Shown: positions 1 through 64,000 of the stretch, in pieces
How positions within the stretch are numbered: position 1 is the first letter of the stretch
Layout of the letters: every line of letters begins with the position of its first letter
Source of the DNA: Jiangellales bacterium
GTDB lineage: Bacteria; Actinomycetota; Actinomycetes; Jiangellales; Jiangellaceae
Assembly: GCA_030447955.1 (NCBI GenBank)
Contig: JAUJNY010000001.1
Coordinates: forward strand, 185,209 to 249,208
DNA: 64,000 nt
Direction: 5' to 3'
Program-made: the position numbers and the translations under genes
The notes under the pieces: generated by a model
Databases searched by the model: none
Seen by the model: only the letters and a program-made list of their open reading frames with translations
What the model was told of the DNA's origin: nothing

Positions 1-606
1 CCAGGGCACGTCCGGCTGGGCCGGCTCGAGCGGCGCGCCCACCGAGTGCAGGCAGGGCACGAAGTCGGCGGCGCTGTCGCCGGAGCCCATCGCCTCCAGG
101 ACGTGGGCGCCCATCCGAGTCATGATCCGCATCGAGGCGACGACGTACGCCGAGTCGGTGATCTCGACACCGAACATGGGTGCCTCGGCATCGAGCGGCC
201 CCATGCAGAACGGGATGACGTACATCGTCCGGCCGCGCATGCACCCGGCGTAGAGGCCGGTCATTGCGGCCTTCATCTCCTCGGGGTCCATCCAGTTGTT
301 GGTCGGCCCCGCGTCGGCCTTGTCGCGGCTGCAGATGAACGTGCGCTCCTCGACCCGCGCGACGTCAGTGGGGTCAGTGCGCGCCCAGAAGGAGTTGGGC
401 TTCTTGTCGGGGTTGAGCCGCACCAGCGTGCCGACCTCGACGAGCTCGTCGGTGAGCCGGGTCCACTCCTCATCCGATCCGTCGCACCAGTGGACGCGGT
501 CGGGCTGGGTGAGCTCGGCCACCTCGCGCACCCAGCTGAGTAGCCGCTGGTGCTGGGTGGGGGCGCTCGACCCGGCGGTGGCGCTAGTCGTCTCAGTGGT
601 AGTCAT
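1..606 (-). CDS. pckG: Phosphoenolpyruvate carboxykinase (GTP), N-terminal part
   Basis: Converts oxaloacetate and GTP to phosphoenolpyruvate in gluconeogenesis; cytosolic. Only the first 202 codons are inside the window, about one third of the family's usual ~600 residues; the rest lies beyond base 1. Visible family segments are [11 protein letters not shown] near residues 101-111, GRTMYVIPF near 125-133 and [10 protein letters not shown] near 151-160, all typical of the GTP-dependent class rather than the ATP class. The ATG at 606 follows a purine-rich AGAGGGAGA. The frame stays open to the window edge without a stop. Not linked to its neighbours; about 200 bp of non-coding DNA separates it from the esterase gene upstream. 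Confidence 0.95.
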
Positions 607-802
607 CGCGGCGTCTCCCTCTCGCGGATGCCCGGGCAAGTTGCTCGTGCGCGCCCGGGCGGGTCGCAGGTACGCCTGCAACGGCGGCCGTTGGTACGGC
701 CGCGGGGCGCAGGAGTGGGTCAACCACGGTACGCGGCGGCGCCGTACGCCGGAAGGCCTTCGCTCGTGAACCTGCTCACAAGCGGCCTCGGCGGCCGGTG
801 GC

Positions 803-1837
803 TCAGGCGGCGAGGCGCTCGGCCAGCCAGCGCAGGGAGAGCGGGTAGCGGTACTCGATCGCCCCGTGCCCGGCCTCGAACAGCTCCAGCCGAACGCGCT
901 CGTCCGCGACGCCGGCGGCGCGCAGCGCGTCGCGGAAGGCCACGGCACCCAGGTCGAGGTACCACTCGTCGCGGGTGCCTCCGTCGATCCAGACCGCCCG
1001 CATCGAGCGCATCGCCTCGCCGTACTCGGCCCGCTCCACCATGCGGACCGGGTCCCACGCCAGCCAGCGCGCCCACACGTCCTCGCGCAGCCGACCGCTG
1101 CGCGGGTCGAAGGGCAGCTGCGGCGTTCCGTCCTCGGCGGCGGAGAAGGCGGCGGCGACGCCGTACGTGATCAGCAGCAGGTCGTCGTGCTCCTGGGTGA
1201 AGGCGACCCGGGAGCGGAAGTCGGCCCACCAGGCGCCGATGTCGCCGTCGTACGGGCGCAGGGCACGCACCGCCTTGCCGAACTCGGGGATGTAGCACAG
1301 CTCGTACAGCGCGTCGCCGGCGTGGGTGGCGAGGGCGCCGAAGAGGTCCGGGCGCAGCATCGGCGTGATCATGGCGCCGAAGCCTCCGCTGGACTTGCCG
1401 GTGATGGCGCGGGAGTCGCGCTCGGCGAGGGTGCGGTAGTGCGCGTCGACGTACGGCACCACCTCGTCGCAGAGGTAGGAGTGGTAGCGCCCGGTGCCGG
1501 GGGAGTCCACGAACTGGCTGCCGCCGTACGCGGTCCAGGCGTCGACGTAGACGACGATGACGGGCGGGACGTCAGGGTCGGCGAGGACCTCGTCGGCCAG
1601 CTCCGGGAAGGGCAGCCGGTACGGGGTGCGGTTGCGCCACATGCTCACGTGGCCGGTGTAGCCCTGGATGACGTACACGCAGGGGTACCGCCGGCCCGGG
1701 TCGTCGTCGTAGCCGGGCGGGAGGTGCACCCACAGCGGCCGCTCGTGCGGGTCGCCGAGCGGGTTGTCCCGCAGCAGCTCGCTGGTGATCGTGCGCTCGT
1801 CGATGCGGCCGGTGAGCTCGGCGGACCAGGGCAGCAT
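803..1837 (-). CDS. Alpha/beta hydrolase of the esterase D / antigen 85 type
   Basis: Predicted serine esterase of 344 residues. The core shows a hydrolase fold: [14 protein letters not shown] (oxyanion region), [12 protein letters not shown], then the nucleophile elbow [10 protein letters not shown] with the Ser near residue 149, and a late [12 protein letters not shown] that should supply the catalytic His. It belongs with putative esterases (PF00756) but the substrate cannot be told. No signal peptide is visible. I chose the internal ATG at 1837 rather than an upstream ATG at 1903, because the longer form would overlap the vapC gene by about 56 bp. It lies 10 bp downstream of vapC on the same strand, so it may be read through from the TA promoter. 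Confidence 0.8.
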
Positions 1838-1847
1838 TCGGGGGACG

Positions 1848-2246
1848 CTACTGGACCAGGCTGACGGGTACGTGGGCGAGGGCGGACCGGGCGAGGCGCC
1901 CATCGCAGGTCAGCAAAGGAGCATCCAGCAGGCGAGCCAACGCCACGTAGTGAGCATCACTGATCCGCAGCTGCTTACGCAGGCTCCAGGCCAGCGGCTC
2001 CAGCGGCTGCACGGGTAAGCGCTCGACCGCGGCGTGCGCCCAGTTGCTGATGGCCTCAGTCGCGACAGCCGTGTCAACCCGGCGTGCCCGCTCCAACCGG
2101 GCCAGCGCGGACAGCACCTCGACTCCCACGTGGTCGGGTGCGACGAGACGGTCGGAGCTCGCCATCCGTGTTCTGACCTCGTCGCTCCGCGCACCGGCAA
2201 TGAGGTAGTCGACCACGGCACTGGCATCCACGACGAGCGATCTCAC
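1848..2246 (-). CDS. vapC: VapC-type PIN-domain ribonuclease toxin
   Basis: Toxin of a type II toxin-antitoxin pair; PIN proteins cleave RNA with a Mg-bound acidic cluster. The 132-residue protein keeps all four expected acids: Asp in VVDASAVVDYL near residue 7, Glu in GVEVLSALA near 43, Asp in ISDAHYVALA near 96 and Asp in LLTCDGRLA near 115. It looks intact. Its start overlaps the stop of the upstream vapB by 4 bp, the usual coupling that keeps antitoxin in excess. The RNA target is unknown. Confidence 0.9.
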   Translation of the reverse strand: MRSLVVDASAVVDYLIAGARSDEVRTRMASSDRLVAPDHVGVEVLSALARLERARRVDTAVATEAISNWAHAAVERLPVQPLEPLAWSLRKQLRISDAHYVALARLLDAPLLTCDGRLARSALAHVPVSLVQ

Positions 2247-2494
2247 GGGCTAGCCGCACCTTCGATCTCGTCCTTGGCGGCATCGGTTGCGGCGACAATC
2301 TCGTCGATGGTGACGCCGCTGGCCGGCCGGCTTCGGTCCACGCGTTCCAGCCACTCATGCAAGGGCGGGCGCTCCAGGTCCCGTCGCAAAACCCCGAGGA
2401 CGTAGTCACGGATCGTCGTCCCCTCGGACGCAGCTCGCCGGCGGAGGGCGGCGTACGTCTCCTCGGGGACGTTCTTGACCTGCAGGTGCGGCAC
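2243..2494 (-). CDS. vapB: VapB-type ribbon-helix-helix antitoxin
   Basis: Antitoxin and autorepressor of the adjacent VapC. The 83-residue protein begins with MPHLQVKNVPEETYAAL, a FitA-like ribbon-helix-helix start, followed by helices (RRRAASEGTTIRDYV). The C-terminal part (HEWLERVDRSRP to the end) is the likely toxin-binding arm. The start is a GTG at 2494 with no Shine-Dalgarno sequence; a TAGCGT box ends 6 nt upstream, which suggests a leaderless transcript. The promoter is embedded in a perfect inverted repeat described separately. Confidence 0.88.
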   Translation of the reverse strand: MPHLQVKNVPEETYAALRRRAASEGTTIRDYVLGVLRRDLERPPLHEWLERVDRSRPASGVTIDEIVAATDAAKDEIEGAASP

Positions 2495-2502
2495 GTCATG
2501 AC

Positions 2503-2527
2503 GCTAGCATGACGAAGGCATGCTAGC
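2503..2527. promoter_or_regulatory. Palindromic vapBC operator over the promoter
   Basis: A perfect 8-bp inverted repeat, GCTAGCAT (2503-2510), 9-bp spacer, ATGCTAGC (2520-2527), sits just upstream of the vapB GTG. On the minus strand the TAGCGT box (2501-2506) overlaps one arm. Such repeats are the normal binding sites of ribbon-helix-helix antitoxins, so autoregulation by VapB or VapBC is inferred. Confidence 0.65.
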
Positions 2528-2546
2528 CGGCGAGCTGCTCCCTCGG

Positions 2547-3023
2547 TCATTCCGGGTCCATGGCGATCACCGTGGCCGCTGCGGTCACTCCGTACGCCAG
2601 GTGGGGGACAACGTCCGAGAGCCAGGCGGCGGAGTCCCACGTACGCGGGTCGCTGACCCCCAAGAGGAACATCGGACCGTTGGACCCGGCCAGCGCGCCG
2701 GTGGTGGCGAGGACGCTGGAGACCAGCAGGCGAGGTCGCAGCCCCAGCGCGCGGGCGGCACCCAGTATCGCGCCGGTACCCACCCCGGCGGTGATCCCGG
2801 ACAGCGCCCCGAGCCCCGAGAGGCGGCTGTCCCGCTCCTCCCCTTCGCCCGGGACGCTGACGCCGGCCGCCTCACTGATGGCCTCGACGGTCTGTTCGGG
2901 AGTGGTGCTCGTCGGGCGGCCGCGGACCACCATGTCGAGGTAGGTGGCGGCGTTCAGCGCGGTGGTTCCGGCCGCTCCCGCGGCGGCGCCTCGGAGCGTG
3001 CCGGTGATCAGTCGACTAAGCAT
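2547..3023 (-). CDS. Small predicted membrane protein, unknown function
   Basis: A 158-residue protein from the ATG at 3023; a longer frame to 3113 exists but would run into the tRNA-Arg region. It has several Ala/Gly-rich hydrophobic stretches: TGTLRGAAAGAAGTTALNAA near the start, ITAGVGTGAILGAARALGL in the middle, and VVPHLAYGVTAAATVIAM at the C-terminus. A hydrophilic loop (EAAGVSVPGEGEERDSRL) lies between. No enzyme motif is visible. Similar Gly-rich small membrane proteins are common in actinobacteria but I cannot name the family. Confidence 0.6.
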   Translation of the reverse strand: MLSRLITGTLRGAAAGAAGTTALNAATYLDMVVRGRPTSTTPEQTVEAISEAAGVSVPGEGEERDSRLSGLGALSGITAGVGTGAILGAARALGLRPRLLVSSVLATTGALAGSNGPMFLLGVSDPRTWDSAAWLSDVVPHLAYGVTAAATVIAMDPE

Positions 3024-3121
3024 GCGCGACAGGGTTCCAGATCGCGGATGCGCAGCTACAACCGCGGCGGCGGCGCTTCCGGGCGTCGTCTTGCCGACCG
3101 CTAGACTCCCCACTCGACCCA

Positions 3122-3194
3122 GCGCTCGTAGCTCAACGGATAGAGCATCTGACTACGGATCAGAAGGTTGGGGGTTCGAGTCCCTCCGAGCGCG
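3122..3194 (+). tRNA. tRNA-Arg (ACG)
   Basis: A 73-nt cloverleaf. Acceptor arms GCGCTCG (3122-3128) and CGAGCGC (3187-3193) pair perfectly. The anticodon stem TCTGA/TCAGA encloses CTACGGA, giving anticodon ACG (read as ICG after deamination, which fits the tadA gene in this window). The T arm contains TTCGAGT. The CCA end is not encoded. Confidence 0.95.
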
Positions 3195-3324
3195 CCGCTT
3201 GACCAGCAGCCGCAGCTCGCAAGAAGCGGGCGCGCACGCTGCGCCAGCGGTTCATTGGCCTGACCGATCCGGCGCTGGTGCTGCTGGGGCCGTGGTCTCG
3301 GCCGTCGCCTATCCGGCGTCACCT

Positions 3325-3687
3325 TCAGGCGGTCGACGGTTGCTGAGCGTCGCGCGGCTGCCAAGGCCAACGGCCGGTGATCTCGAGCTCGAGGGCGAAG
3401 CTGAGGAACGTCCTGATCGCAACGATGCCGGCGAGGATGGCGACACTCTCGAGGCTTGGCGTGATGGCGACAGTGCGGATGATGTCCGCCGCGACCAGGA
3501 ACTCCAGCCCCAGCAGGATTCCGCGGCCCAGCTGGCGGCGGTACGCCGAGTAGACGGATGAGCCGGGCTGACCACGCAAGGACACGACGCAGCGCGCCGT
3601 GGCAAGCACGACACCGAGGACGATCACGGCCACGCCGATGCCGTCAAGGACGAGTCCGGTGCCATCGACGACCTCACTGAAAGCCAT
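3325..3687 (-). CDS. DUF1622 family membrane protein
   Basis: A 120-residue protein with two or three predicted membrane helices (GIGVAVIVLGVVLATA, LLGLEFLVAADIIRTVAI and VAILAGIVAIRTFLSFALE). The LGLEFLVAADIIRT and IRTFLSFALELEI segments are characteristic of DUF1622, a family of unknown role in the bacterial membrane. Starts at the ATG at 3687. It is divergent from the GH15 gene, with about 120 bp between them. Confidence 0.8.
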   Translation of the reverse strand: MAFSEVVDGTGLVLDGIGVAVIVLGVVLATARCVVSLRGQPGSSVYSAYRRQLGRGILLGLEFLVAADIIRTVAITPSLESVAILAGIVAIRTFLSFALELEITGRWPWQPRDAQQPSTA

Positions 3688-3808
3688 GGCTCAACGTAGT
3701 TGGCCGCCGTCGGACGTGTTCCTGTTGCCGGACACAGTGATTCTTACGAGTTTGCGTCGGGGCGCTGAGCGAGCCCGCCGGGCATCCCCGGCCGCGTTAG
3801 CGTGCGGC

Positions 3809-5599
3809 ATGCAGCAGTCGGCCCCGCCTGCAGGACCGCAAGCGGCTATCGCGGACTACGGCTTCCTGTCCGACTGCCACTCCGCGGCACTGGTCGACCG
3901 CGCCGGATCGATCGACTGGTGGTGCGTGCCGCGCTTCGACTCCCCGTCCGTGCTCGGCCGCCTGTTGGACCCGGAGGCGGGCCACTGGACGCTCCGCCCG
4001 GTGGCGGACTTCACCGCAGAGCGCCAGTACGTCGGGGACACGTTGGTCCTGCGTACGGTGTTCCACACGGCGACCGGGGATGTCGCTCTCACCGACGCTC
4101 TCGCGCTCGAGCCCGGGGCGCGTGATCACGACATCGGCCTGCGTAGCCCGCACGTGCTGCTGCGCCAGGTCGAGGGCCTGTCCGGTGTCGTGCAGATGCG
4201 CACCGAGCTGGTGCCGCGGGTGGAGTACGGGCGCACCGAGCCGCACCTGAGCAGCGTTTCCGGGGGCGTACGGGCCGTTGGCGGCCCGGTCCAGCTGACG
4301 TGCACCAGCACGGCCGAACTGTCCTGCGCGGACGGTGTCGTACGCGGCGACTTCGCTGTCGCGGCCGGTGACACCGTGGACCTACGGCTGTCGTACCAGC
4401 CCTCTTTTGCAGCCACCGCTACGCCTCCGCTCGTCGAGCCCACGCTCGAGGACACGCTCGCCGCCTGGGAGTCGTGGTCGCGGCTGCACATGACCTACGA
4501 CGGTCCCTTCCCCGAGCAGGTACGGCGCAGCTCGCTGGTGCTGCAAGGGCTGACCTTCCAGCCGTCCGGCGCGGTTGTCGCAGCCGCGACCTCCTCGCTG
4601 CCCGAGACGTTGGGCGGTGAGCTGAACTTCGACTACCGCTACGCCTGGCTGCGCGATCTCAGCCTCACCATCCGGTCGTTGTGGATCGCCGCCTGCCCAG
4701 ACGAGCCGAAGCGGCTGTTCGGCTGGTTTTCCGGCAGCGCCGGGCACGTCCGCGACGAGCTGGTGCAGATCATGTACGGCGTCGAAGGCGAACGTGACCT
4801 CACCGAGCATGTCCTCGAGCACCTGGCGGGCTATCGCGGCAGCGCCCCGGTCCGTGTCGGCAATGCGGCCTGGCAGCAAAAGCAGCTGGACGTCTTTGGT
4901 GAGGTACTCGACGCCGCCCATCTGCTGCAAGATGAGCTCGGAGAGCTGGAGCCGGCCACGCAGCAGTTGCTGGTGACGCTGGCCGATCGGGCTGCCAGCA
5001 GCTGGCGGGAGCCGGACGCCGGCATGTGGGAGGCCCGCGACCAACCGCGGCAGTACGTCTCGTCCAAGGTCATGTGCTGGGTGGCCCTCGACAGAGCGGT
5101 CCATCTTGCACCGCGGCTGGGGGAGCAGGCGGAACCCAGACGCTGGGCGGCGGCCCGGGACGAGGTGCGCGCCGCGGTGCTCGACCAGGCCTGGAGTAGC
5201 GAGGCGCAGGCCTACACCGGTGCCTTCGGCTCGAACGACCTCGACGCGTCCGTGCTCCTGCTGCCAGTCGTCGGCTTCCTCCCCGCGACCGAGCGGCGGA
5301 TGCGCTCGACGATCGAGGCGGTGGAGCGTGAGCTCGGAAAGGGCGGCCTGGTGCGCCGCTGGCCCGACGACCGCAGTGGCTTCCTGATCTGCACCTACTG
5401 GCTGGTCGAGTGCCTCGCGTTGGCTGGAGAGCACGACCACGCCCAGGAGTGGTTCCGCCGCGCGACCGAGCATGCCAACGAGCTGGGACTGCTGTCCGAA
5501 GAAGCCGACCCGGACACCGGCGAGCTCTTGGGCAACTACCCGCAGGCGTTCTCCCACGTCGGACTCATCAACGCCGCCTGGCGCCTCGGCCAGGCGTAG
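3809..5599 (+). CDS. Glycoside hydrolase family 15 protein (trehalase/glucoamylase-like)
   Basis: A 596-residue GH15 enzyme, the actinobacterial type that includes mycobacterial trehalase and glucoamylase-like proteins. The N-terminal beta-sandwich begins IADYGFLSDCHSAALVDRAG and SIDWWCVPRFDSPSVLG; the (alpha/alpha)6 barrel has ELNFDYRYAWLRDLSLTIR, SAPVRVGNAAWQQKQLDVFG, MWEARDQPRQYVSSKVMCWV (first catalytic Glu region) and SEEADPDTGELLGNYPQAFS (second catalytic acid region near the C-terminus). No signal peptide, so an intracellular role is likely; substrate (trehalose, maltose or glucan) is not decided by sequence. The ATG at 3809 follows a TAGCGT box by 5 nt with no Shine-Dalgarno, pointing to a leaderless mRNA. 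A paralogue lies at 19910. Confidence 0.88.
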   Translation: MQQSAPPAGPQAAIADYGFLSDCHSAALVDRAGSIDWWCVPRFDSPSVLGRLLDPEAGHWTLRPVADFTAERQYVGDTLVLRTVFHTATGDVALTDALALEPGARDHDIGLRSPHVLLRQVEGLSGVVQMRTELVPRVEYGRTEPHLSSVSGGVRAVGGPVQLTCTSTAELSCADGVVRGDFAVAAGDTVDLRLSYQPSFAATATPPLVEPTLEDTLAAWESWSRLHMTYDGPFPEQVRRSSLVLQGLTFQPSGAVVAAATSSLPETLGGELNFDYRYAWLRDLSLTIRSLWIAACPDEPKRLFGWFSGSAGHVRDELVQIMYGVEGERDLTEHVLEHLAGYRGSAPVRVGNAAWQQKQLDVFGEVLDAAHLLQDELGELEPATQQLLVTLADRAASSWREPDAGMWEARDQPRQYVSSKVMCWVALDRAVHLAPRLGEQAEPRRWAAARDEVRAAVLDQAWSSEAQAYTGAFGSNDLDASVLLLPVVGFLPATERRMRSTIEAVERELGKGGLVRRWPDDRSGFLICTYWLVECLALAGEHDHAQEWFRRATEHANELGLLSEEADPDTGELLGNYPQAFSHVGLINAAWRLGQA

Positions 5600-5635
5600 A
5601 CATCTTTGGCATCACGCAAACCCAAGGAGCAGGAC

Positions 5636-6418
5636 ATGGCGGCAGGACGGCTCGATCGCAAGGTGGCGTTAATTACGGGATCCGATTCGGGGATCGGGCA
5701 GGCGACGGCGACGGAGTTCGCCAAGGAGGGCGCGCACGTCGTCATCAACTACCTACACGACGCGGAAGGAGCCGAGCAGACGCGTCAGGCAGTGGAAAAG
5801 GAAGGCCGCCAAGCGGTCGTCGTCCACGCGGACGTCAGCGATGAAGAGCAGGTCGGGCTTCTGTTCGACGAGGCGATGCGCTCCTTCGGCACGGTCGACG
5901 TGCTCATGAACAACGCCGGGGTCGACGCGTCCGGCAAGCAGGTCGCGGAGCTGCCGACCGAGGTCTGGGACAAGGCGCTGCGCACCAACGTCTACGGACC
6001 GTTCTTTTGCTGCCGGCGCTTCGTCCAACTGCGCACCGAGGCCGGTGGAGGGGGCAAGATCATTAACGTCACGTCTGTCCACGAGGACATCCCCAACGCC
6101 GGGGGGGCCGACTACGACTGTTCCAAGGGGGCCGTGCGCATGCTCACCCGCACCCTGGCCCTCGAGCTCGCTCCGCTCAAGATCAACGTGAACAACCTGG
6201 CGCCCGGCATGGTGCTGACGCCGTTCAACCAGGCGGCGATCGACGACCCGAAGCTGCTCGAGGAGCAGGTGCAGAGCATCCCGTGGAAACGCGCCGCCCA
6301 GCCAGCGGAGATCGCCCGTCTCGCCGTCTTCCTCGCCTCCAGCGACGCGGACTACGTGACCGGGGCGACGTACGTGATGGACGGTGGCCTGATGAGGAAC
6401 CTCGGTCAGGGAGCCTGA
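5636..6418 (+). CDS. Short-chain dehydrogenase/reductase (glucose 1-dehydrogenase-like)
   Basis: A 260-residue classical SDR. It has the dinucleotide-binding TGSDSGIGQA near residue 15, the NNAG motif (MNNAGVDASG), and the catalytic Ser in NVTSVHEDIP followed by YDCSKGA with Tyr and Lys. The C-terminus FLASSDADYVTGATYVMDGG is typical. Sequence resembles glucose 1-dehydrogenase-annotated SDRs, but the substrate is not determined. The ATG at 5636 is preceded by AAGGAG at an 8-nt distance, which beats an ATG 30 bp upstream. It follows the GH15 gene by 36 bp in the same direction, so the two may be cotranscribed. Confidence 0.85.
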   Translation: MAAGRLDRKVALITGSDSGIGQATATEFAKEGAHVVINYLHDAEGAEQTRQAVEKEGRQAVVVHADVSDEEQVGLLFDEAMRSFGTVDVLMNNAGVDASGKQVAELPTEVWDKALRTNVYGPFFCCRRFVQLRTEAGGGGKIINVTSVHEDIPNAGGADYDCSKGAVRMLTRTLALELAPLKINVNNLAPGMVLTPFNQAAIDDPKLLEEQVQSIPWKRAAQPAEIARLAVFLASSDADYVTGATYVMDGGLMRNLGQGA

Positions 6419-6460
6419 GCACGGCGGCGCGGGTCCGCACGTGACGGCTAGGCTGCCGCG

Positions 6461-7531
6461 GTGTTGCACCCCACCAGTGGTGGCGGCGAGCCCAGCCTCT
6501 CGGTACGAGACCTGACGGTCGAGTTCGACACCCCGCAAGGCATCGTCCGCGCCGTCGACGGCGTCAGCTTCGACGTCTTCCCGGGTGAGACGGTCGCCCT
6601 GGTCGGAGAGTCCGGTTGCGGCAAGACGATGACTGCGCTGGCTATCCTCGGCCTCGTCCCGCGGCCGGCCGGCCGCATCGCCGGCGGTCGGATCAGGTGT
6701 GACGGGCGCAACCTCCTCGGGATGTCGAACCGGGAGCTTCGGAGCATTCGGGGCGCGGTGGCCTCCATGGTCTTCCAGGAGCCGGCGTCGTCGTTGAACC
6801 CCGTCTTCACCGTCGGCAAGCAGATCGCCGGGGTCCTGCGGGCACACGACCGTGGCCTGTCCCGTCGTGCGGCGCGCGACCGTGTCATCGAGCTGCTTCG
6901 CAGCGTCGGGGTGCCGGACGCCGCCTCCCGGATCGACGACTACCCGCATCAGTGGTCGGGTGGCATGTGTCAACGGGCGCTGATCGCTATGGCAATCGCC
7001 AACCGGCCACGACTGCTCATCGCCGACGAGCCCACCACTGCGCTCGACGTGACGATCCAGGCGCAAGTGCTCGAGGTGCTGGACACGGCGCGCCGGGAAA
7101 CGGGAGCGGCCACGCTGCTCATCACCCACGACCTCGGCGTGGTGGCCGAGATGGCCGACCGCGTCGTGGTCATGTACGCCGGCCGCGTCATCGAGACAGC
7201 GACCGTCGATGAGATCTTCCACGCACCGCGCCACCCGTACACGCTGGGACTGATGGCCAGCCTGCCCAGGCTGGACATCGACGTGGCGCGACTCGTCCCC
7301 ATCCCCGGGCAGCCTCCGCACCTTCACCGCATCCCGGCAGGGTGCGCCTTCCACCCGCGCTGCCGCCTGCGCCACGGACGCTCCCGGTGTGTCGAGCAGT
7401 CTCCACCACTTCTCCAGGTCGGCCCGACCGGACGCCGTACGGCCTGTCACTTCCACGACGAGATGACCACCGAGGTCGCTGTCGTGACCGAGGAGATGGG
7501 CGCCGACCCGACCGTCGCAGCGACGCCGTGA
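6461..7531 (+). CDS. Peptide/nickel-type ABC transporter ATPase (DppD/OppD-like)
   Basis: First of two ATPases that energise uptake of oligopeptides or a related solute through the DppB/DppC-like permeases encoded on the other strand. The 356-residue protein has Walker A GESGCGKT, Q-loop MVFQEP, signature WSGGMCQR, Walker B LLIADEPTTALD and the switch His in LLITHDLGVV. The C-terminal oligopeptide/dipeptide extension contains HPYTLGLMASLP and the Cys-containing AGCAFHPRCRLRHGRSRC, where OppD-type proteins bind an Fe-S cluster. Starts at GTG 6461, 6 nt after a TAGGCT box, so probably leaderless. Its stop overlaps the next gene by 4 bp. Confidence 0.9.
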   Translation: MLHPTSGGGEPSLSVRDLTVEFDTPQGIVRAVDGVSFDVFPGETVALVGESGCGKTMTALAILGLVPRPAGRIAGGRIRCDGRNLLGMSNRELRSIRGAVASMVFQEPASSLNPVFTVGKQIAGVLRAHDRGLSRRAARDRVIELLRSVGVPDAASRIDDYPHQWSGGMCQRALIAMAIANRPRLLIADEPTTALDVTIQAQVLEVLDTARRETGAATLLITHDLGVVAEMADRVVVMYAGRVIETATVDEIFHAPRHPYTLGLMASLPRLDIDVARLVPIPGQPPHLHRIPAGCAFHPRCRLRHGRSRCVEQSPPLLQVGPTGRRTACHFHDEMTTEVAVVTEEMGADPTVAATP

Positions 7532-8595
7532 GCGCTTCGATCCGCAGCGAAGGCGTGAGCCACGCCGCCGCTGAGTCCGGCGGCCACGCTTCCACCGGGG
7601 ATCCCCTCCTCGCGGTGGAGGACCTGGCCGTGCACTTCTTCGCGAGATCCGGGCTCCTGAGGCGGGTAGGAAGCCGGCTGCGAGCGGTCGATGGCGTGAG
7701 CCTCTCCCTGGCGGCGGGCGAGACGCTCGGCCTAGTCGGCGAGTCGGGCTGCGGCAAGTCGACGACGGCGCTGGCCATCATGCGCCTGGTTCAACCGACC
7801 TCCGGCCGGATCGTCTTCAACGGCCGGGACCTGGCGGGATACTCGCGAGCTCAGCTACGCGATGTGCGGCGCGGCATCCAGATGGTCTTCCAGGACCCGC
7901 ACGCGTCGCTGAACCCGCGGCTGAGGGTCGGCGCGAGCATCGCCGAGCCGCTGCAGATCCACGGGAACGGCGATCGAGCAGCCGTACGGACCCGCGTCGT
8001 CGAGCTGTTGGAGATGGTCGGCCTCGACCGGGTGCACGCCGACCGGTTCCCCCACCAGTTCTCCGGCGGCCAGCTGCAGCGGGTCGGGATCGCCCGCGCG
8101 CTCGCCCTCGACCCTCAGCTGCTGGTCCTCGACGAACCGGTCTCCGCCCTGGATGTCTCGATCCAGGCCCAAGTCATCACCCTCCTCCAGGACCTCCAGG
8201 CCGAGCTCGGTCTTGCCTACCTGTTCATCTCCCACGACCTGTCGGTGGTCCGGCACGTCTGCGACCGGGTGGCCGTGATGTACCTCGGCCGCATCGTGGA
8301 GCAGGGCGACCGAGCCAGCATCTACCGCCGACCCTCACATCCCTACACCCAGTCGCTGCTGTCGGCGGTCCCACGCCCGGACCCCCGCCGTCGAGGTGCC
8401 ACCGGGCGGATCGTGCTCACCGGCGACCTCCCCACCGCGGTCGACCCCCCATCGGGCTGTCGCTTCCGCACCCGCTGCTGGAAGGCCGAGCAGCTGTGCG
8501 CCGAGGACAGCCCCGAGCTCGTCGACCGGCTCGGCGAAGGAACCCTCAGTGCGTGCCACTTCGCCGAGACGCTGACGTTCGACCACAAACTTTGA
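7528..8595 (+). CDS. Peptide/nickel-type ABC transporter ATPase (DppF/OppF-like)
   Basis: Second ATPase of the importer, 355 residues, starting at a GTG that overlaps the upstream stop (GTGA). It shows Walker A GESGCGKS, Q-loop MVFQDPHASLNPR, signature FSGGQLQRVG, Walker B LLVLDEPVSALDVS and the switch His in LFISHDLSVV. The C-terminal domain has HPYTQSLLSAVP and the Cys pattern SGCRFRTRCWKAEQLC. It ends only 20 bp from the end of the convergent DppC gene, so the two transporter halves must be transcribed from opposite ends. Confidence 0.9.
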   Translation: MSASIRSEGVSHAAAESGGHASTGDPLLAVEDLAVHFFARSGLLRRVGSRLRAVDGVSLSLAAGETLGLVGESGCGKSTTALAIMRLVQPTSGRIVFNGRDLAGYSRAQLRDVRRGIQMVFQDPHASLNPRLRVGASIAEPLQIHGNGDRAAVRTRVVELLEMVGLDRVHADRFPHQFSGGQLQRVGIARALALDPQLLVLDEPVSALDVSIQAQVITLLQDLQAELGLAYLFISHDLSVVRHVCDRVAVMYLGRIVEQGDRASIYRRPSHPYTQSLLSAVPRPDPRRRGATGRIVLTGDLPTAVDPPSGCRFRTRCWKAEQLCAEDSPELVDRLGEGTLSACHFAETLTFDHKL

Positions 8596-8615
8596 GGCAA
8601 GCTTTGAGGCGGGAG

Positions 8616-9521
8616 CTACCGTGAACGCCCGATCCTCGGATCGAGCACGTCGCGCAGACCGTCCCCGAGCACGTTGAGCCCGAGCACCGCCAGACTGATC
8701 GCCAGACCGGGCAGCACCATGAGCATTGGGGCACTCTGCAGGAACAGCCGGCTCTGGTTGATCATCGTGCCCCACTCCGGCGTCGGTGGCTGCGCCCCCA
8801 AGCCGAAGAAACCGAGCGCCGCCAGCGCCAGCACCATCCGTCCGGCGTGAAGGCTCGCCAGGACGACCACGGGGGACACGACGTTGGGCGCGATGTGGCG
8901 GATCATCAGGCGGCGGTCACTCGCGCCGAGGGCGAGGGAGGCCCTGACGAAGTCCCGCTCCCGCGCTGATAGGACCAAGCCACGCACGACGCGGGCGTAC
9001 TCAGCCCATGAGATGGCAACCAAGGCCAGGAACACGTTCACCACGCCCGGCCCCAGCGTCCCCACGACGGCGAGGTACAGCACGAGGGAGGGGAAGGCGA
9101 GCAGCACGTCGACCACGCGCATGACCATCGTGTCGAGGAAACCGCCGTAGAACCCCGAGACGATGCCGACGAGAACGCCGACGACCATCACCACAAGGGT
9201 CGCCAGCCCCGCGATCCCCAGTGACCACCGCGCACCGAACAGCAATCTGCTGAGGAGGTCCCGGCCGAGCTCGTCGGTGCCGAGCAGGTGTTCGCCGCTT
9301 GGGCCGGCGAGACGCAAGGTGGCGTCCACAGCCGCTGGGTCGTGCGGGGCGAGCACCGGGGCGAACACCGCCGCCAGAACAAGAGAACCCACCAGCAGCA
9401 GGCCGGTCACGGCAAGTGGATCGCTCAGCAGCTGCCGCAGCGGTTTTCGCGGGGGAGCGACGTCTTCCACCGGCCCGTACCTGTCCCCCACGGCTCCCGC
9501 GGCCGCCAACTCACCGGCCAT
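8616..9521 (-). CDS. Peptide/nickel-type ABC transporter permease (DppC-like)
   Basis: Inner-membrane permease of 301 residues. It has the N-terminal OppC/DppC region (VLAPHDPAAVDATLRL, HLLGTDELGRDLLSRLLFG) and six predicted membrane helices. The EAA coupling loop, which contacts the ATPase, is ASLALGASDRRLMIRHIAPN near residue 200. Its ATG at 9521 lies 11 bp inside the 3' end of dppB, so translation is coupled. Last gene of the minus-strand half of the transporter. Confidence 0.9.
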   Translation of the reverse strand: MAGELAAAGAVGDRYGPVEDVAPPRKPLRQLLSDPLAVTGLLLVGSLVLAAVFAPVLAPHDPAAVDATLRLAGPSGEHLLGTDELGRDLLSRLLFGARWSLGIAGLATLVVMVVGVLVGIVSGFYGGFLDTMVMRVVDVLLAFPSLVLYLAVVGTLGPGVVNVFLALVAISWAEYARVVRGLVLSARERDFVRASLALGASDRRLMIRHIAPNVVSPVVVLASLHAGRMVLALAALGFFGLGAQPPTPEWGTMINQSRLFLQSAPMLMVLPGLAISLAVLGLNVLGDGLRDVLDPRIGRSR

Positions 9522-10467
9522 GGCGTTCCCGACTGGCGCTCAACCGCACCCGCGGGTCGAGCCGCACGTAGAGCAGGTCGACGAGCAGGTTGACAAGCAC
9601 GAACACCGTCCCCGTGAACACGACGAAGCCCTGGATGACCGGATAGTCGCGGTCGAAGATCGAGTCGACGACGAACCTGCCAACTCCCGGCCAGGCGAAG
9701 ACCGTCTCGACGATGACCGTGCCCGTCACGAATCCCGCGAGCACCAGCCCAGCCACCGTCACAACCGGGATGAGCGCGTTCCGCAGCGCGTGCTGAAAGA
9801 TGATCGAGTGCCACGGCAGGCCCATGGCGCGGGCGGTACGGACGTAGTCCTCACCGAGGACTTCGAGCATGCTCGACCGCGTGAGGCGCATCAGGCTTGC
9901 CACCGTCGTCAGCGCCAGCGTGAGGACGGGCAACACGAGGTGTTCCAGCCCGCCGCGCCCGGCGACGGGGAGCAGGTCCAGGTTGACCGAGAGCACGATG
10001 ATCAACAGATAAGCGAGCACGAAGGTGGGCATCGAGTCGCCCAGGAGGGCGGCCACCCGCGACCCGTGGTCGATGAACGTGTTCCGTCGCAAAGCCGACA
10101 GGACGCCGATGAGCACGGCCAGCACGACGGCGAGGGCAAAGGCCGGGAGCGTGATCTGCAGAGTGGCTGGGATCCGCGCGGTGAGCTCGTCAAGGACCGG
10201 CCCCCCGGTGCGGAACGATGTGCCCAGGTCGCCTCTCAAGAGGCCGACTACGAAAGTCGCGTACTGCACGAGGATCGGGTCGTTGAGCCCGTTGGCCTCC
10301 CTGAACTCGGCGAGTTGGCGAGGAGTCGGCGGCTCGTCCTGCTGCCGGCCAAGGATCAGCTTGGCCGGGTCCCCTGGGGACAGGCTGGAGAGCAGGAAGG
10401 CGACTAAGGAGATGCCGAGCAAGACGGGAATCAGTGACAGCGCGCGCCGCCCGACATAGCTCCTCAT
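9511..10467 (-). CDS. Peptide/nickel-type ABC transporter permease (DppB-like)
   Basis: Permease partner of DppC, 318 residues. Typical DppB features are the start MRSYVGRRALSLIPVLLGIS, the SLSPGDPAKLILG extracytoplasmic segment, ARIPATLQITLPAFALAVV, and the EAA loop TARAMGLPWHSIIFQHALRN near residue 215. Six membrane helices are expected. The gene lies 46 bp downstream of the binding protein, in a probable operon binding protein-DppB-DppC. Confidence 0.9.
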   Translation of the reverse strand: MRSYVGRRALSLIPVLLGISLVAFLLSSLSPGDPAKLILGRQQDEPPTPRQLAEFREANGLNDPILVQYATFVVGLLRGDLGTSFRTGGPVLDELTARIPATLQITLPAFALAVVLAVLIGVLSALRRNTFIDHGSRVAALLGDSMPTFVLAYLLIIVLSVNLDLLPVAGRGGLEHLVLPVLTLALTTVASLMRLTRSSMLEVLGEDYVRTARAMGLPWHSIIFQHALRNALIPVVTVAGLVLAGFVTGTVIVETVFAWPGVGRFVVDSIFDRDYPVIQGFVVFTGTVFVLVNLLVDLLYVRLDPRVRLSASRERHGR

Positions 10468-10513
10468 CGGCGAGCGGCGCTCGTTGGTCCCACTGGCCGC
10501 CTCCTGCTCCCGC

Positions 10514-12175
10514 TCACTCCGCCAGGTACACCGACGCCCAGCGCTGGTTGGTGCCGGATGGGTGTACCTCGAGACCCCGCACCTTGTCGCTCATCGCGAA
10601 GATGCGATAACCCCCGGCGAGTGGAATCGCGGCAACTTCCACGTCGACGAGCTCGTGCATGGCCTTGGCCGACACACGCTGGAGCTTCTGCATGCTCTTC
10701 GCGTTCAGCGTCTGCTCGATGAGCGCGTCGAACTTCGTGTCGGCTCCAGGCGAGATGATCTTGGCGTTCGGGACAAACTCTGCGGCTTTGGAGTAAAAGC
10801 GCAGCGCCATCAAGAAGGCGGGATTGGCGTCATTCTGGTTCGGTAACGACAGGTCAAGGTCGTAGTCGCCGGCTTCCAGGGCTTCGGTGTAGGCACCTGG
10901 ATCGAGCTGGTTGACCTTGCCGTCGATGCCGACCTCGCGCAACTGCGCCTGGACGAACTCGGCAGTCGTCAGGTCCACCCCACTGAAGATGATTTCCAGC
11001 TTGAGCGGCTCCCCGTCCTTGGTGCGGATGCCGTCGCCCTCGCGGGTCCAACCGGCCTCGTCGAGCAGCCGCGCGGCTTCCTCCGGGTCGTAGTCGATGC
11101 CCTTCACCATGTCGGCGTAGTCACCAAGCACGGCGGGCGGTGCCACCGTGTTGACCTCCTCGGCGTTGCCGGCGAGCACGCCATTGACGTACGCCGAGGT
11201 GTCCATCGCCGCGGCCACGGCCCGGCGCAGCTTTGGGTCGGCCAGCAACTTCGGGTTGCCGTCGGCGTCGCGGCGGGCGACGTACATCAGGTGGACGTTT
11301 CCGACGGGGCCGTTCTGGACTGCGATCCCCTCCTGACCCTCGACGTCGGACAGGACGCCCTGGGGCACGTCGTTGATGACGTCCACCTCGCCGTTCTGGA
11401 GAGCCAGCACACGGGTGGTGTCGTCCGGGAAGAAGCGAAAAGTGATCTTGTCCAGCTTGGCCGGCTCACCCCAGTAGTTCTCGTTCCGCTCGACCACGAG
11501 CTCTTCTTCGGCGGTGTAGCTCGCCACCTTGAATGGCCCGGTGCACGTAACGTTGATGTCGCGGAGCGGGTCGTCCTTCGGGGAGATGATCGCGTAGGTC
11601 GGGTGGTTGATCTGCTCGACGAGGCGAAGGTTGCGCTGCTCTGGGGTGATGTCGACGCTGCGTTCGTCCACGACCTCGGCAGAGTCCTTGCCAAGGAAGC
11701 TGAAGCCGACGGCGGGCTCCTCGACCGTGTAGTCGATCGCCGCCTTGACGTCCTCGGCCTTCAGGGGGCGACCGTCGCTGAAGGTCACGTCGTCCCGCAA
11801 GGTAAAGCGGAAGGTGTTGTTTCCGACCAGCTTCCACTTGGTGGCGAGCATGGGTTCCACTTGGAAGTCTGTGCCCAGGTGGACGAGCGTCTCGCAGACG
11901 TCAGCGTTCAGCGGGTAGTTCGGGCGCCGCTTGCGGTCCTCCGGAGCGTCGACCCATGGGTCGGCCGCGACACCCACGACGAGCTCCTGTACCGCCGCCG
12001 GCTGGGCCGACTGGTCGTTCGGGGGCGGGGTGTTCTCGGCGGCGCTATCGCCTTCGGTGCTACCGCCGCAGGCGGCTGTGATAAACGTGAGCGCCACGAA
12101 GGGCGCGATCCAGCCCGCCCACCCCGATGGCCGATCTCCTGTCGCTCGGGTGCGCCGGACCGGCAGAAGCCTCAT
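10514..12175 (-). CDS. Family 5 extracellular solute-binding lipoprotein (DppA/OppA-like)
   Basis: Captures peptides or a related ligand outside the membrane and delivers it to DppBC. The 553-residue protein begins with a lipoprotein signal: Arg-rich start, hydrophobic IAPFVALTFITAACG, with the lipidated Cys near residue 36, then a Ser/Pro-rich linker. Family 5 motifs include VCETLVHLGTDFQVEPMLA, FTLRDDVTFSDGRPLKAEDV and FKVASYTAEEELVVERNENY. Full length for the family. The ligand cannot be inferred. First gene of the minus-strand half; its promoter lies between 12175 and 12328. Confidence 0.9.
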   Translation of the reverse strand: MRLLPVRRTRATGDRPSGWAGWIAPFVALTFITAACGGSTEGDSAAENTPPPNDQSAQPAAVQELVVGVAADPWVDAPEDRKRRPNYPLNADVCETLVHLGTDFQVEPMLATKWKLVGNNTFRFTLRDDVTFSDGRPLKAEDVKAAIDYTVEEPAVGFSFLGKDSAEVVDERSVDITPEQRNLRLVEQINHPTYAIISPKDDPLRDINVTCTGPFKVASYTAEEELVVERNENYWGEPAKLDKITFRFFPDDTTRVLALQNGEVDVINDVPQGVLSDVEGQEGIAVQNGPVGNVHLMYVARRDADGNPKLLADPKLRRAVAAAMDTSAYVNGVLAGNAEEVNTVAPPAVLGDYADMVKGIDYDPEEAARLLDEAGWTREGDGIRTKDGEPLKLEIIFSGVDLTTAEFVQAQLREVGIDGKVNQLDPGAYTEALEAGDYDLDLSLPNQNDANPAFLMALRFYSKAAEFVPNAKIISPGADTKFDALIEQTLNAKSMQKLQRVSAKAMHELVDVEVAAIPLAGGYRIFAMSDKVRGLEVHPSGTNQRWASVYLAE

Positions 12176-12306
12176 CGCCTGACCCCACTGTGTGTTGAGG
12201 CCTCCCGGTAGGGGTCGGCCGAGGCGAAAAAACTAAGCGCCGCTGCATCTATCGGTAAGTGCCGTCCGCACCTACGGCTGTCCGTCATCAGGGCGCGACG
12301 AAAGTA

Positions 12307-12324
12307 GTAGTAGTACGCTACTAC
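12307..12324. promoter_or_regulatory. Inverted repeat and -10 box upstream of the second TA pair
   Basis: GTAGTAG (12307-12313) and CTACTAC (12318-12324) form a perfect 7-bp inverted repeat with a 4-bp spacer, embedded in tandem GTA repeats. The box TACGCT (12314-12319) sits at its centre, 8 nt before the ATG at 12328, so a bound antitoxin would cover a leaderless promoter. Operator function is inferred from position and symmetry. Confidence 0.6.
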
Positions 12325-12327
12325 ACC

Positions 12328-12564
12328 ATGCTGACCGTGGCTGAGGTCGCCGTGCGTCTGCGCCGCGATCCCGAAACCATCAGGCGGTGGATCCGATCCG
12401 GCAAGTTGCCGGCCCGCAAGGTAGGCCTCCAGCACATGGTGGAGGAGGCGGACCTTCCCGGAGCGCAACACGACCGGGTGCCGGACGGGTGGGTGCGCAC
12501 CGCCACGGGGGAACCAATGCCGGACGTCGTCGCCGCCGTGCGGCGCAGCCGGTCCGCTCGCTGA
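12328..12564 (+). CDS. MerR/excisionase-type helix-turn-helix antitoxin
   Basis: A 78-residue DNA-binding protein: TVAEVAVRLRRDPETIRRWI is an excisionase-like winged-helix (HTH_17) and SGKLPARKVGLQHMVEEADL follows as the wing. The C-terminus is charged and probably contacts the toxin. The next gene is a PIN toxin starting directly after its stop, so it is read as the antitoxin of an excisionase-PIN pair rather than a phage excisionase; no integrase is nearby. The ATG at 12328 has no Shine-Dalgarno and appears leaderless. Confidence 0.8.
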   Translation: MLTVAEVAVRLRRDPETIRRWIRSGKLPARKVGLQHMVEEADLPGAQHDRVPDGWVRTATGEPMPDVVAAVRRSRSAR

Positions 12565-12963
12565 ATGCGCTTGATCGTCGACGCCAGCGTCGCCGTTCAA
12601 CTCGCCCTGTCGGAAACGGGCTTCCCGCTCCTCAGCGCCGGCCATGAGCTGGCCAGTCCTCCGTTGCTGTGGTCAGAGAGCTGCTCTGCGATCCATGAGC
12701 TGGGCTGGCGCGGGCAGGTGTCCGCAAAGCTCTTCGCGGTGGCGTTGGCGCGCGTGCTGGAGATGCCCGTCGAGCGGATGGACCCGGACGGTCTGCACGC
12801 GGAGGCCTGGCGGATCGCGGACGAGGCCGGGTGGGCCAAGACTTACGACGCGGAGTACGTGGCCGCCGCTCGGCTCAGCGGGCGGCCGCTGCTCACCCTG
12901 GACGGACGGCTACGGCGAGGCGCCGCGCGTTTCGTCGACGTTCGTACGCCGGCGGAGCTGTAG
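12565..12963 (+). CDS. PIN-domain ribonuclease toxin
   Basis: Toxin of the second TA pair, 132 residues, with the ATG immediately after the antitoxin stop. Acidic residues expected for PIN catalysis are present: Asp in LIVDASVAVQLAL near residue 6, Glu in LLWSESCSAIHEL near 38, Asp in KTYDAEYVAAARL near 94 and Asp in LLTLDGRLRRGA near 112. It appears complete. It is only distantly similar to the VapC at 1848, so the two loci are not a recent duplication. Confidence 0.85.
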   Translation: MRLIVDASVAVQLALSETGFPLLSAGHELASPPLLWSESCSAIHELGWRGQVSAKLFAVALARVLEMPVERMDPDGLHAEAWRIADEAGWAKTYDAEYVAAARLSGRPLLTLDGRLRRGAARFVDVRTPAEL

Positions 12964-12978
12964 CGCGAACCGGCCTCA

Positions 12979-14376
12979 CTACCGCGACGTCCGCTCCGAA
13001 ATGGTGGCGATCCGCTGCAGGACCGCGCCAGCGAAATCCTTGGCATCGTGGATGCCGATCTTGGGGGACGGTCCCGTGAGCGTGTGCACCGTAACGACCG
13101 CCACGGTCCGGCCCGACTCCACCGCGACAACCTGCTGGATTCGATGCTGATCAGACGCTGCCGGCGCACCTAGGTCAAAGACCGTCATCATGGTCTCGAA
13201 GCCTCCCGTACCAAACCCCATGCCGATCGGGCCCGAAATGCCGTCCGAGGGCCGGACTCGATGTCCGTCGACAACACAGGTATCGAGCCCCCGATACAGC
13301 AGCTCGAAGGCGGCATCCGTCGTCGCTAGGTCGTCGAAGACCGCGATCTGCGACACCACGGCGTAGTCGTCGCCGGCTGCCAGGACCCGGCGCGGCCAAC
13401 CAAGGTCTGCTGGGACGCATCCAACCCAGTCCACGGCGGGCGGGAGATCCGCCACCCTCCGCAGGTCGAGGCCGGTGAACTGCAGATCCTCAGCGGTGAG
13501 GAAGGCCGCTTCGGGAACGGTGCCGGTCGAGGCCGGGATGACGGGTGAGACAACGAACGCCGGGAGGTCGCGCAACCGGGTGAGGACGGCGGTCGCCAGA
13601 TCCGTTGCGCTCCGCTCGGGCAGGACGTCTTGTTCAAAGGTGCGCAGCGTCACCACAGCGGCTGCCCGGCCGGTCCAGGCCACCACGGCGTACTCGCGGC
13701 GACCCGCGGGGTACTCCGGAGAGTCGGGGAGCTGGTAGCCGTACACGCGTGCCTCACCGCCCCGCTCGACGATCAGAGCCTCGGAAGTGTTGGACTCGCA
13801 CCCAGCGATCGGGGCGGCGAGGTCGGCCCCCGCAGCAGCGGCATGAGCATCCGTCGGCCACACCGAGATTTGCGACTCGACGACCGCACCTCCGTCATCC
13901 CGGCGCAGCACTCCTCGGGTCGCCCAGCGGTCGTCGTAGGTGCACCCACCCCAGTCGAAGTCTTCCGCCACGTCGGCTGACTCCCGCCAGGCTGCTGCGG
14001 ACCACGGGTCGAGGGCGGCCTCCACGTCAGCCGCGGTGAGGAAGGCCGATGCCGGCACCGTGGTGGTCGAGGGCGTCGTCGTGGGCGGCTGCGTGTTCGT
14101 CCGTGTCGTCGTCCCCGATGCCGTGGGTGACGAGAGCGAGGAGCCGTTCGCCACCCCCTGTGCAGGGTCCTCGGCGACCGGCACCCGACCGGCGAGGCCG
14201 GCAACCCCGAGGACGACTGCGGCGACCGTCACCGCGGCGGACACCGCAACTCGGTAGCCACGCTGGACCCCGGCCCGCCGGATGAGTTCGGACGAGGTCG
14301 GCGCGTGGACGCGGGAGGCGATGTCGCGGGTCAGGTCGGTGAAGGCCCGGTCGAGGTTGCTCGGGTCGTCAGGCAT
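12979..14376 (-). CDS. Membrane-anchored protein with two tandem sensor-like domains, coupled to an ECF sigma factor
   Basis: A 465-residue protein of no assigned family. A short cytosolic part (residues 1-42), a single membrane helix (about 43-65, AVSAAVTVAAVVLGVAGLAG) and a Ser/Thr/Pro linker (75-110) precede two related extracytoplasmic domains. Each repeat starts with a FLTAxDL motif (VPASAFLTAADV; VPEAAFLTAEDL), has a DWxGC segment, a VVSQI or VESQI strand, a second Cys, and ends with AVVTL or AVVTV then a terminal helix. The two-Cys layout recalls the extracellular sensor domain of PknH-like kinases; that is inference. The ATG at 14376 overlaps the sigma-factor stop by 8 bp, suggesting a sigma-regulator pair. 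A longer N-terminus to 14442 would lie wholly inside the sigma gene. Confidence 0.75.
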   Translation of the reverse strand: MPDDPSNLDRAFTDLTRDIASRVHAPTSSELIRRAGVQRGYRVAVSAAVTVAAVVLGVAGLAGRVPVAEDPAQGVANGSSLSSPTASGTTTRTNTQPPTTTPSTTTVPASAFLTAADVEAALDPWSAAAWRESADVAEDFDWGGCTYDDRWATRGVLRRDDGGAVVESQISVWPTDAHAAAAGADLAAPIAGCESNTSEALIVERGGEARVYGYQLPDSPEYPAGRREYAVVAWTGRAAAVVTLRTFEQDVLPERSATDLATAVLTRLRDLPAFVVSPVIPASTGTVPEAAFLTAEDLQFTGLDLRRVADLPPAVDWVGCVPADLGWPRRVLAAGDDYAVVSQIAVFDDLATTDAAFELLYRGLDTCVVDGHRVRPSDGISGPIGMGFGTGGFETMMTVFDLGAPAASDQHRIQQVVAVESGRTVAVVTVHTLTGPSPKIGIHDAKDFAGAVLQRIATISERTSR

Positions 14377-14911
14377 GTCGTACCTCCGGGTCGTTGTCGG
14401 CAGCCGGTTCGGCCAAGAGCGGGGCGAGCGCTGCGCGACCACGCGAGAGCCGTGCCTTCACGGTCCCGGTGGCGACGCCCTCCACGTCGGCGATCTCCGC
14501 GACGGAGAGACCGGCGATGTGGTGCAGGACGAGGGCGCGCCGGGCTGACTCCGGGATCCGGGCGAGGGCAGCGACGAGGGAGGCCGACGCCAGGCTCGGC
14601 TCCGGGACGTCGGCCGGCGGGCCGTGTCGGACCAGCGCCCGAGCGGTGTTGCGCGCCTTCCGCCAGCGGCTGACGGCCAGGTTGTGCGCGACCCGACGCA
14701 CCCAACCGGCGGGGTCGTCGTACGCGGCGACGCGCGCCCAGCTCGTCCACGCGCGGAGGAAGGCGTCCTGGGCGACCTCTTGCGCCTCGGCCAGATCACC
14801 GGAGAGCGCGTAGACCTGCGCGACCACCCGACCGTACGTCGCCTCGTAGAGGTCGGCGAACGCCTCCCCGGCCGCCGCATCGGGCACGCCGCACCTCCGC
14901 TCCGTTACCAC
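14369..14911 (-). CDS. ECF RNA polymerase sigma factor
   Basis: A 180-residue alternative sigma factor that would direct RNA polymerase to a small regulon. Region 2 is FADLYEATYGRVVAQVYAL followed by AQEVAQDAFLRAWTSW and DPAGWVRRVAHNLAVSRWRK; region 4 is ALARIPESARRALVLHHIAG, SVAEIADVEGVATGTVKARL, SRGRAAL. The start is ambiguous: ATG at 14911 or a GTG a few codons in (before PDAAAGEAF). It is immediately upstream of, and overlaps, the sensor-like membrane protein. Confidence 0.88.
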   Translation of the reverse strand: MVTERRCGVPDAAAGEAFADLYEATYGRVVAQVYALSGDLAEAQEVAQDAFLRAWTSWARVAAYDDPAGWVRRVAHNLAVSRWRKARNTARALVRHGPPADVPEPSLASASLVAALARIPESARRALVLHHIAGLSVAEIADVEGVATGTVKARLSRGRAALAPLLAEPAADNDPEVRHA

Positions 14912-14989
14912 CGGACACGCCTGAGCGGGCGAGACGGTTGCGCCGCTCGCCTCGCTCAGGTCCTCGACCTCCGGCAGCCGACTCGGTTT

Positions 14990-15029
14990 GTCAGACCCAG
15001 ACCGGGTCCGGGCCCGGTGAGGGTCTGAC
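14990..15029. terminator. Long perfect hairpin downstream of the YihY gene
   Basis: A 40-bp interrupted palindrome: outer arms GTCAGACCC (14990-14998) and GGGTCTGAC (15021-15029), inner arms ACCGGG (15001-15006) and CCCGGT (15013-15018). It lies past the 3' end of the YihY gene and ahead of the ECF sigma gene, both on the minus strand. No T-tract follows on either strand, so it would act as a stem-only terminator or an operator; terminator is the simpler reading. Confidence 0.5.
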
Positions 15030-15070
15030 TAGTCGAGGAGGGATGGGCGCGGCGGTGCGGAGTTGGGCCG

Positions 15071-16093
15071 CTACCCCGTCGACGGTGGGGGGGTGTCGGC
15101 CTTGTTGGCGCCGCGTTGCCCCATGGGCTCGGGCTCACCCACCGTGGAGTCACGCAGCGTCTGCTGCTCGGACTCGGCGTTGATCTCGGCGCCGAGCAGG
15201 ATGATGAACGCGGTGACGAAGAACCACAGCATGAGCACCGCGACACCGGCCAGGCTGCCGTACGTGCGGCTGTAGGAGCCGAAGTTGTCGACGTACAACG
15301 AGAACGCGATCGAGGCGAGCACCCATACGATCGTGGCCACGACCGATCCGACGCTCACCCAGCCCAGCTTGGGGGCGTTGCGGTCGGGCGCAATGCGGTA
15401 GAGCACCGCCAGTGCGGCCATCACCGCGAGCACCAGACCGACCCAGCGGCCGACCTGCACGAGGGCCGTGACGACAGGCCCGAGGCCCAGCTGCTCAAGC
15501 AGCACGGGTAGCACTGCGACGAGTCCGATCGCGACGGCGAAGAACACGATGGCGCCCAGCGTGAGCAGCAGCGCGAGCCCCCGCTTTTTCACGAAGCTTC
15601 GGTTGTCCTGCTCGTCGTAGGCGATGTTGATGGCCTCCATCAGACCGGCCACCCCGCCGGAGGCGCTCCACAGCGCCAGCAGCACGCTGATGAGCAGGCC
15701 GAAGCTCAGCGCTCCCCCCGACCCGCTGGCGATGCCGCGCAGCTGGTCCGTCAGCAGCTCCTCCGCCGACTCCGGCAGCCCGCTGGCCAGGTCGGTGACC
15801 TGGCGTTCGACCTGCGCAGGGTCGGCCACCAGGCCGTAGATCGCCACGGCGGCGATCAGTGCGGGAAACAGCGCCAGGAACCACGCGTACGCGACGCCGC
15901 CCGCGACGAGTGGGATGTGGTCGACCTTGCTCTCGGCCCAGGCTCGCTTGACGATCTGCTTCCAGCCCTCGCGCGGGATGGACGTCGGACGCTCGGCCTG
16001 TCCCCCCGGGATGCCGGCACCTGCGGACGCACCGGTGGACGTGGCGGGCTCGGTGGACACGGTGGACTCCGGGGGATGCTGGGACGGGACCAC
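15071..16093 (-). CDS. YihY/BrkB family inner-membrane protein
   Basis: A 340-residue integral membrane protein of the YihY/virulence-factor BrkB family (once annotated RNase BN, which is not supported). The family block VDHIPLVAGGVAYAWFLALF near residue 60 is followed by about six membrane helices, and the late motif GSYSRTYGSLAGVAVLMLWF is diagnostic. The first 40 residues are hydrophilic and Pro/Ser-rich, and the C-terminal tail is charged. Function is unresolved for the family. Ends next to the 40-bp hairpin. Confidence 0.88.
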   Translation of the reverse strand: MVPSQHPPESTVSTEPATSTGASAGAGIPGGQAERPTSIPREGWKQIVKRAWAESKVDHIPLVAGGVAYAWFLALFPALIAAVAIYGLVADPAQVERQVTDLASGLPESAEELLTDQLRGIASGSGGALSFGLLISVLLALWSASGGVAGLMEAINIAYDEQDNRSFVKKRGLALLLTLGAIVFFAVAIGLVAVLPVLLEQLGLGPVVTALVQVGRWVGLVLAVMAALAVLYRIAPDRNAPKLGWVSVGSVVATIVWVLASIAFSLYVDNFGSYSRTYGSLAGVAVLMLWFFVTAFIILLGAEINAESEQQTLRDSTVGEPEPMGQRGANKADTPPPSTG

Positions 16094-16125
16094 GCCCGAA
16101 AATACGGCACCGGCTCGGCTGCTCT

Positions 16126-16140
16126 CTTGAATGGATCAAG
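16126..16140. promoter_or_regulatory. Possible Fur-type operator upstream of the fur-catalase operon
   Basis: CTTGA (16126-16130), ATGGA spacer, TCAAG (16136-16140) is a 5-5-5 inverted repeat in a locally AT-richer stretch, 24 bp before the chosen ATG of the Fur-family gene. Fur/CatR-type regulators commonly autoregulate, and this placement fits. Binding is inferred only. Confidence 0.4.
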
Positions 16141-16163
16141 TCTTCGGTGGCAGCATCACCGTG

Positions 16164-16616
16164 ATGACCCTTCTCGCCCCGACTGAGAACCGGCTGCGCG
16201 CCGCCGGCCTGCGGGTGACCCAGCCCCGGGTCACCGTGCTGCGGCTGCTGGAGTCGGGGGGCCACTTCACCGCCGAGGACGTCACCGCCGCGACTCACCG
16301 CCGGGTGTCCGTGCAGGGCGTCTACGACGTGCTGGACGCGCTGGTGGGCGCGGGCCTCGCCCGCCGGGTGGAGCCAGCCGGCAGCCCGATGCGGTACGAG
16401 GCTCGGGTCGGCGACAACCACCACCACGTGGTCTGCCGCCGCTGCGGCGCCGTCGCGGACGTCGACTGCGCGGTCGGCGCGGCGCCCTGCCTCGAGCCCT
16501 CTGCGCACGACGGTTTCCTCATCGACGAGGCCGAGATCGTCTTTTGGGGTACCTGCCCCGTCTGCCAGCCCACCCACCACCGCCAAGAGCCAACGCGAAG
16601 CGAGGACCAACCATGA
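16164..16616 (+). CDS. Fur-family regulator of catalase (FurA/CatR/PerR-like)
   Basis: A 150-residue metal-dependent repressor. Winged-helix part: [48 protein letters not shown]. Dimerisation and metal part: [10 protein letters not shown] near residues 86-95 and CPVC near 131-134, giving the CxxC pairs for a structural Zn site, and further His for a regulatory metal. The ATG at 16164 is preferred to one at 16131 because that one falls inside the putative operator. Its stop overlaps the catalase start by 4 bp, so it very likely controls the peroxide response, as in FurA-katG and CatR-catA loci. Confidence 0.88.
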
Positions 16617-18241
16617 CCGACCAGCGAGACCAGCTGACCAACCGCCAGGGCCACCCGGTCTATGACAACCAGAACCAGCGCACGGTCGGCGCGCGCGGCC
16701 CCGCGACGCTGGAGAACTACCAGTTCCTCGAGAAGATCAGCCACTTTGACCGTGAGCGCATCCCCGAGCGGGTGGTGCACGCGCGCGGCGTGACCGCGTA
16801 CGGCTTCTTCGAGGCGTACGGCGCCTGGGGCGACCAGCCCATCGCCGACCTCACCCGGGCCAAGCTTTTCGCCGAGCGGGGCAAGCGCACCGACGTGGCG
16901 CTGCGCTTTTCCACCGTCATCGGCGGGCGCGACTCGGCGGAGACCGCACGCGACCCACGCGGGTTCGCGATCAAGTTCTACACCGAGGACGGCAACTGGG
17001 ACCTCGTCGGCAACAACCTCGGGGTCTTCTTCATCCGCGACGCCATCAAGTTCCCCGACGTCATCCACGCCCTCAAGCCCGACCCGGTGACGTTCCGCCA
17101 GGAGCCGGCGCGCATCTTCGACTTCATGTCGCAGACGCCGGAGAGCATGCACATGCTCGTCAACCTCTTCAGCCCGCGCGGCATCCCCGCCAACTACCGG
17201 CACATGCAGGGCTTCGGGGTCAACACCTACAAGTGGGTCAACGCGCAGGGCGAGAGCGTCCTGGTCAAGTACCACTGGATGCCCAAGCAGGGCGTCAAGA
17301 GCCTCACCGAGGACGACGCCGCCAACATCCAGGCCGGCGACCTCGGGCACGCCACCCGCGACCTGTACGACGCCATCGCGCGCGGGGACTTCCCGGAGTG
17401 GGAGCTGGTCGTGCAGGTCATGAGCGACGACGAGCACCCCGAGCTCGACTTCGACCCGCTCGACGACACGAAGCTGTGGCCGGAGAACGACTTCCCGCCC
17501 AAGCCGGTCGGCCGGCTCGTGCTCAACCGGATGCCGGAGAACTTCTTCGCCGAGAACGAGCAGATCTCCTTCGGCACCGGCGTCCTCGTCGACGGGCTCG
17601 ACTTCTCCGACGACAAGATGCTGGTGGGCCGTACGTTCTCCTACTCCGACACCCAGCGCTACCGGGTGGGGCCCAACTACCTCCAGCTGCCGGTCAACCA
17701 GGCCAAGCACGCCAAGGTGGCGACCAACCAGCGCGATGGCCAGATGACCTACGTCGTCGACAACGCCGGGGAGAGCCCGCACATCAACTACGAGCCGTCA
17801 CTGGTCGACGGGCTGCGCGAGGCCGACTACTCGACCCACGACGAGCAGGGCCCCGAGATCAGGGGCCGGCTCACCCGCAAGCGGCTGCCGCGGACCAACG
17901 ACTACGTGCAGGCCGGCCAGCGCTACCAGCTGATGGAGCCATGGGAGCGCGACGACCTCGTCACCAACTTCGTCACGCTGATCGCCGAGTGCGACCGGCG
18001 CGTGCAGGAGCGCATGGTCTGGCACTTCCTGCTCGTCGACGACGACCTCGGCCTACGGGTGGGCGAGGGGCTGGGCATCGGCCCGGATGACGTACGCCAC
18101 CTCGAGCCGCTGCCCAAGCAGCAGCTGACCGACGAGGACCGCGAGCGGCTGGCCAACCTGGGCAAGAACGGCCCGCGCGACGTGGCCGGACTGACCATGA
18201 CCCACTGCGTCCCCAACGAGCGGGTGGTGGTCACCCGCTGA
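16613..18241 (+). CDS. katA: Heme catalase (monofunctional)
   Basis: Decomposes hydrogen peroxide to water and oxygen in the cytoplasm. The 542-residue protein has the distal His in [17 protein letters not shown] (near residue 56), the Asn-containing [33 protein letters not shown], and the proximal heme ligand region [14 protein letters not shown]. Its length and the tail ending in [14 protein letters not shown] place it among small-subunit catalases with a moderate C-terminal extension. Translation starts at ATG 16613 inside the fur stop (ATGA), so expression is coupled to the regulator. Confidence 0.95.
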
Positions 18242-18330
18242 CGCCGGCGCAGCGCCTCCGAGACGAGCCACCCGCCTTGTAAGAGATCCGTCACGCGTGA
18301 GCGCGGGTGGCAGCGGGAATCCGCCCTGCC

Positions 18331-19316
18331 ATGACGCGCACCGTGGTCGTCACCGGGGCCAGCTCAGGCGTGGGCCGCGCCTGCGTACGGGCGTTCGCTG
18401 AGGACGGCGCCGACGTCGCCCTGCTCGCCCGGGACCGGCAGGGCCTGGACGCCGCCGCCCGGGAGGTCACCGAGCGCGGTCGCCGGGCGCGCGTCCTACA
18501 GGTGACGTCGCCGACGCAGCAGCGGTGGAGGCAGCGGCGGTAGTGGTCGAGCGCGAGCTCGGGCCGGTCGACGTGTGGGTCAACAACGCCATGACCAGCG
18601 TGTTCGCGCCCTTCCTCGACATCACCCCGGAGGAGTTCGCCCGAGTGGTCGAGGTGACCTGCCTCGGCTCGGTGTACGGCACCCGAGCAGCCCTGCGGCG
18701 GATGGTGCCGCGGGGGCGTGGCCAGGTCATCCAGGTGGGCAGCGCCCTCGCCTTCCGCGGCATCCCGCTGCAGTCCGCGTACTGCACGGCCAAGCACGGG
18801 CTCAACGGGTTCCTCGACTCGGTACGCGCCGAGCTGCGGCACGAGGGCAGCGCGGTGCGCGTCGGGTCGGTGCACCTGCCGGCGATGAACACCGCGCAGT
18901 TCGACGTCGTCCGCAACAAGCTCGGCCACCGGGGCCGGCCGGTGGCGCCGATCTACCAGCCGGAGGTCGCGGCGCGCGCCGTCGTCTGGCTCAGCCACCA
19001 TCCACGCCGGCGCGAAGTCTGGGTCGGCGTCTCGACGGTCGGCACGATCTGGGCCGGCCGCCTGGCACCGGGCCTGCTGGACCGCTACCTGGGCCGCACC
19101 GGGTACGCCAGCCAGCAGACCGACGAGCCCTCGCCGGTCGACGCACCCGACTACGTCTTCCACCCCGTCCCCGGTGACCGGGGCGCGCACGGGGCCTTCG
19201 ACGACGAGGCGCACGGGCACAGCGCCCAGCTCGCCCTGTCGATGCACCGTCGCCTGGCGGGAGCCGCCGTGCTCGCGGGCGTCGCCGGGTGGGCGGCCGC
19301 CCGCCGGACCCGCTGA
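18331..19316 (+). pseudogene. Short-chain dehydrogenase, interrupted by a one-base frameshift
   Basis: The first part (18331 onward) encodes MTRTVVVTGASSGVGRACV, a normal SDR cofactor site, up to ARVLQV near 18500. The expected DVADAAAVEAAAVVVERELG continues only in the next frame, and the second part carries VDVWVNNAMTSVFAPF, the Ser in VGSALAFRG and YCTAKHGLNGFL with Tyr and Lys, to a stop at 19316. A single missing base in the CAGGTGACG context (18499-18507) explains the break. All catalytic elements survive, so this is either a very recent mutation or a sequence error. The C-terminal extension after residue 240 ends in a hydrophobic helix, as in actinobacterial SDRs of this length. Confidence 0.8.
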
Positions 19317-19331
19317 TCGAGGAGGCTTTTC

Positions 19332-19913
19332 ATGGCTGCACTGCGCGACCGCCCCGCGGGACCGCCCGCTGCCGACATCGGCACCAGCGGTGGGGTCGGG
19401 CGGGGCTCGAGCATCCAGGCCGAGCGGGTGAGTGACGCGCTGCGCCGGCTGGACAACCCCGACCTCACCCGGCGGCGGCGGGCCACCGCGCTCACCCTGC
19501 TCGCGACCGCCGCCCTGGGGGTCGTCGAGGCGTACCAAACCGGCTTGCTGCGCCGGGTGCCCGAGCCGGCGCTGCCCGGCCTGGACGCGGACCGGGTGGA
19601 CGCCTCGGGGGAGGCGTACTCCGTGCTGAGCACCCCCGACGCCGGGCTGGGCATGGCCTCTTACGGACTCACCCTCATCCTCGTCGGCGCCGGGACCGAG
19701 GAGCGGGCGACGACCCAGCCGTGGCTGCCGCTGCTCGCCGCGGGCAAGGTTGCCGGGGACGCCGCCGCCTCGCTGTACCTCTTCGCCGAGCAGGTCACCC
19801 AGCATCGGCGGGTGTGCAGCTGGTGCACCCTCGCTGCGCTGGCCAACGTCGCGTCGGTCCCGCTGGTAATGCCCGAGGCCAGGCGGGCCTGGCAGGCGCT
19901 GCGGCACCGATGA
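19332..19913 (+). CDS. VKOR-like membrane protein with a CxxC motif
   Basis: A 193-residue protein with predicted membrane segments at about 51-66, 105-122, 132-152 and 163-180. The motif RRVCSWCTLAALANVASVP (CxxC at 162-165) resembles the active site of vitamin K epoxide reductase family proteins, which make or shuttle disulfides. The second, loop Cys pair of true VKORs is absent, so activity is uncertain. GTG/ATG overlap with the next gene (its stop overlaps the GH15 ATG) and a 15-bp gap from the SDR suggest an operon. RBS GAGGAGG lies just upstream of the ATG. Confidence 0.65.
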   Translation: MAALRDRPAGPPAADIGTSGGVGRGSSIQAERVSDALRRLDNPDLTRRRRATALTLLATAALGVVEAYQTGLLRRVPEPALPGLDADRVDASGEAYSVLSTPDAGLGMASYGLTLILVGAGTEERATTQPWLPLLAAGKVAGDAAASLYLFAEQVTQHRRVCSWCTLAALANVASVPLVMPEARRAWQALRHR

Positions 19914-21882
19914 CCGCTTCGAGCGGTCAGCCTGCAGCCACCGACGAGGCGCGACCCCCGACGACCCCGGCGGCCGCCGCATCCGCCGCAACCGCCCACC
20001 GGCCGCCGATCGAGGGACATCGGCTCGTCGGCGACGGGCGCAGCGCGTTCCTGCTGCGCCCGGACGCCGAGGTGGACTGGTGGTGCGGCCCTGCCCTCGA
20101 CTCGGCACCGCTGTGCTGGTCGCTGCTCGACCGAGCCGGTGGGGCGGCCCGCTTCCGCGACGTGCGGTACTCCTCGCGCAGCACCGAACCGGCCGGCCGT
20201 ACCGCCCGGACGGTGCTTGCGGCCGGCTGCGGACGCGTCGAGGTCTGGGACGGCCTGCTGGAGGTGCCCGGAGGCGGTGCGGAGCCGGCGGGCCAGGCCG
20301 GACCGGCGCTCGTCCACCTGGTGCGCGCCCTCGACGGCCCGCTCGACCTCACCCATGAGCTCTCGGTCGGCGGCTTCAGCGAGCCTCCGGCGAGTTGGAC
20401 GGTCAGCGGCGACGCGGCTCGGGCCCAGGTCGGTGACCGGGGGGTCGTCGTCACTGGCGGTGCGGTGGGCGTCGAGAGCGAGGCGGTGACGACCCGGTTG
20501 AGCGCGCCGCAGCGGCGCTGGTGCGCCGTGGTCGTCGCCGTCGACGGCGCCCTCGCGGCGGATCCCGACGCCCTGGCCGGCGCGCTTGCGACGGCGGAGG
20601 ACGAGCACGCGACCTGGCTGCGCGGCTGTCGGCTGCCCCGCCAGCACGGACAACGCGCGCTTGACGCGATGGCGGTCCTGCGCTCGTGCACGTACGCACC
20701 GACCGGTGCGCTCGTGGCGGCGGTGACGACCAGCCTGCCGGAGGCACCGGGTCACGAGCGGCAGTGGGACTACCGCTACTCCTGGCTGCGTGACGCCTCC
20801 CTCGCCGTCGCGGTGGCCGCGCTGCTCGGTCAGCGCGACGACGCAGCGCGCTACCTGCGCTTCATCCACCGCATCACCGGTGGGCGCCTCGTACCGTCCG
20901 GTCCGCTGGTCAGCGTGCACGGCGAGCGGGTCCCGCAGGAACGGGTTGTCGACGGGGTGGCCGGGTGGGCGGGCTCGACCCCGGTCCGCGTCGGCAACGC
21001 CGCCGCAGACCAGGTGCAGTACGACGCGTTGGGGCTGCTGGTCGAGGCCGTGTCGACGTACGTGCAGACCGGTGGATCGCTCGACGACGACACCTGGCGC
21101 ATGGTGCATGACCTCGCCGACGCGGTGGCCGCGGAGGACCCGAGCCGGCCGCTGGAGACCAATGGCATCTGGGAGCTGCGCTCAGCCCGGTTGCTGGTCG
21201 ACGGGGACATCGGTCGTTGGCTCGTCCTCGACCGGGCCGTCAAGCTCGCGCGCGCGACCCGGCCCTGGACGCGCCGGCGGCGCTGGGCGCGCGCGCGGGA
21301 CGTGATCGCGGCGCGCATCGAGGCGGCCATCGACGAGCGGGGGATGCTGCCGCAGTCCTACGGGGACGACGGGCGCCCCGACGCTGCCGCGCTCATGGCG
21401 GTCATCTTCGGCTTGCTGCACCCCCGCGACGACCCCCGGGCGTACCGGCTCGTCGTGGCGACGGTAGCGGCGCTCGACGCGCACCCGTACCTCTACCGCT
21501 ACCCGCCCGACGGCACGGACGGCTTCGGCGGCCGGGAGGGCGCCTTCTTGCCGGTCTCCTTCTGGGTGGTGACCGCGCTGGCGCAGACCGGTCACGTCGA
21601 GGCCGCGCGCCGCCGCATGGACGAGCTGTGCGAGGCCCTCCCGAGGCTGCTCCCGGAGGAGGTCGACCCGGCGAGCGGCGCCGGGCTCGCAACGTGCCGC
21701 TGGTGTGGTCGCACGCCGAGCTGGCTCGCGCGCTGTACGTGCTGGACGCGGAGGAGCTGCGGGCACGGCACGGGGTGGTAGCCCTGGGGGCCTGGCGCCT
21801 CGCCCGCTATGCCAGCCTGCGCTGGCGCCCCGCGCCCGGGTCGCATGCCCACGCCGGCGCTCAGGTCGGCGTCGAGTCCTAA
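19910..21882 (+). pseudogene. GH15-family glycoside hydrolase paralogue, frameshifted near the 3' end
   Basis: Second GH15 protein of the window. From ATG 19910: RPPIEGHRLVGDGRSAFLLR and VDWWCGPALDS (N-terminal domain), RQWDYRYSWLRDASLAVAV, GSTPVRVGNAAADQVQYDAL, and TNGIWELRSARLLVDGDI with the first catalytic Glu region. At 21688-21690 the frame is lost: the sequence reads GGGCTCGCAACGTG where one extra G would give the expected GLGNVPLVWSHAELARALYV, which continues in the next frame to a stop at 21882. As written, the protein would lose its last ~65 residues, including part of the second active-site block around EEVDPASGAG. One missing G is the simplest cause. Substrate unknown. Confidence 0.8.
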
Positions 21883-21891
21883 GGTCACGGC

Positions 21892-22092
21892 ATGAGCGAC
21901 ACACCTGGACAGGACGCGAGCAAGGACGTCGAGGACTGGGTCACCGGCGACGAGCCGATGACAGGGCCGCAACGCAGCTACCTGGAGACCCTGGCGCGGG
22001 AGGCCGGCGAGGACTTGCCGGAGAGCCTCACCAAGGCCGAGGCGTCCCAGCTGATCGACCGGCTGCAGCAACAGACCGGACGCGGCGCCTAG
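21892..22092 (+). CDS. DUF3072 domain protein
   Basis: A 66-residue acidic protein. The segment DEPMTGPQRSYLETLAREAG followed by LTKAEASQLIDRLQ is the DUF3072 signature, a small helical domain found in actinobacteria and of unknown role. The ATG at 21892 is 6 nt after TAAGGT and lacks a Shine-Dalgarno, so it is probably leaderless. Followed by a stem-loop at 22101. Confidence 0.85.
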   Translation: MSDTPGQDASKDVEDWVTGDEPMTGPQRSYLETLAREAGEDLPESLTKAEASQLIDRLQQQTGRGA

Positions 22093-22100
22093 CCCCACGC

Positions 22101-22134
22101 ACGCAGGCGTCGGCTAGGGTGCGCCCGCCTGCGT
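22101..22134 (+). terminator. Stem-loop after the DUF3072 gene
   Basis: ACGCAGGCG (22101-22109) and CGCCTGCGT (22126-22134) form a perfect 9-bp, G+C-rich stem with a 16-nt loop, starting 9 bp after the DUF3072 stop. No T-run follows. A TAGGGT box lies within the loop and could serve the next gene. Confidence 0.5.
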
Positions 22135-22233
22135 CCCCGACCCCCTGGGAGCCATGCGCGCACGTGCGCCGCTGCCGCTACCGGGCCCCCATCCGCACAT
22201 CTCCGCGCACGCTAAGTGCCCGCACGGTGACGC

Positions 22234-23121
22234 GTGAGCCGCGAGGACGCGGCGGGGCCGCACGCCCCGGAGGGCAGCGACCGCAGGCGGCACAGCCGCC
22301 GCAGCGCCCGGCGGGCCGGCGCAACGCTCGTTGCCGGCCTGGTCGCCATCCCCCTCATCGCCGTTGCGAGCGCGGACCCGATCGCGGTACCAGCGGGTGG
22401 CGCCCCGGCCGTGGCCATGCTCCGCGGCTTCCCCGACATACCGGCGCCGCCTCCGCACCGCCCGGTCGCCGCCCGTTCCGCGGCGGCCGTCCCGGCGCTC
22501 GCCACCCCGGTGCACCTCGCTGCCGGCGACGGGAGCGCGGTCCAGCTGCTCGCGGCCTCCGTGCGCCACGCGCGGACCACCCTCACCACCTCGATCCGGC
22601 AGAGCATCCCCGCTCGCTGGGTGGCCAAGGGCGGCCCGCTCTCCACGTGCGCCCCCCTCGACCGGCCCACGACCTTCGCCAACGGCGCGCTCCCGGCCGC
22701 CGCCGTCTGCCGGCTGCCGCAGGAGCAGCACCTGCTCCGCGTCGACGCGGCCTTCGCCTTTTGGCAGCTCAACCGGGCCTTTCGTCTCCACTTCGGCAAG
22801 CGTCTCTGTGTGAGCGACTCCTACCGCTCGCTGTCCTCGCAGCAGGAGCTCTACGCGCTCAAGCCGGGGCTGGCGGCGTATCCGGGCACCAGCAACCACG
22901 GCTGGGGCCTGGCGGTCGACCTCTGCGGTGGCGTCGAGGTGTACGAGAGCGCGGAGCACCGCTGGCTTCGTCGCCATGCCGAGGAGCTCGGCTGGGGCAA
23001 CCCGTGGTGGGCCCGCGTGGACGGCTACCGTCCCGAGGCCTGGCACTGGGAGTACCGCCCACACGGCTGGACCCCGCAGCGCAAGCCTTCCGGCCTCTTC
23101 GGTCGGGCCCTGCTCTCGTGA
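22234..23121 (+). CDS. D-alanyl-D-alanine carboxypeptidase, VanY/M15 family
   Basis: Predicted peptidoglycan-trimming zinc peptidase of 295 residues. An Arg-rich start and a hydrophobic segment (AGATLVAGLVAIPLIAVASA, about 29-48) give a signal peptide or anchor. A long variable region precedes the catalytic domain, which has SDSYRSLSSQQELYALKPG, the Zn-binding PGTSNHGWGLAVDLCGG (His and Asp) and EAWHWEYRP (catalytic Glu and Zn His). All metal ligands are present. Starts at GTG 22234. It precedes the transhydrogenase genes by 76 bp but is probably a separate function. Confidence 0.85.
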   Translation: MSREDAAGPHAPEGSDRRRHSRRSARRAGATLVAGLVAIPLIAVASADPIAVPAGGAPAVAMLRGFPDIPAPPPHRPVAARSAAAVPALATPVHLAAGDGSAVQLLAASVRHARTTLTTSIRQSIPARWVAKGGPLSTCAPLDRPTTFANGALPAAAVCRLPQEQHLLRVDAAFAFWQLNRAFRLHFGKRLCVSDSYRSLSSQQELYALKPGLAAYPGTSNHGWGLAVDLCGGVEVYESAEHRWLRRHAEELGWGNPWWARVDGYRPEAWHWEYRPHGWTPQRKPSGLFGRALLS

Positions 23122-23197
23122 CCGAACCTGCCGTAACCGGCGCGGTCGTGACCAAATACGACCACCCGCCGGTGCCGATGCCCTACCGTCCGCCCTC

Positions 23198-24343
23198 GTG
23201 AGGGTGGCGGTGCCGCGGGAGACCAGGCCGTACGAGCGCCGGGTGGCGCTGGTCCCCGAGCTGGTCGGCAGGCTGACCGGCGCCGGGCTTAGCGTCGAGG
23301 TCGAAGCGGGGGCAGGGCGCTCCGCCTACCACGGCGACGAGCGGTACCGCGCCGCCGGCGCGGAGGTCGTCGAGCGTGACCCGGTGGAGGGCGCCGACGT
23401 GGTCGTGTCGGTCCAGCCCCTGGAGCCGCAGCGCGCGGCGCGGCTGCCGGCCGGAGCCGTGACGCTGTCGTTCCTGCCCACCGCGCAGGAGCTGGAGCTG
23501 CTGCGCACGTACCGCGACGGCCAGGTCACGGCGCTCGCGATGGAGCTCGTGCCGCGCATCTCGCGCGCGCAGGCGATGGACGCCCTGTCCAGCCAGGCGC
23601 TCGTCGCCGGTTACCGCTGTGCCCTCGTCGCCGCCGAGCGGTTGCCGCGTTTCTTTCCGCTGTTCATGACCGCAGCCGGCACGGTCCCCCCGGCGCGGGT
23701 GCTGGTCCTCGGCGCCGGTGTTGCCGGGTTGCAGGCCATCGCCACGGCCCGCCGGCTCGGCGCCATCGTAACCGCGTACGACGTCCGCGCTGCGGCCGCC
23801 GAGGAGGTGCGCAGTCTCGGCGCGCGCTTCGTCGAGCTCGACCTGGAGACCCTGGAGGGCGCCGGGGGCTATGCGCGGGAAATGGGCGAGGAGCGGGCGC
23901 GCCGGCAGCGCGAGCTGCTGGCGCCGTACGTCGCCGAGGCCGACGCTCTCATCACCACCGCCGCCGTCCCGGGTCGCACCGCGCCCTTGCTGGTCACCGG
24001 CGAGATGGTGGCGGCGATGAAACCCGGCTCGGTGGTGGTCGACCTGGCAGCGGAGTCCGGCGGCAACGTCGAAGGGGTCGTGGCCGGCGAGGAGGTGAGC
24101 GTCGGCGGGGTACGGGTGTGGGGCGGGCGCAACGTGCCCAGCGACATGCCCGTGCACGCCAGCCAGCTGTACGCCGCCAACGTCGCCACCCTGCTGCTGC
24201 TCATGACGGCCGACGGGACCGTCCGGCCCGATCTCGACGACGAGATCGTCGCCGGCGCGTGCGTCACCCACGCCGGTGAAGTGCGCCACGCGCCCTCGCG
24301 CGCGGCGCTCGAGGGAGCCCAGGCGGGTGCGGCCGGTGGGTGA
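23198..24343 (+). CDS. pntAA: NAD(P) transhydrogenase subunit alpha, part 1
   Basis: NAD-binding domain I of the proton-translocating transhydrogenase, which reduces NADP with NADH at the cost of the proton gradient. The 381-residue protein begins MRVAVPRETRPYERRVALVP and has SSQALVAGYRCALVAAERLP, the Rossmann motif VLVLGAGVAGLQAIATARRL and YDVRAAAAEEVRSLGARFVE. Starts at GTG 23198, 8 nt after TACCGT with no Shine-Dalgarno. First of three overlapping genes (alpha1, alpha2, beta), the split arrangement usual in actinobacteria and alphaproteobacteria. Confidence 0.93.
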   Translation: MRVAVPRETRPYERRVALVPELVGRLTGAGLSVEVEAGAGRSAYHGDERYRAAGAEVVERDPVEGADVVVSVQPLEPQRAARLPAGAVTLSFLPTAQELELLRTYRDGQVTALAMELVPRISRAQAMDALSSQALVAGYRCALVAAERLPRFFPLFMTAAGTVPPARVLVLGAGVAGLQAIATARRLGAIVTAYDVRAAAAEEVRSLGARFVELDLETLEGAGGYAREMGEERARRQRELLAPYVAEADALITTAAVPGRTAPLLVTGEMVAAMKPGSVVVDLAAESGGNVEGVVAGEEVSVGGVRVWGGRNVPSDMPVHASQLYAANVATLLLLMTADGTVRPDLDDEIVAGACVTHAGEVRHAPSRAALEGAQAGAAGG

Positions 24344-24641
24344 GGGTGTCGCGCTGCTGACCGTCTTCGTGCTGGCGGTCTTCGTCGGCTTCGAGGTCGT
24401 CTCCAAGGTGTCCTCGACGTTGCACACCCCGTTGATGAGCGGTGCCAACGCGATCCACGGGATCATCCTGGTCGGCGCGATCCTCGTGGCCGGCAACGCC
24501 GAGTCGACCCTGACACTCGTCGTGGCGCTGGTCGCCGTCGTGCTGGCCACCGCCAACCTCGTCGGCGGCTTCGTCGTCACCGACCGGATGCTGCACATGT
24601 TCCGTGGCCGCGGCCGCGGCCCTGGTGGGGGCGGGCGGTGA
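24336..24641 (+). CDS. pntAB: NAD(P) transhydrogenase subunit alpha, part 2
   Basis: Membrane part of the alpha subunit, 101 residues with three predicted helices. LLTVFVLAVFVGFEVVSKVS and TLHTPLMSGANAIHGIILVG are conserved in PntAB; the His-Thr-Pro and Asn-Ala-Ile segments line the proton path. The start is taken as GTG 24336, which overlaps the pntAA stop; an alternative GTG at 24327 would add three residues. Confidence 0.9.
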   Translation: MGEGVALLTVFVLAVFVGFEVVSKVSSTLHTPLMSGANAIHGIILVGAILVAGNAESTLTLVVALVAVVLATANLVGGFVVTDRMLHMFRGRGRGPGGGGR

Positions 24642-26011
24642 CCCCCACCTGGGCGCAGCTCGGCTACCTCGTCGCGGCCATCTGCTTCGTCCTCGCGCTC
24701 AAGGGTCTGTCCTCCCCGCGAACCGCCCGTACGGGCAACCTCATCGGCGCGGCCGGCGCCGCCCTCGCGGTCGTCGTGGTGCTCGCGGCCGACCGGCCGC
24801 GCAACCTGCTGGCGATCCTGGGGGCCATCGTCCTCGGCTCGGTGCTTGCGGTGCCCGTGGCGCGCCGGGTGCAGATGACCGCGATGCCGCAGCTGGTCGC
24901 GGTGTTCAACGGGGTCGGCGGGGGGGCCGCCGCCCTCGTCGCCTTGCTCGAGCTCGCCGAGACCAGCGGCGCGGGCGGCTGGCTGGAGCTGCTCGCCGTC
25001 GCGTTCTCCGTGCTGGTCGGAGCGGTCAGCTTCTCCGGCTCGCTGCTCACCTTCGCCAAGCTGCAGGAGCTGATGACGACTCGACCGGTGCTCTTCGCCG
25101 GAGGCCCGTACGTCTTCGGTGGTGCACTGCTCGTCGCGGCTGCGCTGGCCGTCGGCGTGGTGCTCGACGGGGGGCTGTGGCTGGGTGTCGTGCTGGCGGT
25201 GGTGGGACTGGTCGTCGGCCTGCTGCTCGTGCTGCCCGTGGGTGGGGCGGACGTCCCCGTCGTCATCTCGCTGCTCAACGCCTTCACCGGCCTGACCGTG
25301 GCGGCCGGGGGGTACGTGCTGGGCAACTCGCTGCTGCTGGTGGCGGGCACGCTGGTCGGGGCGAGCGGGACGCTGCTCACCCGCATGATGGCCACCGCCA
25401 TGGGTCGCTCGGTGCAGAACATCCTGTTCGGGGCTTTCCGGACCCCCGCGGGTGCTGTCGCGGCGACCGCGGGGGAGGCCCGGCCGGTGCGCTCGGCCGG
25501 AGCTGACGACGTGGCGATCCTGCTCGGTTACGCCCGCAAGGTCGTGATCGTCCCGGGGTACGGCCTCGCGGTCGCGCAGGCCCAGCACACCATCCACGAG
25601 CTCGCCGACGTCCTCGAGCAGCGTGGCGTCGACGTCTCGTACGCGATCCATCCCGTCGCCGGGCGCATGCCCGGGCACATGAACGTGCTGCTCGCCGAGG
25701 CCGACGTGCCGTACGAGCAGCTCAAGGAGATGGACAGCGCCAACCCGGAGCTGCGAACCGCGGACGTGGCGCTCGTCGTCGGGGCCAACGACGTGGTCAA
25801 CCCGGCGGCGCGGACCTCGCCCGGCAGCCCCATCTACGGCATGCCGATCCTCGACGTCGACTCTGCGCAGGCCGTGGTGTTCCTCAAGCGCTCGATGCGG
25901 CCGGGCTTCGCCGGCATCGACAACGAGCTGCTGCACGACCCCAAGACCACGCTGCTGTTCGGTGACGCCAAGGACTCGCTCACCAAGCTCGTCGCCTCGC
26001 TCAAGGCCTGA
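24638..26011 (+). CDS. pntB: NAD(P) transhydrogenase subunit beta
   Basis: Beta subunit, 457 residues, GTG start overlapping pntAB by 4 bp. The N-terminal half has about eight or nine membrane helices (from LGYLVAAICFVLALKGLSSP onward). The soluble domain III binds NADP: KVVIVPGYGLAVAQAQHTIH, YAIHPVAGRMPGHMNVLLAE, VALVVGANDVVNPAARTSP, and MPILDVDSAQAVVFLKRSM. Full length and complete, so the operon should give a working enzyme. Confidence 0.93.
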   Translation: MTPTWAQLGYLVAAICFVLALKGLSSPRTARTGNLIGAAGAALAVVVVLAADRPRNLLAILGAIVLGSVLAVPVARRVQMTAMPQLVAVFNGVGGGAAALVALLELAETSGAGGWLELLAVAFSVLVGAVSFSGSLLTFAKLQELMTTRPVLFAGGPYVFGGALLVAAALAVGVVLDGGLWLGVVLAVVGLVVGLLLVLPVGGADVPVVISLLNAFTGLTVAAGGYVLGNSLLLVAGTLVGASGTLLTRMMATAMGRSVQNILFGAFRTPAGAVAATAGEARPVRSAGADDVAILLGYARKVVIVPGYGLAVAQAQHTIHELADVLEQRGVDVSYAIHPVAGRMPGHMNVLLAEADVPYEQLKEMDSANPELRTADVALVVGANDVVNPAARTSPGSPIYGMPILDVDSAQAVVFLKRSMRPGFAGIDNELLHDPKTTLLFGDAKDSLTKLVASLKA

Positions 26012-26049
26012 CGACGCCATCCTGGGGTTGGACTAACCCGCTCGGCGGC

Positions 26050-26691
26050 TCAGCCGGTGACGCCGTACAGCCGGTCACCGGCGTCGCCGAGGCCGGGGAC
26101 GATGTAGCCCAGCTCGTTGAGCCGCTCGTCCAGGCCGGCGGTCACCACCGAGACCGGTACCTGCAGCGGCGCGGTCTCCTCCTCCAGGCGGGCGACGCCC
26201 TCCGGGGCGGCGAGCAGGCAGATCGCGGTGACCTGCGCGGCTCCCCGGTCGACGAGGAAGCGCACCGCGGCGGCCAGGGTGCCGCCGGTCGCCAGCATCG
26301 GGTCGAGCACGTAGACCTGCCGCCCAGTGAGGTCCTCCGGCAGCCGCGTCGCGTAGGTCGTCGCAAGCAGCGTGGCCTCGTCCCTGATCATCCCCAGGAA
26401 GCCGACCTCGGCCGTAGGCACGAGCCGGACCATCCCGTCGAGCATGCCGAGCCCGGCCCGCAGGATCGGCACCACGAGTGGCTTGGGCGCGGCCAGCTTG
26501 ACGCCTCTCGCCAGCGCCACCGGGGTCGACACCTCTACCGGCGCGGTGCGCACGTCCCGGGTGGCCTCGTACGCCAGCAGCGTCACCAGCTCGTCCGCCA
26601 GCCGGCGGAAGGTGGGGGAGTCCGTATGGCGGTCCCGCAGCGCGGTGAGCTTGTGGGCGACCAGCGGGTGCTCGGCCACGTGCAGGCGCAT
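26050..26691 (-). CDS. upp: Uracil phosphoribosyltransferase
   Basis: Pyrimidine salvage enzyme making UMP from uracil and PRPP. The 213-residue protein starts [20 protein letters not shown] and contains [20 protein letters not shown], the PRPP loop [18 protein letters not shown] near residue 122-138 and the uracil-binding end region [16 protein letters not shown]. The ATG at 26691 has a TAGGGT box (26699-26704 on the complement) 7 nt upstream and no Shine-Dalgarno, so a leaderless mRNA is likely. A frame extending further upstream is not needed. Confidence 0.95.
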
Positions 26692-26788
26692 GGCGCGGAC
26701 CCTAACTGCCGTACGGGCGGCTGCTAGCGTCACGTGTCGGCAGTGGACAGCCCACCCCACGCCCGTACGCAAGATGCAGGAGGCAGCG

Positions 26789-26992
26789 TTGCCGGACGAC
26801 CGAGCCGAGTGGCCCCGCCCGTCCGCCGACACCTTCGGCACCCTCGCTGGTGCCGATGCCGAGCGGCTGCGTCGGCGGGCGGTCGTCCTCCGCGACGTCG
26901 CGGACGCACGCGTGCTGCGTGCTCGCCTCACGCCTCGGCGGGCGCGGATGGCCCGGCTGCGTGCGCTGCGCTCGTCCGCCGCCGGCGGCTAA
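26789..26992 (+). CDS. Small Arg-rich protein, unknown function
   Basis: A 67-residue, strongly basic protein with repeated [29 protein letters not shown] patterns that predict one or two amphipathic helices. I start it at TTG 26789 because AGGAGG is placed 5 nt before it; an in-frame ATG at 26774 lacks a ribosome site. Divergent from upp and 19 bp upstream of the tRNA-deaminase-associated gene. No family recognised. Confidence 0.5.
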
Positions 26993-27011
26993 GGCTAGGC
27001 GCGGAGGTCGG

Positions 27012-27530
27012 ATGGACGGCACAGTGGGGCTGTCACTCGACGGCGACGCCCCGAGCGACATCGACTTCGTGCTGGCCGCCTACCGGGAGGACGGGCGCTG
27101 GCAGGTCGAACCCCTGCCACCCCAGGTGGCTGCAGAGCTCGCCTCGCTGGTCGCCACGTTGCGCCAGCGCCCAGGCGACGGCGGAGCGCTGGGACTGGTC
27201 TCGGTCGATGACGACTTCTTCGTCGTCGTCCGGGTGCGTGGTGATGACCTGCGGCTGCTGCTCTCCGACGTCACAGCCGCCACGGACTGGCCGCTGGCAC
27301 GCTCGGTGCTCGACCGGCTGGGACTGCCGTTGCCCCAGGGTGAGGAAGAGGAGCAGGTGCAGCCGGCGGGTGACCTCGGCATTTTCGCTGACCTGGGGCT
27401 GGACGCGATGGCGATGGCAGCGCTGTGCGACGACCTCGACTGCTACCCCGACGAGACGCTCGCCGCGGTGGCCAGCCGGTTGGGATTCGGCGCGGAGTAC
27501 GAGCGCGCCCTCGACGCCTCAGCCAGCTAG
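27012..27530 (+). CDS. tRNA adenosine deaminase-associated protein
   Basis: A 172-residue acidic protein that in actinobacteria regularly precedes tadA (family TIGR03941). Visible features: SDIDFVLAAYREDGRWQVEP, LGLVSVDDDFFVVVRVRGDD and the GIFADLGLDAMAMAALCDDL helix, then DCYPDETLAAVASRLGFG. It has no catalytic motif; a helper role for TadA is suggested by linkage alone. Stops 15 bp before tadA. Confidence 0.8.
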   Translation: MDGTVGLSLDGDAPSDIDFVLAAYREDGRWQVEPLPPQVAAELASLVATLRQRPGDGGALGLVSVDDDFFVVVRVRGDDLRLLLSDVTAATDWPLARSVLDRLGLPLPQGEEEEQVQPAGDLGIFADLGLDAMAMAALCDDLDCYPDETLAAVASRLGFGAEYERALDASAS

Positions 27531-27545
27531 CGGATCGATCCCCCC

Positions 27546-28019
27546 ATGCCTGCCGCCAGGTGGGAGCCGGCGATGCGGATCGCGCTCGCCGAGGCCACGG
27601 CGGCGGGCGCCAGTGGTGACGTGCCGGTCGGAGCCGTGGTGGTCGGTGCGGACGGCGGCCTGCTCGGCCGTGGACGGAACGCCCGTGAGGCGACCGGCGA
27701 CCCCACCGCTCACGCCGAGCTGCTCGCCCTGCGCGCCGCGGCCGGCGTGCACGGTCAGTGGCGACTGAGCGGGTGCACCCTGATCACCACCTTGGAGCCC
27801 TGCACCATGTGCGCGGGCGCACTGGTCCTCGCCCGCGTGGACCGGCTCGTCTACGGTGCGCCCGACCCCAAGGCCGGGGCGGCGGGCTCGCTCTGGGACG
27901 TCGTACGTGATCGCCGGCTCAACCATCGCCCCGAGGTGCTGAGCGGCGTCCTCGCGGCCGAGTGCGGAGCGGTGCTGCGGGACTTCTTCGCCGCCCGGCG
28001 CCCGACCGGATCACCGTGA
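27546..28019 (+). CDS. tadA: tRNA-specific adenosine deaminase
   Basis: Deaminates A34 to inosine in tRNA-Arg(ACG), a gene that also lies in this window (3122). The 157-residue protein has the zinc-deaminase motif: His56 and catalytic Glu58 in THAELLAL, then Cys86 and Cys89 in LEPCTMCAGAL. DVPVGAVVVGADG and DPKAGAAGSLWDVV are family-typical. The ATG at 27546 is used; an internal ATG (MRIALAEA) nine codons later is possible. Confidence 0.93.
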   Translation: MPAARWEPAMRIALAEATAAGASGDVPVGAVVVGADGGLLGRGRNAREATGDPTAHAELLALRAAAGVHGQWRLSGCTLITTLEPCTMCAGALVLARVDRLVYGAPDPKAGAAGSLWDVVRDRRLNHRPEVLSGVLAAECGAVLRDFFAARRPTGSP

Positions 28020-28049
28020 CGCTGATCCGGCTTCGGTACCCTCGCCGGC

Positions 28050-28136
28050 GGTGGCGTGTCCGAGCGGCCTAAGGAGCACGTCTCGAAAACGTGTGAGGGG
28101 GCGACTCCTCCGTGGGTTCAAATCCCACCGCCACCG
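28050..28136 (+). tRNA. tRNA-Ser (CGA)
   Basis: An 87-nt class II tRNA. Acceptor arms GGTGGCG (28050-28056) and CGCCACC (28129-28135) pair. The anticodon stem CACGT/ACGTG encloses a loop with CGA. A long variable arm (AGGGGGCGACTCCTCC) and the T loop TTCAAAT are present; discriminator G, CCA not encoded. Confidence 0.95.
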
Positions 28137-28243
28137 CTCTGTGGTTCCCGCCCCACGTGGCGGATTAGACGGTCAGAGCAGCCCGCTCGACCCTCATGCG
28201 GGCCACCGCGTCAGCATCAGGCACCACCTGACGATGGTTCTCG

Positions 28244-28266
28244 CTACTGTAAATAGTTCACAGTAG
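28244..28266. promoter_or_regulatory. Inverted repeat, probable operator
   Basis: CTACTGT (28244-28250), 9-bp AT-rich spacer, ACAGTAG (28260-28266): a perfect 7-bp inverted repeat in an unusually AT-rich pocket, ending 4 bp before the ATG of the broken winged-helix gene. The position suggests autoregulation by that gene product. Confidence 0.5.
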
Positions 28267-28270
28267 ACCC

Positions 28271-28506
28271 ATGTTTGCAGTGGCGGCCGAGCCCTTGAAG
28301 CCCGCCTTCCGCAAGGTGCCCGTGATCTTCTGCGCCTCGTGCGGGAGACCGGTCGGGCGAGTACAGCAGAGGTCGTCGACGCAAGCGGTCGATCCCGTCC
28401 CCTGGTGCTTCGTCAGCTCCGAGCGCTCGAGGCGGCTGGACTAGTGACCTGGACCGGCCATAGCCCGAAGGATCCACGGGCGCACTGGTCCCTCCGCGTT
28501 GAATGA
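28271..28506 (+). pseudogene. Small winged-helix regulator, frameshifted
   Basis: The ATG at 28271 opens MFAVAAEPLKPAFRKV; from about 28318 the reading continues sensibly only in the next frame: ARDLLRLVRETGRASTAEVV, DASGRSRPLVLRQLRALEAA, GLVTWTGHSPKDPRAHW and a stop at 28506. The second part is a clear winged helix (recognition helix RPLVLRQLRALEAAGLV). The total is 236 bp, one base short of a 78-codon gene, so one lost base (GTGCCC for GTGGCCC, for example) would restore it. A third coherent stretch in another frame (LEAQLETLHSGLPGP, to 28591) hints at a longer decayed gene. It lies between tRNA-Ser and the antiporter gene. Confidence 0.5.
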
Positions 28507-28716
28507 CGTCCATGGCACTAAACGCCTGCCAGGCGCCAAGCAGCTTGAGGCGCAGCTCGAAACGCTGCACTCAGGCCTCCCAGGTCCCTGACGCCGGTCG
28601 ACTCCCCCCTGGCATCGAGCAGTGCCATCCGCCCGTTCGAGGGTGACCGGGTTCTCTTGCCGGTGGGGTTCCTCCGTTCTGGGAGGCTCGTCTCCCCGGG
28701 CGAGGTGGTGAGCAGC

Positions 28717-30264
28717 ATGGACGTCGAGCAGCTGGACGCCTTCCTGTTCGTCGGCGCCCTCGTCCTCGTCGCCGCGATCCTCGCCGTCCAGCTCTCGGTG
28801 CGGGCCGGCCTGCCCAGCCTGCTGTTCTACCTGCTGATCGGCGTGCTGCTCGGGGAGTCCTTCATCGGCATCCCGTTCGCCGACGCCGACCTGGCGCATG
28901 CGCTCGGCTTTGCCGCGCTCGTGGTGATCCTCGCTGAGGGCGGGCTGACCACCCGCTGGAGCGCGGTGCGGCCCGCCTTGCCGCTGGCAGTGTGCCTCGC
29001 GACGGTCGGCGTCGCCGTAAGCACGGCTGTCGTAGCGCTGTTCGCGCACTACGTGCTTGGGCTGTCATGGACCGCGGCGGTGCTGCTCGGCGCGGTCGTC
29101 TCCCCCACCGACGCCGCTGCGGTGTTCTCGACGCTGCGGCGGGTGCCGTTACGCCCGCGGCTTGCTGGGGCACTGGAGGCGGAGTCCGGCCTCAACGACG
29201 CGCCGACGGTGCTGCTGGTCACCCTCGTCTCCACCGGGGCTGCACTCGACTCGGGACTGTTGGGCTTTGTCGGCGTGGTGGCGTACGAGCTGCTCGCCGG
29301 TGCTGCCCTCGGCGGGCTCATCGGAGCGGCCGGCGCGTTCGTGCTGCGCCGGGCGGCGCTGCCCGCGTCGGGCCTCTACCCGTTGGCGGTCATGACGTTC
29401 GCCGTCCTCGCGTACGCCGCCGGCTCGACGCTGCACGCCAGCGGCTTCGCCGGGGTGTACGTCGCCGCGCTGGTGCTCGGCAGCTCCGACCTGCCGCACC
29501 GGGCGGCCACCCGCTCGTTCGCGGAGGGGCTCGCCTGGCTGGCGCAGATCGGGCTGTTCGTCATGCTCGGCCTGCTCGCGTTCCCCGACCGGCTGCCGTC
29601 GGCGGTCGTACCGGCCCTGCTCATCGGGGTGGTGCTCACGCTGGTGGCCCGGCCGCTGTCAGTAGTCGCCTCGGCGGCGCCGTTTCGGCTACCGATGCGC
29701 GAGCAGGCGTTCCTGTCGTGGGCGGGACTGCGCGGCGCCGTCCCGGTGGTCCTGGCGACGATCCCGCTGGCGGCGGATGTGCCGGGCGCCGACACGTTGT
29801 TCGACGTCGTCTTCGTCTTCGTGCTGGTCTTCACCCTCCTGCAGGCGCCTCCACTGCCGTGGCTGGCGCGTCGGCTTGGGGTCGCGGCACCCGGGGAGGC
29901 TCGGGACGTCGATGTGGAGGCCGCTCCGCTGGAGCGGCTGACCGCCGACCTGCTCCAGGTCCGTATTCCGGACCGCTCCCAGCTGCACGGCGTCGAGGTT
30001 GGTGAGCTGCGGCTCCCGGAAGGTGTCTCCATCGCGCTCGTCGTCCGCGCCGGCCAAACCAGCGTGCCGGGGCCGCGTACTGCCTTGCGCCACGGCGACG
30101 AGGTCCTCGTGGTGACTCCCCGCCGCTGCCGGGAGGAAACCGAGCGCCGGTTGCGTGCCGTCAGCCGGTCGGGCCGGCTCGCCGGGTGGTTCGGCGAGCA
30201 AGGAGTGCACCCTGGGGAGGACGACTTGCTGCCGCGACGCCTTCCGCGCTGGCCGGCGCCTTAG
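28717..30264 (+). CDS. CPA1-type K+/H+ or Na+/H+ antiporter with C-terminal TrkA_C domain
   Basis: A 515-residue cation/proton exchanger of the NhaP2 (CvrA) type. About 12-13 membrane helices; the ion-binding Asp pair region includes VVSPTDAAAVFSTLRR and LEAESGLNDAPTVLLVTLVS, and SWAGLRGAVPVVLATIPLA is the conserved late helix. After residue ~390, a cytosolic TrkA_C domain (VRIPDRSQLHGVEVGELRLP to LRHGDEVLVVTPRR) probably senses a ligand. I start at ATG 28717 (MDVEQLDAF), where the first helix begins; a start at 28657 would add a polar N-terminus. Confidence 0.85.
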   Translation: MDVEQLDAFLFVGALVLVAAILAVQLSVRAGLPSLLFYLLIGVLLGESFIGIPFADADLAHALGFAALVVILAEGGLTTRWSAVRPALPLAVCLATVGVAVSTAVVALFAHYVLGLSWTAAVLLGAVVSPTDAAAVFSTLRRVPLRPRLAGALEAESGLNDAPTVLLVTLVSTGAALDSGLLGFVGVVAYELLAGAALGGLIGAAGAFVLRRAALPASGLYPLAVMTFAVLAYAAGSTLHASGFAGVYVAALVLGSSDLPHRAATRSFAEGLAWLAQIGLFVMLGLLAFPDRLPSAVVPALLIGVVLTLVARPLSVVASAAPFRLPMREQAFLSWAGLRGAVPVVLATIPLAADVPGADTLFDVVFVFVLVFTLLQAPPLPWLARRLGVAAPGEARDVDVEAAPLERLTADLLQVRIPDRSQLHGVEVGELRLPEGVSIALVVRAGQTSVPGPRTALRHGDEVLVVTPRRCREETERRLRAVSRSGRLAGWFGEQGVHPGEDDLLPRRLPRWPAP

Positions 30265-30295
30265 CCGTCCAGCAGGGCGTACGCGCCGCCGCGAC

Positions 30296-30985
30296 TCAGC
30301 ACTCAGGCTCCGCCCGTGGGCCGTTCGCGCGGTCCTTCCCCCGCCGGCCCGGCTGCTCCGCCGTGCTGGTCACCGTCGGCTCGCTCGTCTGCACGGCTTC
30401 GGCCTCCGGCACCAGCTCGCGGTACTGCACACCCAGCACGAGGTCGACGCTCTCGCTGGTGCGGTCGTCCCGGACCGCCGTGGTGCCCTCCACGTGCCGC
30501 ATCACCACCTCCGCCGCGTCGCGCCCGGCCTTCCCGAAGCGCACCTCGGCGACGCCGAAGACGGTCTTGCCCAGGGGGTCGTTGTCCACCGCTGCGATGA
30601 CGAAGCCGCGCGCCTCGAGCTGCTCAGCGGTCAGCCCGGCGAGTCCGGCGCGGTCAGTGGCGTTGTAGACGTTGAGCGTGACCTCGCTCTCCGTCAGGGT
30701 GGGCTCGACCGGATCCTTTTTCTGCCCGCGCCCGCGCCCCTCGCCGCGGCCTTCGCCGCCGCGACGCTTCCCCTCTGGGTCCGGCGTGCCCGGCGTCTGG
30801 TCGGCGCAGCCGGTGGAGACCACCGCCAGTGGCTCGGCGGTGAGGGCCCGCCAGCCAAAGTACGTAGCCGCGACCACGAAGGCGACGAGTACCAGCAGGG
30901 TCAGCGGGGCGCGCAGGCTGGGCCGCGTCCGCTCCGGCGCGTCGGCCTCGTCCCCGCTGCTGCCGGGCGGGCTGATCATCGACAT
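30296..30985 (-). CDS. LytR_C domain membrane protein
   Basis: A 229-residue protein with one N-terminal membrane helix (about 28-48, PLTLLVLVAFVVAATYFGWR), a Gly/Arg-rich linker ([11 protein letters not shown]), and an extracytoplasmic LytR_C domain (VTLNVYNATDRAGLAGLTAE, LEARGFVIAAVDNDP, AEVVMRHVEGTTAVRDD). The domain accompanies LytR-CpsA-Psr cell-wall glycopolymer transferases, but the catalytic LCP domain is absent here. Exact role unknown. Ends with an Arg/Pro tail. Confidence 0.8.
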   Translation of the reverse strand: MSMISPPGSSGDEADAPERTRPSLRAPLTLLVLVAFVVAATYFGWRALTAEPLAVVSTGCADQTPGTPDPEGKRRGGEGRGEGRGRGQKKDPVEPTLTESEVTLNVYNATDRAGLAGLTAEQLEARGFVIAAVDNDPLGKTVFGVAEVRFGKAGRDAAEVVMRHVEGTTAVRDDRTSESVDLVLGVQYRELVPEAEAVQTSEPTVTSTAEQPGRRGKDRANGPRAEPEC

Positions 30986-31075
30986 CGCGGGGGTCCCGTC
31001 GGGGCGTGGTCGTCAGCGGGGTCTGAGCTGCTTGTCAGTACGGTCGGGCTGGTCGGCTGCGGAGGTCGGCGCAGC

Positions 31076-31414
31076 CTAACCGGCTGAACCCCCGACATCC
31101 GTGCCGGAGGCGTCCATGCTGTCCGGCAGTGTGAACACGCGAGCGTGGAGGATCGGGCGCTGTTGCAGCGCTGCGCGCAACGCCCGGTGCAAGCCGTCCT
31201 CCAGGTACAGCTCGCCCCGCCACTCCACGACGTGGGCGAAGAGGTCGCCGTAGAAGGTGGAGTCCTCGGCCATCAGCATGCCGAGGTCGAGGGTGCTCTT
31301 GGTGGTGACCAGCGTGTCCAGCCGGACCTGGCGTGGTGGCACCTGCGCCCACTGGCGCATCGACAAGCCGTGGTCGGGGTACGGGGTCCCGTCTCCCACC
31401 CGCTTGAAGATCAC
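31076..31414 (-). CDS. Conserved actinobacterial protein, often labelled VapB-family antitoxin
   Basis: A 112-residue protein beginning MIFKRVGDGTPYPDHGLSMR, with VRLDTLVTTKSTLDLGMLMA, DSTFYGDLFAHVVEWRGELY and LEDGLHRALRAALQQRPILHARV. Closely similar sequences occur singly in most actinobacteria; automated annotation sometimes calls them VapB-like, but there is no PIN partner here and the core has no ribbon-helix-helix. A housekeeping role is more likely, and is not known. Confidence 0.7.
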   Translation of the reverse strand: MIFKRVGDGTPYPDHGLSMRQWAQVPPRQVRLDTLVTTKSTLDLGMLMAEDSTFYGDLFAHVVEWRGELYLEDGLHRALRAALQQRPILHARVFTLPDSMDASGTDVGGSAG

Positions 31415-31525
31415 TACCGGATTCTAAGCCGTCCGGCGGTCATCCCAAGATCCAGTTATGCATCTGTGACGTTGGGTCGCCGCGACCTCGGGACGATGAC
31501 GGGAGCGACCGGTCGGCGACGCCAG

Positions 31526-31611
31526 CGGAGGATGCGGGATTTGAACCCGCGAGGGGGGTAACCCCAACACGATTTCCAATCGTGCGCCATAGGCCACTAG
31601 GCGAATCCTCC
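31526..31611 (-). tRNA. tRNA-Ser (GGA)
   Basis: An 86-nt class II tRNA on the minus strand. Acceptor arms GGAGGAT (complement of 31605-31611) and ATCCTCC (complement of 31527-31533) pair. The anticodon stem CACGATT/AATCGTG carries GGA. Long variable arm and TTCAAAT T-loop present. Discriminator G; no CCA encoded. Confidence 0.95.
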
Positions 31612-31717
31612 GTCGCAGAGGGTATCCGTTGCGCCTGCCGCGGCCCAGCGCGTGAGCGCCTTCCGCGGGCGCACCCCGATCCGCCGTGGCGCCGTTCCAC
31701 CGTCTCTCTACACTGGC

Positions 31718-31814
31718 GATCGACCCCCCGGGCGGCGGTAACCCGCCCAACTCCCCCAGGGCCGGAAGGCAGCAAGGGTAAGCAGGCTCTGCCGGGTGTC
31801 CGGGGGGTCCCTGC
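31718..31814 (+). ncRNA. ffs: Signal recognition particle RNA, small bacterial type
   Basis: The distal helix 8 signature is exact: GGCCGGAAGGCAGCAAGGGT near 31760-31779 followed by AAGCAGGCTCTGCC, with the symmetric loop and GGAA tetraloop that bind Ffh. Ends pair as GACCCCCCGG (31722-31731) with CCGGGGGGTC (31800-31809). Total about 97 nt as expected for 4.5S-like RNA. It lies just upstream of dnaX, a location common in actinobacteria. Exact ends are approximate. Confidence 0.92.
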
Positions 31815-31867
31815 ACGACCTGAGCACAAGGCGATGGCTGTCGGCGAGCGGGGTTAGGGTGCGATCC

Positions 31868-33778
31868 GTGCCGCTGGCCCTGTACCGCAAGTACCGCCCG
31901 GGGCGCTTCGCGGACGTCGTGGGCCAAGACCACGTCACCGGCCCACTGCAGCGAGCGCTGGCGGCTGACCGGGCCCACCACGCCTACCTGTTCTCCGGGC
32001 CGCGCGGCTGCGGCAAGACCTCCAGCGCGCGCATCCTGGCCCGCTCCCTCAACTGCGAGCAGGGCCCAACGGCAGAGCCGTGCGGGCAGTGCCGCTCCTG
32101 CGTCGACCTGGCCCCCAACGGTCCCGGCAGCATGGACGTCGTCGAACTGGACGCGGCGACGCACGGCCTGGTCGACGATGCCCGTGACCTGCGCGAGAAG
32201 GCTCACTTCACTCCGGTGAGCAGCCGTTACAAGGTCTACATCGTCGATGAGGCCCACCAGCTGGGTCCGGGTGCTGCCAACGCCCTGCTCAAGATCATCG
32301 AGGAGCCTCCCGCGCACCTGCGCTTCGTGTTCGCCACCACCGCACCCGACAAGATCCTCGGCACGATCCGCTCACGTACCCACCACTACCCCTTCCGCCT
32401 GGTGACGTCGCGGACGCTGCAGCGCCACCTGGCCTGGATCGCCGAGCAGGAGGGCGTCCACGTCGAGGCGGCCGCGCTCGCTCTGGTCGCGCGCGCCGCA
32501 GCCGGCAGCGTCCGCGACGCCCAGTCCGTCCTCGGTCAACTCATCGCCGGCGCCGGCGACGACGGAGTCACCCTCGCGCTGGCCAATGCGCTGCTCGGTT
32601 TCACCGACGCCGCCATGCTCGACGAGGTTGTCGACGCGGTGGCCGCCGCGGACGCCGCGACGGTGTTCGGGGCACTCGACCGGGTGGTCGAGTCGGGGCA
32701 CGACCCGCGACGCTTCCTCACCGACCTGCTTGAGCGGTTGCGCGACCTGGTGATCCTGCGCGCGGTGCCCGACGCGGTCGCCGCGGGGCTGCTCGACGTC
32801 CCCGAGGACCGCGCCACCGCGATGGCCGCACAGGCTGCGCGCTTTGGCCAGCACGACCTGCTGCGCCTCGCTGACGTCGTCGACGAGGGCATCACCGCCA
32901 TGAAGGGCGCCACTCCCACCCGGCTCCAGCTTGAGCTGGTCAGCGCGCGGCTGCTGCTGCCCGGCGCCGAGCATGACGTCCACGGCATCCAGTCCAGGCT
33001 CGACCGGCTCGAGCGCCGGCTGGCCATCGGCACGGCGGCTGCCTCGACGCCCGCCGCGGCGGAGCCGGCAGCCACACCCGCTGGTACGCCTGCGTCGCGC
33101 CCCGTGGATGCGGCCGCGACCGCAGCGGATGCCGTACCACCCGAGGGACCGGTTGCGTCGCATGCCCCGCCGCCAGCACCTCAGCCAGCTGAGCCGGTCG
33201 CCCAGCCGGCCGTGGCCCAGCCCTCCGTGGCGGACGTACGACGCATGTGGCCGGATTTGCTCGAGGCCGTCAAGGGGGTACGCCGCTACACCTGGACGCT
33301 GCTAAGCGGCAACGCGCAGGTCGCCGGCCTGGAGGGAAGCCGGCTGACCGTGGCGCTGGCCAACGCCGGAGCCCGTGACGCCTTCGTGCGCTCCGGCAGC
33401 GACGAGATCCTGCGCCAGTCGCTCATCGACGTGCTCGGCGTCGACTGGCGGGTGGAGGCCATCGTCGACCCAACGGCGAGCGCGCGGGCCGCCCGCGTGG
33501 GTCCCTTCGAGCCGGCCCCGGTAGGGGTGTCGGCCGCCTCGGCGGGAGCGCAGTCGGTGACGCCGCCGCGCCCACCGACACCCGCTCGGGCGGCAGCACC
33601 GCAGGCTGCGGTCGATGACAGCGGCGGCGACGTTCCCGACCCCGGTGGGCCCCGCCACGACGATCCCCGCCATGACGACGACGGCCTTCCCCATCACGAG
33701 TTGCTCGCCCGGGAGCTCGGGGCCCGGGTCATCGGTGAGTACGACCACGACCGCCCACCCGTGCCGGGCACCCCGTAG
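31868..33778 (+). CDS. dnaX: DNA polymerase III subunits gamma/tau
   Basis: Clamp-loader ATPase of the replicative polymerase, 636 residues. Starts at GTG with [20 protein letters not shown]; Walker [14 protein letters not shown]; zinc module [16 protein letters not shown]; Walker B/DExx [20 protein letters not shown]; sensor 1 [20 protein letters not shown] with the SRC-like Arg finger. After residue ~370 comes an Ala/Pro-rich linker and a tau-type region ([20 protein letters not shown]). The GTG at 31868 lies 7 nt after TAGGGT with no Shine-Dalgarno. I see no slippery heptamer that would argue for programmed frameshifting. Confidence 0.95.
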
Positions 33779-33839
33779 GCTCGGTGCTGCACCGACCGCA
33801 GCCCGCTCTCACCCGACCGGTTCCGTCGCGAGGAGACCC

Positions 33840-34235
33840 GTGTTCCCCGGTGGCCTCGACATGCAGCAGCTGCTCGAGCAGGCGCAACAGATGCAGCAGC
33901 AGGTCGCCTCCGCGCAGGAGGAGCTGGAGGCCGAACGGGCGCACGGCACAGCTGGCGGCGGGCTGGTCACGGCCACGGTCACCGGCACCGGCGAGTTGGT
34001 GGCGCTCGACATCGCGTCGCAGGCGTGCGACCCGGACGACCCGCTCAGCGTGGAGAGCCTGGCCACCCTCGCCGATCTCGTGGTAGCAGCGGTCCGCGAC
34101 GCCACCCGCGCAGCACAGGAGCTGGCCGCCGATCGGCTGGGGCCGCTGGCACACGGCATCGGCGCGCTCGGTGGGCCGGGCGGCCTGCCCGGGGGCGATG
34201 CCACCGGGGCGGTTCCGCCGCCGTCCGGCGGCTGA
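33840..34235 (+). CDS. YbaB/EbfC nucleoid-associated protein
   Basis: Small DNA-binding protein of 131 residues that sits between dnaX and recR as in most bacteria. [20 protein letters not shown] is the long N-terminal helix, followed by [20 protein letters not shown], the family's beta-hairpin. The C-terminus is Gly/Pro-rich and variable. GTG 33840 is preceded by GAGGAG 6 nt upstream. It belongs to a dnaX-ybaB-recR operon. Confidence 0.92.
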
Positions 34236-34247
34236 GGCGCGACCAGG

Positions 34248-34847
34248 ATGTACGAAGGCGTCGTCCAGGACCTCATCGACGAGCTCGGCCGGCTACCCGG
34301 CGTGGGGCCCAAGGGGGCCCAGCGGATCGCTTTCTATCTGCTCGCCGCCGACCCGACCGACGTACGCCGGCTCGCCGACGTGCTGGTCCTGGTGAAGGAC
34401 AAGGTGCGTTTCTGCGCGACCTGCGGCAACGTTGCCGAGGAGGAGCACTGCCGGATCTGCCGCGACCCTCGCCGCGACCCAGCGGTGCTCTGCGTCGTCG
34501 AGGAGCCCAAGGACGTGGTCGCCATCGAGCGCACCCGGGAGTACCGCGGGCGCTACCACGTCCTCGGCGGCGCGATCAGCCCCATCGACGGCATCGGGCC
34601 GGACGACCTCCGGGTGCGTGAGCTCATGACCCGGTTGGCCGACGGCGCGGTGCGGGAGCTGATCCTCGCCACCGACCCCAACCTCGAGGGCGAGGCCACG
34701 GCTACGTACCTCGCCCGGCTCGTCAAGCCGATGGGCCTGCGCGTGACACGCTTGGCCAGCGGGTTGCCGGTCGGCGGCGACCTCGAGTACGCCGACGAGG
34801 TCACCCTCGGCCGGGCCTTCGAAGGGAGGCGACTGCTCGATGCCTGA
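34248..34847 (+). CDS. recR: Recombination protein RecR
   Basis: Works with RecF/RecO in loading RecA at gaps. The 199-residue protein has the helix-hairpin-helix [17 protein letters not shown] near residues 16-32, a C4 zinc finger (Cys56, Cys59, Cys68, Cys71), and a Toprim domain ([49 protein letters not shown]). Standard length. Overlaps the following gene by 8 bp. Confidence 0.96.
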
Positions 34848-35478
34848 CACGACCGGCACTGCCGGTGTGCAAGCGGCAGCATCGACCACCGATCCCGAGG
34901 AGTGGGACGATTTCGCCGCCGAGATCGCCGACCAGCTGCAGAGCTTCCTCATCGCAGTCCGCGAGGTGGCCCGCGGAGACGAACCGAGCAGCCAGCTCCC
35001 CACGCTGCTGCTTCAGGTGAGCCAGCTGCTGCTCGCCGGTGGCCGGCTGGGCGCCGTGGCCGACTTCGTCCCGGACGAGCGGTTCGAGCCGGACCCTGGG
35101 TACGACCCCGACCTGGAGGAGCTGCGCGAGCGGCTGGCCGGCCTGCTCCAGGGCATCGACCATTACGTCGAGGTCAACGACCCGGTGGACCCTGACCGTG
35201 GGGCCGACACGTTCCTGCTCTCCGACGAGCTCGCCAGCATCACCAGCGACCTGCTGCACGGCATGGCGCACTACCGGGACGGGCGGCTCGTCGAGGCGCT
35301 GTGGTGGTGGCAGTTCTCGTACCTGTCCTCCTGGGGGGCCACTGCCTCCGGCGTCCTGCGCGCGCTGCACTCCCTTATCGCCCACACCCGCTGGGACAGC
35401 GACCGCGACCCCGAGGTGGAGGCGGAGGAGGAGCTGCTCGCGGAAGTCGTCTCCCGCGCGACCGGCGCCGAGGGCTGA
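34840..35478 (+). CDS. DUF5063 family protein
   Basis: A 212-residue acidic, helical protein translated from an ATG inside the end of recR. Family-like segments: [60 protein letters not shown] and [23 protein letters not shown]5063 genes regularly follow recR in actinobacteria, but their role is unknown. The coupling suggests a link to replication or repair, which is inference. Confidence 0.8.
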
Positions 35479-35543
35479 GGGCGCTCTCAGGCCACGCGCA
35501 CGCGCGAATCGGTCCGCCTCACCAGACGACGGAGACGGCGCGG

Positions 35544-35963
35544 TCAGCCTCGGCGTAGGCGTGCAGGGGCGGCCACGGCCATCCCGGCGGTCAGCTCGGC
35601 GAGTTCGACATCGCCGGTCAGTAGGTCGCGCACCCACGCGGCCGTCGGACGGTCCAGCCGGACCCGACCCTTGTCGACGAGCGTCGCGACTCTGCCTGCC
35701 ACCACAGCAGCGCGTGCGTCCAGCAGCACGGGCTCAGCGCTCGCACCCCACGCCTCTCCCGTGGAGTGATAGGCCGCGTCAGCCTCGGCGAGCAAGGTGA
35801 CCGAACCCCGAGTCGTTCGTGGAACGTCGTCCAGTGGCACGAGCTTGGCTACCGGCTTGCCCCGCTTCGTCACGACGACGCTCGTGCGCGACCGGGCCAC
35901 CTCGTCCAGCAACGCCAGGCACCGAGCCTTGAACGTGCTGGCCTGCACATACATCTCCCGCAT
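35544..35963 (-). CDS. Phd/YefM-type antitoxin fused to a PIN-toxin remnant
   Basis: The first ~80 residues are a Phd/YefM antitoxin: YVQASTFKARCLALLDEVAR, TSVVVTKRGKPVAKLVPLDD, then the toxin-binding tail AYHSTGEAWGAS. In frame, the protein continues as part of a PIN toxin: PVLLDARAAVVAGRVATLVD, KGRVRLDRPTAAWVRDLL, VELAELTAGMAVAAP, then stops. The piece between VLLD and AVVAG and the whole C-terminal half with its last acids are missing, so no active nuclease is possible. It looks like a phd-vapC operon fused by deletion. Start taken as ATG 35963, 7 nt after TAATCT (leaderless); earlier starts at 35987 are possible. Confidence 0.7.
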   Translation of the reverse strand: MREMYVQASTFKARCLALLDEVARSRTSVVVTKRGKPVAKLVPLDDVPRTTRGSVTLLAEADAAYHSTGEAWGASAEPVLLDARAAVVAGRVATLVDKGRVRLDRPTAAWVRDLLTGDVELAELTAGMAVAAPARLRRG

Positions 35964-36103
35964 TCCCACGAGATTACCCATGGTCACGATCCATGGTCAT
36001 GAAAGCGCCGTCAACGACGCTGGCTCGGCCACGCGATGAGTTCCGGCTGCTGCGCGGTCTGTACCGGCGATAGGTCGTCCCGCCACTCGCGAAAGGCCGC
36101 ACG

Positions 36104-36526
36104 ATGAGCGCCACCACCTACCCCAGCCAGGCCACCGTCTCGTCGTCGACGTGGACGCTTCGCGCTGGCTACGTCATCAGCGCACTCACCGCGCTGTTCC
36201 TGCTCTTCGACGGGGTGATCCACGTACTGGCGGTCGACCCGGTCGTCGACTCCATGCGAGCGCTTGGGTTCCCGGCCAGCGCGGCGGTGGGCATCGGCGT
36301 GCTGGAACTCCTCTGCCTGACCTTGTACGTCGTTCCGCGCACCTCGGTGCTCGGGGCGATCCTGCTCACCGGCTACCTGGGGGGAGCCGTCTCCGCTCAG
36401 CTGCGGATCGAGGCGCCGCTGTTCTCCACGCTGCTCTTCCCTGTCTACACCGGCGTGCTGCTGTGGCTTGGCCTCTACCTGCGCGACAGCCAGCTGCGCG
36501 CTCTCGTCCCGCTGCGCCGTCCGTAA
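36104..36526 (+). CDS. DoxX-like membrane protein
   Basis: A 140-residue protein with four predicted membrane helices (AGYVISALTALFLLFDGVIH, SAAVGIGVLELLCLTLYVV, SVLGAILLTGYLGGAVSAQL, FPVYTGVLLWLGLYLRDSQL). The pattern FDGVIHVL ... ILLTGYLGGAVSAQLR matches the DoxX-like family (PF13564), of unknown role. The ATG at 36104 follows AAAGG. Alone in its orientation; neighbours on both sides run the other way. Confidence 0.78.
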   Translation: MSATTYPSQATVSSSTWTLRAGYVISALTALFLLFDGVIHVLAVDPVVDSMRALGFPASAAVGIGVLELLCLTLYVVPRTSVLGAILLTGYLGGAVSAQLRIEAPLFSTLLFPVYTGVLLWLGLYLRDSQLRALVPLRRP

Positions 36527-36574
36527 CCGGTGTCCCGGCTGCCCGCCCCTTGTTTGCATTCCTCGGGTCCGCGG

Positions 36575-36916
36575 TCAACGGTGAGCCGCACGGCCTCCGA
36601 AGAAGACTTGCGTCTCGACGAGCTGTCCGTCGCGCACGCTGCTGAACTCTGCGTTGCGGTGGTGTCCTCCGGCCTTTAGCTCGTACTCGTAGAGGGTGAA
36701 CACCCCGCCGTCACCCGTGCTGACGAGTTCGCGGACTTCTTGGGACCTGAGGCGGTCGGCGGTGGGGAAGCAACGTTCGAGGAACGCGGCCTTGTCGATG
36801 TGGTCGTCCTGCGGGCTGGTGAACACGAAGTCATCGGCGATGAGCTGCGCGGCCGTGTCTCGGTCCTGAGCGAGATAGGCGTCGCAGCAGGCCCGGACGA
36901 TGTCTGTGTCGGACAC
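36575..36916 (-). CDS. SnoaL-like / NTF2-fold protein
   Basis: A 113-residue NTF2-fold protein: IVRACCDAYLAQDRDTAAQL followed by IADDFVFTSPQDDHIDKAAF, FLERCFPTADRLRS and VFTLYEYELKAGGHHRNAEF. SnoaL-like proteins include isomerases and hydrolases and many with no known reaction. Start ATG 36916. It is 1 bp downstream of the ABC permease stop, so it may be cotranscribed with the exporter, though a functional link is not evident. Confidence 0.78.
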   Translation of the reverse strand: MSDTDIVRACCDAYLAQDRDTAAQLIADDFVFTSPQDDHIDKAAFLERCFPTADRLRSQEVRELVSTGDGGVFTLYEYELKAGGHHRNAEFSSVRDGQLVETQVFFGGRAAHR

Positions 36917-36917
36917 T

Positions 36918-37913
36918 TCAGGCGACCCGGACGGCGCGCGGCAGGGAGCGGTACGGCGTCCGCAGCCTGCGTTCGGTCAACGCGACCGCACCGACTCCGA
37001 GCGCCACGTTGAACGCCAGCCCGTACGGCCACACCGGACCGCCGGGCTCTCGGTCGCCGGGGGCGATGCTGGCGAACGCGTCGCCCTGATCGCTCTCGCG
37101 GGTCTCGCGTACGGCGTCGCCCATGGCGCCGAGGGGGTCCACCGTGCTGCGCTCCGGCCGGCCGCGGCGGTTCAGCTCGGGCTCCACCCGCGGGGCGGCG
37201 TCAGCGAGGACGACGAAGGGGTTGGGCGCGAGCAGCCACCAGACCCGCTCGGGGTGGGCGATCTGGGTCGTGTACTCGAAACGTCGCTGCTGCACCTCCC
37301 TCTCCTCCGTGGTCGCGGCGACGGCGAGGGTGAACACCACGAGCGTCCCGATGGTGAGCGCGAAGACGAAGACGTAGGACAGCACGGCCGAGGTGGTCGA
37401 GCGCGCCAGTAGGGCGGACAGGCACTGGCCCACCGCGCACACGACCCCGAGCAGCAGTGCGACGACGAGCAGGGTGATGGCGACGCGGCCGATGGCCACA
37501 CCGCCTTCGAACATGCACCAGGCGACGAGCGGGAGCGTCACCGCGAGGAAGACGAGCGCGGTCCCCCAGGCGGCGAGCAGCTTGCCGAGGGCGATTTCGA
37601 GGGGGGTCAGCAGCGTGGTCTGCAGTGTCGCGAGTACGCCGCGCTCCCGGTCCCCGTTGACCGACTGCGCGGTGAGCGCCGGCACGACGAGCAGGCCGAG
37701 CGCGAGCACGAGCAGCATGAGGCCGCCGAGCATCGGCGTGCCGACCTCCTCCTCACCGCTGCGCACCAACGCCAGCCGCATGAGCCCCAGCAGCACGGCC
37801 AGCGCGATGAACCACGCCCCGAGCAGCCAGCGCCAGCGGCCGGCGCGCAGCCGCAGCCGGAACTCGTGCCCGGCCATGGTCAGGACGCCACTCAGCGCCG
37901 TCCGGGCGCTCAT
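36918..37913 (-). CDS. ABC-2 type transporter permease
   Basis: A 331-residue membrane protein with an ABC-2 layout: WRWLLGAWFIALAVLLGLMR, a helix LMLLVLALGLLVVPALTAQS, the DRERGVLATLQTTLLTPLEI coupling region (typical of ABC-2 permeases near the EF-loop), and four more helices, then a hydrophilic end. The ATG at 37913 overlaps the ATPase stop by 4 bp. Substrate unknown. Confidence 0.85.
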   Translation of the reverse strand: MSARTALSGVLTMAGHEFRLRLRAGRWRWLLGAWFIALAVLLGLMRLALVRSGEEEVGTPMLGGLMLLVLALGLLVVPALTAQSVNGDRERGVLATLQTTLLTPLEIALGKLLAAWGTALVFLAVTLPLVAWCMFEGGVAIGRVAITLLVVALLLGVVCAVGQCLSALLARSTTSAVLSYVFVFALTIGTLVVFTLAVAATTEEREVQQRRFEYTTQIAHPERVWWLLAPNPFVVLADAAPRVEPELNRRGRPERSTVDPLGAMGDAVRETRESDQGDAFASIAPGDREPGGPVWPYGLAFNVALGVGAVALTERRLRTPYRSLPRAVRVA

Positions 37914-38839
37914 CGCCGGCTTTCCGTCATCGCCAGGTAGGCAGCTTCCAGGGATCCGGCTACGGGAGCACAGGAGACGACGGCCACCCGGTCTTGGACG
38001 AGAGCAGCCAGCAGCTCGGCCGCCGCGGCGTCTCCGGCCAGGAGCACCTCGACCCCGGCCGGCGACGGCGGCCCATGGTCGACGCCCCGTGCGTCCAGGG
38101 CGGCGGTCAACGCCGCGGCGTCGAGCGCCCGCAGCCGCCAGGGCCGCAGCTGGCCGAGGTCGAGGTCGGCCATCCGCTGCTGGCTCACCGTGCGCCCACG
38201 GTCGACGAGCACCACGCGGTCGGCGGTTTCCTCCAGCTCGGCAAGCACATGGCTGGACACGAGCACCGCCCGTCCGTCCCCCGCGAGTCCGCGTAGCAGT
38301 GCACGCAGCTCGATCCGGCTGCGTGGGTCAAGGCCGGCAGCGGGCTCGTCGAGCAACAGCACGGGCGGGTCATGCACCAGCGCCCGGGCCAGCCCGAGGC
38401 GTTGCTTCTGCCCTCGGGACAGCACGTGGACCGGGCGCTCGGCGTACTCGGAGAGGTGGACGAGTGCGAGCAGCTCACCGGCCCGCTCGGCGCGACGTGC
38501 CGCGGGCAGCCGGTACGCGGCGGCGACGAACTCGAGCACCTCGCGGGCGGTCAGCGTCTCGTAGGAGCCGAACGAGTCGGGCATCCACCCCGTACGCGCG
38601 CGCACGCTCGCCGGGTCGCCGACCGGGTCGAAGCCTGCCACGCTGACCTCGCCCGCATCCGGGACGAGCAGGGTGGCGAGGACAAGCAGCAGGGTGGTCT
38701 TGCCCGCGCCATTCGGACCGACAAGTGCGGTCACCTGGCCGCGCGGTGCGTTCAGGCTCATCGACTCGACGGCGACGACATTGCCAAAGCTGCGCCGCAC
38801 GCCGGCGGCCTGGAGCCCATCGGCCGTGCTTTGTTCCAT
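37910..38839 (-). CDS. ABC transporter ATP-binding protein (ABC-2 export type)
   Basis: ATPase partner of the permease, 309 residues. Walker A GPNGAGKTT, Q-loop region TGWMPDSFGSYETLTAREVL, signature LSRGQKQRLG, Walker B LLLDEPAAGLDPRSR and the switch His in VLVSSHVLAELEE. The C-terminal 80 residues (LRALDAAALTAALDARGVDH onward) form the usual accessory domain of drug- or lipid-type exporters. Divergent from lysC across about 140 bp. Confidence 0.9.
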   Translation of the reverse strand: MEQSTADGLQAAGVRRSFGNVVAVESMSLNAPRGQVTALVGPNGAGKTTLLLVLATLLVPDAGEVSVAGFDPVGDPASVRARTGWMPDSFGSYETLTAREVLEFVAAAYRLPAARRAERAGELLALVHLSEYAERPVHVLSRGQKQRLGLARALVHDPPVLLLDEPAAGLDPRSRIELRALLRGLAGDGRAVLVSSHVLAELEETADRVVLVDRGRTVSQQRMADLDLGQLRPWRLRALDAAALTAALDARGVDHGPPSPAGVEVLLAGDAAAAELLAALVQDRVAVVSCAPVAGSLEAAYLAMTESRR

Positions 38840-38978
38840 CGCTCCGCCGTTCTTCGCGCCGCCGTGGCCCCCGCCGGGAGCTCAGTATGGGCCGACGGAC
38901 AGCCCAGCGGCGGGATCCCGCTCTAGACTGCCCGACTGGTAGCCGTATCCGGACGGCGCCCGGAGGAGGCCTCGGCGC

Positions 38979-40253
38979 ATGGGCCTGGTCGTCCAGAAGT
39001 ACGGCGGCTCCTCCGTCGCCGATGCCGAGGGCGTCAAGCGGGTCGCGCAGCGGATCGTGGCCACTCGTAAGGACGGCCACGATGTCGTCGTGGTCGTCTC
39101 CGCGATGGGGGACAGCACCGACGAGCTCATCGACCTGGCCCAGCAGGTCAGCCCGCTGCCGCCGGGCCGCGAGCTCGACATGTTGCTCACCGCCGGTGAG
39201 CGCATCTCCATGGCGCTGCTCGCGATGGCGATCGCCAACCTGGGCTTCGAGGCGCGCTCGTTCACCGGGTCGCAGGCGGGTGTGATCACCGACTCCGTGC
39301 ACGGCAAGGCCCGGATCATCGATGTGACGCCCGGGCGCATCCGTACCGCGCTGGAGGCAGGCGCGGTCGCCATCGTGGCCGGCTTCCAGGGCGTCAGCCA
39401 GGACACCAAGGACATCACCACGCTCGGCCGCGGCGGCTCCGACACCACCGCGGTGGCGCTCGCCGCCTCCCTCGGGGCGCAGGTGTGCGAGGTCTACACC
39501 GACGTCGACGGTGTGTTCACCGCCGACCCCCGCATCGTCCGCAGCGCCCGGCGCATCCCTCAGATCAGCTACGAGGAGATGCTCGAGATGGCCGCGTCCG
39601 GGGCCAAGGTGCTGCACCTGCGCTGCGTCGAGTACGCCCGCCGCTACGGCATGGCGATCCACGTACGGTCGAGCTTCTCGACCCTGCCGGGCACGTACGT
39701 CACCGATCTCGACGAGGAGGAGGCGGCCGACATGGAGCAGCCGATCATCGCCGGCGTCGCCCACGACCGGAGCGAGGCCAAGATCACCGTCGTGGGGGTG
39801 CCGGACAAGGTGGGCGAGGCCGCCACGATCTTCCAGGCGCTCGCCGATGCCCAGATCAACCTCGACATGATCGTGCAGAACGTCTCCTCGGCGACCACCA
39901 GACGTACGGACATCTCCTTCACACTGCCCACCGAGGCCGGTGGGAGGGCGCTCGCCGCGCTGGATCGAGTCCAGGCCGCGGTCGGGTACCGGTCCCTGCA
40001 GTACGACGACCAGATCGGCAAGGTCTCCCTGGTGGGGGCGGGGATGCGCACCCATCCCGGAGTGTCAGCGCGCTTCTTCACAGCGCTGGCGGACGCGGGG
40101 GTCAACGTCGAGCTGATCTCCACCTCGGAGATCCGCATCTCCGTGGTGGTCCGCGGCAGCGACGTGGACGACGCCGTTGCTGCGGTGCACAGCGCCTTCG
40201 GCCTCGACTCCGCCGACGTGGAGGCCGTTGTGTACGGGGGGAGCGGACGATGA
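38979..40253 (+). CDS. lysC: Aspartokinase
   Basis: First step of the aspartate pathway (lysine, threonine, methionine, diaminopimelate). The 424-residue protein starts [20 protein letters not shown] and has [35 protein letters not shown] and [16 protein letters not shown]; two ACT domains (about 265-424) give feedback control. GAGGAGG lies 8-9 nt before the ATG. An internal ribosome site and ATG at 39732 would give a separate beta subunit (see that entry). Its stop overlaps asd by 4 bp. Confidence 0.95.
39714..39734 (+). promoter_or_regulatory. Internal ribosome site and start for the aspartokinase beta subunit
   Basis: GAGGAGGAGG (39714-39723) is followed 8 nt later by an in-frame ATG (39732), codon 252 of lysC. 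Translation from here gives a 173-residue protein beginning [17 protein letters not shown] that covers just the two ACT domains. Corynebacterium and Bacillus aspartokinases are alpha2beta2 enzymes made the same way, so a beta subunit is expected. Confidence 0.7.
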
Positions 40254-41311
40254 GCGCCCGTCCCACGCTCGCCGTCGTCGGCGCGACCGGCGCGGTCGGG
40301 ACCGTGCTGCTCGACCTGCTCTCCACCCGGGAGGACGTCTGGGGTGGGATCCGCCTGGTCGCCTCGCCCCGCTCCGCCGGGCGTCGGCTGCGGGTGCGCG
40401 GGGAGGAGCTCGAGGTGCTCGCCCTGGCCGAGGACGTCTTCGCCGGGGTGGACGTCGCGATGTTCGACGTCCCCGACGAGGTGGCCCGCCGATGGGCTCC
40501 GGTGGCCGCCGCGCGCGGGGCCGTGGTGGTGGACAACTCCGCGGCGTTCCGGATGAACGCCGACGTGCCGCTTGTCGTACCTGAGGTCAACGCCTGGGCG
40601 GCGCGCACCCGACCGCGCGGAATCATCGCCAGCCCCAACTGCTCGACCCTGTCCATGATCGTCGCGGTTGGCGCGCTGCATGCGGAGTACGGCGTGGACC
40701 AGCTCGTCGTGGCGACCTACCAGGCGGCGTCCGGCGCCGGGCAGGCCGGGATCGACACGCTGCACGACCAGCTGCACAAGGTGGCCGGTGATCGGTCGCT
40801 CGGCACCCACCCCGGCGACGTACGCCGGGTCATCGGCGACGACCTCGGGCCGTTCCCGGCGCCGCTGGCGCTCAACGTGGTGCCCTGGGCGGGCTCGCTG
40901 CGGGACGCCGGCTGGAGCAGCGAGGAGATGAAGATTCGCGAGGAGACGCGCAAAATCCTCGGGCTTCCGGCGCTGCGCGTCACGGCGACCTGCGTACGGG
41001 TACCCGTGGTGACGACCCACTCCCTGGTCGTGCACGCGGTCTTTGAGCGCGAGATCGACGTGGAGGCGGCCCGGGAGGCTTTCCGGGACGCCCCCGGGGT
41101 GGTGCTCGCCGACGACCCGGGACGCGGCGAGTTCCCCACCCCGGTCGACGTCGTCGGAACCGACCCCACCTGGGTCGGCCGGGTCCGCCAGTCACTCGAC
41201 GACCCCTGCGCCGTGGACTTCTTCGTCTGCGGCGACAACCTGCGCAAGGGAGCCGCGCTCAACACCGCCCAGATCGCCGAACTCGTGGCCGCGGAGCTGT
41301 CATCGTCCTGA
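40250..41311 (+). CDS. asd: Aspartate-semialdehyde dehydrogenase
   Basis: Reduces aspartyl-4-phosphate to aspartate semialdehyde. The 353-residue protein has the NADP-binding [36 protein letters not shown], the catalytic Cys131 in [26 protein letters not shown] and the substrate-binding RVPVVTTHS block (His follows). Starts at the ATG within the lysC stop, so the two are translationally coupled. Complete. Ends 8 bp from the convergent gene. Confidence 0.95.
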
Positions 41312-41319
41312 TTCGGCGG

Positions 41320-42144
41320 TCACTGTGTGGCGGCTCGGGTCGCACGGGTCGGACAGTCTGAGAGGTACTGCTCGCCGGGGTCGTCGTGGGCTGTCTTGCC
41401 GCACTCGCCCCCCTGCTGCTCCCAGGGCAGCCCCGGTGGAGGAGCCGCGGGTTCGCCGTTCGCGTCCAGCGGCGTCACGTTTTCCACGTGCACGTCGGCG
41501 TCGAGGAGGACGGTGGCGAAGAAGCGCAGGTCGGGTGAGGTGGGGGTCGCCACCGCCGGCACCACCGTGTCGGCCTGGTCCCGGATGGCGATCCGGACGG
41601 TACGGGCCTCCGGGCCCACCGCGCCGAATACGAGCGTCGCCTCGGTGTCCCCGTTGGCGCGCTCGGCGTTCCACTTCGATGCTCGCCCCGCCGCCCAATT
41701 GTCGTAGCACACGAAGGGACGGCCGAACAGCTTCCACTCCGACGTGACGAGGCACCCGCGAAGCTCGACGATGTCCATGTCGGTGCTGGCGGCGGTCCAG
41801 CCCAACCCCGCTACCGTGCCCTCGGCCACGACGTAGGGGGAGTCGATGCCCACGAAGTCGTCTCCAGTGGCAATCCGGTCCGACCACGGCGGCGGCGGCG
41901 TTGCACCGCTGGCGAAGCCGATGTCCGCAGCGTGGCCGGGGAGGTTCTCCGATACGTACGGCACAAGGAGCAGGCCGCTCGCGGCTATGGCGCCGATCAG
42001 CGCGCTCGCACCGAGGCGCTGGCGGATCCGGCGCCGGCGCACGCGGCCGAGCACCGCGGCCACCGGGTCGCCGCTGTCGGGGACTCCCGAGGCCAGGTCG
42101 CGTAGCTGCGCGCCGAGCCGCTCGGTGTCGAGGAGATCAGCCAC
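41320..42144 (-). CDS. Membrane-anchored protein paired with a SigE-family sigma factor
   Basis: A 274-residue protein of no recognised family. Cytosolic start (ADLLDTERLGAQLRDLASGV), one membrane helix at about 45-63 (ASALIGAIAASGLLLVPYV), then an extracytoplasmic beta-rich region with VELRGCLVTSEWKLFGRPFV and ATLVFGAVGPEARTVRIAIR; several Cys (including two near the end, GGECGKT and SDCPTR). The GTG at 42144 follows AAGGAGG at 6 nt and overlaps the sigma gene stop by 8 bp, the same layout as at 14376. A sensor or regulator of the sigma factor is inferred from coupling alone. Confidence 0.7.
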   Translation of the reverse strand: MADLLDTERLGAQLRDLASGVPDSGDPVAAVLGRVRRRRIRQRLGASALIGAIAASGLLLVPYVSENLPGHAADIGFASGATPPPPWSDRIATGDDFVGIDSPYVVAEGTVAGLGWTAASTDMDIVELRGCLVTSEWKLFGRPFVCYDNWAAGRASKWNAERANGDTEATLVFGAVGPEARTVRIAIRDQADTVVPAVATPTSPDLRFFATVLLDADVHVENVTPLDANGEPAAPPPGLPWEQQGGECGKTAHDDPGEQYLSDCPTRATRAATQ

Positions 42145-42691
42145 CTCGTACCTCCTTGTGCGTGGGGGTCGATGCCGGGCCGCTGCCCTCGGGCGGCACC
42201 GTGAGCCGTAGCGCGGCCAGCGCCCGGCTGGCGTGGGTCTTGACCGAGCCCACGGAGCAGCCGAGCAGCTCGGCGACCTGGGCTTGGGGCAGATCCTCGG
42301 CGTAGCGCAGGTAGAGCACAGCGCGCTGCCGCGGGCTGAGCCGTAACAGCACCTGACGCAGCGCGTCACGGCTGTCCAGCTCGTCGTAGCCGTCGCGGTG
42401 CGGCCGCTCCGGTGGTGCGTCCGTGAGCTGCTCACTCACCCGGCGCAGGCGCCGGGACGAGAGGAAGGTGGTGACCACGACCCGGCGCAGATACGCCGCC
42501 GGGTTGTCGTCGCGCAGCCGCGGCCAGTGCGGCCACAACTTCGCGAACGCGTCCTGCGCGAGGTCCTCGGCGCGGCCGGCATCCAGCGTTAGCCCGTTCG
42601 CCAGGCGGACGGTCGCGCTCCAGCGCGCCCGTACGAAGTCGCTGAACGACGCTTCGTACGACTGCGCACCCTGCTGCACGCCCGCCTCCAC
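42137..42691 (-). CDS. SigE-family ECF sigma factor
   Basis: A 184-residue sigma factor. Region 2 starts FSDFVRARWSATVRLANGLT, the SigE-family pattern, then DAGRAEDLAQDAFAKLWPHW and NPAAYLRRVVVTTFLSSRR. Region 4: LLRLSPRQRAVLYLRYAEDL, PQAQVAELLGCSVGSVKTHA, SRALAALR. Start: the GTG at 42691, or another GTG four codons later; both lack an ideal ribosome site. Lies immediately upstream of the membrane partner. An inverted repeat at 42713 lies just ahead of it. Confidence 0.88.
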   Translation of the reverse strand: MEAGVQQGAQSYEASFSDFVRARWSATVRLANGLTLDAGRAEDLAQDAFAKLWPHWPRLRDDNPAAYLRRVVVTTFLSSRRLRRVSEQLTDAPPERPHRDGYDELDSRDALRQVLLRLSPRQRAVLYLRYAEDLPQAQVAELLGCSVGSVKTHASRALAALRLTVPPEGSGPASTPTHKEVRGG

Positions 42692-42712
42692 GTCCGGTTG
42701 CCCTGCCTACTC

Positions 42713-42739
42713 CAACGCGTAGCGGGTGATTCCGCGTTG
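42713..42739. promoter_or_regulatory. Inverted repeat ahead of the SigE-family gene
   Basis: CAACGCG (42713-42719), 13-bp spacer, CGCGTTG (42733-42739): a perfect 7-bp inverted repeat beginning 22 bp upstream of the sigma-factor start. It could be a regulator site or overlap an autoregulated ECF promoter. Only symmetry and position support it. Confidence 0.4.
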
Positions 42740-43043
42740 ACATGGCCCGGCCGGGACGACGAAAAGTCGTCGGCAGCAAGCAGGGGCTGGGAGTGGCGAG
42801 AGGGGTCGGGGGCGGTGCTGTCCCGAACATCACAGGGTCGGGGTGGATTCGTCTTCCATTCACGGCCTCTTCGGACATCGGCGAACAAGTCGCGAGCGCG
42901 CAAGCTGCGCCACACGCCGCAACGCCGGCGCAGTCTAGCCGAGTGCCTGGGGCCGCCCCTGCCAGCGGCCGGCCCCCACGGTGATCGAGTGGGCATTTCG
43001 GTACGGCGACACCGGCGTGGCGCGACCAGCAGTGTCCCCTCGA
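42740..43043. other. Intergenic stretch without a recognised gene
   Basis: About 300 bp between the SigE-family promoter region and the 3' end of the GNAT gene. Open frames exist on both strands but none has a ribosome site or a recognisable domain. I see no tRNA, terminator or repeat here. Confidence 0.4.
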
Positions 43044-43573
43044 TCAAGTGGAGCGAGGGAGCGGACGCTGCAGGGCGTACACCCGCAGGCGCCACTGCTC
43101 GAAGGGGACGTCGTCGCGCCACACCGACATGCCGAGCTTTTCCATCACCCGCCAGGAGCGCTGGTTGGCAGCCGTCGTAACCGAGATGATCCGCCGGAGC
43201 CCAAGGACGTCGAAGGCGAGGTCGCGGCAGGCCAGCGCCGCCTCGGTGGCGTAACCGTGGCCCCACGCGGGGAGCGCCAGCCGCCAGCCGATCTCCACCT
43301 CGTCGGGGAACGCGCGGTGGTGGGAGAGCCCGGCGAAGCCGATGAACTCGGTGGCGAGCTCCACCGCGTACAGCCCGAAACCGTGCTCGCGCCAGTGCCC
43401 TCGACCCGGTCGACGAAGGCGTGCGACTCGGCCGGCGTGAGTGGGATGCCGCCGAGGTGCTCCATCACCGCCGGGTCCGCGTTGATCGCTGCGAAGGACG
43501 GACGATCCTCCGGCCGCCAGGTGCGCAGGACCAGCCTCGACGTCTCCAGCCGGCGCGGGACGCGCAGCTCCAC
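43044..43573 (-). pseudogene. GNAT N-acetyltransferase, frameshifted
   Basis: RimJ-type acetyltransferase split by one base. From GTG 43573: VPRRLETSRLVLRTWRPEDR, DPAVMEHLGGIPLTPAESHA, FVDRVEG; then near 43398 the frame changes and continues GHWREHGFGLYAVELATEF, IGFAGLSHHRAFPDEVEIGW, LPAWGHGYATEAALACRDLA (acetyl-CoA site), ANQRSWRVMEKLGM, stop at 43044. One extra G in the GAGGG run (minus strand) restores an uninterrupted ~177-codon gene. All GNAT motifs remain, so sequence error is likely. Starts 2 bp after the phosphoesterase stop. Confidence 0.8.
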
Positions 43574-43574
43574 C

Positions 43575-44498
43575 TCAGCCTCGGCCGACCAGGGTGAGCA
43601 GCGTGGCCTCCGGAGGGCAGGCGAAGCGAACCGGTGCGTACGGCGAGGTGCCGGCGCCGGCGGAGACGTGCAGCCAGGCGGCCTCCGCGCTGCCGTCGTC
43701 GGGGTGACGTGAGAGGCCCTTGGCGCGGCGCGTGTCGAGGTCGCAGTTGGTGACCAACGCACCCCACCCCGGCACGCACAGCTGCCCGCCGTGCGTGTGG
43801 CCGGCGAGCAACAGGCGATAGCCGTCGGCGGCGAACGCGTCGAGCACGCGCAGGTACGGGGCGTGCGCCACGCCCACGGTCAGGTCCGCGCCGGCGTCAG
43901 CTGGACCGGCGACATCGGCGTAGCGGTCGCGGCCCAGGTGGGGATCGTCCACGCCGGCGAAGGCCAGCGTGCGGCCGTCCACCTCGACCTGCGCCCGGTC
44001 GTTGGTGAGGTCGAGCCAGCCAGCGCCGGTCAGGGCGTCGCGCAGGTCCTCCCAGGGCAGTTCGACCTTGCCGTGCACCCGGCGTCGATGCTCCAGGGGC
44101 AGCAGATAGCGCGCCGGGTTCTTGGGGATGGGCGCGTAGTAATCGTTGGACCCGAGCACGAAGACTCCCGGCCTGCCGAGCAGGGGCGCCAGCGCGTCCA
44201 GCAGTACGGGCACGGCGTCGGGGTGGGCGATGTTGTCACCGGTGTCGACGACGAGGTCAGGCTCGAGGGCGGCGAGCCGGCGCAGCCACTCCTGCTTGCG
44301 GCGCTGGGCGGGCAGCAGATGCAGGTCGGAGATGTGCAGGACGCGCAGTGGGGGGCTACCCGGCGCGAGCACCGGGACGTCGAAGCGGCGTAGCCGGAAG
44401 GCGCGGACCTCGTAGCCGGCGCCGTAGCCGAGGCAGCCAGCGGCCACAGCGCCGCAACCCAGCGCCGTACGGCGGCTGCGGGCGGCGACGCTGGTCAT
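43575..44498 (-). CDS. Calcineurin-like metallophosphoesterase
   Basis: A 307-residue phosphoesterase with a N-terminal hydrophobic segment (LGCGAVAAGCLGYGAGYEVR) that may anchor it. The five metal motifs are present: HISDLHLLP, DLVVDTGDNIAHPD, FVLGSNDYYAP (GND-like, Asn), VGVAHAPYL and LLLAGHTHGGQLCVPG. Similar to YkuE/YaeI-type enzymes, whose substrates include lipid or nucleotide phosphates; not resolved here. Start chosen at ATG 44498, since the extension to 44663 crosses into the divergent yqeY promoter. Confidence 0.87.
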   Translation of the reverse strand: MTSVAARSRRTALGCGAVAAGCLGYGAGYEVRAFRLRRFDVPVLAPGSPPLRVLHISDLHLLPAQRRKQEWLRRLAALEPDLVVDTGDNIAHPDAVPVLLDALAPLLGRPGVFVLGSNDYYAPIPKNPARYLLPLEHRRRVHGKVELPWEDLRDALTGAGWLDLTNDRAQVEVDGRTLAFAGVDDPHLGRDRYADVAGPADAGADLTVGVAHAPYLRVLDAFAADGYRLLLAGHTHGGQLCVPGWGALVTNCDLDTRRAKGLSRHPDDGSAEAAWLHVSAGAGTSPYAPVRFACPPEATLLTLVGRG

Positions 44499-44556
44499 CC
44501 GACCAGCCTGCCCGTGCCTGAACGAACGCGGACAGCCGGGTGGGAGAATCCGCACC

Positions 44557-45012
44557 ATGGCCCCGCTCAAGGAACGGCTGCGCGCCGACCTCACCGAAGC
44601 CATGAAGGCTCGCGACGAACTGCGTACGTCAACGCTCCGGATGGCGTTGGCGTCGGTGACCACCGCCGAGGTCGCCGGCGCTCAGGCCCGGGAGTTGGAC
44701 GAGCCCGAGGTGCTGGCTGTGCTCACCAAGGAGGCCAAGAAGCGCCGGGAGGCGGTGACGGCGTACGAGGACGCCGGCCGACCGGAGCTCGCCGCCAGGG
44801 AGCAAGCGGAGGCGGAGGTCCTCGCGAGCTACCTCCCGGCGCCGTTGACGGCAGTGGAGCTCAGCCTCGTGGTCGCCGAGTGCATCGCCGCGACCGGGGC
44901 CGAGGGCCCACGTGGCATGGGCGCGGTCATGAAGGCGGTGCAGCCCCGAGTCGCCGGTCGGGTCGACGGCGCCGTCGTGGCGGCTGAGGTGCGTCACCAG
45001 CTCGGCGGTTGA
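44557..45012 (+). CDS. GatB/YqeY domain protein
   Basis: A 151-residue YqeY-like protein. The helical domain resembles the tail of GatB, the tRNA-dependent amidotransferase subunit: LKERLRADLTEAMKARDELR, STLRMALASVTTAEVA, VLTKEAKKRREAVTAYEDAG, EAEVLASYLPAPL and GPRGMGAVMKAVQPRVAGRV. Free-standing YqeY proteins are widespread but have no proven role. ATG 44557; convergent with ponA, 10 bp between stops. Confidence 0.88.
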   Translation: MAPLKERLRADLTEAMKARDELRTSTLRMALASVTTAEVAGAQARELDEPEVLAVLTKEAKKRREAVTAYEDAGRPELAAREQAEAEVLASYLPAPLTAVELSLVVAECIAATGAEGPRGMGAVMKAVQPRVAGRVDGAVVAAEVRHQLGG

Positions 45013-45022
45013 CTGGACGGGC

Positions 45023-47512
45023 TCAGCCGTCTGTCGCGGTGTCGGTGGGCACAGCTGGCGGCGTGCCAGGGGAGGTCGGCGGCGGCGTTGTGGTCAGAGT
45101 TGTGGTGGGCGCCGGGGACGCCGTTCCGGTGGGGGAAATGGTCGGCGTGGCCGGGATACCGGAGGGTGTCGGGGACGGCGACGGTGACGCCGACGGAGAG
45201 GGTGTGGGCGACGTCGTCGTGGCGCCGATGCTGAGGAACAGGTCGATCGCGCTGCCCAGCGGGGCGTCGACGCCGCCCGCCGGGTCGGTGTAGACGACCT
45301 GTCCGCTCGGCAGCGCCGAGGCCACGGAGCCAGCGATGGCGACGTCAAAGCCGGCCTCGGTGAGCGTCGCAGCCGCGGTGCCGTAGTCGAGCCCACGCAC
45401 GTCCGGCACGGGTGCGGTGGGACCGGTGATCACCTCCGGGGGCGGAGCGACGAACCGCGAGACGGGCGTGCCCTTCACCGCTGCCGCCATGGCCTCCCGC
45501 CAGATCGGCCCAGGGATGCAGCTGCCGCACGCGTCCTCGTAGAAGGTGCCCCCGATCGTCTTCTTGTCTAGTGACTTACGCGGCAGGTCGGGGTCGGCCA
45601 CCGTGACGGCTGTGGCGAGGTCAGGGGTGTAGCCGGCGAACCAGACGGCCAGGGAGTCGTTGGTGGTGCCCGTCTTGCCCGCGGCCGGCCGGCCCAGCGT
45701 CATCGCCTGGCCGGTGCGGTATGGGTCGGGACCGTCGATCACCCCGGCGAGGACCTGGTTGACGGTGTCGGCGACCGCCGAGTCCAGCACGGGCGCACAG
45801 TTCGCCGGGGGCACGGACAGCCGCTCGCCGTTGCGGTCGACGATCTTGCTCACGGCCACGGCGTCGCAGTGCACACCCCGGGCGGCGAACGTGGCGTACG
45901 CCTCCGCCATCGCCAGCGGCGAGACCTCGAACGGTCCGAGGGGGAACGACTTGTACTGCTCGAGCGGGTCGCCATTGGCTTGGGTGACGCCAAGGTCGGT
46001 AGCGATCTGCCACGGCGCGCAGATGCCCGTACGCCCCTCCAGCCGCGCGAAAAAGGTGTTGACCGACCGCCAGGTCGCTGTCTGCACGTCGTACGTCCCC
46101 GCGCCCGTGGAGTTCTGCACGGTCCAAGGGTCTTCATGCACGCCGTCGCAGGTGGTGTACGGCCGGCGGACCACGATCTTTTGGGGCGCCTCGATCCGCG
46201 TGTTGAGCGGGATGCCCTGCTGGATGGCCGCAGCGAGAACGAAGACCTTGAACGTCGAACCCGCCTGGAAGCCCGAGCTGCCGCCGTCGACGAAGTCGGC
46301 GCTGTAGTTGACGAAGTCCTTGCCGGGGCCGCTGCCGAAGCCGCGTGACTGGGCCATCGCCGTGATCCGCCCGGTCCCTGGCTGCACTTGCGCCAGGGCG
46401 CCGATCGCGAAGTCGCGGGGGTCGACATAGGCGTCGACGGCCTGCTGCGCCGCGTCCTGGAATGTCGGCTCCAGGGTCGTCCTGATCGTGAGCCCGCCGC
46501 GGTAGAGGGCGTCGCGGCGCTCGCTCCGGCTCGCACCCAGGCCCTCCCAGCTCAGCAGCTGCCGCTTGACGTAGTCGCAGAAGAAGGGGGCGTAGGACCA
46601 GCCGCATCCGTTGCCTACATCGCGCACGTCGAGCCCAAGCCGAGTGCGCTGGGCTTCGCGGCCCACCCGCCGCTTGATCGCGCCAGTGTCAACCATCTCG
46701 GCCAGCACCAGGTTGCGCCGGACCTTTGCCCGCCGGGGGTAGAGCTCGGGGTCGTAGCGCGACGGCGACTGCACCAGGCCGGCCAGCAGGGCAGCCTGCG
46801 GCAAGCTGAGATCGGCTGCCGAGGTCGAGAAGTAGTGCCGCGCCGCCATCTCGGCGCCGTAGGTCCCGCCCCCGTAGTAGGCGATGTTGAGGTAGCGCTC
46901 GAGGATCTCCCGCTTGGTGAACTGACGCTCCGCCGCGATGGCCAGGCGCAGCTCGCGCAGTTTGCGGCCGTACGACGCCTCCCGCGCGGCCTCGGCCTCG
47001 GCCGCGGTATCCGCCTGCGCAATCAGCACGTTCTTGACGTACTGCTGGGTCAGCGTCGAGCCGCCCTGCTCCACGTCTCCGGACTGCAGGTTGCGGACGA
47101 AGGCCCGAGTCGTGCCGCGCAGGTCGATCGGCCCGTGCTCGAAGAAGCGGGCGTCCTCGATCGCCACGATGGCTCGGCGCAGCACCGGCGCGATGCGGCG
47201 CAGCGGGACTACGACGCGGTTCTCGTCGTAGAAGGTCGCCAGCACGCGGCCTTCGGCGTCGAGGACGCGCGTCCGCTCGGACATCGGCTGCGTGGTGAAC
47301 TCGCTCGGCATCTCCTGGAACGCCTCGGCGCCCGCGCGGGCAGCCAGCCCGAGGCCGCCGGCCAGCGGCAGAACGAGCCCGGCGACGAGCACGCCGGCGA
47401 GCACACTGACGGCGAGGAACAGCGCGACCCGACGCAGCACACTGGCCACCGCGGAAGCCCCGACGCTCACGGTCAGCAGAGTACGTGCTGCGCCCGACGC
47501 CTCGGCCGTCAT
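45023..47512 (-). CDS. Bifunctional penicillin-binding protein with PASTA domain (PonA2-like)
   Basis: Class A PBP, 829 residues, building and crosslinking peptidoglycan outside the membrane. One membrane helix at about 28-55. Glycosyltransferase domain: IAIEDARFFEHGPID-type motif near 115-128 with the catalytic Glu at 119, GGSTLTQQYVKN near 150, REILERYLNIAYYGGGTYG near 201. Transpeptidase: STFK at 419-422, SVN at 483-485, KTGT at 613-616. One PASTA domain (about 700-765) and a Thr/Pro/Ser-rich tail follow. Start at ATG 47512; a TTG at 47533 would add seven residues. Divergent from whiB, as in the mycobacterial ponA2-whiB4 arrangement. Confidence 0.93.
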   Translation of the reverse strand: MTAEASGAARTLLTVSVGASAVASVLRRVALFLAVSVLAGVLVAGLVLPLAGGLGLAARAGAEAFQEMPSEFTTQPMSERTRVLDAEGRVLATFYDENRVVVPLRRIAPVLRRAIVAIEDARFFEHGPIDLRGTTRAFVRNLQSGDVEQGGSTLTQQYVKNVLIAQADTAAEAEAAREASYGRKLRELRLAIAAERQFTKREILERYLNIAYYGGGTYGAEMAARHYFSTSAADLSLPQAALLAGLVQSPSRYDPELYPRRAKVRRNLVLAEMVDTGAIKRRVGREAQRTRLGLDVRDVGNGCGWSYAPFFCDYVKRQLLSWEGLGASRSERRDALYRGGLTIRTTLEPTFQDAAQQAVDAYVDPRDFAIGALAQVQPGTGRITAMAQSRGFGSGPGKDFVNYSADFVDGGSSGFQAGSTFKVFVLAAAIQQGIPLNTRIEAPQKIVVRRPYTTCDGVHEDPWTVQNSTGAGTYDVQTATWRSVNTFFARLEGRTGICAPWQIATDLGVTQANGDPLEQYKSFPLGPFEVSPLAMAEAYATFAARGVHCDAVAVSKIVDRNGERLSVPPANCAPVLDSAVADTVNQVLAGVIDGPDPYRTGQAMTLGRPAAGKTGTTNDSLAVWFAGYTPDLATAVTVADPDLPRKSLDKKTIGGTFYEDACGSCIPGPIWREAMAAAVKGTPVSRFVAPPPEVITGPTAPVPDVRGLDYGTAAATLTEAGFDVAIAGSVASALPSGQVVYTDPAGGVDAPLGSAIDLFLSIGATTTSPTPSPSASPSPSPTPSGIPATPTISPTGTASPAPTTTLTTTPPPTSPGTPPAVPTDTATDG

Positions 47513-47671
47513 CGCATGCAGAGAAGACGCCAACGGTCATGCGGTTGAGGCAGATTTTCTGGCCGGGGGCTTCCCCTCACACCAAGTCGTCGCCTACTGT
47601 GTGTCCCCCAAGCATTAGCGCCACGTAGTCACAGCGGCACCAACCGTCCCGGCAAGCACTTGGAGCTAAGG

Positions 47672-47989
47672 ATGACCTGGAACACCGAGTGGGCGAGCGC
47701 GGCGGCCTGCCGCCGCAGCGACCCCGACGTGCTCTTCGTGCCCGGGGCCGCCCAAAACCGCGTCAAGGCACTGTGCCAGGGCTGTCCCGTTCGCACCGAG
47801 TGCCTCGCTGACGCGCTGGACAACCGCACCGAGTACGGCGTCTGGGGTGGCATGACGGAGCGCGAGCGGCGCGCCCTACTGCGCCGTCGGCCCAACGTGA
47901 CGTCGTGGCGACGGCTGCTGGAGACCGCCCGCGCGGAGCACGAGCGAGCCGCGGGCGTCGGGTCGAGCTCGGCGCGCCAGGCGGGCTGA
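47672..47989 (+). CDS. WhiB-family iron-sulfur regulator (WhiB4-like position)
   Basis: A 105-residue redox-responsive transcription regulator. The four cluster Cys are Cys13 (SAAACRRSD), Cys35, Cys38 and Cys44 (LCQGCPVRTEC); GVWGG at 56-60 and the basic tail RRALLRRRPNVTSWRR complete the family pattern. Position next to ponA and upstream of a RidA-MBL-crp set resembles mycobacterial whiB4. A ribosome site GGAG lies 9 nt before ATG 47672. Confidence 0.92.
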   Translation: MTWNTEWASAAACRRSDPDVLFVPGAAQNRVKALCQGCPVRTECLADALDNRTEYGVWGGMTERERRALLRRRPNVTSWRRLLETARAEHERAAGVGSSSARQAG

Positions 47990-47997
47990 GTCGGGGG

Positions 47998-48843
47998 TTA
48001 TCTCCCGCGGTCGCGTCCCGTTGTGGCCACTGTGCCGCCGAGCACGCGGTCGACGGCGGCGCGGACGTACGGCCAGGCCGTTGAAAGCGGGTCGATGAGT
48101 CCGAAGTGCTCGACGCCCACCAGCTCGAGGAGCTCCACCGCGTCACCGGCGGCCCGCGCTGCCACGGCGTAGGACGCGCTCAGCTCGATCGGGACGATGG
48201 CGTCCGCACGACCATGCACACACACGACGGGTACGCCCAGCGGCAGGCGTCGGATCGGGTCGGCGGCGGCGTAGCGCTGGGGCACCTCCTCCGGCGTCCC
48301 GCCCAGCAGCCCCTGCACGGCATCGTCGTCGAGCCGCCGCTGGGCGGCCAACGCCAGGTCCAGCACCCCGGCCAGTGACACGACGCCGCGCAACCCCGTC
48401 CAGAGCCTCGCGCCTGCTGCCCACACGGCGAGGTGGCCGCCGGCGGAATGCCCGACGAGGACGACCCGCTCGAGGTCGAGCGTCGGCCCCTCCCGCTCGG
48501 CGAGCAGGTGGGGGAGGCGTTCGCAGCACAGCGCGACGTCCGCCAAGGTGCCCGGCCAGCCGCCACCGGGCTGCCCGACGCGGCGGTACTCCGGCACGAC
48601 GACTGCGTACCCGGCGACGCTGAGCGCTGCGGCCATTGGCGCGAGGTGGGCGCGGTCGTACTCGGCCTTCCAGAAGCCGCCGTGGACGAGCAGCAGCAGT
48701 GGGGCCGGTGGCGATCCGGGCGTACGGAGCGGCAGGCGCAGGTCGGCGACCTGGTCGGGGAAACTGCCGTAGCGGAGCACGGCGTCCGGTGGTGGGGCCG
48801 CCCGGGTCAGCACCTCGCGCGGGTCGGTCGCCATGTCTGGCAT
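47998..48843 (-). CDS. Alpha/beta hydrolase (carboxylesterase / S9 type)
   Basis: A 281-residue serine hydrolase. Oxyanion motif LLLVHGGFWKAEYDRAH near 50-66, nucleophile elbow VVLVGHSAGGHLAVWAAGA near 127-145, Asp in VVCVHGRADAIVPIELS and His in ELVGVEHFGLIDP. Similar to kynurenine formamidase-like and esterase/lipase proteins; substrate not decided. In mycobacteria this slot between whiB4 and the RidA gene holds two ArsA-like ATPases; here it holds this unrelated gene in the opposite direction. Confidence 0.85.
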   Translation of the reverse strand: MPDMATDPREVLTRAAPPPDAVLRYGSFPDQVADLRLPLRTPGSPPAPLLLLVHGGFWKAEYDRAHLAPMAAALSVAGYAVVVPEYRRVGQPGGGWPGTLADVALCCERLPHLLAEREGPTLDLERVVLVGHSAGGHLAVWAAGARLWTGLRGVVSLAGVLDLALAAQRRLDDDAVQGLLGGTPEEVPQRYAAADPIRRLPLGVPVVCVHGRADAIVPIELSASYAVAARAAGDAVELLELVGVEHFGLIDPLSTAWPYVRAAVDRVLGGTVATTGRDRGR

Positions 48844-48869
48844 CTTCGCGCCCCGTTAGGCTCCGCTGC

Positions 48870-49025
48870 ATGGCCCAGTGGGAGTACGCGACGGTTCCGC
48901 TGCTCGTGCATGCGACCAAGCAGATCCTCGACCAGTGGGGAAGCGACGGCTGGGAGCTCGTGCAGGTGGTGCCTGGCCCGACGCCGGAAAACCTCGTCGC
49001 CTACCTCAAGCGGGAACGCTCCTGA
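48870..49025 (+). CDS. DUF4177-like small protein
   Basis: A 51-residue protein: MAQWEYATVPLLVHATKQIL, DQWGSDGWELVQVVPGP, NLVAYLKRERS. The WEYATVP...WGSDGWELVQV pattern matches DUF4177, a short alpha/beta domain of unknown function. ATG 48870 is 7 nt after TAGGCT and seems leaderless. Stop overlaps the RidA start (TGATG). First gene of a four-gene operon running to 51209. Confidence 0.85.
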   Translation: MAQWEYATVPLLVHATKQILDQWGSDGWELVQVVPGPTPENLVAYLKRERS

Positions 49026-49486
49026 TGAGCCCCGAGCAGCGGCTGGCCGATCTCGGCCTTTCCGTCCCCGATGTGGCCCGCCCGGTCGCGGCGTACGTCC
49101 CCGCGGTGCGCAGCGGGACCCTCGTCTACACATCCGGGCAGCTGCCGTTTCGCGCTGGCGAGCTCATCGCCACCGGCAAGGTCGGTGCCGACGTCGACGT
49201 CGAGACCGCGCGCGAGTGCGCACAGGCTTGTGCGCTGAACGCACTGGCAGCCGTACGCGCCGAGGTGGGCGAGCTGTCCGCGGTCCGGCGCGTGGTCAAG
49301 GTGGTGGGCTTCGTCGCGTCCGAGCCGGGGTTCACCGGGCAGCCCCAGGTCGTCAACGGCGCCAGCGAGCTACTCGCTCGGGCGTTCGGTGACGAAATGG
49401 GCCAGCACGCGCGCAGCGCGGTGGGCGTCGCGGTGCTGCCCATGGACGCACCGGTCGAGGTCGAGCTCGTCGTCGAGGTCGGCTGA
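49025..49486 (+). CDS. RidA/YjgF family protein
   Basis: A 153-residue RidA-like protein, a family that hydrolyses reactive enamine/imine intermediates. It has VYTSGQLPFRAGELIATGKV, ECAQACALNALAAVRAEVG and VRRVVKVVGFVASEPGFTGQ; this longer-loop subfamily lacks the canonical catalytic Arg near the C-terminus (the end reads APVEVELVVEV), so the enamine deaminase activity is uncertain. Overlaps the DUF4177 gene by 1 bp. Confidence 0.88.
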   Translation: MSPEQRLADLGLSVPDVARPVAAYVPAVRSGTLVYTSGQLPFRAGELIATGKVGADVDVETARECAQACALNALAAVRAEVGELSAVRRVVKVVGFVASEPGFTGQPQVVNGASELLARAFGDEMGQHARSAVGVAVLPMDAPVEVELVVEVG

Positions 49487-49506
49487 GCCCGGTCAGCCTC
49501 CCGCGC

Positions 49507-50427
49507 ATGAGCGCCCCGTCCCGCCGCTTGCCCGCTGCGCTCGCCGAGCGCGCCCGCGCGTACACCGCGGCACCGGTACCGCCCGTGCCCGCTCGCCCCG
49601 CCGCCACGGTGGTGCTGCTCCGCGACGGTGACGCCGGAGTGGAGGTCTACCTGCTGCGGCGCCAGCTGACCATGGCCTTCGCCGCGGGCATGTACGCCTT
49701 CCCGGGCGGCAAGGTCGACCCGCGGGACGCGCAAGCCTCGCCGGCCTGGGCAGGCCCGCCGCCTGAGGAGTGGGGACGACGACTCGGGGTGGACGCCGAG
49801 ACGGCGCGGGCGGCGGTCTGCGCAGCGGTCCGCGAGACCTTCGAGGAGGCGGGAGTGCTGCTGGCCGGCGCCGGGCCGGCGTCCGTGGTGGGCGACACCA
49901 GCGGGACAGAGTGGGAGTCCGACCGCCAGGCACTGCTCGCCGGCGGGCTCCCGCTTGGTGAGCTGCTGTCCCGGCGCGGCCTGGTCCTGCGGTCTGACCT
50001 GCTCAGCGCCTGGTCGCGTTGGGTGACCCCGCGCTTCGAGAGCCGTCGCTACGACACGTGGTTCTTCGTCGCTGCACTTCCCGAGGCGCAGCAGGCGCGC
50101 GACGTCTCGGGGGAGGCCGATGCGGTCGTCTGGTTGCGTCCGGCCGACGCGGTGGCCGCCGCCGGGACAGGGGCCGCGGCGATGCTGCCGCCCACGTGGG
50201 TAACGCTCGAGGAGATCGCTGCGTATCGCAGCGTGGCTGACGTACTCGCCGCCGCAGCCGCCCGTACCGCCCAACAGCCGATCGCCGCATGGACGCCTGG
50301 ATGGGTGATCCAGGACGACGAGGTGAGCACCCTGCTGCCCGGTGACGAGGGCTATCCCGGCGACGATCCGGGCGTCACCGGCGGCGATCCCGGCGTCTCC
50401 CGCGACGGTTCGGGGGGCGCAGGGTGA
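49507..50427 (+). CDS. Nudix hydrolase (NUDT19-like)
   Basis: A 306-residue Nudix protein. The box is GGKVDPRD (near residue 61) with a long insertion, then AAVRETFEEAGVLLAGAG, as in NUDT19-type enzymes, which favour CoA esters and related pyrophosphates. VEVYLLRRQLTMAFAAGMYA-type context precedes it. The C-terminus is Asp/Gly/Pro-rich. Substrate is unproven. Stop overlaps the MBL gene by 4 bp. Confidence 0.85.
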   Translation: MSAPSRRLPAALAERARAYTAAPVPPVPARPAATVVLLRDGDAGVEVYLLRRQLTMAFAAGMYAFPGGKVDPRDAQASPAWAGPPPEEWGRRLGVDAETARAAVCAAVRETFEEAGVLLAGAGPASVVGDTSGTEWESDRQALLAGGLPLGELLSRRGLVLRSDLLSAWSRWVTPRFESRRYDTWFFVAALPEAQQARDVSGEADAVVWLRPADAVAAAGTGAAAMLPPTWVTLEEIAAYRSVADVLAAAAARTAQQPIAAWTPGWVIQDDEVSTLLPGDEGYPGDDPGVTGGDPGVSRDGSGGAG

Positions 50428-51209
50428 GCGACCTTCCGTCGTGGTGCACGCTCGTGCGCGCGCCGAACCCAGGGCCGATGACCCTGGAGGGAACCAACAG
50501 CTACCGGCTGCGGGCGCGGGACGGCGCGGTGGTGGTCGACCCCGGACCGCTGGTTGAGGAACACCTGCAGCGGGTGGCCGCGCAGGGACCCGTCGTGCTC
50601 ATCCTGCTGACCCACGGGCACCCCGACCATGCCGAGGGTGCTCGCCGCTTCCACCAGCTCACCGGAGCCCCAATACGCGCGCAGGACCCCGCGCTGTGCC
50701 TCGACGCCGACCCGCTGACCAGCCACGAAGCCGCCCTGGACGTGCCCGGCCTGGCGCTGCGAGTCCTCTCGACGCCGGGGCACACCGCTGACTCGGTGTC
50801 CTTCCTGGTGAACGATCCCGGGAGGCCAGGGGTGCTGACCGGGGACACGGTGCTCGGCCGGGGGACGACCGTGGTGGCCCACCCCGACGGCCGGCTCGGC
50901 CCCTACCTGGAGTCGCTGGTCCGCCTGCGCGGCCTCTCCGCCACGGTCTGCTCCGGACGTCGCCTGCTCGTGCTGCCGGGACATGGCCCGGTACTGCCCG
51001 ACCTGGCGGCAGCGGCCCGCCACTACCTGGAGCACCGGGAGCAGCGGTTGGCCCAGGTGCGGGGGGCCGTTGCTGCGGGTGCCGTCAGCGTGCAGGAGGT
51101 GCTCGAGCGTGTGTACGCGGACGTGGACTCCCAGCTGTGGGACGCCGCGGCGCTGTCCGTCAGGGCGCAGCTGGACTACCTGGCCGAGCAGGGGCGCGGC
51201 CGCGGCTGA
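50424..51209 (+). CDS. MBL-fold metallo-hydrolase
   Basis: A 261-residue metallo-beta-lactamase-fold hydrolase, GTG start inside the Nudix stop. Metal motif LLTHGHPDHAEGARRF near residues 68-83, a second His in LSTPGHTADSVSFLV, the Asp in LTGDTVLGRGT and the last His in LLVLPGHGPVLPD; these give the usual two-metal site of LACTB2-type proteins. The C-terminal helical part (HYLEHREQRLAQVRGAVAAG) is typical. Equivalent in position to the MBL gene next to crp in mycobacteria. Confidence 0.88.
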   Translation: MSDLPSWCTLVRAPNPGPMTLEGTNSYRLRARDGAVVVDPGPLVEEHLQRVAAQGPVVLILLTHGHPDHAEGARRFHQLTGAPIRAQDPALCLDADPLTSHEAALDVPGLALRVLSTPGHTADSVSFLVNDPGRPGVLTGDTVLGRGTTVVAHPDGRLGPYLESLVRLRGLSATVCSGRRLLVLPGHGPVLPDLAAAARHYLEHREQRLAQVRGAVAAGAVSVQEVLERVYADVDSQLWDAAALSVRAQLDYLAEQGRGRG

Positions 51210-51213
51210 GCGT

Positions 51214-52407
51214 TCAGCGGCGCGGAGCGGCGTACCAGGTCGGCTCCCGCAGCCCGTGCTCGTGAGTGGCCCAGACCTTCGCGGAGCCGCCGGCGGAGTC
51301 GACGATGAGCAGTCGCGGCACCCGTTGGCCTGACGGGTCGTGTTCGAGAACCACCTTGCCGTCCGATGCGGTGTACGCGGGTGAGCCCAGGAACCCGTCG
51401 CGGGTGAGCACGGTCCGCGGCTTGCCGTCGGGGAGGCGCAGCCTGCGCAACTCGCTCTGCCAGCTCCCGTCGGCGGTGAAGGTGGAGCGCACCCAGGCCA
51501 GCTGCCCATCACCGGAGGTCACCGGCGCGTAGCCGTCGCGGGTGCCGGGGACTACCGAGCGGTTGCCGGTGGAGACCCGGATCCTGACCAGCCGGAGCCC
51601 ACTTTCGGCGATGAGTGCCCGTCCTCCCCGGGCCCACGTCGGGTTGGCCAGCCCCCGGCTGTGCGGCACCACCGACCGGGTGCCGCCGTCGACGCGGATG
51701 AAGGCCAAGGTGCTGACGAAGCTCCCGTCGGGGCGCCGGACGTAGCGGGTGAAGGCGAGCCGCTTGCCGTTGCCCTGCCACGCCGGGTCGTACGCGTCGG
51801 ATTTCCCGCCGACCAGGCGCGTCCGGGAGCCACCCCGGGGTGAGCCGAGGTAGAGGTCGTAACCGGCGCGGCGACCCGTCCAGCGGGCGTAGGCCACGCG
51901 CCGGGCGTCCGGTGACACCGAGGGGGTGCGGACCCGGCCGCGGGCGACGACGGCGCCGCCGTTGCTCTCCTTGCGACGCAGCCCGACCAGACGCCCGTCG
52001 CCACCGCGCGCCGTGACGGTCGTGGCGAGGACAACGCGGCGCGGAACGCGCACCTCCACCGGCGGTGGAGCGGCGATGGACCCGTCGCGGGCCTGCGCGA
52101 CCACCCGGTAGCTGTGCCGCGAACGCACCGCGGGGCCGCTCAGGGTCACCGAACGCGCCCGCCGCCCGAGCCGGGCGACCTGCCGGTCCGACCCGTCGTC
52201 GCGGATCTCCTCGACGAGGAAACCAGCCAGCTTGCGTGGATGCGGGTGCGTCCAACGCAGGGTGACCAAGCCAGGTGACGGGGACGCGGTTAGATCGCGA
52301 GGAGGCTGCGGCGCGGCCGCCGTCGGCGCCGCGGTCAGCAAGAGCCCCATCGCGGTAAGCACGACTGAGCCGGCCATTGCTCGGCGACGGAGGAGAGCGG
52401 CAGGCAC
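51214..52407 (-). CDS. Secreted WD40-like (PD40) beta-propeller protein with fibronectin type III domain
   Basis: A 397-residue protein with a signal peptide (GTG 52407: Arg-rich PAALLRRRAMAG then SVVLTAMGLLLTAAPTAAAP). A fibronectin type III domain follows (PPRDLTASPSPGLVTLRWTH to PPVEVRVPRR), then repeats of PD40 type: TPSVSPDARRVAYARWTGR, YDPAWQGNGKRLAFTRYVRR, NPTWARGGRALIAESGLRLV, YAPVTSGDGQLAWVRSTF, SPAYTASDGKVVLEHDPS and EPTWYAAPRR at the end. Probably an extracellular binding protein; ligand unknown. GGAG lies 6 nt before the start. Upstream starts to 52620 give no better signal. Confidence 0.78.
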   Translation of the reverse strand: MPAALLRRRAMAGSVVLTAMGLLLTAAPTAAAPQPPRDLTASPSPGLVTLRWTHPHPRKLAGFLVEEIRDDGSDRQVARLGRRARSVTLSGPAVRSRHSYRVVAQARDGSIAAPPPVEVRVPRRVVLATTVTARGGDGRLVGLRRKESNGGAVVARGRVRTPSVSPDARRVAYARWTGRRAGYDLYLGSPRGGSRTRLVGGKSDAYDPAWQGNGKRLAFTRYVRRPDGSFVSTLAFIRVDGGTRSVVPHSRGLANPTWARGGRALIAESGLRLVRIRVSTGNRSVVPGTRDGYAPVTSGDGQLAWVRSTFTADGSWQSELRRLRLPDGKPRTVLTRDGFLGSPAYTASDGKVVLEHDPSGQRVPRLLIVDSAGGSAKVWATHEHGLREPTWYAAPRR

Positions 52408-52540
52408 GGCTGGCTCCGGTGTGACGGCTGTGACCCAAGGGACAGCTGGTAATTCTCGGCCACCCGCCGCCTGGGTGTCTACCTCTGTTGGGCCGAGCCC
52501 CACGGGCCGTGAGCGACTCCAGCGCGGCGGATCGGCTGCG

Positions 52541-52569
52541 ACAGGCCGGACCTGTCGACACCTACAGGT
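52541..52569. promoter_or_regulatory. Three ACAGG half-sites upstream of the AAA operon
   Basis: ACAGG (52541-52545), CCTGT (52551-52555), and ACAGG (52564-52568): the first two are inverted with a 5-bp spacer, and ACCTGT/ACAGGT (52550-52555/52564-52569) are inverted with an 8-bp spacer. They lie in the 338-bp gap between the divergent PD40 and AAA genes, about 175 bp before the AAA start. A regulator site is possible. The rest of the gap holds only promoter-like boxes, such as TTAGGTT near 52694. Confidence 0.35.
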
Positions 52570-52744
52570 TCCGTTCGTGGGGACGCAGCCACCTCCACAC
52601 ATGGCCATGGACACCCGCACTCAAGCACGCTCGATGCAGAGCCGGGATGCGCCGTCGACGCCCAAGCGACGGATGGAGTGTCGGCGCCCGGGGTTAGGTT
52701 CGCGTCGTCCTGAACGCTCCGAAGTAGAGGAGGTTGCAGGGATC

Positions 52745-53809
52745 ATGACGAGACCCGCTCTCGCTGTTCCGGCACCGCACCACAACCTGTCCCTGCTCAG
52801 CCTGACGGGGGAGCACCCGCGCGACACACCACTGGCCATGGCAAAGATCGCAACTATGGACGGCACGTATCCCTTCTCGGCCGGCCGGGATGTCCCAGGC
52901 CGTCAGCGCCCCGCAGACGTCCTGCCGCCCGGCGCTCAAGTCATCGCTAGCTACGATTCCCCTGACTACAGCGCCACATGGGCTCGCTGTGGCGACGGCT
53001 CCGTCATCGTCTTGGAGTTTCCGAGCCAAACGCAGGTCGTCGCCATGGCCCGCAGCGCGACGGCCGCCTCTGGGCTCCTTGAGCGTGTCGTCGTGCGGTG
53101 CGCCGAGCCCGTCAACGACGACGTACGGGCCGTGCTCTGGCTGCTCGGCCAGAACGGCCCGACGCGGCAGCCGCGGAAGTTCCAGACGCCACCCTGGGAA
53201 CAGGTCGCCCGCAACTACCCGGCGGGCACCGCCCGACAGATCACCGCACTGCTAGAGGCAGGGACGCCCACCGGCTCCGGACGGCTCCTGCTATGGCATG
53301 GTCCGCCCGGCACGGGCAAGACCAGTGCCGTCCTGGCATTGCTCCACGCCTGGCGTCACTGGTGCGCCGCCGACGTCATCGCTGACCCGGAGCGCATGTT
53401 CGGGGACGCCGGTTACCTCGTCGAGGTGCTGGCTCAGCCCACGATGAGACGGCCGTGGCGACTCATCGTGTGCGAAGACGCGGACGAGTACCTGCGAAGT
53501 GACGCGCGTCAACGATCAGGCCCTGCTCTGGGCCGGCTGCTCAACGCCTCTGACGGGCTGCTGGGGCGGGGAGGTCGCAACCTGGTTCTGCTGACGACCA
53601 ACGACGAGCTGGGCCGCCTGCATCCCGCAGTTACCCGCCCCGGCCGCTGCCTGTCACTAATCGATTTCGGGCTGTTCTCCGCGACGGCAGCCGGGGCGTG
53701 GCTGGGACGGTCCGTGACGCATCCGATGTCGCTGGCCGAAATGTACGAGCAGCAGAGCGGCGGGCAACGTATTGGCCGCGAGCCGTTGCCGATCGGGACC
53801 TACCTGTGA
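52745..53809 (+). CDS. AAA ATPase with DUF5925-type N-terminal domain
   Basis: A 354-residue ATPase. Residues 1-150 form a DUF5925-like domain (GDGSVIVLEFPSQTQVVAMA); a second part (about 150-330) is a classic AAA module: Walker A WHGPPGTGKTSAVLAL near 184-199, Walker B WRLIVCEDADEYL near 238-250, sensor-1 LVLLTTNDELGRLHPAV near 281-297, and arginine-finger region TRPGRCLSLIDF near 298. Most like FtsH/CbbX-type AAA proteins. GAGGAGG lies 11 nt before ATG 52745. Its GTGA overlap with the next gene makes an operon with two DUF6308-like genes. The target is unknown. Confidence 0.82.
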   Translation: MTRPALAVPAPHHNLSLLSLTGEHPRDTPLAMAKIATMDGTYPFSAGRDVPGRQRPADVLPPGAQVIASYDSPDYSATWARCGDGSVIVLEFPSQTQVVAMARSATAASGLLERVVVRCAEPVNDDVRAVLWLLGQNGPTRQPRKFQTPPWEQVARNYPAGTARQITALLEAGTPTGSGRLLLWHGPPGTGKTSAVLALLHAWRHWCAADVIADPERMFGDAGYLVEVLAQPTMRRPWRLIVCEDADEYLRSDARQRSGPALGRLLNASDGLLGRGGRNLVLLTTNDELGRLHPAVTRPGRCLSLIDFGLFSATAAGAWLGRSVTHPMSLAEMYEQQSGGQRIGREPLPIGTYL

Positions 53810-54441
53810 GCGCCCTCGTCATTGGCGGCCGGCCGCTGCACGACGCCATGGACCTGGTCCGTCGCTACTGCGGGCTTCCTTGGAGCGGCGGGGCCGACGA
53901 GACGTGGGCCTATCGGTATTTCGATGCTGTCGACGTCGAGCGGTCTGACCGGGTCGAACCGGTCGACGTCCTGGCCGCCGCGGCATTGCACCCCGGGCTG
54001 AGACATGCAGACCTCACATGGTTCTGGCAGCACCGCGATGACCTTGTGCGGCTACTGAAAGATTTGCCACCGGCCGTCGACCTCGCCGACGCCGATGGGC
54101 GCGTCGTCGCAGCCGTTCAGGCCCTGCCGCGGCAACTGTCTGAAGCTGCCCCCGGGCTCAGCCTGCTGACCAAGGTGTTGCACCGAAAACGACCGCGGCT
54201 CGTGCCGATGCTCGATCGGGCACTGCTCGATCGCTACCGAGCGAGATTGCCCGGACGCGGCACAGAGTCCTGGGCGCGGCTGGTGGAGGCCCTACGCGAC
54301 GATCTCACCGTGCCCGCGAACGCGCGCATCCTAAGTGAACTGGCCGACTCGTTGTCCGGCGACTTGCGCGCGGTGCCGACGCACCTACGGCTCGTGGACA
54401 TCGCCGTCTGGATGCAGGCACGCACGAGGATCGAAGGATGA
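53806..54441 (+). CDS. DUF6308-like protein, first copy
   Basis: A 211-residue, mostly helical protein from a GTG overlapping the AAA stop. The core GLSLLTKVLHRKRPRLVPML followed by DRALLDRY (near residues 117-145) and the end LRLVDIAVWMQAR match the second copy, and resemble DUF6308 (conserved S/T-K-L-x-R-K-R-P ... P-x-x-D). No catalytic motif is recognised. RKRP...D signatures of this type hint at a nucleic-acid-related fold, but that is inference. Cotranslated with the ATPase. Confidence 0.7.
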   Translation: MSALVIGGRPLHDAMDLVRRYCGLPWSGGADETWAYRYFDAVDVERSDRVEPVDVLAAAALHPGLRHADLTWFWQHRDDLVRLLKDLPPAVDLADADGRVVAAVQALPRQLSEAAPGLSLLTKVLHRKRPRLVPMLDRALLDRYRARLPGRGTESWARLVEALRDDLTVPANARILSELADSLSGDLRAVPTHLRLVDIAVWMQARTRIEG

Positions 54442-54510
54442 TCAGCATCCGGGTTGCTTGGGGCCATCGGGACAGATGGCCGTGTCACCGAAAGGGGAGC
54501 GGACGTTTCA

Positions 54511-55224
54511 ATGGATGTGACAGACATGACCATGGTCAGGGTCGGCGGCCAACAGGTGCCGCGCGACGAGGCGATGACGTTCGCTCGGGACTACCTCGGC
54601 GCCCAACCCCCTTGGCGTTCGGCCTACCCCGCCTACGACTCCTACGAGGCTGCGCGGGCGCGGGGGCCGTTGACCGAGGCTGACCTGCTCGCGCCGGCGC
54701 TGCTGAACGTGCAGCAGATGAGCCTGCGCGCGTATTACGAGCTCCTCGAGGCGCTCCCGCGGCTGTCGTCGCTACTGGACGACCTGGATCCAGAGCTCAG
54801 CCTCGTTGCGGCACAGCCGGATCACCTGCACGCAATCGGGGCGCTGTACGGCGTGCTCGACGACAGTGATGTGCACGGGACGCGCGGAACGCGGCTGAGC
54901 AAGATCCTGCACCGGAAGCGGCCAGCGCTCATTCCCCTCTACGACGAGCAGGTCCGCCGCTGCTACCAGGTTGGCGAGGGCACGCACGGTCAGGGCGCTC
55001 CCGTGCCGCCCGTGAAGGGCCGATCCTGGGCCGACTTCATGGTGGCTTTCGCTGGCGCCGTACAAGAGGATCTCGTCACCCAGCTCGACACCTGGGAGGC
55101 AATCGCCGGCCTCGCCGCCGACCCACCCATCACCCCGCTCCGGGCGCTCGACATCATCGCCTGGCACGCAGGTGCTCCCTTGTCACGGCCGCGTCAGCGT
55201 CGACCATCCCGGGTTAGGACCTGA
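54511..55224 (+). CDS. DUF6308-like protein, second copy
   Basis: A 237-residue paralogue of the preceding protein: TRLSKILHRKRPALIPLY with DEQVRRCYQVGEG (near residues 127-157) and LRALDIIAWHAGAP at the end. The N-terminus differs (VPRDEAMTFARDYLGAQPPW). The 69-bp gap, with AGGGGAG about 12 nt before the ATG, keeps it in the same operon; MTMVRVGG at 54526 is an alternative start. Its 3' end overlaps the convergent HNH gene (its last ~40 bp), as the HNH reading frame runs on after a frameshift. Confidence 0.7.
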   Translation: MDVTDMTMVRVGGQQVPRDEAMTFARDYLGAQPPWRSAYPAYDSYEAARARGPLTEADLLAPALLNVQQMSLRAYYELLEALPRLSSLLDDLDPELSLVAAQPDHLHAIGALYGVLDDSDVHGTRGTRLSKILHRKRPALIPLYDEQVRRCYQVGEGTHGQGAPVPPVKGRSWADFMVAFAGAVQEDLVTQLDTWEAIAGLAADPPITPLRALDIIAWHAGAPLSRPRQRRPSRVRT

Positions 55225-56546
55225 AGCCTCAACTCTCGCTGAGCCGGCGTGGCATCCCGCTGGGTCGTATTGCGGCCAGCGGCAAGAGCTCAGGCTGCGC
55301 GGGGTGGGCGTAGTCGTTTGATGTGGTGGGGCGAGTGGGGGTGGGCGGACTTGGTATTGGCGGCCGGTGGGGGTGGTCCAGGTGAAGACGCCGGGGTGGT
55401 GTTGGTGGAGGTGGAACCCGGCTTGTTTGGCGCGGTGGTGACGCCGGCAGGGGGGCCGAGGTTGCCGGCCGTGGTGGGCCCGTCGGGGTGGGCGATGGTG
55501 TGGTCGAGGTCGCAGTACTCGGCGGGGACGGTGCAGGTGGGGAAGCGGCAGTCCTGGTCGCGGGCGATGACGTGCCCGGCGAGCACAACACCGGGGTCGT
55601 GGGTGTCGGCGGCGTAGTCCAGTAGGGAGCCGGTGGGCGGGTCGGTAAGGATCCGGCGCCAAGTAGCGTCCTGAGCGATGCGCCGTGCCATGGACGCGGG
55701 GATGGGTCCATACCCGGCGAGCCAGCCGGGTTCGTCGCTGACACCGAGGAGGGTGTCCGCGCCGACGGTGACGTGCAAATGGGGGCGGGCGCGGCGCCGC
55801 CCGGCCAGTGGTATCCCGGCTAGCCCGCCGGCGTCGCAGATGGCCCGGCCGAGCTCGAGCAGGGTGTCGGTGCGGAGGTGGCCCAGGGTGCGCGCCTCCT
55901 CCGGGTCGCGAAGCTTCGTGCGGGCGACCCCATCGAGGGCGGTGTACAGGGCGGTGATGCCGTCGGCGGGGCCGTACACCCACAGACAGGCCATCCCGTC
56001 CTCGTCGGGGCGGCGTTCCACCCGCCGCTGCGCACGGGCCCGGTGGTGGCGCGCCTCCCCACCGGCGGGGTCGGCGGCCAGCACCGCGCGGCGCAACGCG
56101 GCGCGCAGCTGCGGAGCGCTCTGCTCGGGTGCCCGGGGCAGCACCCGCGCCTCCACCGCGGCGACCTGATCCTGGTCGGGAAGCCGGGCGGTGGCCTCCA
56201 CCACGCAGCGGGCCCGGTAGTAGTCCAGCCCGCCGGACTCCAGCGCGGCCAGCGTGGCGGGCAGCCGGGTGCTCAGCTGCTGGGCCACCCACATCCGGTC
56301 CCGCGCCGCGTTCGGGCTGATCCGGATCGCCAGCGACACCTCATCGGGGACGAACTCGGCCAGCCGGGTGCCCCGACGCGCCGCCTCCAGCGCGGCCATC
56401 GCCCGCAGCTGCACCGCGTGCAGGCGGGCGACCTCTCGCTCACAAAACTCGATAACGTCGAGCAGCCCATCCGGGTCGGCCGGCAGCGGGCTAGCGGCTG
56501 CCGGCGATGCAGCGACTGGTGCGCTCCGGTCCGGTGTCTCGAACAT
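55183..56546 (-). pseudogene. DUF222-HNH endonuclease (13E12-like), frameshifted
   Basis: An actinobacterial DUF222 plus HNH protein. DUF222 region: VIEFCEREVARLHAVQLRAM, VSLAIRISPNAARDRMWVAQ, LDYYRARCVVEATARLPDQD; then VTVGADTLLGVSDEPGWLAG and the HNH core DQDCRFPTCTVPAEYCDLDH, PDGPTTAGNLGPP. At 55450-55455 (six G on the plus strand) the frame shifts; one extra C on the coding strand yields the required CRRHHRAKQAGFHLHQHHPG, giving a full HNH (His-Asn-His) with C4 zinc ligands, running to a stop at 55183. It overlaps the convergent DUF6308 gene. A LexA-type box covers the start codon. Confidence 0.8.
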
Positions 56547-56554
56547 GTGTTCGA
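56539..56554 (-). promoter_or_regulatory. LexA (SOS) box over the HNH start codon
   Basis: TCGAAC (56539-56544), ATGT, GTTCGA (56549-56554) is a perfect 16-bp palindrome matching the Gram-positive LexA consensus CGAAC-N4-GTTCG. On the minus strand a TAGGAT box (complement of 56554-56559) is 7 nt before the ATG at 56546, so LexA would sit on the start of a leaderless transcript. SOS control of DUF222-HNH (13E12) genes is known in mycobacteria. Confidence 0.75.
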
Positions 56555-56648
56555 TCCTAGGGGAAGCTACCGACAGTCGTTGGGACTAGGGAGGAACTGT
56601 GGATGAGATCAAGAACTAGTTCTGCCGAACCGCTCAGCCAGCCGCGCG

Positions 56649-57323
56649 TTAGCGGGCGCGCCGACGCAGCCGGTCGAGGTCGAGCAGCACCACCGACCGT
56701 TGCTCGAGCCGGATCCACCCCCGGTGGACGAAGTCGGCCAACGCCTTGTTGACCGTCTCTCGGGAGGCGCCCACCAGCTGGGCAAGCTCCTCTTGGGTGA
56801 GGTCGTGGGAGACCCGGATCCCGTCCCGGGAGGCGGCGCCAAAGCGTTGGGACAGGTCGAGCAGCGCCTTGGCCACTCGACCGGGGACGTCGGCGAAGAC
56901 GAGGTCGGCCATGGCCTCGTTGGAGCGGCGCAGCCGCTGCGCGATCTGGAGCAGCAACCCCCGCGCCACCTCCGGTCGACCGGTGAGCAACGGCAGCAGG
57001 TCCTCGTGCCCCAGGCCGAGCAGCATCGAGTCGGTGACCGCCGTGGCGGTAGCCGAGCGCGGCCCGGGGTCAAACAGCGATAGCTCCCCGAACATCTGGC
57101 CGGGCCCAAGGACGGCCAGCAAGTTCTCCCGGCCGTCCGGGGCCGTACGGCCGAGCTTGACCTTGCCCTCGATGACGACGTACACCCGATCACCGGCGTC
57201 GCCCTCGCGGAAGAGCACTTGCCCGCGGGTAACGCGCACCTCGTCCATGGAGTCCCGCAGCGCGGCAGCTGCCTCGTCGTCGAGCTCGCGAAAGAGTGGG
57301 GCGCTGCGCAACGCGTCGTCCAC
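56649..57323 (-). CDS. crp: Crp/Fnr-type regulator (GlxR/Cmr-like)
   Basis: Global cyclic-nucleotide-responsive regulator, 224 residues. The cNMP domain starts DDALRSAPLFRELDDEAAAA; GQVLFREGDAGDRVYVVIEG and MFGELSLFDPGPRSATATAV contain the phosphate-binding cassette with Glu and Arg. The winged helix has TQEELAQLVGASRETVNKAL near 170-190. Closest to actinobacterial GlxR/Rv3676. GTG 57323 is chosen because GGAGGAGG is 8 nt upstream; the ATG at 57407 lies inside the nth promoter. Divergent from nth. Confidence 0.9.
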   Translation of the reverse strand: MDDALRSAPLFRELDDEAAAALRDSMDEVRVTRGQVLFREGDAGDRVYVVIEGKVKLGRTAPDGRENLLAVLGPGQMFGELSLFDPGPRSATATAVTDSMLLGLGHEDLLPLLTGRPEVARGLLLQIAQRLRRSNEAMADLVFADVPGRVAKALLDLSQRFGAASRDGIRVSHDLTQEELAQLVGASRETVNKALADFVHRGWIRLEQRSVVLLDLDRLRRRAR

Positions 57324-57400
57324 GTCCGCTGCCTCCTCCCGACCTTCCGACGCCAGATCATCGCCGCTGCGGGCGCCGGACGCCACCGTAGGCTGGGCCG

Positions 57401-58138
57401 GTGCCACGCCGGACCTTCGCCACGGAGTCGCGTACGGCGCTGGTACGGCGGGCCCGGCGGATCAACCGCGAGCTCGAGGTCACCTACCCGGACGCGCACT
57501 GCGAGCTTGACTTCGCCGACGCCTGGCAGCTGCTGGTCGCGACGATCCTGTCCGCCCAGACCACCGACAAGCGGGTCAATCTGGTCACCCCCGTGCTCTT
57601 CGCGCGTTATCGGACTCCCGCCGACCTGGCGGCCGCCGAGCTCGCCGACGTCGAGGCCATCATTCAGTCCACCGGGTTCTTCCGGGCCAAGTCCCGCGCG
57701 GTGGTGTCGATGGCGCAGGCGGTCTGCGAGCGGTTCGGCGGTGAGGTGCCCAACCGGCTGGAGGACCTGGTCACGCTGCCGGGCGTCGGCCGTAAGAGCG
57801 CCAACGTGGTCCTCGGCAACGCCTTCGGGACTCCCGGCATCACCGTCGACACTCATGTCGGGCGGCTGGCGCGCCGCTTCGGCTGGACCACGCACGACGA
57901 CCCCGTCAAGGTCGAGCACGACCTGGCGGCGTTGTTCCCCCGCCGCGACTGGACGATGCTGTGTCACCGGCTCATCTGGCACGGTCGCCGGCGCTGCCAC
58001 TCCCGCCGGCCCGCGTGCGGCGTGTGTCCGGTGGCAAGGCTCTGCCCCTCGTACGGCGCTGGGCCCACCGACCCCGTCGTGGCCGAGCGGCTGTTGCGCG
58101 ACGTCGAGCCCGACACCGTGAGCGAGGGTGCGACGTGA
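57401..58138 (+). CDS. nth: Endonuclease III
   Basis: Base-excision repair glycosylase/AP lyase for oxidised pyrimidines, 245 residues. Helix-hairpin-helix [14 protein letters not shown] with catalytic Lys132, catalytic Asp150 in [13 protein letters not shown], and the [4Fe-4S] ligands Cys199, Cys206, Cys209, Cys215 (C-x6-C-x2-C-x5-C). GTG start, 6 nt after TAGGCT, without a Shine-Dalgarno. Overlaps the Nudix gene by 4 bp. Confidence 0.95.
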
Positions 58139-58863
58139 GCTCCGGCGGGAGCCCGGATGACCTGCCCGCATGGTTGGTGCCCATCGCGCGGGCAGCGGCG
58201 ACCGTACGGCCCGAGCAGCTCTCGCGTTTCGAGCCGCCTCCCGAGGGAGGACGCCAGTCTGCGGTGCTGATGCTCTTCGGGGAGGCCGAGCACGGGGGCC
58301 GGCGCCGGCCCGACCTGCTGCTCATCGAGCGTTCCGCCGGCCTGCGCAGCCACGCCGGGCAGCCGGCCTTCCCCGGTGGGGCACTCGATCCCGGCGAGGG
58401 TGGACCGGTGGACGCGGCGCTGCGCGAGGCAGCCGAGGAGACTGGCCTCGACCCGGCCGGGGTCGAGGTGTTGGAGAGCCTGCCGGCGCTGTGGGTGCCG
58501 CCCAGCGGGTTCGTCGTCACGCCAGTCCTCGCCTGGTGGCGAACGCCATCGCCGGTGCGCGTTATGGATCCCGCCGAGGTGGCCACCGTCCACCGGGTGC
58601 CGCTCGACGATCTGCTCGAGCCGGCCAACCGCCTCCAGGTGCGCCACCCGCGAGGAGGCATCGGCCCCGCCTTCCAGGTCGCCGGGATGCTCGTGTGGGG
58701 CTTCACCGGCGGCCTGCTCGCCCGGCTGCTCGCACTCGCTGGCCTCGAACGTCCCTGGGACAACGCCCGCGTGATGGATGTGACGCCACTGTTGCCCGCC
58801 ACCCGGGGGCTGGTGTCAGATGCTCCGCAGGCCGTAGCGGTGGGTGAGGACGCCGGAACGTGA
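58135..58863 (+). CDS. CoA pyrophosphatase-type Nudix hydrolase (NudL-like)
   Basis: A 242-residue Nudix protein. [20 protein letters not shown] precedes the box [24 protein letters not shown]; the [10 protein letters not shown] and LRSHAGQ pattern is the UPF0035 signature of CoA pyrophosphatases. Predicted to cut CoA to phosphopantetheine and 3',5'-ADP. GTG 58135 overlaps nth by 4 bp and its stop overlaps marP. In mycobacteria a thioredoxin-like gene separates nth from this gene; it is absent here. Confidence 0.9.
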
Positions 58864-60047
58864 ACGCCGTCGACGTGGTGGTTGTGCTGCTCGCGCTCGC
58901 CTTCGCCATCTCCGGCTACGCGCAGGGATTGCTGGTGGGGCTGCTGTCCTTCGTCGGCTTCGTCGGTGGCGCCGTAGCGGGGCTGCTGCTGGGGCCGCGG
59001 CTGCTGGGCTTCCTCGAGCCCGGGCTCGGCGCGTCAGTTCTTGCGCTGTTGCTCGTCTTGCTGACCGCGTCGATCGGGCAGGGTGTCGCCGCGTTCATCG
59101 GCGGAAAGCTGCGCCGGCGGCTCGCCATCCGACAGGCGCGGCGGGCCGACGCCGTGGGCGGTGCCCTGCTCGGCGCCGGCGCCCTCCTGGTGGCGGCGTG
59201 GGCCATCGGGCTGGCCGTGTCAGCGTCACAGATTCCCGTGATCGCCGCCGCGGTGCGCGATTCGGAGATCCTGCGCCAGGTCGACCAGGCACTCCCGGCG
59301 CCAGCGGGCGACCTCACCGAAGAGTTCCGCTGGCTCGTCGACGCGGGGACCTTTCCCGGCGTGGTCGCGCCGTTCGTCCCCGAGTACATCCGCGATGTAG
59401 CACCGCCTGATCCGCGAGTCGTGCGCGATCCGCAGGTGCGCGCTGCGGCCTCGAGTGTGGTCAAGGTGCTCGGCGAGGCGCAGTCGTGCGGCCGGGTGAT
59501 TGAGGGCAGCGGCTTCGTCGTCGCCGCCGAGCGGGTGATGACCAACGCGCACGTGCTCGCCGGCGTCGCCTCCCCGACCGTCCTCGTGCCGGGAGGTGGC
59601 CAGCTGGACGCCACCGTCGTCCACTTCGACCCGCAGACCGACGTGGCCGTGCTCGCAGTTCCCGGACTCGAGCAACCCGCGCTGGCCTTCCGCCCTACCG
59701 AACCCGCGGACGGCGACCCGGCCGTGGTCCTCGGCTATCCGCGCAACGGTCCGCTGTCCGTCGACGCGGCCCGCATCCGCAGCCACCAGGTGCTGCTCGG
59801 CGAGGACATCTACGGCGAGGGCCGGGTCAACCGCCAGGTGATCGCCTTGCGCGGTGACGTGCAGCCGGGCAACTCCGGTGGGCCACTGGTCGCCGGGGAC
59901 GGCGACGTGTACGGCATGATCTTCGCCGCGTCGCTGACCGACACCGACACCGCGTACGCGCTCTCCCCGGACGAGGTGTCCGCAGCGATGGCCGCCGCGT
60001 CGAGCGCGCCAGAGGGTACGGCGGTGAGTACCGGCGGCTGCGTCTGA
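58860..60047 (+). CDS. marP: MarP-type membrane serine protease
   Basis: Periplasmic protease that supports acid and oxidative stress resistance in mycobacteria. The 395-residue protein has four CvpA-like membrane helices (1-125), then a chymotrypsin-like domain with the triad His231 (VMTNAHVLAG), Asp261 (QTDVAVLAV) and Ser339 (PGNSGGPLVAG). The positions match M. tuberculosis MarP closely. A Cys pair (SCGRV and the final GGCV) could form the known redox disulfide. GTG start overlaps the Nudix stop. Confidence 0.92.
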   Translation: MNAVDVVVVLLALAFAISGYAQGLLVGLLSFVGFVGGAVAGLLLGPRLLGFLEPGLGASVLALLLVLLTASIGQGVAAFIGGKLRRRLAIRQARRADAVGGALLGAGALLVAAWAIGLAVSASQIPVIAAAVRDSEILRQVDQALPAPAGDLTEEFRWLVDAGTFPGVVAPFVPEYIRDVAPPDPRVVRDPQVRAAASSVVKVLGEAQSCGRVIEGSGFVVAAERVMTNAHVLAGVASPTVLVPGGGQLDATVVHFDPQTDVAVLAVPGLEQPALAFRPTEPADGDPAVVLGYPRNGPLSVDAARIRSHQVLLGEDIYGEGRVNRQVIALRGDVQPGNSGGPLVAGDGDVYGMIFAASLTDTDTAYALSPDEVSAAMAAASSAPEGTAVSTGGCV

Positions 60048-60063
60048 GCTCCCGCGGCGGGCC

Positions 60064-60471
60064 TCAGTGGCTCGGACGCAGGGCCGCCCGAGTCTCCTTG
60101 GCCTGCGCCACGGCGCGCTCCGGCCCCTTGACCCGGGACAGGGTGCGGCGGGCGACCAGCGCAAGGACCGCGGCGATCAAGAGATAGACGACGGCGACGA
60201 TCAGGAATGCGAGAGCCGGGTGGAGGCCGGCGGCCACGAGGCCGTACACCGCGGCGAACGACAGCAGGATCAGCGCCAGCAGGCCGAGCAGGGCAGCACC
60301 GGCGAGGAGCCCCCCGCCGACGCCGGCGTGCCGTGCCGACTCCTTGAGCTCGAGCTTGGCGAGGTCGACCTCGTCCCGGACGAGGGTGGAGAGGTCCTGG
60401 ACAGCGCTCGACACGAGCTCCTTGAGGCTCGGCTCGTGGGTGTCGCTGAGAGGCTGAGCTGCATGCGCCAT
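60064..60471 (-). CDS. Phage holin-superfamily III-like protein (PF07332 type)
   Basis: A 135-residue protein with two adjacent membrane helices (GLLAGAALLGLLALILLSFA and LAFLIVAVVYLLIAAVLALV) after a polar N-terminus SLKELVSSAVQDLSTLVRDE, VDLAKLELKES. This is the actinobacterial Holin-X/phage_holin_3_6 pattern; most copies are chromosomal and unrelated to phage lysis. ATG 60471 lies 8 nt from a TAGGCT box (complement of 60480-60485). Confidence 0.85.
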   Translation of the reverse strand: MAHAAQPLSDTHEPSLKELVSSAVQDLSTLVRDEVDLAKLELKESARHAGVGGGLLAGAALLGLLALILLSFAAVYGLVAAGLHPALAFLIVAVVYLLIAAVLALVARRTLSRVKGPERAVAQAKETRAALRPSH

Positions 60472-60482
60472 GGTCAGCGAGC

Positions 60483-61769
60483 CTAGCCCGAGGCGCTCTG
60501 GTAGAGATCCGGCACGCCGTCCCCGTCGTCGTCGCGGTTGTCCTCCTCGTCCAGGCGTACGTGCACGGCCTGGCGCATCCGGAGCACCACCGCGGCGCAC
60601 AGCGCGCTCAACACCGACCCGGCGAGCACCGCGGCCTTGGCAATCGCCACCGCCGCTGTGTCTTGAGCGAAGGCGAGCTCGGCCAGCAGCAGCGACACCG
60701 TGAAGCCGATACCGGCCAGCAGCCCGACAGCGACGACATCGAGCCAGGACAGCGAGTCGCTGAGGGAGGCGCGGGTGAAGCGGGCGGCTGTCCAGGCGCC
60801 ACCGACCACGCCGACGACCTTGCCCACCACCAGTCCGGCGACGATCCCGAGGGCCACTGGTTCCGTGGCGAGCCCGCTCACGGTCGCCGGGGACAGCTGC
60901 ACTCCCGCGGCGAGCAACGCGAACAGCGGCACGCACACCGAGGCGGACAGCGGGCGAAGTCGGTGCTCCAGCTGCTCGGCGGGCGAGACGCTTTCGCCCG
61001 CGTCGCGACGTACCCGCGTGAACAGCCCGAGCCCGACCGCGGCGACGGTCGCGTGCACCCCGCCGGCGTGCGTGAGGGTCCACGCGGCCAGCCCCAGCGG
61101 GACGTACACCCACCAGATGGACACCCGCCGGCGCTGCAGCAGCGCATGAACGGCCAGCAGGGCCGCGGCGCCCAGCAGCGGTGCCCAGGCCAGGTCCCCG
61201 GCGAAGACGACCGCGATGACCAGGATGGCCAGCAGGTCGTCCACCACCGCCAGGGACAGCAGAAACGCGCGCAGCGCGGTGGGCAGCCGCGAACCGATGA
61301 CGGCCAGCACGGCGAGCGCAAAGGCGATGTCGGTGGCGACGGGCACGGCCCACCCACCGAGATCGCCGCCCAGCGACCCGGCCACCGCGAGATAGACCCC
61401 GACCGGTACGACCATGCCCGCAACCGCCGCCACTACCGGCAGGACCGCCTCGCCCGGCTCGCTCAGGTCACCGACGACGAACTCCCGCTTGAGCTCCAGG
61501 CCGGCGACCAGAAAGAACACCGCGAGCAGGCCCTCGGAGGCCCAGTGCGCAAGATCGAGGTCGAGCCCCAGTGCTGCCGGGCCTACGACTGCGGTACGGA
61601 CGGCCTCGTATGCGCCGGCCACCGGTGAGTTTGCCCATACCAGAGCTATGACGGTGGCCAGGAGGAGGAGAACTCCACCTGTCGTCTCGCTGCGCAGGGC
61701 CGCCAGCACCTCGGCGCGCTCGGCGAGGGACAGCCGGTGCAGGACACGACGGGCAGTGGCTGCGGGCAC
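60483..61769 (-). CDS. nhaA: Na+/H+ antiporter NhaA
   Basis: Electrogenic sodium/proton exchanger of 428 residues with 12 predicted helices. Conserved stretches: GVLLLLATVIALVWANSPVA, LLAVFFLVAGLELKREFVVG, VATDIAFALAVLAVIG with the ion-site Asp pair (VVDDLLAILVIAV), and GIGFTVSLLLAELAF. The C-terminus is Asp/Asn-rich and cytosolic. Start at GTG 61769. Lies upstream of the holin-like gene in the same direction but with its own promoter. Confidence 0.93.
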   Translation of the reverse strand: MPAATARRVLHRLSLAERAEVLAALRSETTGGVLLLLATVIALVWANSPVAGAYEAVRTAVVGPAALGLDLDLAHWASEGLLAVFFLVAGLELKREFVVGDLSEPGEAVLPVVAAVAGMVVPVGVYLAVAGSLGGDLGGWAVPVATDIAFALAVLAVIGSRLPTALRAFLLSLAVVDDLLAILVIAVVFAGDLAWAPLLGAAALLAVHALLQRRRVSIWWVYVPLGLAAWTLTHAGGVHATVAAVGLGLFTRVRRDAGESVSPAEQLEHRLRPLSASVCVPLFALLAAGVQLSPATVSGLATEPVALGIVAGLVVGKVVGVVGGAWTAARFTRASLSDSLSWLDVVAVGLLAGIGFTVSLLLAELAFAQDTAAVAIAKAAVLAGSVLSALCAAVVLRMRQAVHVRLDEEDNRDDDGDGVPDLYQSASG

Positions 61770-61856
61770 GGGACGCTCCGGGGTCGGTGAGGCGAATGCC
61801 GACCAGGCTTCCCGGCGCTCCGACGTGCTCCGTTCAGCCTAACGTCCGCGCCGAGG

Positions 61857-63209
61857 TCAGCCGAATGCGAAGTAGCGCAGCCACACGTACGGCCAGGCCA
61901 GCGTCACGGTGACCGCAGCCACGAACGCGCCGTACTTGGTGAAGTGCCAGAAGGAGATGGGATGTCCGCTGCGCGCCGCGATGCCCGTGACCACGACGTT
62001 GGCGCTGGCACCGACGGCGGTCGCGTTGCCACCGAGGTCGGCGCCGAGCGCGAGCGCCCACCACAGCGCCGTGGGCTGCGTCCCGCCACCGCCGGCCTCG
62101 ACGAGGCCCGCCACCAGCGGCGACATCGTGGCGACGTACGGGATGTTGTCGACAATGCCGGAGAGCACGGCAGACCCGAACAGCAGTCCGGTCGCCGCCA
62201 GGAAGTAGCGATCGCCGACCGCCTCGACCGCTCGCTCGCCGAGGTACTCGATGACCCCAACCCGGACGAGTGCGCCCACCATGATGAAGAGGCCGGCGAA
62301 GAAGGCGAGGGTCTCCCACTCGACCTCTTCGAGGAACTCGTCGCTGGACAGACCCGAGACAAGGACCAGCAGCCCGGCCCCGAGCAGGGCGACCACGCTC
62401 GGCTCGACGGCCACTACCGCGTGGGCCGCGAACCCGACGATGACGAGAGCCAGGACGATGAGTGAGCGGCGCAGCAGCCGCGGATCTCGGATGGCCCGGC
62501 GCTCGTCGAGGTCCATGACCTGAGCGGCTCGCGCGGGGTCGGCGGAGGCGTACGAGGAGCGGAACAGCCAGCGCGACATGACCACGAACACCGCCAGCAG
62601 GACGACCACGATGGGCGCCAGGTTGACCACGAAGTCGTTGAAAGTCAGGCCCGACCGGCTGGCGATGATGATGTTCGGCGGGTCGCCGATGAGGGTTGCG
62701 GTGCCCCCGATGTTGGAGGCGAGCGCCTCGGCGATCAGGAAGCCCTCGGGACGGGTGCCGATGCGGTCGCAGACGAGCAGCGTCACCGGAGCCACCAGCA
62801 GCACCGTCGTGACGTTGTCCAGCAGCGCTGAAGCGACCGCAGTGATCACCGAGAGCATGACCAGCACGACGAACGGGCGGCCGCGGGCGCGCTTGGCCGC
62901 CCAGATCGCGAGGTACTCGAACACTCCGGTCTGCTTGACCACGCTGACGATGATCATCATGCCGAAGAGCAGGAAGATGACGTTCCAGTCGATCCCGGTC
63001 TCCTCGGCGAAGAACGCCGATCCCGCTGTCGCCGAGCCGATGGCGAGCATGAGCGCCGCCCCGCCGAGGGCTGCCTTGACCCGGTGCACCTTCTCGGTAG
63101 CGATGAGCGCGTACGCACCGGCGAAGATCGCGATGGTGAGCACGACGACGAGCGTGCTGGGCTCGTACTCCCCGTTCTCCGTGGCGGCGAGGACCGCGGC
63201 CGCCCTCAT
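61857..63209 (-). CDS. ArsB/NhaD-superfamily carrier (ion transporter)
   Basis: A 450-residue transporter with about 11-12 helices. SALLDNVTTVLLVAPVTLLV and NIGGTATLIGDPPNIIIASR are the ArsB/NhaD hallmark (the GDPPN loop), and SGIVDNIPYVATMSPLVAGL and LGADLGGNATAVGASANVVV the second repeat. It is used for arsenite or Na+ efflux, or organic anion uptake, in different members; the substrate is not decided. It overlaps the CBS gene by 4 bp, suggesting regulation by that protein. Confidence 0.85.
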   Translation of the reverse strand: MRAAAVLAATENGEYEPSTLVVVLTIAIFAGAYALIATEKVHRVKAALGGAALMLAIGSATAGSAFFAEETGIDWNVIFLLFGMMIIVSVVKQTGVFEYLAIWAAKRARGRPFVVLVMLSVITAVASALLDNVTTVLLVAPVTLLVCDRIGTRPEGFLIAEALASNIGGTATLIGDPPNIIIASRSGLTFNDFVVNLAPIVVVLLAVFVVMSRWLFRSSYASADPARAAQVMDLDERRAIRDPRLLRRSLIVLALVIVGFAAHAVVAVEPSVVALLGAGLLVLVSGLSSDEFLEEVEWETLAFFAGLFIMVGALVRVGVIEYLGERAVEAVGDRYFLAATGLLFGSAVLSGIVDNIPYVATMSPLVAGLVEAGGGGTQPTALWWALALGADLGGNATAVGASANVVVTGIAARSGHPISFWHFTKYGAFVAAVTVTLAWPYVWLRYFAFG

Positions 63210-63670
63210 GCCTGCGCCAGGGCCGCACCCAGCAGCCGGTGGACGGTGATGACGCCGACGATGTGGTCTCCGTCCATGACCGCGACGACGGGGGAGTGCT
63301 GCCGGCTCATGACCGATGCCACCTCCACCATGGTGGCCTCCGCACCGACGATCGGACGGTCGCGCTCTCGTCGGGGCAGGAACTCCTTGGACGGCATGAG
63401 CTGGGCGACGGTTTTGCCCCGCAAGGGCCTGCAGAAGGTGTCGGCTTCCTTCTCGCCGAAGACCCCGGCGAGGTTCGGGTCCTCCTCGACGTACTCGGGT
63501 AGCGCAAAGCGCAGCACCTGTGAGGCGGGGAGGATCACAATCGGCACGCCGTGGTCATCGACGACCACGAGGCCGGGCAGTCCACGCTCGGCGAGCATGC
63601 GAGTCGCCTCGAGGGCGTCCTCCTCCAGCGGTACGACGGGGAAGGGTTCGGCGAGGTCGCGGGCGCGCAT
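63206..63670 (-). CDS. CBS-domain protein coupled to the ArsB/NhaD carrier
   Basis: A 154-residue protein with two CBS domains: MRARDLAEPFPVVPLEEDAL, VVVDDHGVPIVILPASQV and VGAEATMVEVASVMSRQHSP, VVAVMDGDHIVGVITVHRLL. CBS pairs bind adenine nucleotides and often gate transporters, which fits the 4-bp overlap with the carrier. ATG 63670 is 7 nt from TAGCGT (complement 63678-63683), probably leaderless. Confidence 0.85.
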   Translation of the reverse strand: MRARDLAEPFPVVPLEEDALEATRMLAERGLPGLVVVDDHGVPIVILPASQVLRFALPEYVEEDPNLAGVFGEKEADTFCRPLRGKTVAQLMPSKEFLPRRERDRPIVGAEATMVEVASVMSRQHSPVVAVMDGDHIVGVITVHRLLGAALAQA

Positions 63671-63766
63671 TCGCCGCACGCTAGCGTCCGTGGGTTCGGG
63701 CGCCGGCGGGGAGCCGGGTTCCACCCGTACGAGCCTCTTCTTGCGTGTAGTGGTTGAGGAGGTGCC

Positions 63767-64000
63767 GTGGGGGGGCCAGCGACGTTCGACGCGTGGGTCG
63801 CAGAACGCGGCGCCGCCCTGCTGCGGACTGCCTATCTCCTCACCGGCGACGTGGGGCGTGCTGAGGACGCCGTCCAGGAATCGCTGGTGCGGGTGTACGG
63901 CCGGTGGGAGCGCCTTGTCGCGAAGGGCAACCCGGAGCCGTACGTCCGCCGGACCCTCTATTCCGCCTGCATCGACCCGCACCGGCGCCGCGATCGCGGT
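63767..64000 (+). CDS. SigE-family ECF sigma factor, N-terminal part
   Basis: Third ECF sigma of the window, cut by its right edge after 78 codons. GTG 63767 follows GAGGAGG at 4 nt. Region 2 is visible: TFDAWVAERGAALLRTAYLL, TGDVGRAEDAVQESLVRVYG, RWERLVAKGNPEPYVRRTLY. This is the SigE-family pattern (LLRTAYLLTGD). Whether a membrane partner follows, as at 14376 and 42144, cannot be seen. Confidence 0.85.
   Translation, partial: MGGPATFDAWVAERGAALLRTAYLLTGDVGRAEDAVQESLVRVYGRWERLVAKGNPEPYVRRTLYSACIDPHRRRDRG

Follow-up and report, generated by a model that had tools for sequence, protein, structure and literature searches.

Organization of the locus

The window (the whole stretch of 64,000 nucleotides that was analyzed) carries on its forward strand a gene for an AAA ATPase, followed by two genes, here called A and B, for small proteins of the DUF6308 family (Table 1). 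The three genes were present where the original prediction had placed them, their families were matched by Pfam profiles, and the overlap reported between the first two was also found, the GTG start of gene A sitting on the stop of the AAA gene. The G+C content of the block (66–70%) is lower than that of its flanks (approx. 71–77%), which is consistent with a recent arrival.

Table 1. Features of the three-gene block (window coordinates).
Feature	Position	Strand	Description	Basis
DUF5925-AAA ATPase gene (P0001)	52745-53809	+	ATG start, 354 aa, Bcs1-like	Pfam, AlphaFold2, Foldseek
DUF5925 domain	52853-53254	+	residues 37-170, beta-rich, N-terminal to AAA module	Pfam, AlphaFold2
AAA module	53291-53671	+	residues 183-309	PF00004, motifs
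G-T-Y-L (residues 351-354)	53795-53806	+	putative 20S proteasome docking motif; tail 341-354 disordered	
AAA/gene A stop/start overlap (GTGA)	53806-53809	+	4 bp	
Gene A (P0002), DUF6308	53806-54441	+	GTG start, 211 aa, trio-specific type, degenerate hairpin	PF19827
A, HhH/GPD-like core	54142-54216	+	residues 113-137; K123, P134, invariant D137	
Gene B, DUF6308	54511-55224	+	ATG start, 237 aa	PF19827
B, HhH/GPD-like core	54871-54945	+	K 54901-54903, invariant D 54943-54945	

The neighbors of the trio are ordinary actinobacterial genes, encoding an MBL-fold hydrolase, Crp and endonuclease III, plus a DUF222 gene (55290-56546, opposite strand) that adjoins the end of the trio and, together with the lower G+C content of the latter, may mark an insertion site. 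Elsewhere in the window (34139-34233), ARAGORN called a tRNA of unassigned identity with a two-base anticodon, which may be a pseudo-tRNA or an integration scar.

Domains and fold of the AAA ATPase

The product of the first gene matched the profiles of DUF5925 (PF19347; E=1.3e-12, 48.1 bits against a cut-off of 27) and of the AAA family (PF00004; E=3.3e-8). The full set of AAA motifs that had been claimed for it was recovered, i.e. Walker A (GPPGTGKT, residues 186–193), a Walker B-like motif with the order E-D instead of D-E (LIVCEDAD, 240–247), sensor-1 (TTN, 284–286) and the RPGR of the Arg-finger region (298–301). As we read the alignment, a phenylalanine that is almost invariant (F219) lies near the position of pore loop 1; this residue and the E-D order of Walker B would fit a Bcs1-like motor able to grip a chain.

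When the AlphaFold2 monomer model (pLDDT 77.4) was used as a Foldseek query, the top match was Bcs1 (8t5u; E=2.4e-12, 345 columns), with YjoB next, then 26S Rpt subunits and Cdc48. The best reading of the protein is a Bcs1-like ATPase, its ring being predicted from the monomer model. Bcs1, a mitochondrial membrane protein transporter, and YjoB are thus the best fold matches for the modeled protein as a whole, and we know of no docking tail in either of them.

A C-terminal tail of the proteasome-docking type

All of the 45 distinct homologues from the class (45/45) end in exactly G-x-Y-L, preceded by a variable, unconserved stretch. Overall, with phages and other classes included, this ending was present in 57 of 65 homologues (GLYL in 33, GQYL in 10, GMYL in 5, GFYL in 3, GTYL in 2, and others). 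In the model of the window protein the pLDDT drops below 50 from residue 341 onwards, as expected of a docking tail. Mpa/ARC and Bpa/PafE terminate in GQYL, which is needed to open the 20S core, although the Q is dispensable (PMC12288473; PMC6017811); the Mpa proteins from four of these genomes all end in GQYL. Among approx. 700 called genes in the loci examined there was a single other G-x-Y-L ending, that of a Cpn10/GroES-family protein of 110 aa (L077:13463-13795, + strand; PF00166, 3.1e-18), which terminates in TGLYL and is possibly a second non-Mpa proteasome interactor.

The prediction that the AAA protein docks on the 20S proteasome is well supported by these sequences, and we infer that physical docking itself is likely. 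Neither DUF5925 nor DUF6308 is named in any open-access paper that we found, and the papers on the bacterial proteasome that were consulted mention Mpa/ARC, Bpa/PafE and Cpa as the only regulators or interactors.

The window protein resembles each of these three in part. (i) Like Mpa/ARC, it is an actinobacterial AAA ATPase (its ring being predicted) that ends in G-x-Y-L, a tail that the two have in common within the same genomes; however, Mpa has coiled-coil and OB domains, whereas the window protein has a DUF5925 beta domain and a Bcs1-like module, and its gene, unlike those of Mpa/ARC, is not in a pup locus. Membership of the Mpa/ARC family was ruled out, as P0001 gave no match to TIGR03689 and carries the DUF5925 beta domain in its N-terminal part. 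(ii) Bpa/PafE also carries a docking tail (known in Bpa, putative here) behind a variable linker, and it was discovered by the same reasoning from motif and co-occurrence and later verified (PMC4254994), but it forms an ATP-independent dodecameric ring, whereas the window protein is an ATPase. (iii) Cpa, the Cdc48-like protein of actinobacteria, is likewise an AAA ATPase with a connection to the 20S core particle (one made here by sequence); it is, however, a Cdc48 homologue without a GQYL/HbYX tail (PMC6017811), whereas the window protein is Bcs1-like and tailed.

Phage homologues and tails of another type

Homologues ending in AVGQYL were identified in the mycobacteriophages Myrna (gp262), Phabba and ScoobyDoobyDoo, whose host is M. 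smegmatis. On viral contigs, one homologue (L140) also ends in AVGQYL, and two others end in GQYL (L145) and GVYL (L144). In the three mycobacteriophages the gene is located inside a PRPP/NAD-salvage operon; in these Myrna-type phages (L120:3188-6869, L121, L122) the GQYL-tailed AAA gene stands between genes for PRPP synthetase/phosphoribosyltransferase and NadV.

The eight homologues that lack G-x-Y-L come from other classes or viral contigs (L141-L143, L146, L156, L158-L160), and every one of them ends near a hydrophobic-G-[FLY] pattern (AIGF, VIGF, MGFK, LGLR, IGLGGR, IGYLT, FGFAA, FGF...). Of 691 called proteins, 16 have such a pattern in their final 14 residues. The pattern resembles LGF/IGF, the ClpP-docking motif (PMC10149685), and a switch of the partner protease is possible; since the pattern was noticed after the fact, it is a lead and not a test. 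The two types of tail interleave on the tree of the AAA proteins. Four cellular genomes contain a homologue of this kind, two without a proteasome and two (G510 and G549) with one, while both genomes outside the class with a G-x-Y-L homologue (2/2) have a proteasome.

These findings bear on another explanation, in which the AAA protein would be a free-standing chaperone similar to Bcs1/YjoB that assembles or disassembles a heteromer of A and B, its G-x-Y-L binding a target other than the proteasome. Its closest structural matches are indeed not proteasome regulators, and homologues without G-x-Y-L exist, even in proteasome-bearing genomes. On the other hand, the tail is the sole conserved part after the variable linker and is identical to a known docking motif, and the phage copies retain GQYL in a host that has a proteasome. 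We consider this explanation unlikely, and prefer docking on the proteasome.

Co-occurrence with the proteasome

The AAA family, defined by matches at E<=1e-20 to a two-sequence profile, was present in 86 of the 395 Actinomycetes genomes sampled, and 84 of these 86 encode PrcB. No PrcB-less genome with the AAA gene has a completeness of at least 90%; the two exceptions are incomplete assemblies, namely G077 (84% complete), where Mpa and PafA/Dop matches lie by a contig edge, and the window's own (82% complete), in which no proteasome gene was found. The latter assembly is also without tatC and a confident match to trmI, and as these two genes are 15 kb apart in the relative G001, their absence is consistent with a missing stretch. 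The absence of the proteasome genes from this genome (that of the pup locus was judged from the flanking genes) counts against docking on the proteasome, its only explanation being the incompleteness of the assembly.

If 20 genera are taken as independent draws, arithmetic from these tallies gives about p=0.01 for the co-occurrence. As PrcB is common in the class (309 of the 395 sampled genomes), the co-occurrence provides modest supporting evidence only, and it is the tail that carries the weight.

Recurrence and mobility of the trio

The block had been proposed to be a unit of one AAA ATPase and two diverged DUF6308 proteins, for which recurrent adjacency across actinobacteria would be support. 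All three genes were found together in three of the 395 sampled genomes, i.e. the window's own, G022 and G322 (Mycolicibacter longobardus), and additionally in M. sinensis E1572. The gene order is A-AAA-B in G022 and in the two Mycolicibacter species, and AAA-A-B in the window. Junction overlaps of 1–4 bp were observed in L118 (6612-6615 and 7706-7709), in L117 (6615 and 7709-7712) and between the AAA gene and gene B of G022 (889-892). Because the three gene families are co-located in other families of the class, their set, order and overlaps are far beyond chance. The A proteins form an orthologue group of their own, confined to trios in the data examined: P0002 is 47% identical to the A protein of M. 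longobardus and 39% to that of G022, compared with approx. 28% for B.

The trios occupy different genomic sites (the his region in G022, a response-regulator region in M. sinensis, nrdF/PE_PGRS in M. longobardus and MBL/DUF222 in the window), which indicates that the trio moves as a cassette, judging from these sequences, and constitutes a real but rare, horizontally moving operon. In M. longobardus a gene for an XRE-type regulator is located directly upstream, on the same strand. An OGG-like gene (PF21790; L061:12919-13590) lies approx. 3 kb from the trio of this species, beyond a PE_PGRS-like gene.

What stood of the proposal is therefore the recurrent operon with its trio-specific A orthologues, found also outside the window; regular adjacency did not, as only three of the 86 genomes with the AAA gene contain the trio and DUF6308 was absent from approx. 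20 other AAA neighborhoods of 5–17 kb. A partnership of DUF6308 with the AAA protein as a general rule was ruled out, most AAA loci being without DUF6308, and for the same reason the three-gene machine is a real but derived arrangement. Searches for related loci in genome contigs found none with the AAA protein as the query, and a second scan with an A-type DUF6308 protein yielded three. The trio proteins were not found in the plasmid collection, the lone AAA match there being an 11.9-Mb Nonomuraea record that is really a chromosome, and the related-locus search of viral contigs did not find DUF6308.

The AAA and DUF6308 genes (the latter present in 67 of the 395 genomes) mostly occur apart and both are patchily distributed, as would be the case if mobile DNA had assembled the three as cargo without any relation to one another. 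This is very improbable, given the same three families, the trio-specific A orthologues, the two gene orders and the 1–4-bp junctions in four genomes.

The DUF6308 proteins

Both partner proteins matched PF19827 well above its cut-off of 27.3 (A, E=5.7e-25, 88.8 bits; B, E=4.6e-45, 154.3 bits), and they are 28% identical to each other over approx. 219 columns (BLASTP E=5e-10), which identifies them as true paralogues, as had been proposed. The RKRP...P...D core said to be common to the two proved nearly invariant in 52 DUF6308 sequences (K in 50, P in 52 and D in 52).

This core is probably a helix-hairpin-helix, after which an invariant Asp stands at the spacing of endonuclease III; it shows remote kinship to the OGG-like family PF21790. 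Several DUF6308 members have a textbook helix-hairpin-helix, e.g. L086 (LPGVGPTTASKLLARKRPRLRPIYDSVV), in which the distance from the Leu of LPGVG to the Asp is 24 residues, as in the window's own Nth (EndoIII); an Asp occupies the GPD position in all 52 sequences, at an offset equal to that of this Nth. The Pfam HHH profile (PF00633) matched two members, at E=0.0015 and 0.0045, below the cut-off. In a comparison of profiles, DUF6308 scored 19.3 against PF21790, with K and D in register, while none of 100 column shuffles scored above 14.9 and the reversed profile reached 14.1.

In contrast to PF21790 and endonuclease III, DUF6308 is without an HhH-GPD match in Pfam (PF00730 was searched in A, B and five other members), a conserved EndoIII catalytic Lys and the Fe-S cluster motif. 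In most members S, V or T takes the place of the EndoIII lyase Lys (alignment position 129), and a conserved Lys occurs one helical turn later. As hhalign of DUF6308 against a single EndoIII sequence performed no better than shuffles, the case for a glycosylase is based on the comparison with OGG, the HHH matches and the spacing of the Asp. A Foldseek search with a poor model of B (AlphaFold2 pLDDT 55, seven sequences) gave no fold match in the PDB, the list being noise. An HhH-GPD-like nature of DUF6308 is, on balance, somewhat favored, and we refer to A and B as probably glycosylase-like, putative DNA-binding proteins, without claiming HhH-GPD membership. It does not hold that no motif connects the trio with anything described, since the tail of the AAA protein is the proteasome-docking G-x-Y-L and this helix-hairpin-helix/GPD-like signature marks the core of DUF6308.

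The hairpins are degenerate in both window proteins. Every trio has a degenerate A-type hairpin, while G022 keeps an intact hairpin in B and Mycolicibacter one that is nearly intact. Such a distribution might be expected of a pair resembling a toxin and its antidote, in which B is a DNA-damaging glycosylase, the degenerate A restrains it and the AAA-proteasome route sets their turnover; the genes are also mobile, small and coupled, with the XRE-type regulator upstream in M. longobardus. However, the hairpin of the window's B is degenerate too and the position of the lyase Lys is not conserved, and we regard such a pair as rather improbable.

Stand-alone DUF6308 genes are often located in mobile or defense surroundings, including relaxase-bearing regions, and their neighbors comprise type I R-M (L124:1019-7873), MkoB-like (L130:69-7120) and HerA/PDC-M05A (L119:2444-8928) genes. 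These surroundings would agree with an anti-phage module, in which the glycosylase-fold proteins A and B recognize modified or invading DNA and the AAA protein and proteasome execute or reset the response. DNA glycosylases do act in phage defense (PMC11078745), and the Brig1-type enzymes described there offer a possible functional analogy only (a glycosylase against phage DNA), with no sequence relation claimed. Against this, the PADLOC 2.0 models gave no convincing match to any trio protein (best 0.0025, around the P-loop) and the trios lie outside recognizable defense islands, which makes a defense module quite improbable.

Proposed mode of action

We propose that the Bcs1-like AAA protein feeds the 20S proteasome and that the two DNA-binding, glycosylase-like proteins are its adaptors or clients, a reading to which, in this broad form, we give an even chance. 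The AAA ring would dock on the 20S particle as Mpa/ARC and Bpa do, its set of G-x-Y-L tails entering the pockets of the alpha ring, and would thread clients into the proteasome. A and B would probably bind DNA as a pair, of which the B type usually keeps the helix-hairpin-helix and the A type is a degenerate copy. As adaptors or clients of the AAA protein, DNA-bound A and B, or proteins on that DNA, would be extracted and degraded; this relation to the AAA protein is the more doubtful part, and is put forward tentatively.

The operon, its recurrence, the conservation of the tail, the co-occurrence with the proteasome and the HhH/Asp signature are read directly from sequence; physical docking, DNA binding, the pairing of A with B and the client relation are what we infer from them. 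Homologues without G-x-Y-L in the proteasome-bearing G510 and G549, the lack of proteasome genes in the window's own assembly, the degenerate hairpins of the A type and of the window's B, the poor DUF6308 model with no PDB match, and the usual occurrence of the AAA gene without DUF6308, count against the proposal.

In its most far-reaching form, which is unlikely to hold in full, the DUF5925-AAA proteins would be an unrecognized family of protease-docking ring ATPases with tails that switch between a proteasome type (G-x-Y-L) and a ClpP-like type (hydrophobic-G-F/L/Y). Mycobacteriophages would use them to take over the proteasome of the host, and in mobile operons they would be coupled to glycosylase-like DNA sensors for proteasome-linked DNA surveillance or defense.

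Significance

Few regulators of the bacterial proteasome are recognized (Mpa/ARC, Bpa/PafE, Cpa), and the Pup-independent entry of proteins is an open question. With the AAA family in over a fifth of the sampled genomes and the docking tail in all 45 of the distinct class members examined, true docking would add an ATP-driven route of entry into the proteasome. The phage AAA proteins with their perfect GQYL would, as far as we are aware, be the first hint of phages making use of the bacterial proteasome. The trio, in turn, would link this route to proteins that, by their sequence, are glycosylase-like and may act on DNA.

Follow-up and report, generated by a model that had tools for sequence, protein, structure and literature searches.

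The DUF222-HNH locus and its protein

In the window, i.e., the whole 64,000-nucleotide stretch of the Jiangellales bacterium contig that was analysed, we identified a DUF222-HNH (13E12-like) gene on the minus strand (55290..56546), with an open frame of 418 aa in which DUF222 (PF02720) scores 100.7 bits against a cut-off of 24.4 (E = 1.3e-28). The start of this gene is covered by a predicted LexA operator (SOS box), TCGAACATGTGTTCGA (56539..56554, unstranded), which was recognised by sequence match and whose register is kept in relatives. The ATG start codon (56544..56546, minus strand) lies within the box, and the first codons read Met-Phe-Glu. The -10 hexamer TAGGAT (56554..56559, minus strand) has its last T in common with the box, and the minus-strand reading of the two is TAGGA-TCGAACACATGTTCGA. 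In agreement with the initial annotation, the end of TAGGAT is 7 nt from the ATG (56559-56554 vs. 56546-56544), and the sequence supports its view that a putative LexA operator covers the start of a DUF222-HNH gene that looks leaderless. Its description of the box as a full 16-bp palindrome goes a little too far: the 16-mer matches the consensus TCGAAC-N4-GTTCGA at all consensus bases, but only 14 of the 16 positions are symmetric, the two central bases being asymmetric.

The LexA box and TAGGAT were thus correctly read at the outset, whereas a third element at exact spacing had been overlooked. The RecA-NDp promoter consensus was reportedly given by Gamulin in 2004 as TTGTCRGTG-N8-TANNNT. The window promoter, CTGTCGGTA-N8-TAGGAT, fits this consensus with an element on the minus strand (56568..56576; PafBC-type) that agrees with TTGTCRGTG at 7 of 9 positions and stands exactly 8 bases before the -10 hexamer.

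Upstream on the same strand is a gene for a Crp/Fnr-type regulator (56649..57407, minus), whose end is separated from the RecA-NDp element by 72 bp; a promoter shared with this gene as the sole one was rejected, given the promoter-like stretch in the 102-bp gap. On the other side, domain matches identify a unit encoding an AAA-DUF5925 protein and two DUF6308 proteins (52745..55224, plus strand). The link to this unit that had been drawn initially holds only in part: the unit is convergent and forms a separate transcription unit, so that an operon with the DUF222-HNH gene was rejected, but it has a RecA-NDp-like element of its own, GTGTCGGCG-N8-TAGGTT (52678..52700, plus), about 45 bp before its start (ATG at 52745). 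Because this element precedes it, the AAA-DUF5925/DUF6308 unit may also be a damage-response unit. Elsewhere in the window, a RecA-NDp-like element (31838-31860, plus) ends 7 nt before a GTG start of dnaX (31868), again in a leaderless layout.

The gene had been taken to encode a nuclease. Membership in the DUF222-HNH family stands, but nuclease function is doubtful for the window copy, in which no complete HNH motif lies in one frame: the open frame holds its first half, and the second half is recognisable in another frame beyond a run of six C (55450..55455, minus), where the HNH reading frame changes. Frame breaks occur in 4 of the 8 DUF222 genes of this genome (L007, L009, L011/L012 and the window copy) and may come from decay or from assembly. 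The intact paralogue L010 contains a complete HNH motif (E = 4e-5), and we used its predicted model (mean pLDDT 87.8; 92 for the N-terminal helices predicted alone) for structural comparison. The C-terminal part of this model aligns with the HNH parts of TagI, EcoKMcrA and IscB, a predicted likeness to McrA/IscB-type HNH nucleases. The predicted N-terminal helices align with the DNA-binding domains of Noc, ParB and KorB: the top 14 structural matches are Noc, ParB, Spo0J and KorB (Z from 9.0 to 6.1, with the next match at 5.5), a fold match that concerns the model of L010 and not that of the window copy. Sequence-level and Foldseek comparisons are less clear-cut. Foldseek gave no match at E <=0.001 for the full or the N-terminal model (0.3 for the latter), hhalign gave a probability of 65% for a ParB/Noc-type domain with family alignment A5 and 13% with A1, Pfam HTH_ParB was found in 1 of 57 family members (E = 0.0077), and there was no solved DUF222 structure among the sequence matches. 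Judging by the models, the family likely binds DNA by a ParB-like domain and cuts it by HNH, and intact members are probably sequence-specific DNA endonucleases that combine a ParB/Noc-like helix-turn-helix with an HNH domain.

LexA boxes and RecA-NDp elements in the genome

Across the window, we found 4 boxes with at most 2 mismatches vs. 2.03 expected, so that only the exact site is notable. In the 2.27-Mb genome, there are 3 exact boxes vs. 0 for the reversed pattern, and 18 boxes with at most 1 mismatch vs. 4 in the control; several of these 18 fall within open frames and look like chance sites. The three exact boxes sit at the window gene, at the DUF222 gene L010 and at locus L002, where the first codons are Met-Phe-Glu as in the window gene. 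No Pfam domain was found in the L002 frame opened by the box, and in the stretch 1501-2700 of this locus an unrelated open frame is followed by a 3' tail that resembles the tail of the window gene. Given the shared first codons and the window-like tail, we read L002 as a probable DUF222 remnant and, counting it as such, we read every exact box in the genome as belonging to the DUF222 family. One-mismatch boxes were identified upstream of lexA (two) and recA (one), at dnaB (L021, identified by Pfam) and at the DUF222 gene L009. The initial annotation had asked whether lexA and recA carry this box or a different one, and both carry it, with one mismatch in each box. The box starts 5 bases after the start of the -10 hexamer at the window gene, L010, L002 and dnaB, and 6 bases after it at L009. 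Five of the 8 DUF222 genes of the genome have no LexA box.

The RecA-NDp element, in contrast, is present at all 8 of these DUF222 genes (L004, L005 and L006 have one identical promoter sequence, so these counts are not independent), as well as at recA, lexA, dnaB and the remnant L002. The three close copies L004, L005 and L006, with their single promoter element, probably reflect recent duplication in the genome. Matches to the element depend on its distance from the -10 hexamer: in 85 kb of loci from this genome (a length that includes overlaps between loci), the N8 spacing gave 15 matches and ten other spacings together gave 1, and within the window the N8 spacing gave 3 matches vs. 1 for the other spacings. 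When sites were selected genome-wide for at most 1 mismatch and an intact TANNNT, 7 of the 15 best sites precede DUF222 genes; the remaining sites precede recA, lexA, ligA, a RadA-like gene, an Eco57I-type methylase, a DUF4238 gene, a proline dehydrogenase and a gene for one protein without a Pfam match. The company of recA, lexA, ligA and RadA-like genes supports the reading of this sequence element as a putative damage promoter. The DUF4238 gene (L260) follows a perfect RecA-NDp element and the Eco57I-type methylase gene (L269) follows a one-mismatch element.

PafC (PF19187) was not found in the source genome, the assembly of which is 82% complete, and is present in 20 of 20 family relatives. 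Three WYL-domain proteins were considered as PafBC and judged otherwise by their frame lengths, N-terminal sequences and neighbours.

The start-embedded operator in relatives and across the class

A search with a three-sequence alignment yielded 80 named relatives, of which 77 were usable (3 were dropped at contig edges). A box near the start was identified in 36 of the 77 (19 exact, 17 with one mismatch), vs. 0 exact and 3 one-mismatch boxes elsewhere in the loci of the same relatives (473 kb). A TA-containing hexamer usually adjoins the box, and in 22 of the 38 relatives that have a box with at most 2 mismatches, the start codon occupies box positions 9-11 (18 ATG, 4 GTG/TTG, as assessed by eye). 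The distribution is uneven, with boxes in 36 of 58 relatives outside Lentzea vs. 0 of 19 in Lentzea. Seven of the 77 relatives have both elements, 29 the box only, 5 the RecA-NDp element only and 36 neither; in the phylum loci (29, or 24 once 5 cut by contig ends are left out), the corresponding numbers are 3, 8, 2 and 11. A combined scan of 37 loci (8 from this genome, 29 from other genomes) shows a box with at most 1 mismatch near the expected start in 14 of them, although this set keeps the 5 contig-cut loci, for which distances are unreliable. An alternative layout, with the box between -35 and -10, was seen at the DUF222 genes L047, L050 and L053. The search of viral contigs yielded 33 stretches, none of which was confirmed as a relative of the three-sequence query; a phage origin therefore has no support here.

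The combined pattern of -10 hexamer, box and ATG, TANNNTCGAACNNATGTTCGA, was detected in 70 of the 393 genomes of the class vs. 0 for the reversed control. We read 111 of the 120 sites listed, the other 9 being too near a contig end. TANNNT is present at all 111 by construction of the pattern, and its commonest form is TAGAAT. Reading from the in-box ATG gives an open frame of no fewer than 100 aa at 88 of the 111 sites, and Pfam identified DUF222 in 70 and UvrD in 2 of these 88 frames. By profile, DUF222 lies downstream of 82 of the 111 sites, in the in-box frame for 75; of the 29 sites without a profile match, 12 have fewer than 700 bases of contig remaining. Since DUF222 follows most sites, this 21-base sequence motif is nearly a signature for DUF222 genes. 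The base profile over the 75 DUF222 sites shows a -35 and also a TGTCGG element, which corresponds to the RecA-NDp motif. TGTC stands exactly at -16 from the -10 hexamer in 41 of the 111 start-embedded sites, compared to no more than 5 sites for any of 22 other offsets, and the N8 element reaches at least 7 of 9 matches in 23 of the 111.

A candidate two-signal promoter

From the elements, their spacing and their recurrence, we infer with a probability of roughly 0.7 that the window gene has a leaderless promoter in which a LexA operator extends across the end of the -10 hexamer and the start codon, combined with a RecA-NDp element through which PafBC would act. In an undamaged cell, LexA bound to the operator would block RNA polymerase. 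Upon damage, RecA on single-stranded DNA would induce self-cleavage of LexA and the operator would be cleared, while PafBC, separately activated, would aid the polymerase at the same promoter. Full output at the single start site would need both LexA release and PafBC, in which case the gene would be expressed chiefly when damage is strong or of both kinds combined.

Control of such genes by LexA is not new in itself. Some of the 10 M. tuberculosis 13E12 genes are counted in the LexA regulon (PMC4181829) and five putative HNH endonucleases appear among the RecA-dependent genes (PMC8151990); the LexA regulation of 13E12 genes in M. tuberculosis that the initial annotation named is therefore already published, as regulon membership or as RecA-dependent induction by mitomycin C of HNH/13E12 genes (PMC4181829, PMC8151990). 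The extended motif reported for M. tuberculosis, MKWMTCGAAMRYWTGTTCGA, has a WTG register like that of the boxes described here (PMC4181829). Compared to these 13E12 genes, the box here contains the start codon and abuts the -10 hexamer across the family and the class, and some family members combine it with a RecA-NDp element in one promoter. PafBC is described as working via RecA-NDp with no need for LexA or RecA, and several genes, e.g., mycobacterial recA, have both this element and an SOS box (PMC6789036, PMC8223512); the mycobacterial dual-element genes likewise place two damage pathways on one gene (PMC8223512). The lexA gene of M. tuberculosis is leaderless, with transcription and translation starting together (PMC2897130); it is a different gene, and the accessible text of that paper does not describe an operator over the ATG. 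Thus, LexA control of such M. tuberculosis genes and genes with both elements are known, whereas a family-wide account of the start-embedded layout was not found in the literature searched (some subscription papers were outside reach), nor was a paper naming both 13E12 and PafBC.

The arrangement of the two elements differs within the source genome. The lexA and recA promoters have their LexA boxes further upstream than the RecA-NDp element and separate from it, whereas at the DUF222 genes and dnaB the box abuts the -10 hexamer of the RecA-NDp promoter (at dnaB, a composite like that of the window gene, the order is RecA-NDp, -10 and then the one-mismatch box), so that a single start would be subject to repression as well as activation. 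With the box set against the RecA-NDp -10, as at the window gene, dnaB, L009, L010 and L002, LexA would block a PafBC-activated start, from which the requirement for both signals follows as a reading.

Several observations count against the two-signal promoter, and some of them would fit plain LexA repression, in which nothing but the box has a regulatory role and the bases that resemble RecA-NDp are those of an ordinary promoter: the window element matches at only 7 of 9 positions, no PafC was found in the 82% complete genome, and 29 of the 36 box-bearing relatives have no good RecA-NDp element, the two elements being often apart outside the source genome. We consider this explanation unlikely given that the exact N8 spacing recurs here and at 8 of 8 DUF222 genes, 5 of them without a LexA box, that the matches are specific to this spacing, and that recA, lexA, ligA and the radA-like gene share the element. 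The absence of the box from all 19 Lentzea copies also speaks against the two-signal promoter, as does the broken HNH frame in the window copy and in 4 of 8 copies overall. The frame break at the C run, together with the other broken copies and one remnant, would be expected of a decaying locus, i.e., a pseudogene with a fossil operator and no present function. Such decay, which is compatible with the two-signal promoter, seems possible though somewhat doubtful, as the box, the -10 hexamer and the RecA-NDp spacing are intact and the other frame still encodes a recognisable second half of HNH, so that the break would be recent or a homopolymer assembly error.

It is also conceivable that the palindrome is kept for the first residues of the protein, or because the HNH enzyme itself targets it, and not for LexA, as many family members begin with a Met-Phe-Glu/Asp encoded by the box and the predicted resemblance of the N-terminal part to DNA-binding ParB/Noc domains would allow self-binding. 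This is highly improbable under the observed pattern of conservation: both half-sites are kept, including the non-coding side upstream of the start, the same type of box is found at lexA, recA and dnaB and at two UvrD genes elsewhere, and L047, L050 and L053 have it outside the coding frame. A chance palindrome, with which the lack of excess in the window at up to 2 mismatches would agree, is refuted by the reversed controls, which are zero in both the genome and the class.

Beyond the promoter, we tentatively propose that DUF222-HNH is a family of site-specific nucleases, each a ParB-like DNA-binding part joined to HNH, with an SOS operator in the first codons, such that LexA control would travel with each copy, and that part of the family has a leaderless PafBC/LexA promoter opening only when both damage pathways fire; we hold this wider claim to be less likely than not. 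DUF222/13E12 genes are repeated and little-characterised actinobacterial genes, and a fixed start-codon operator that recurs across the class would make damage control part of what the family is. The promoter is a simple natural setting in which to test how repression by LexA and activation by PafBC combine at one start, the ParB-like reading suggests a testable role for the DUF222 domain, and the 21-base motif can be used to search for the family. The UvrD helicase genes with a start-embedded box, only two among the 88 frames, are L136 (by Pfam) and L242 (taken from 48% identity to L136).
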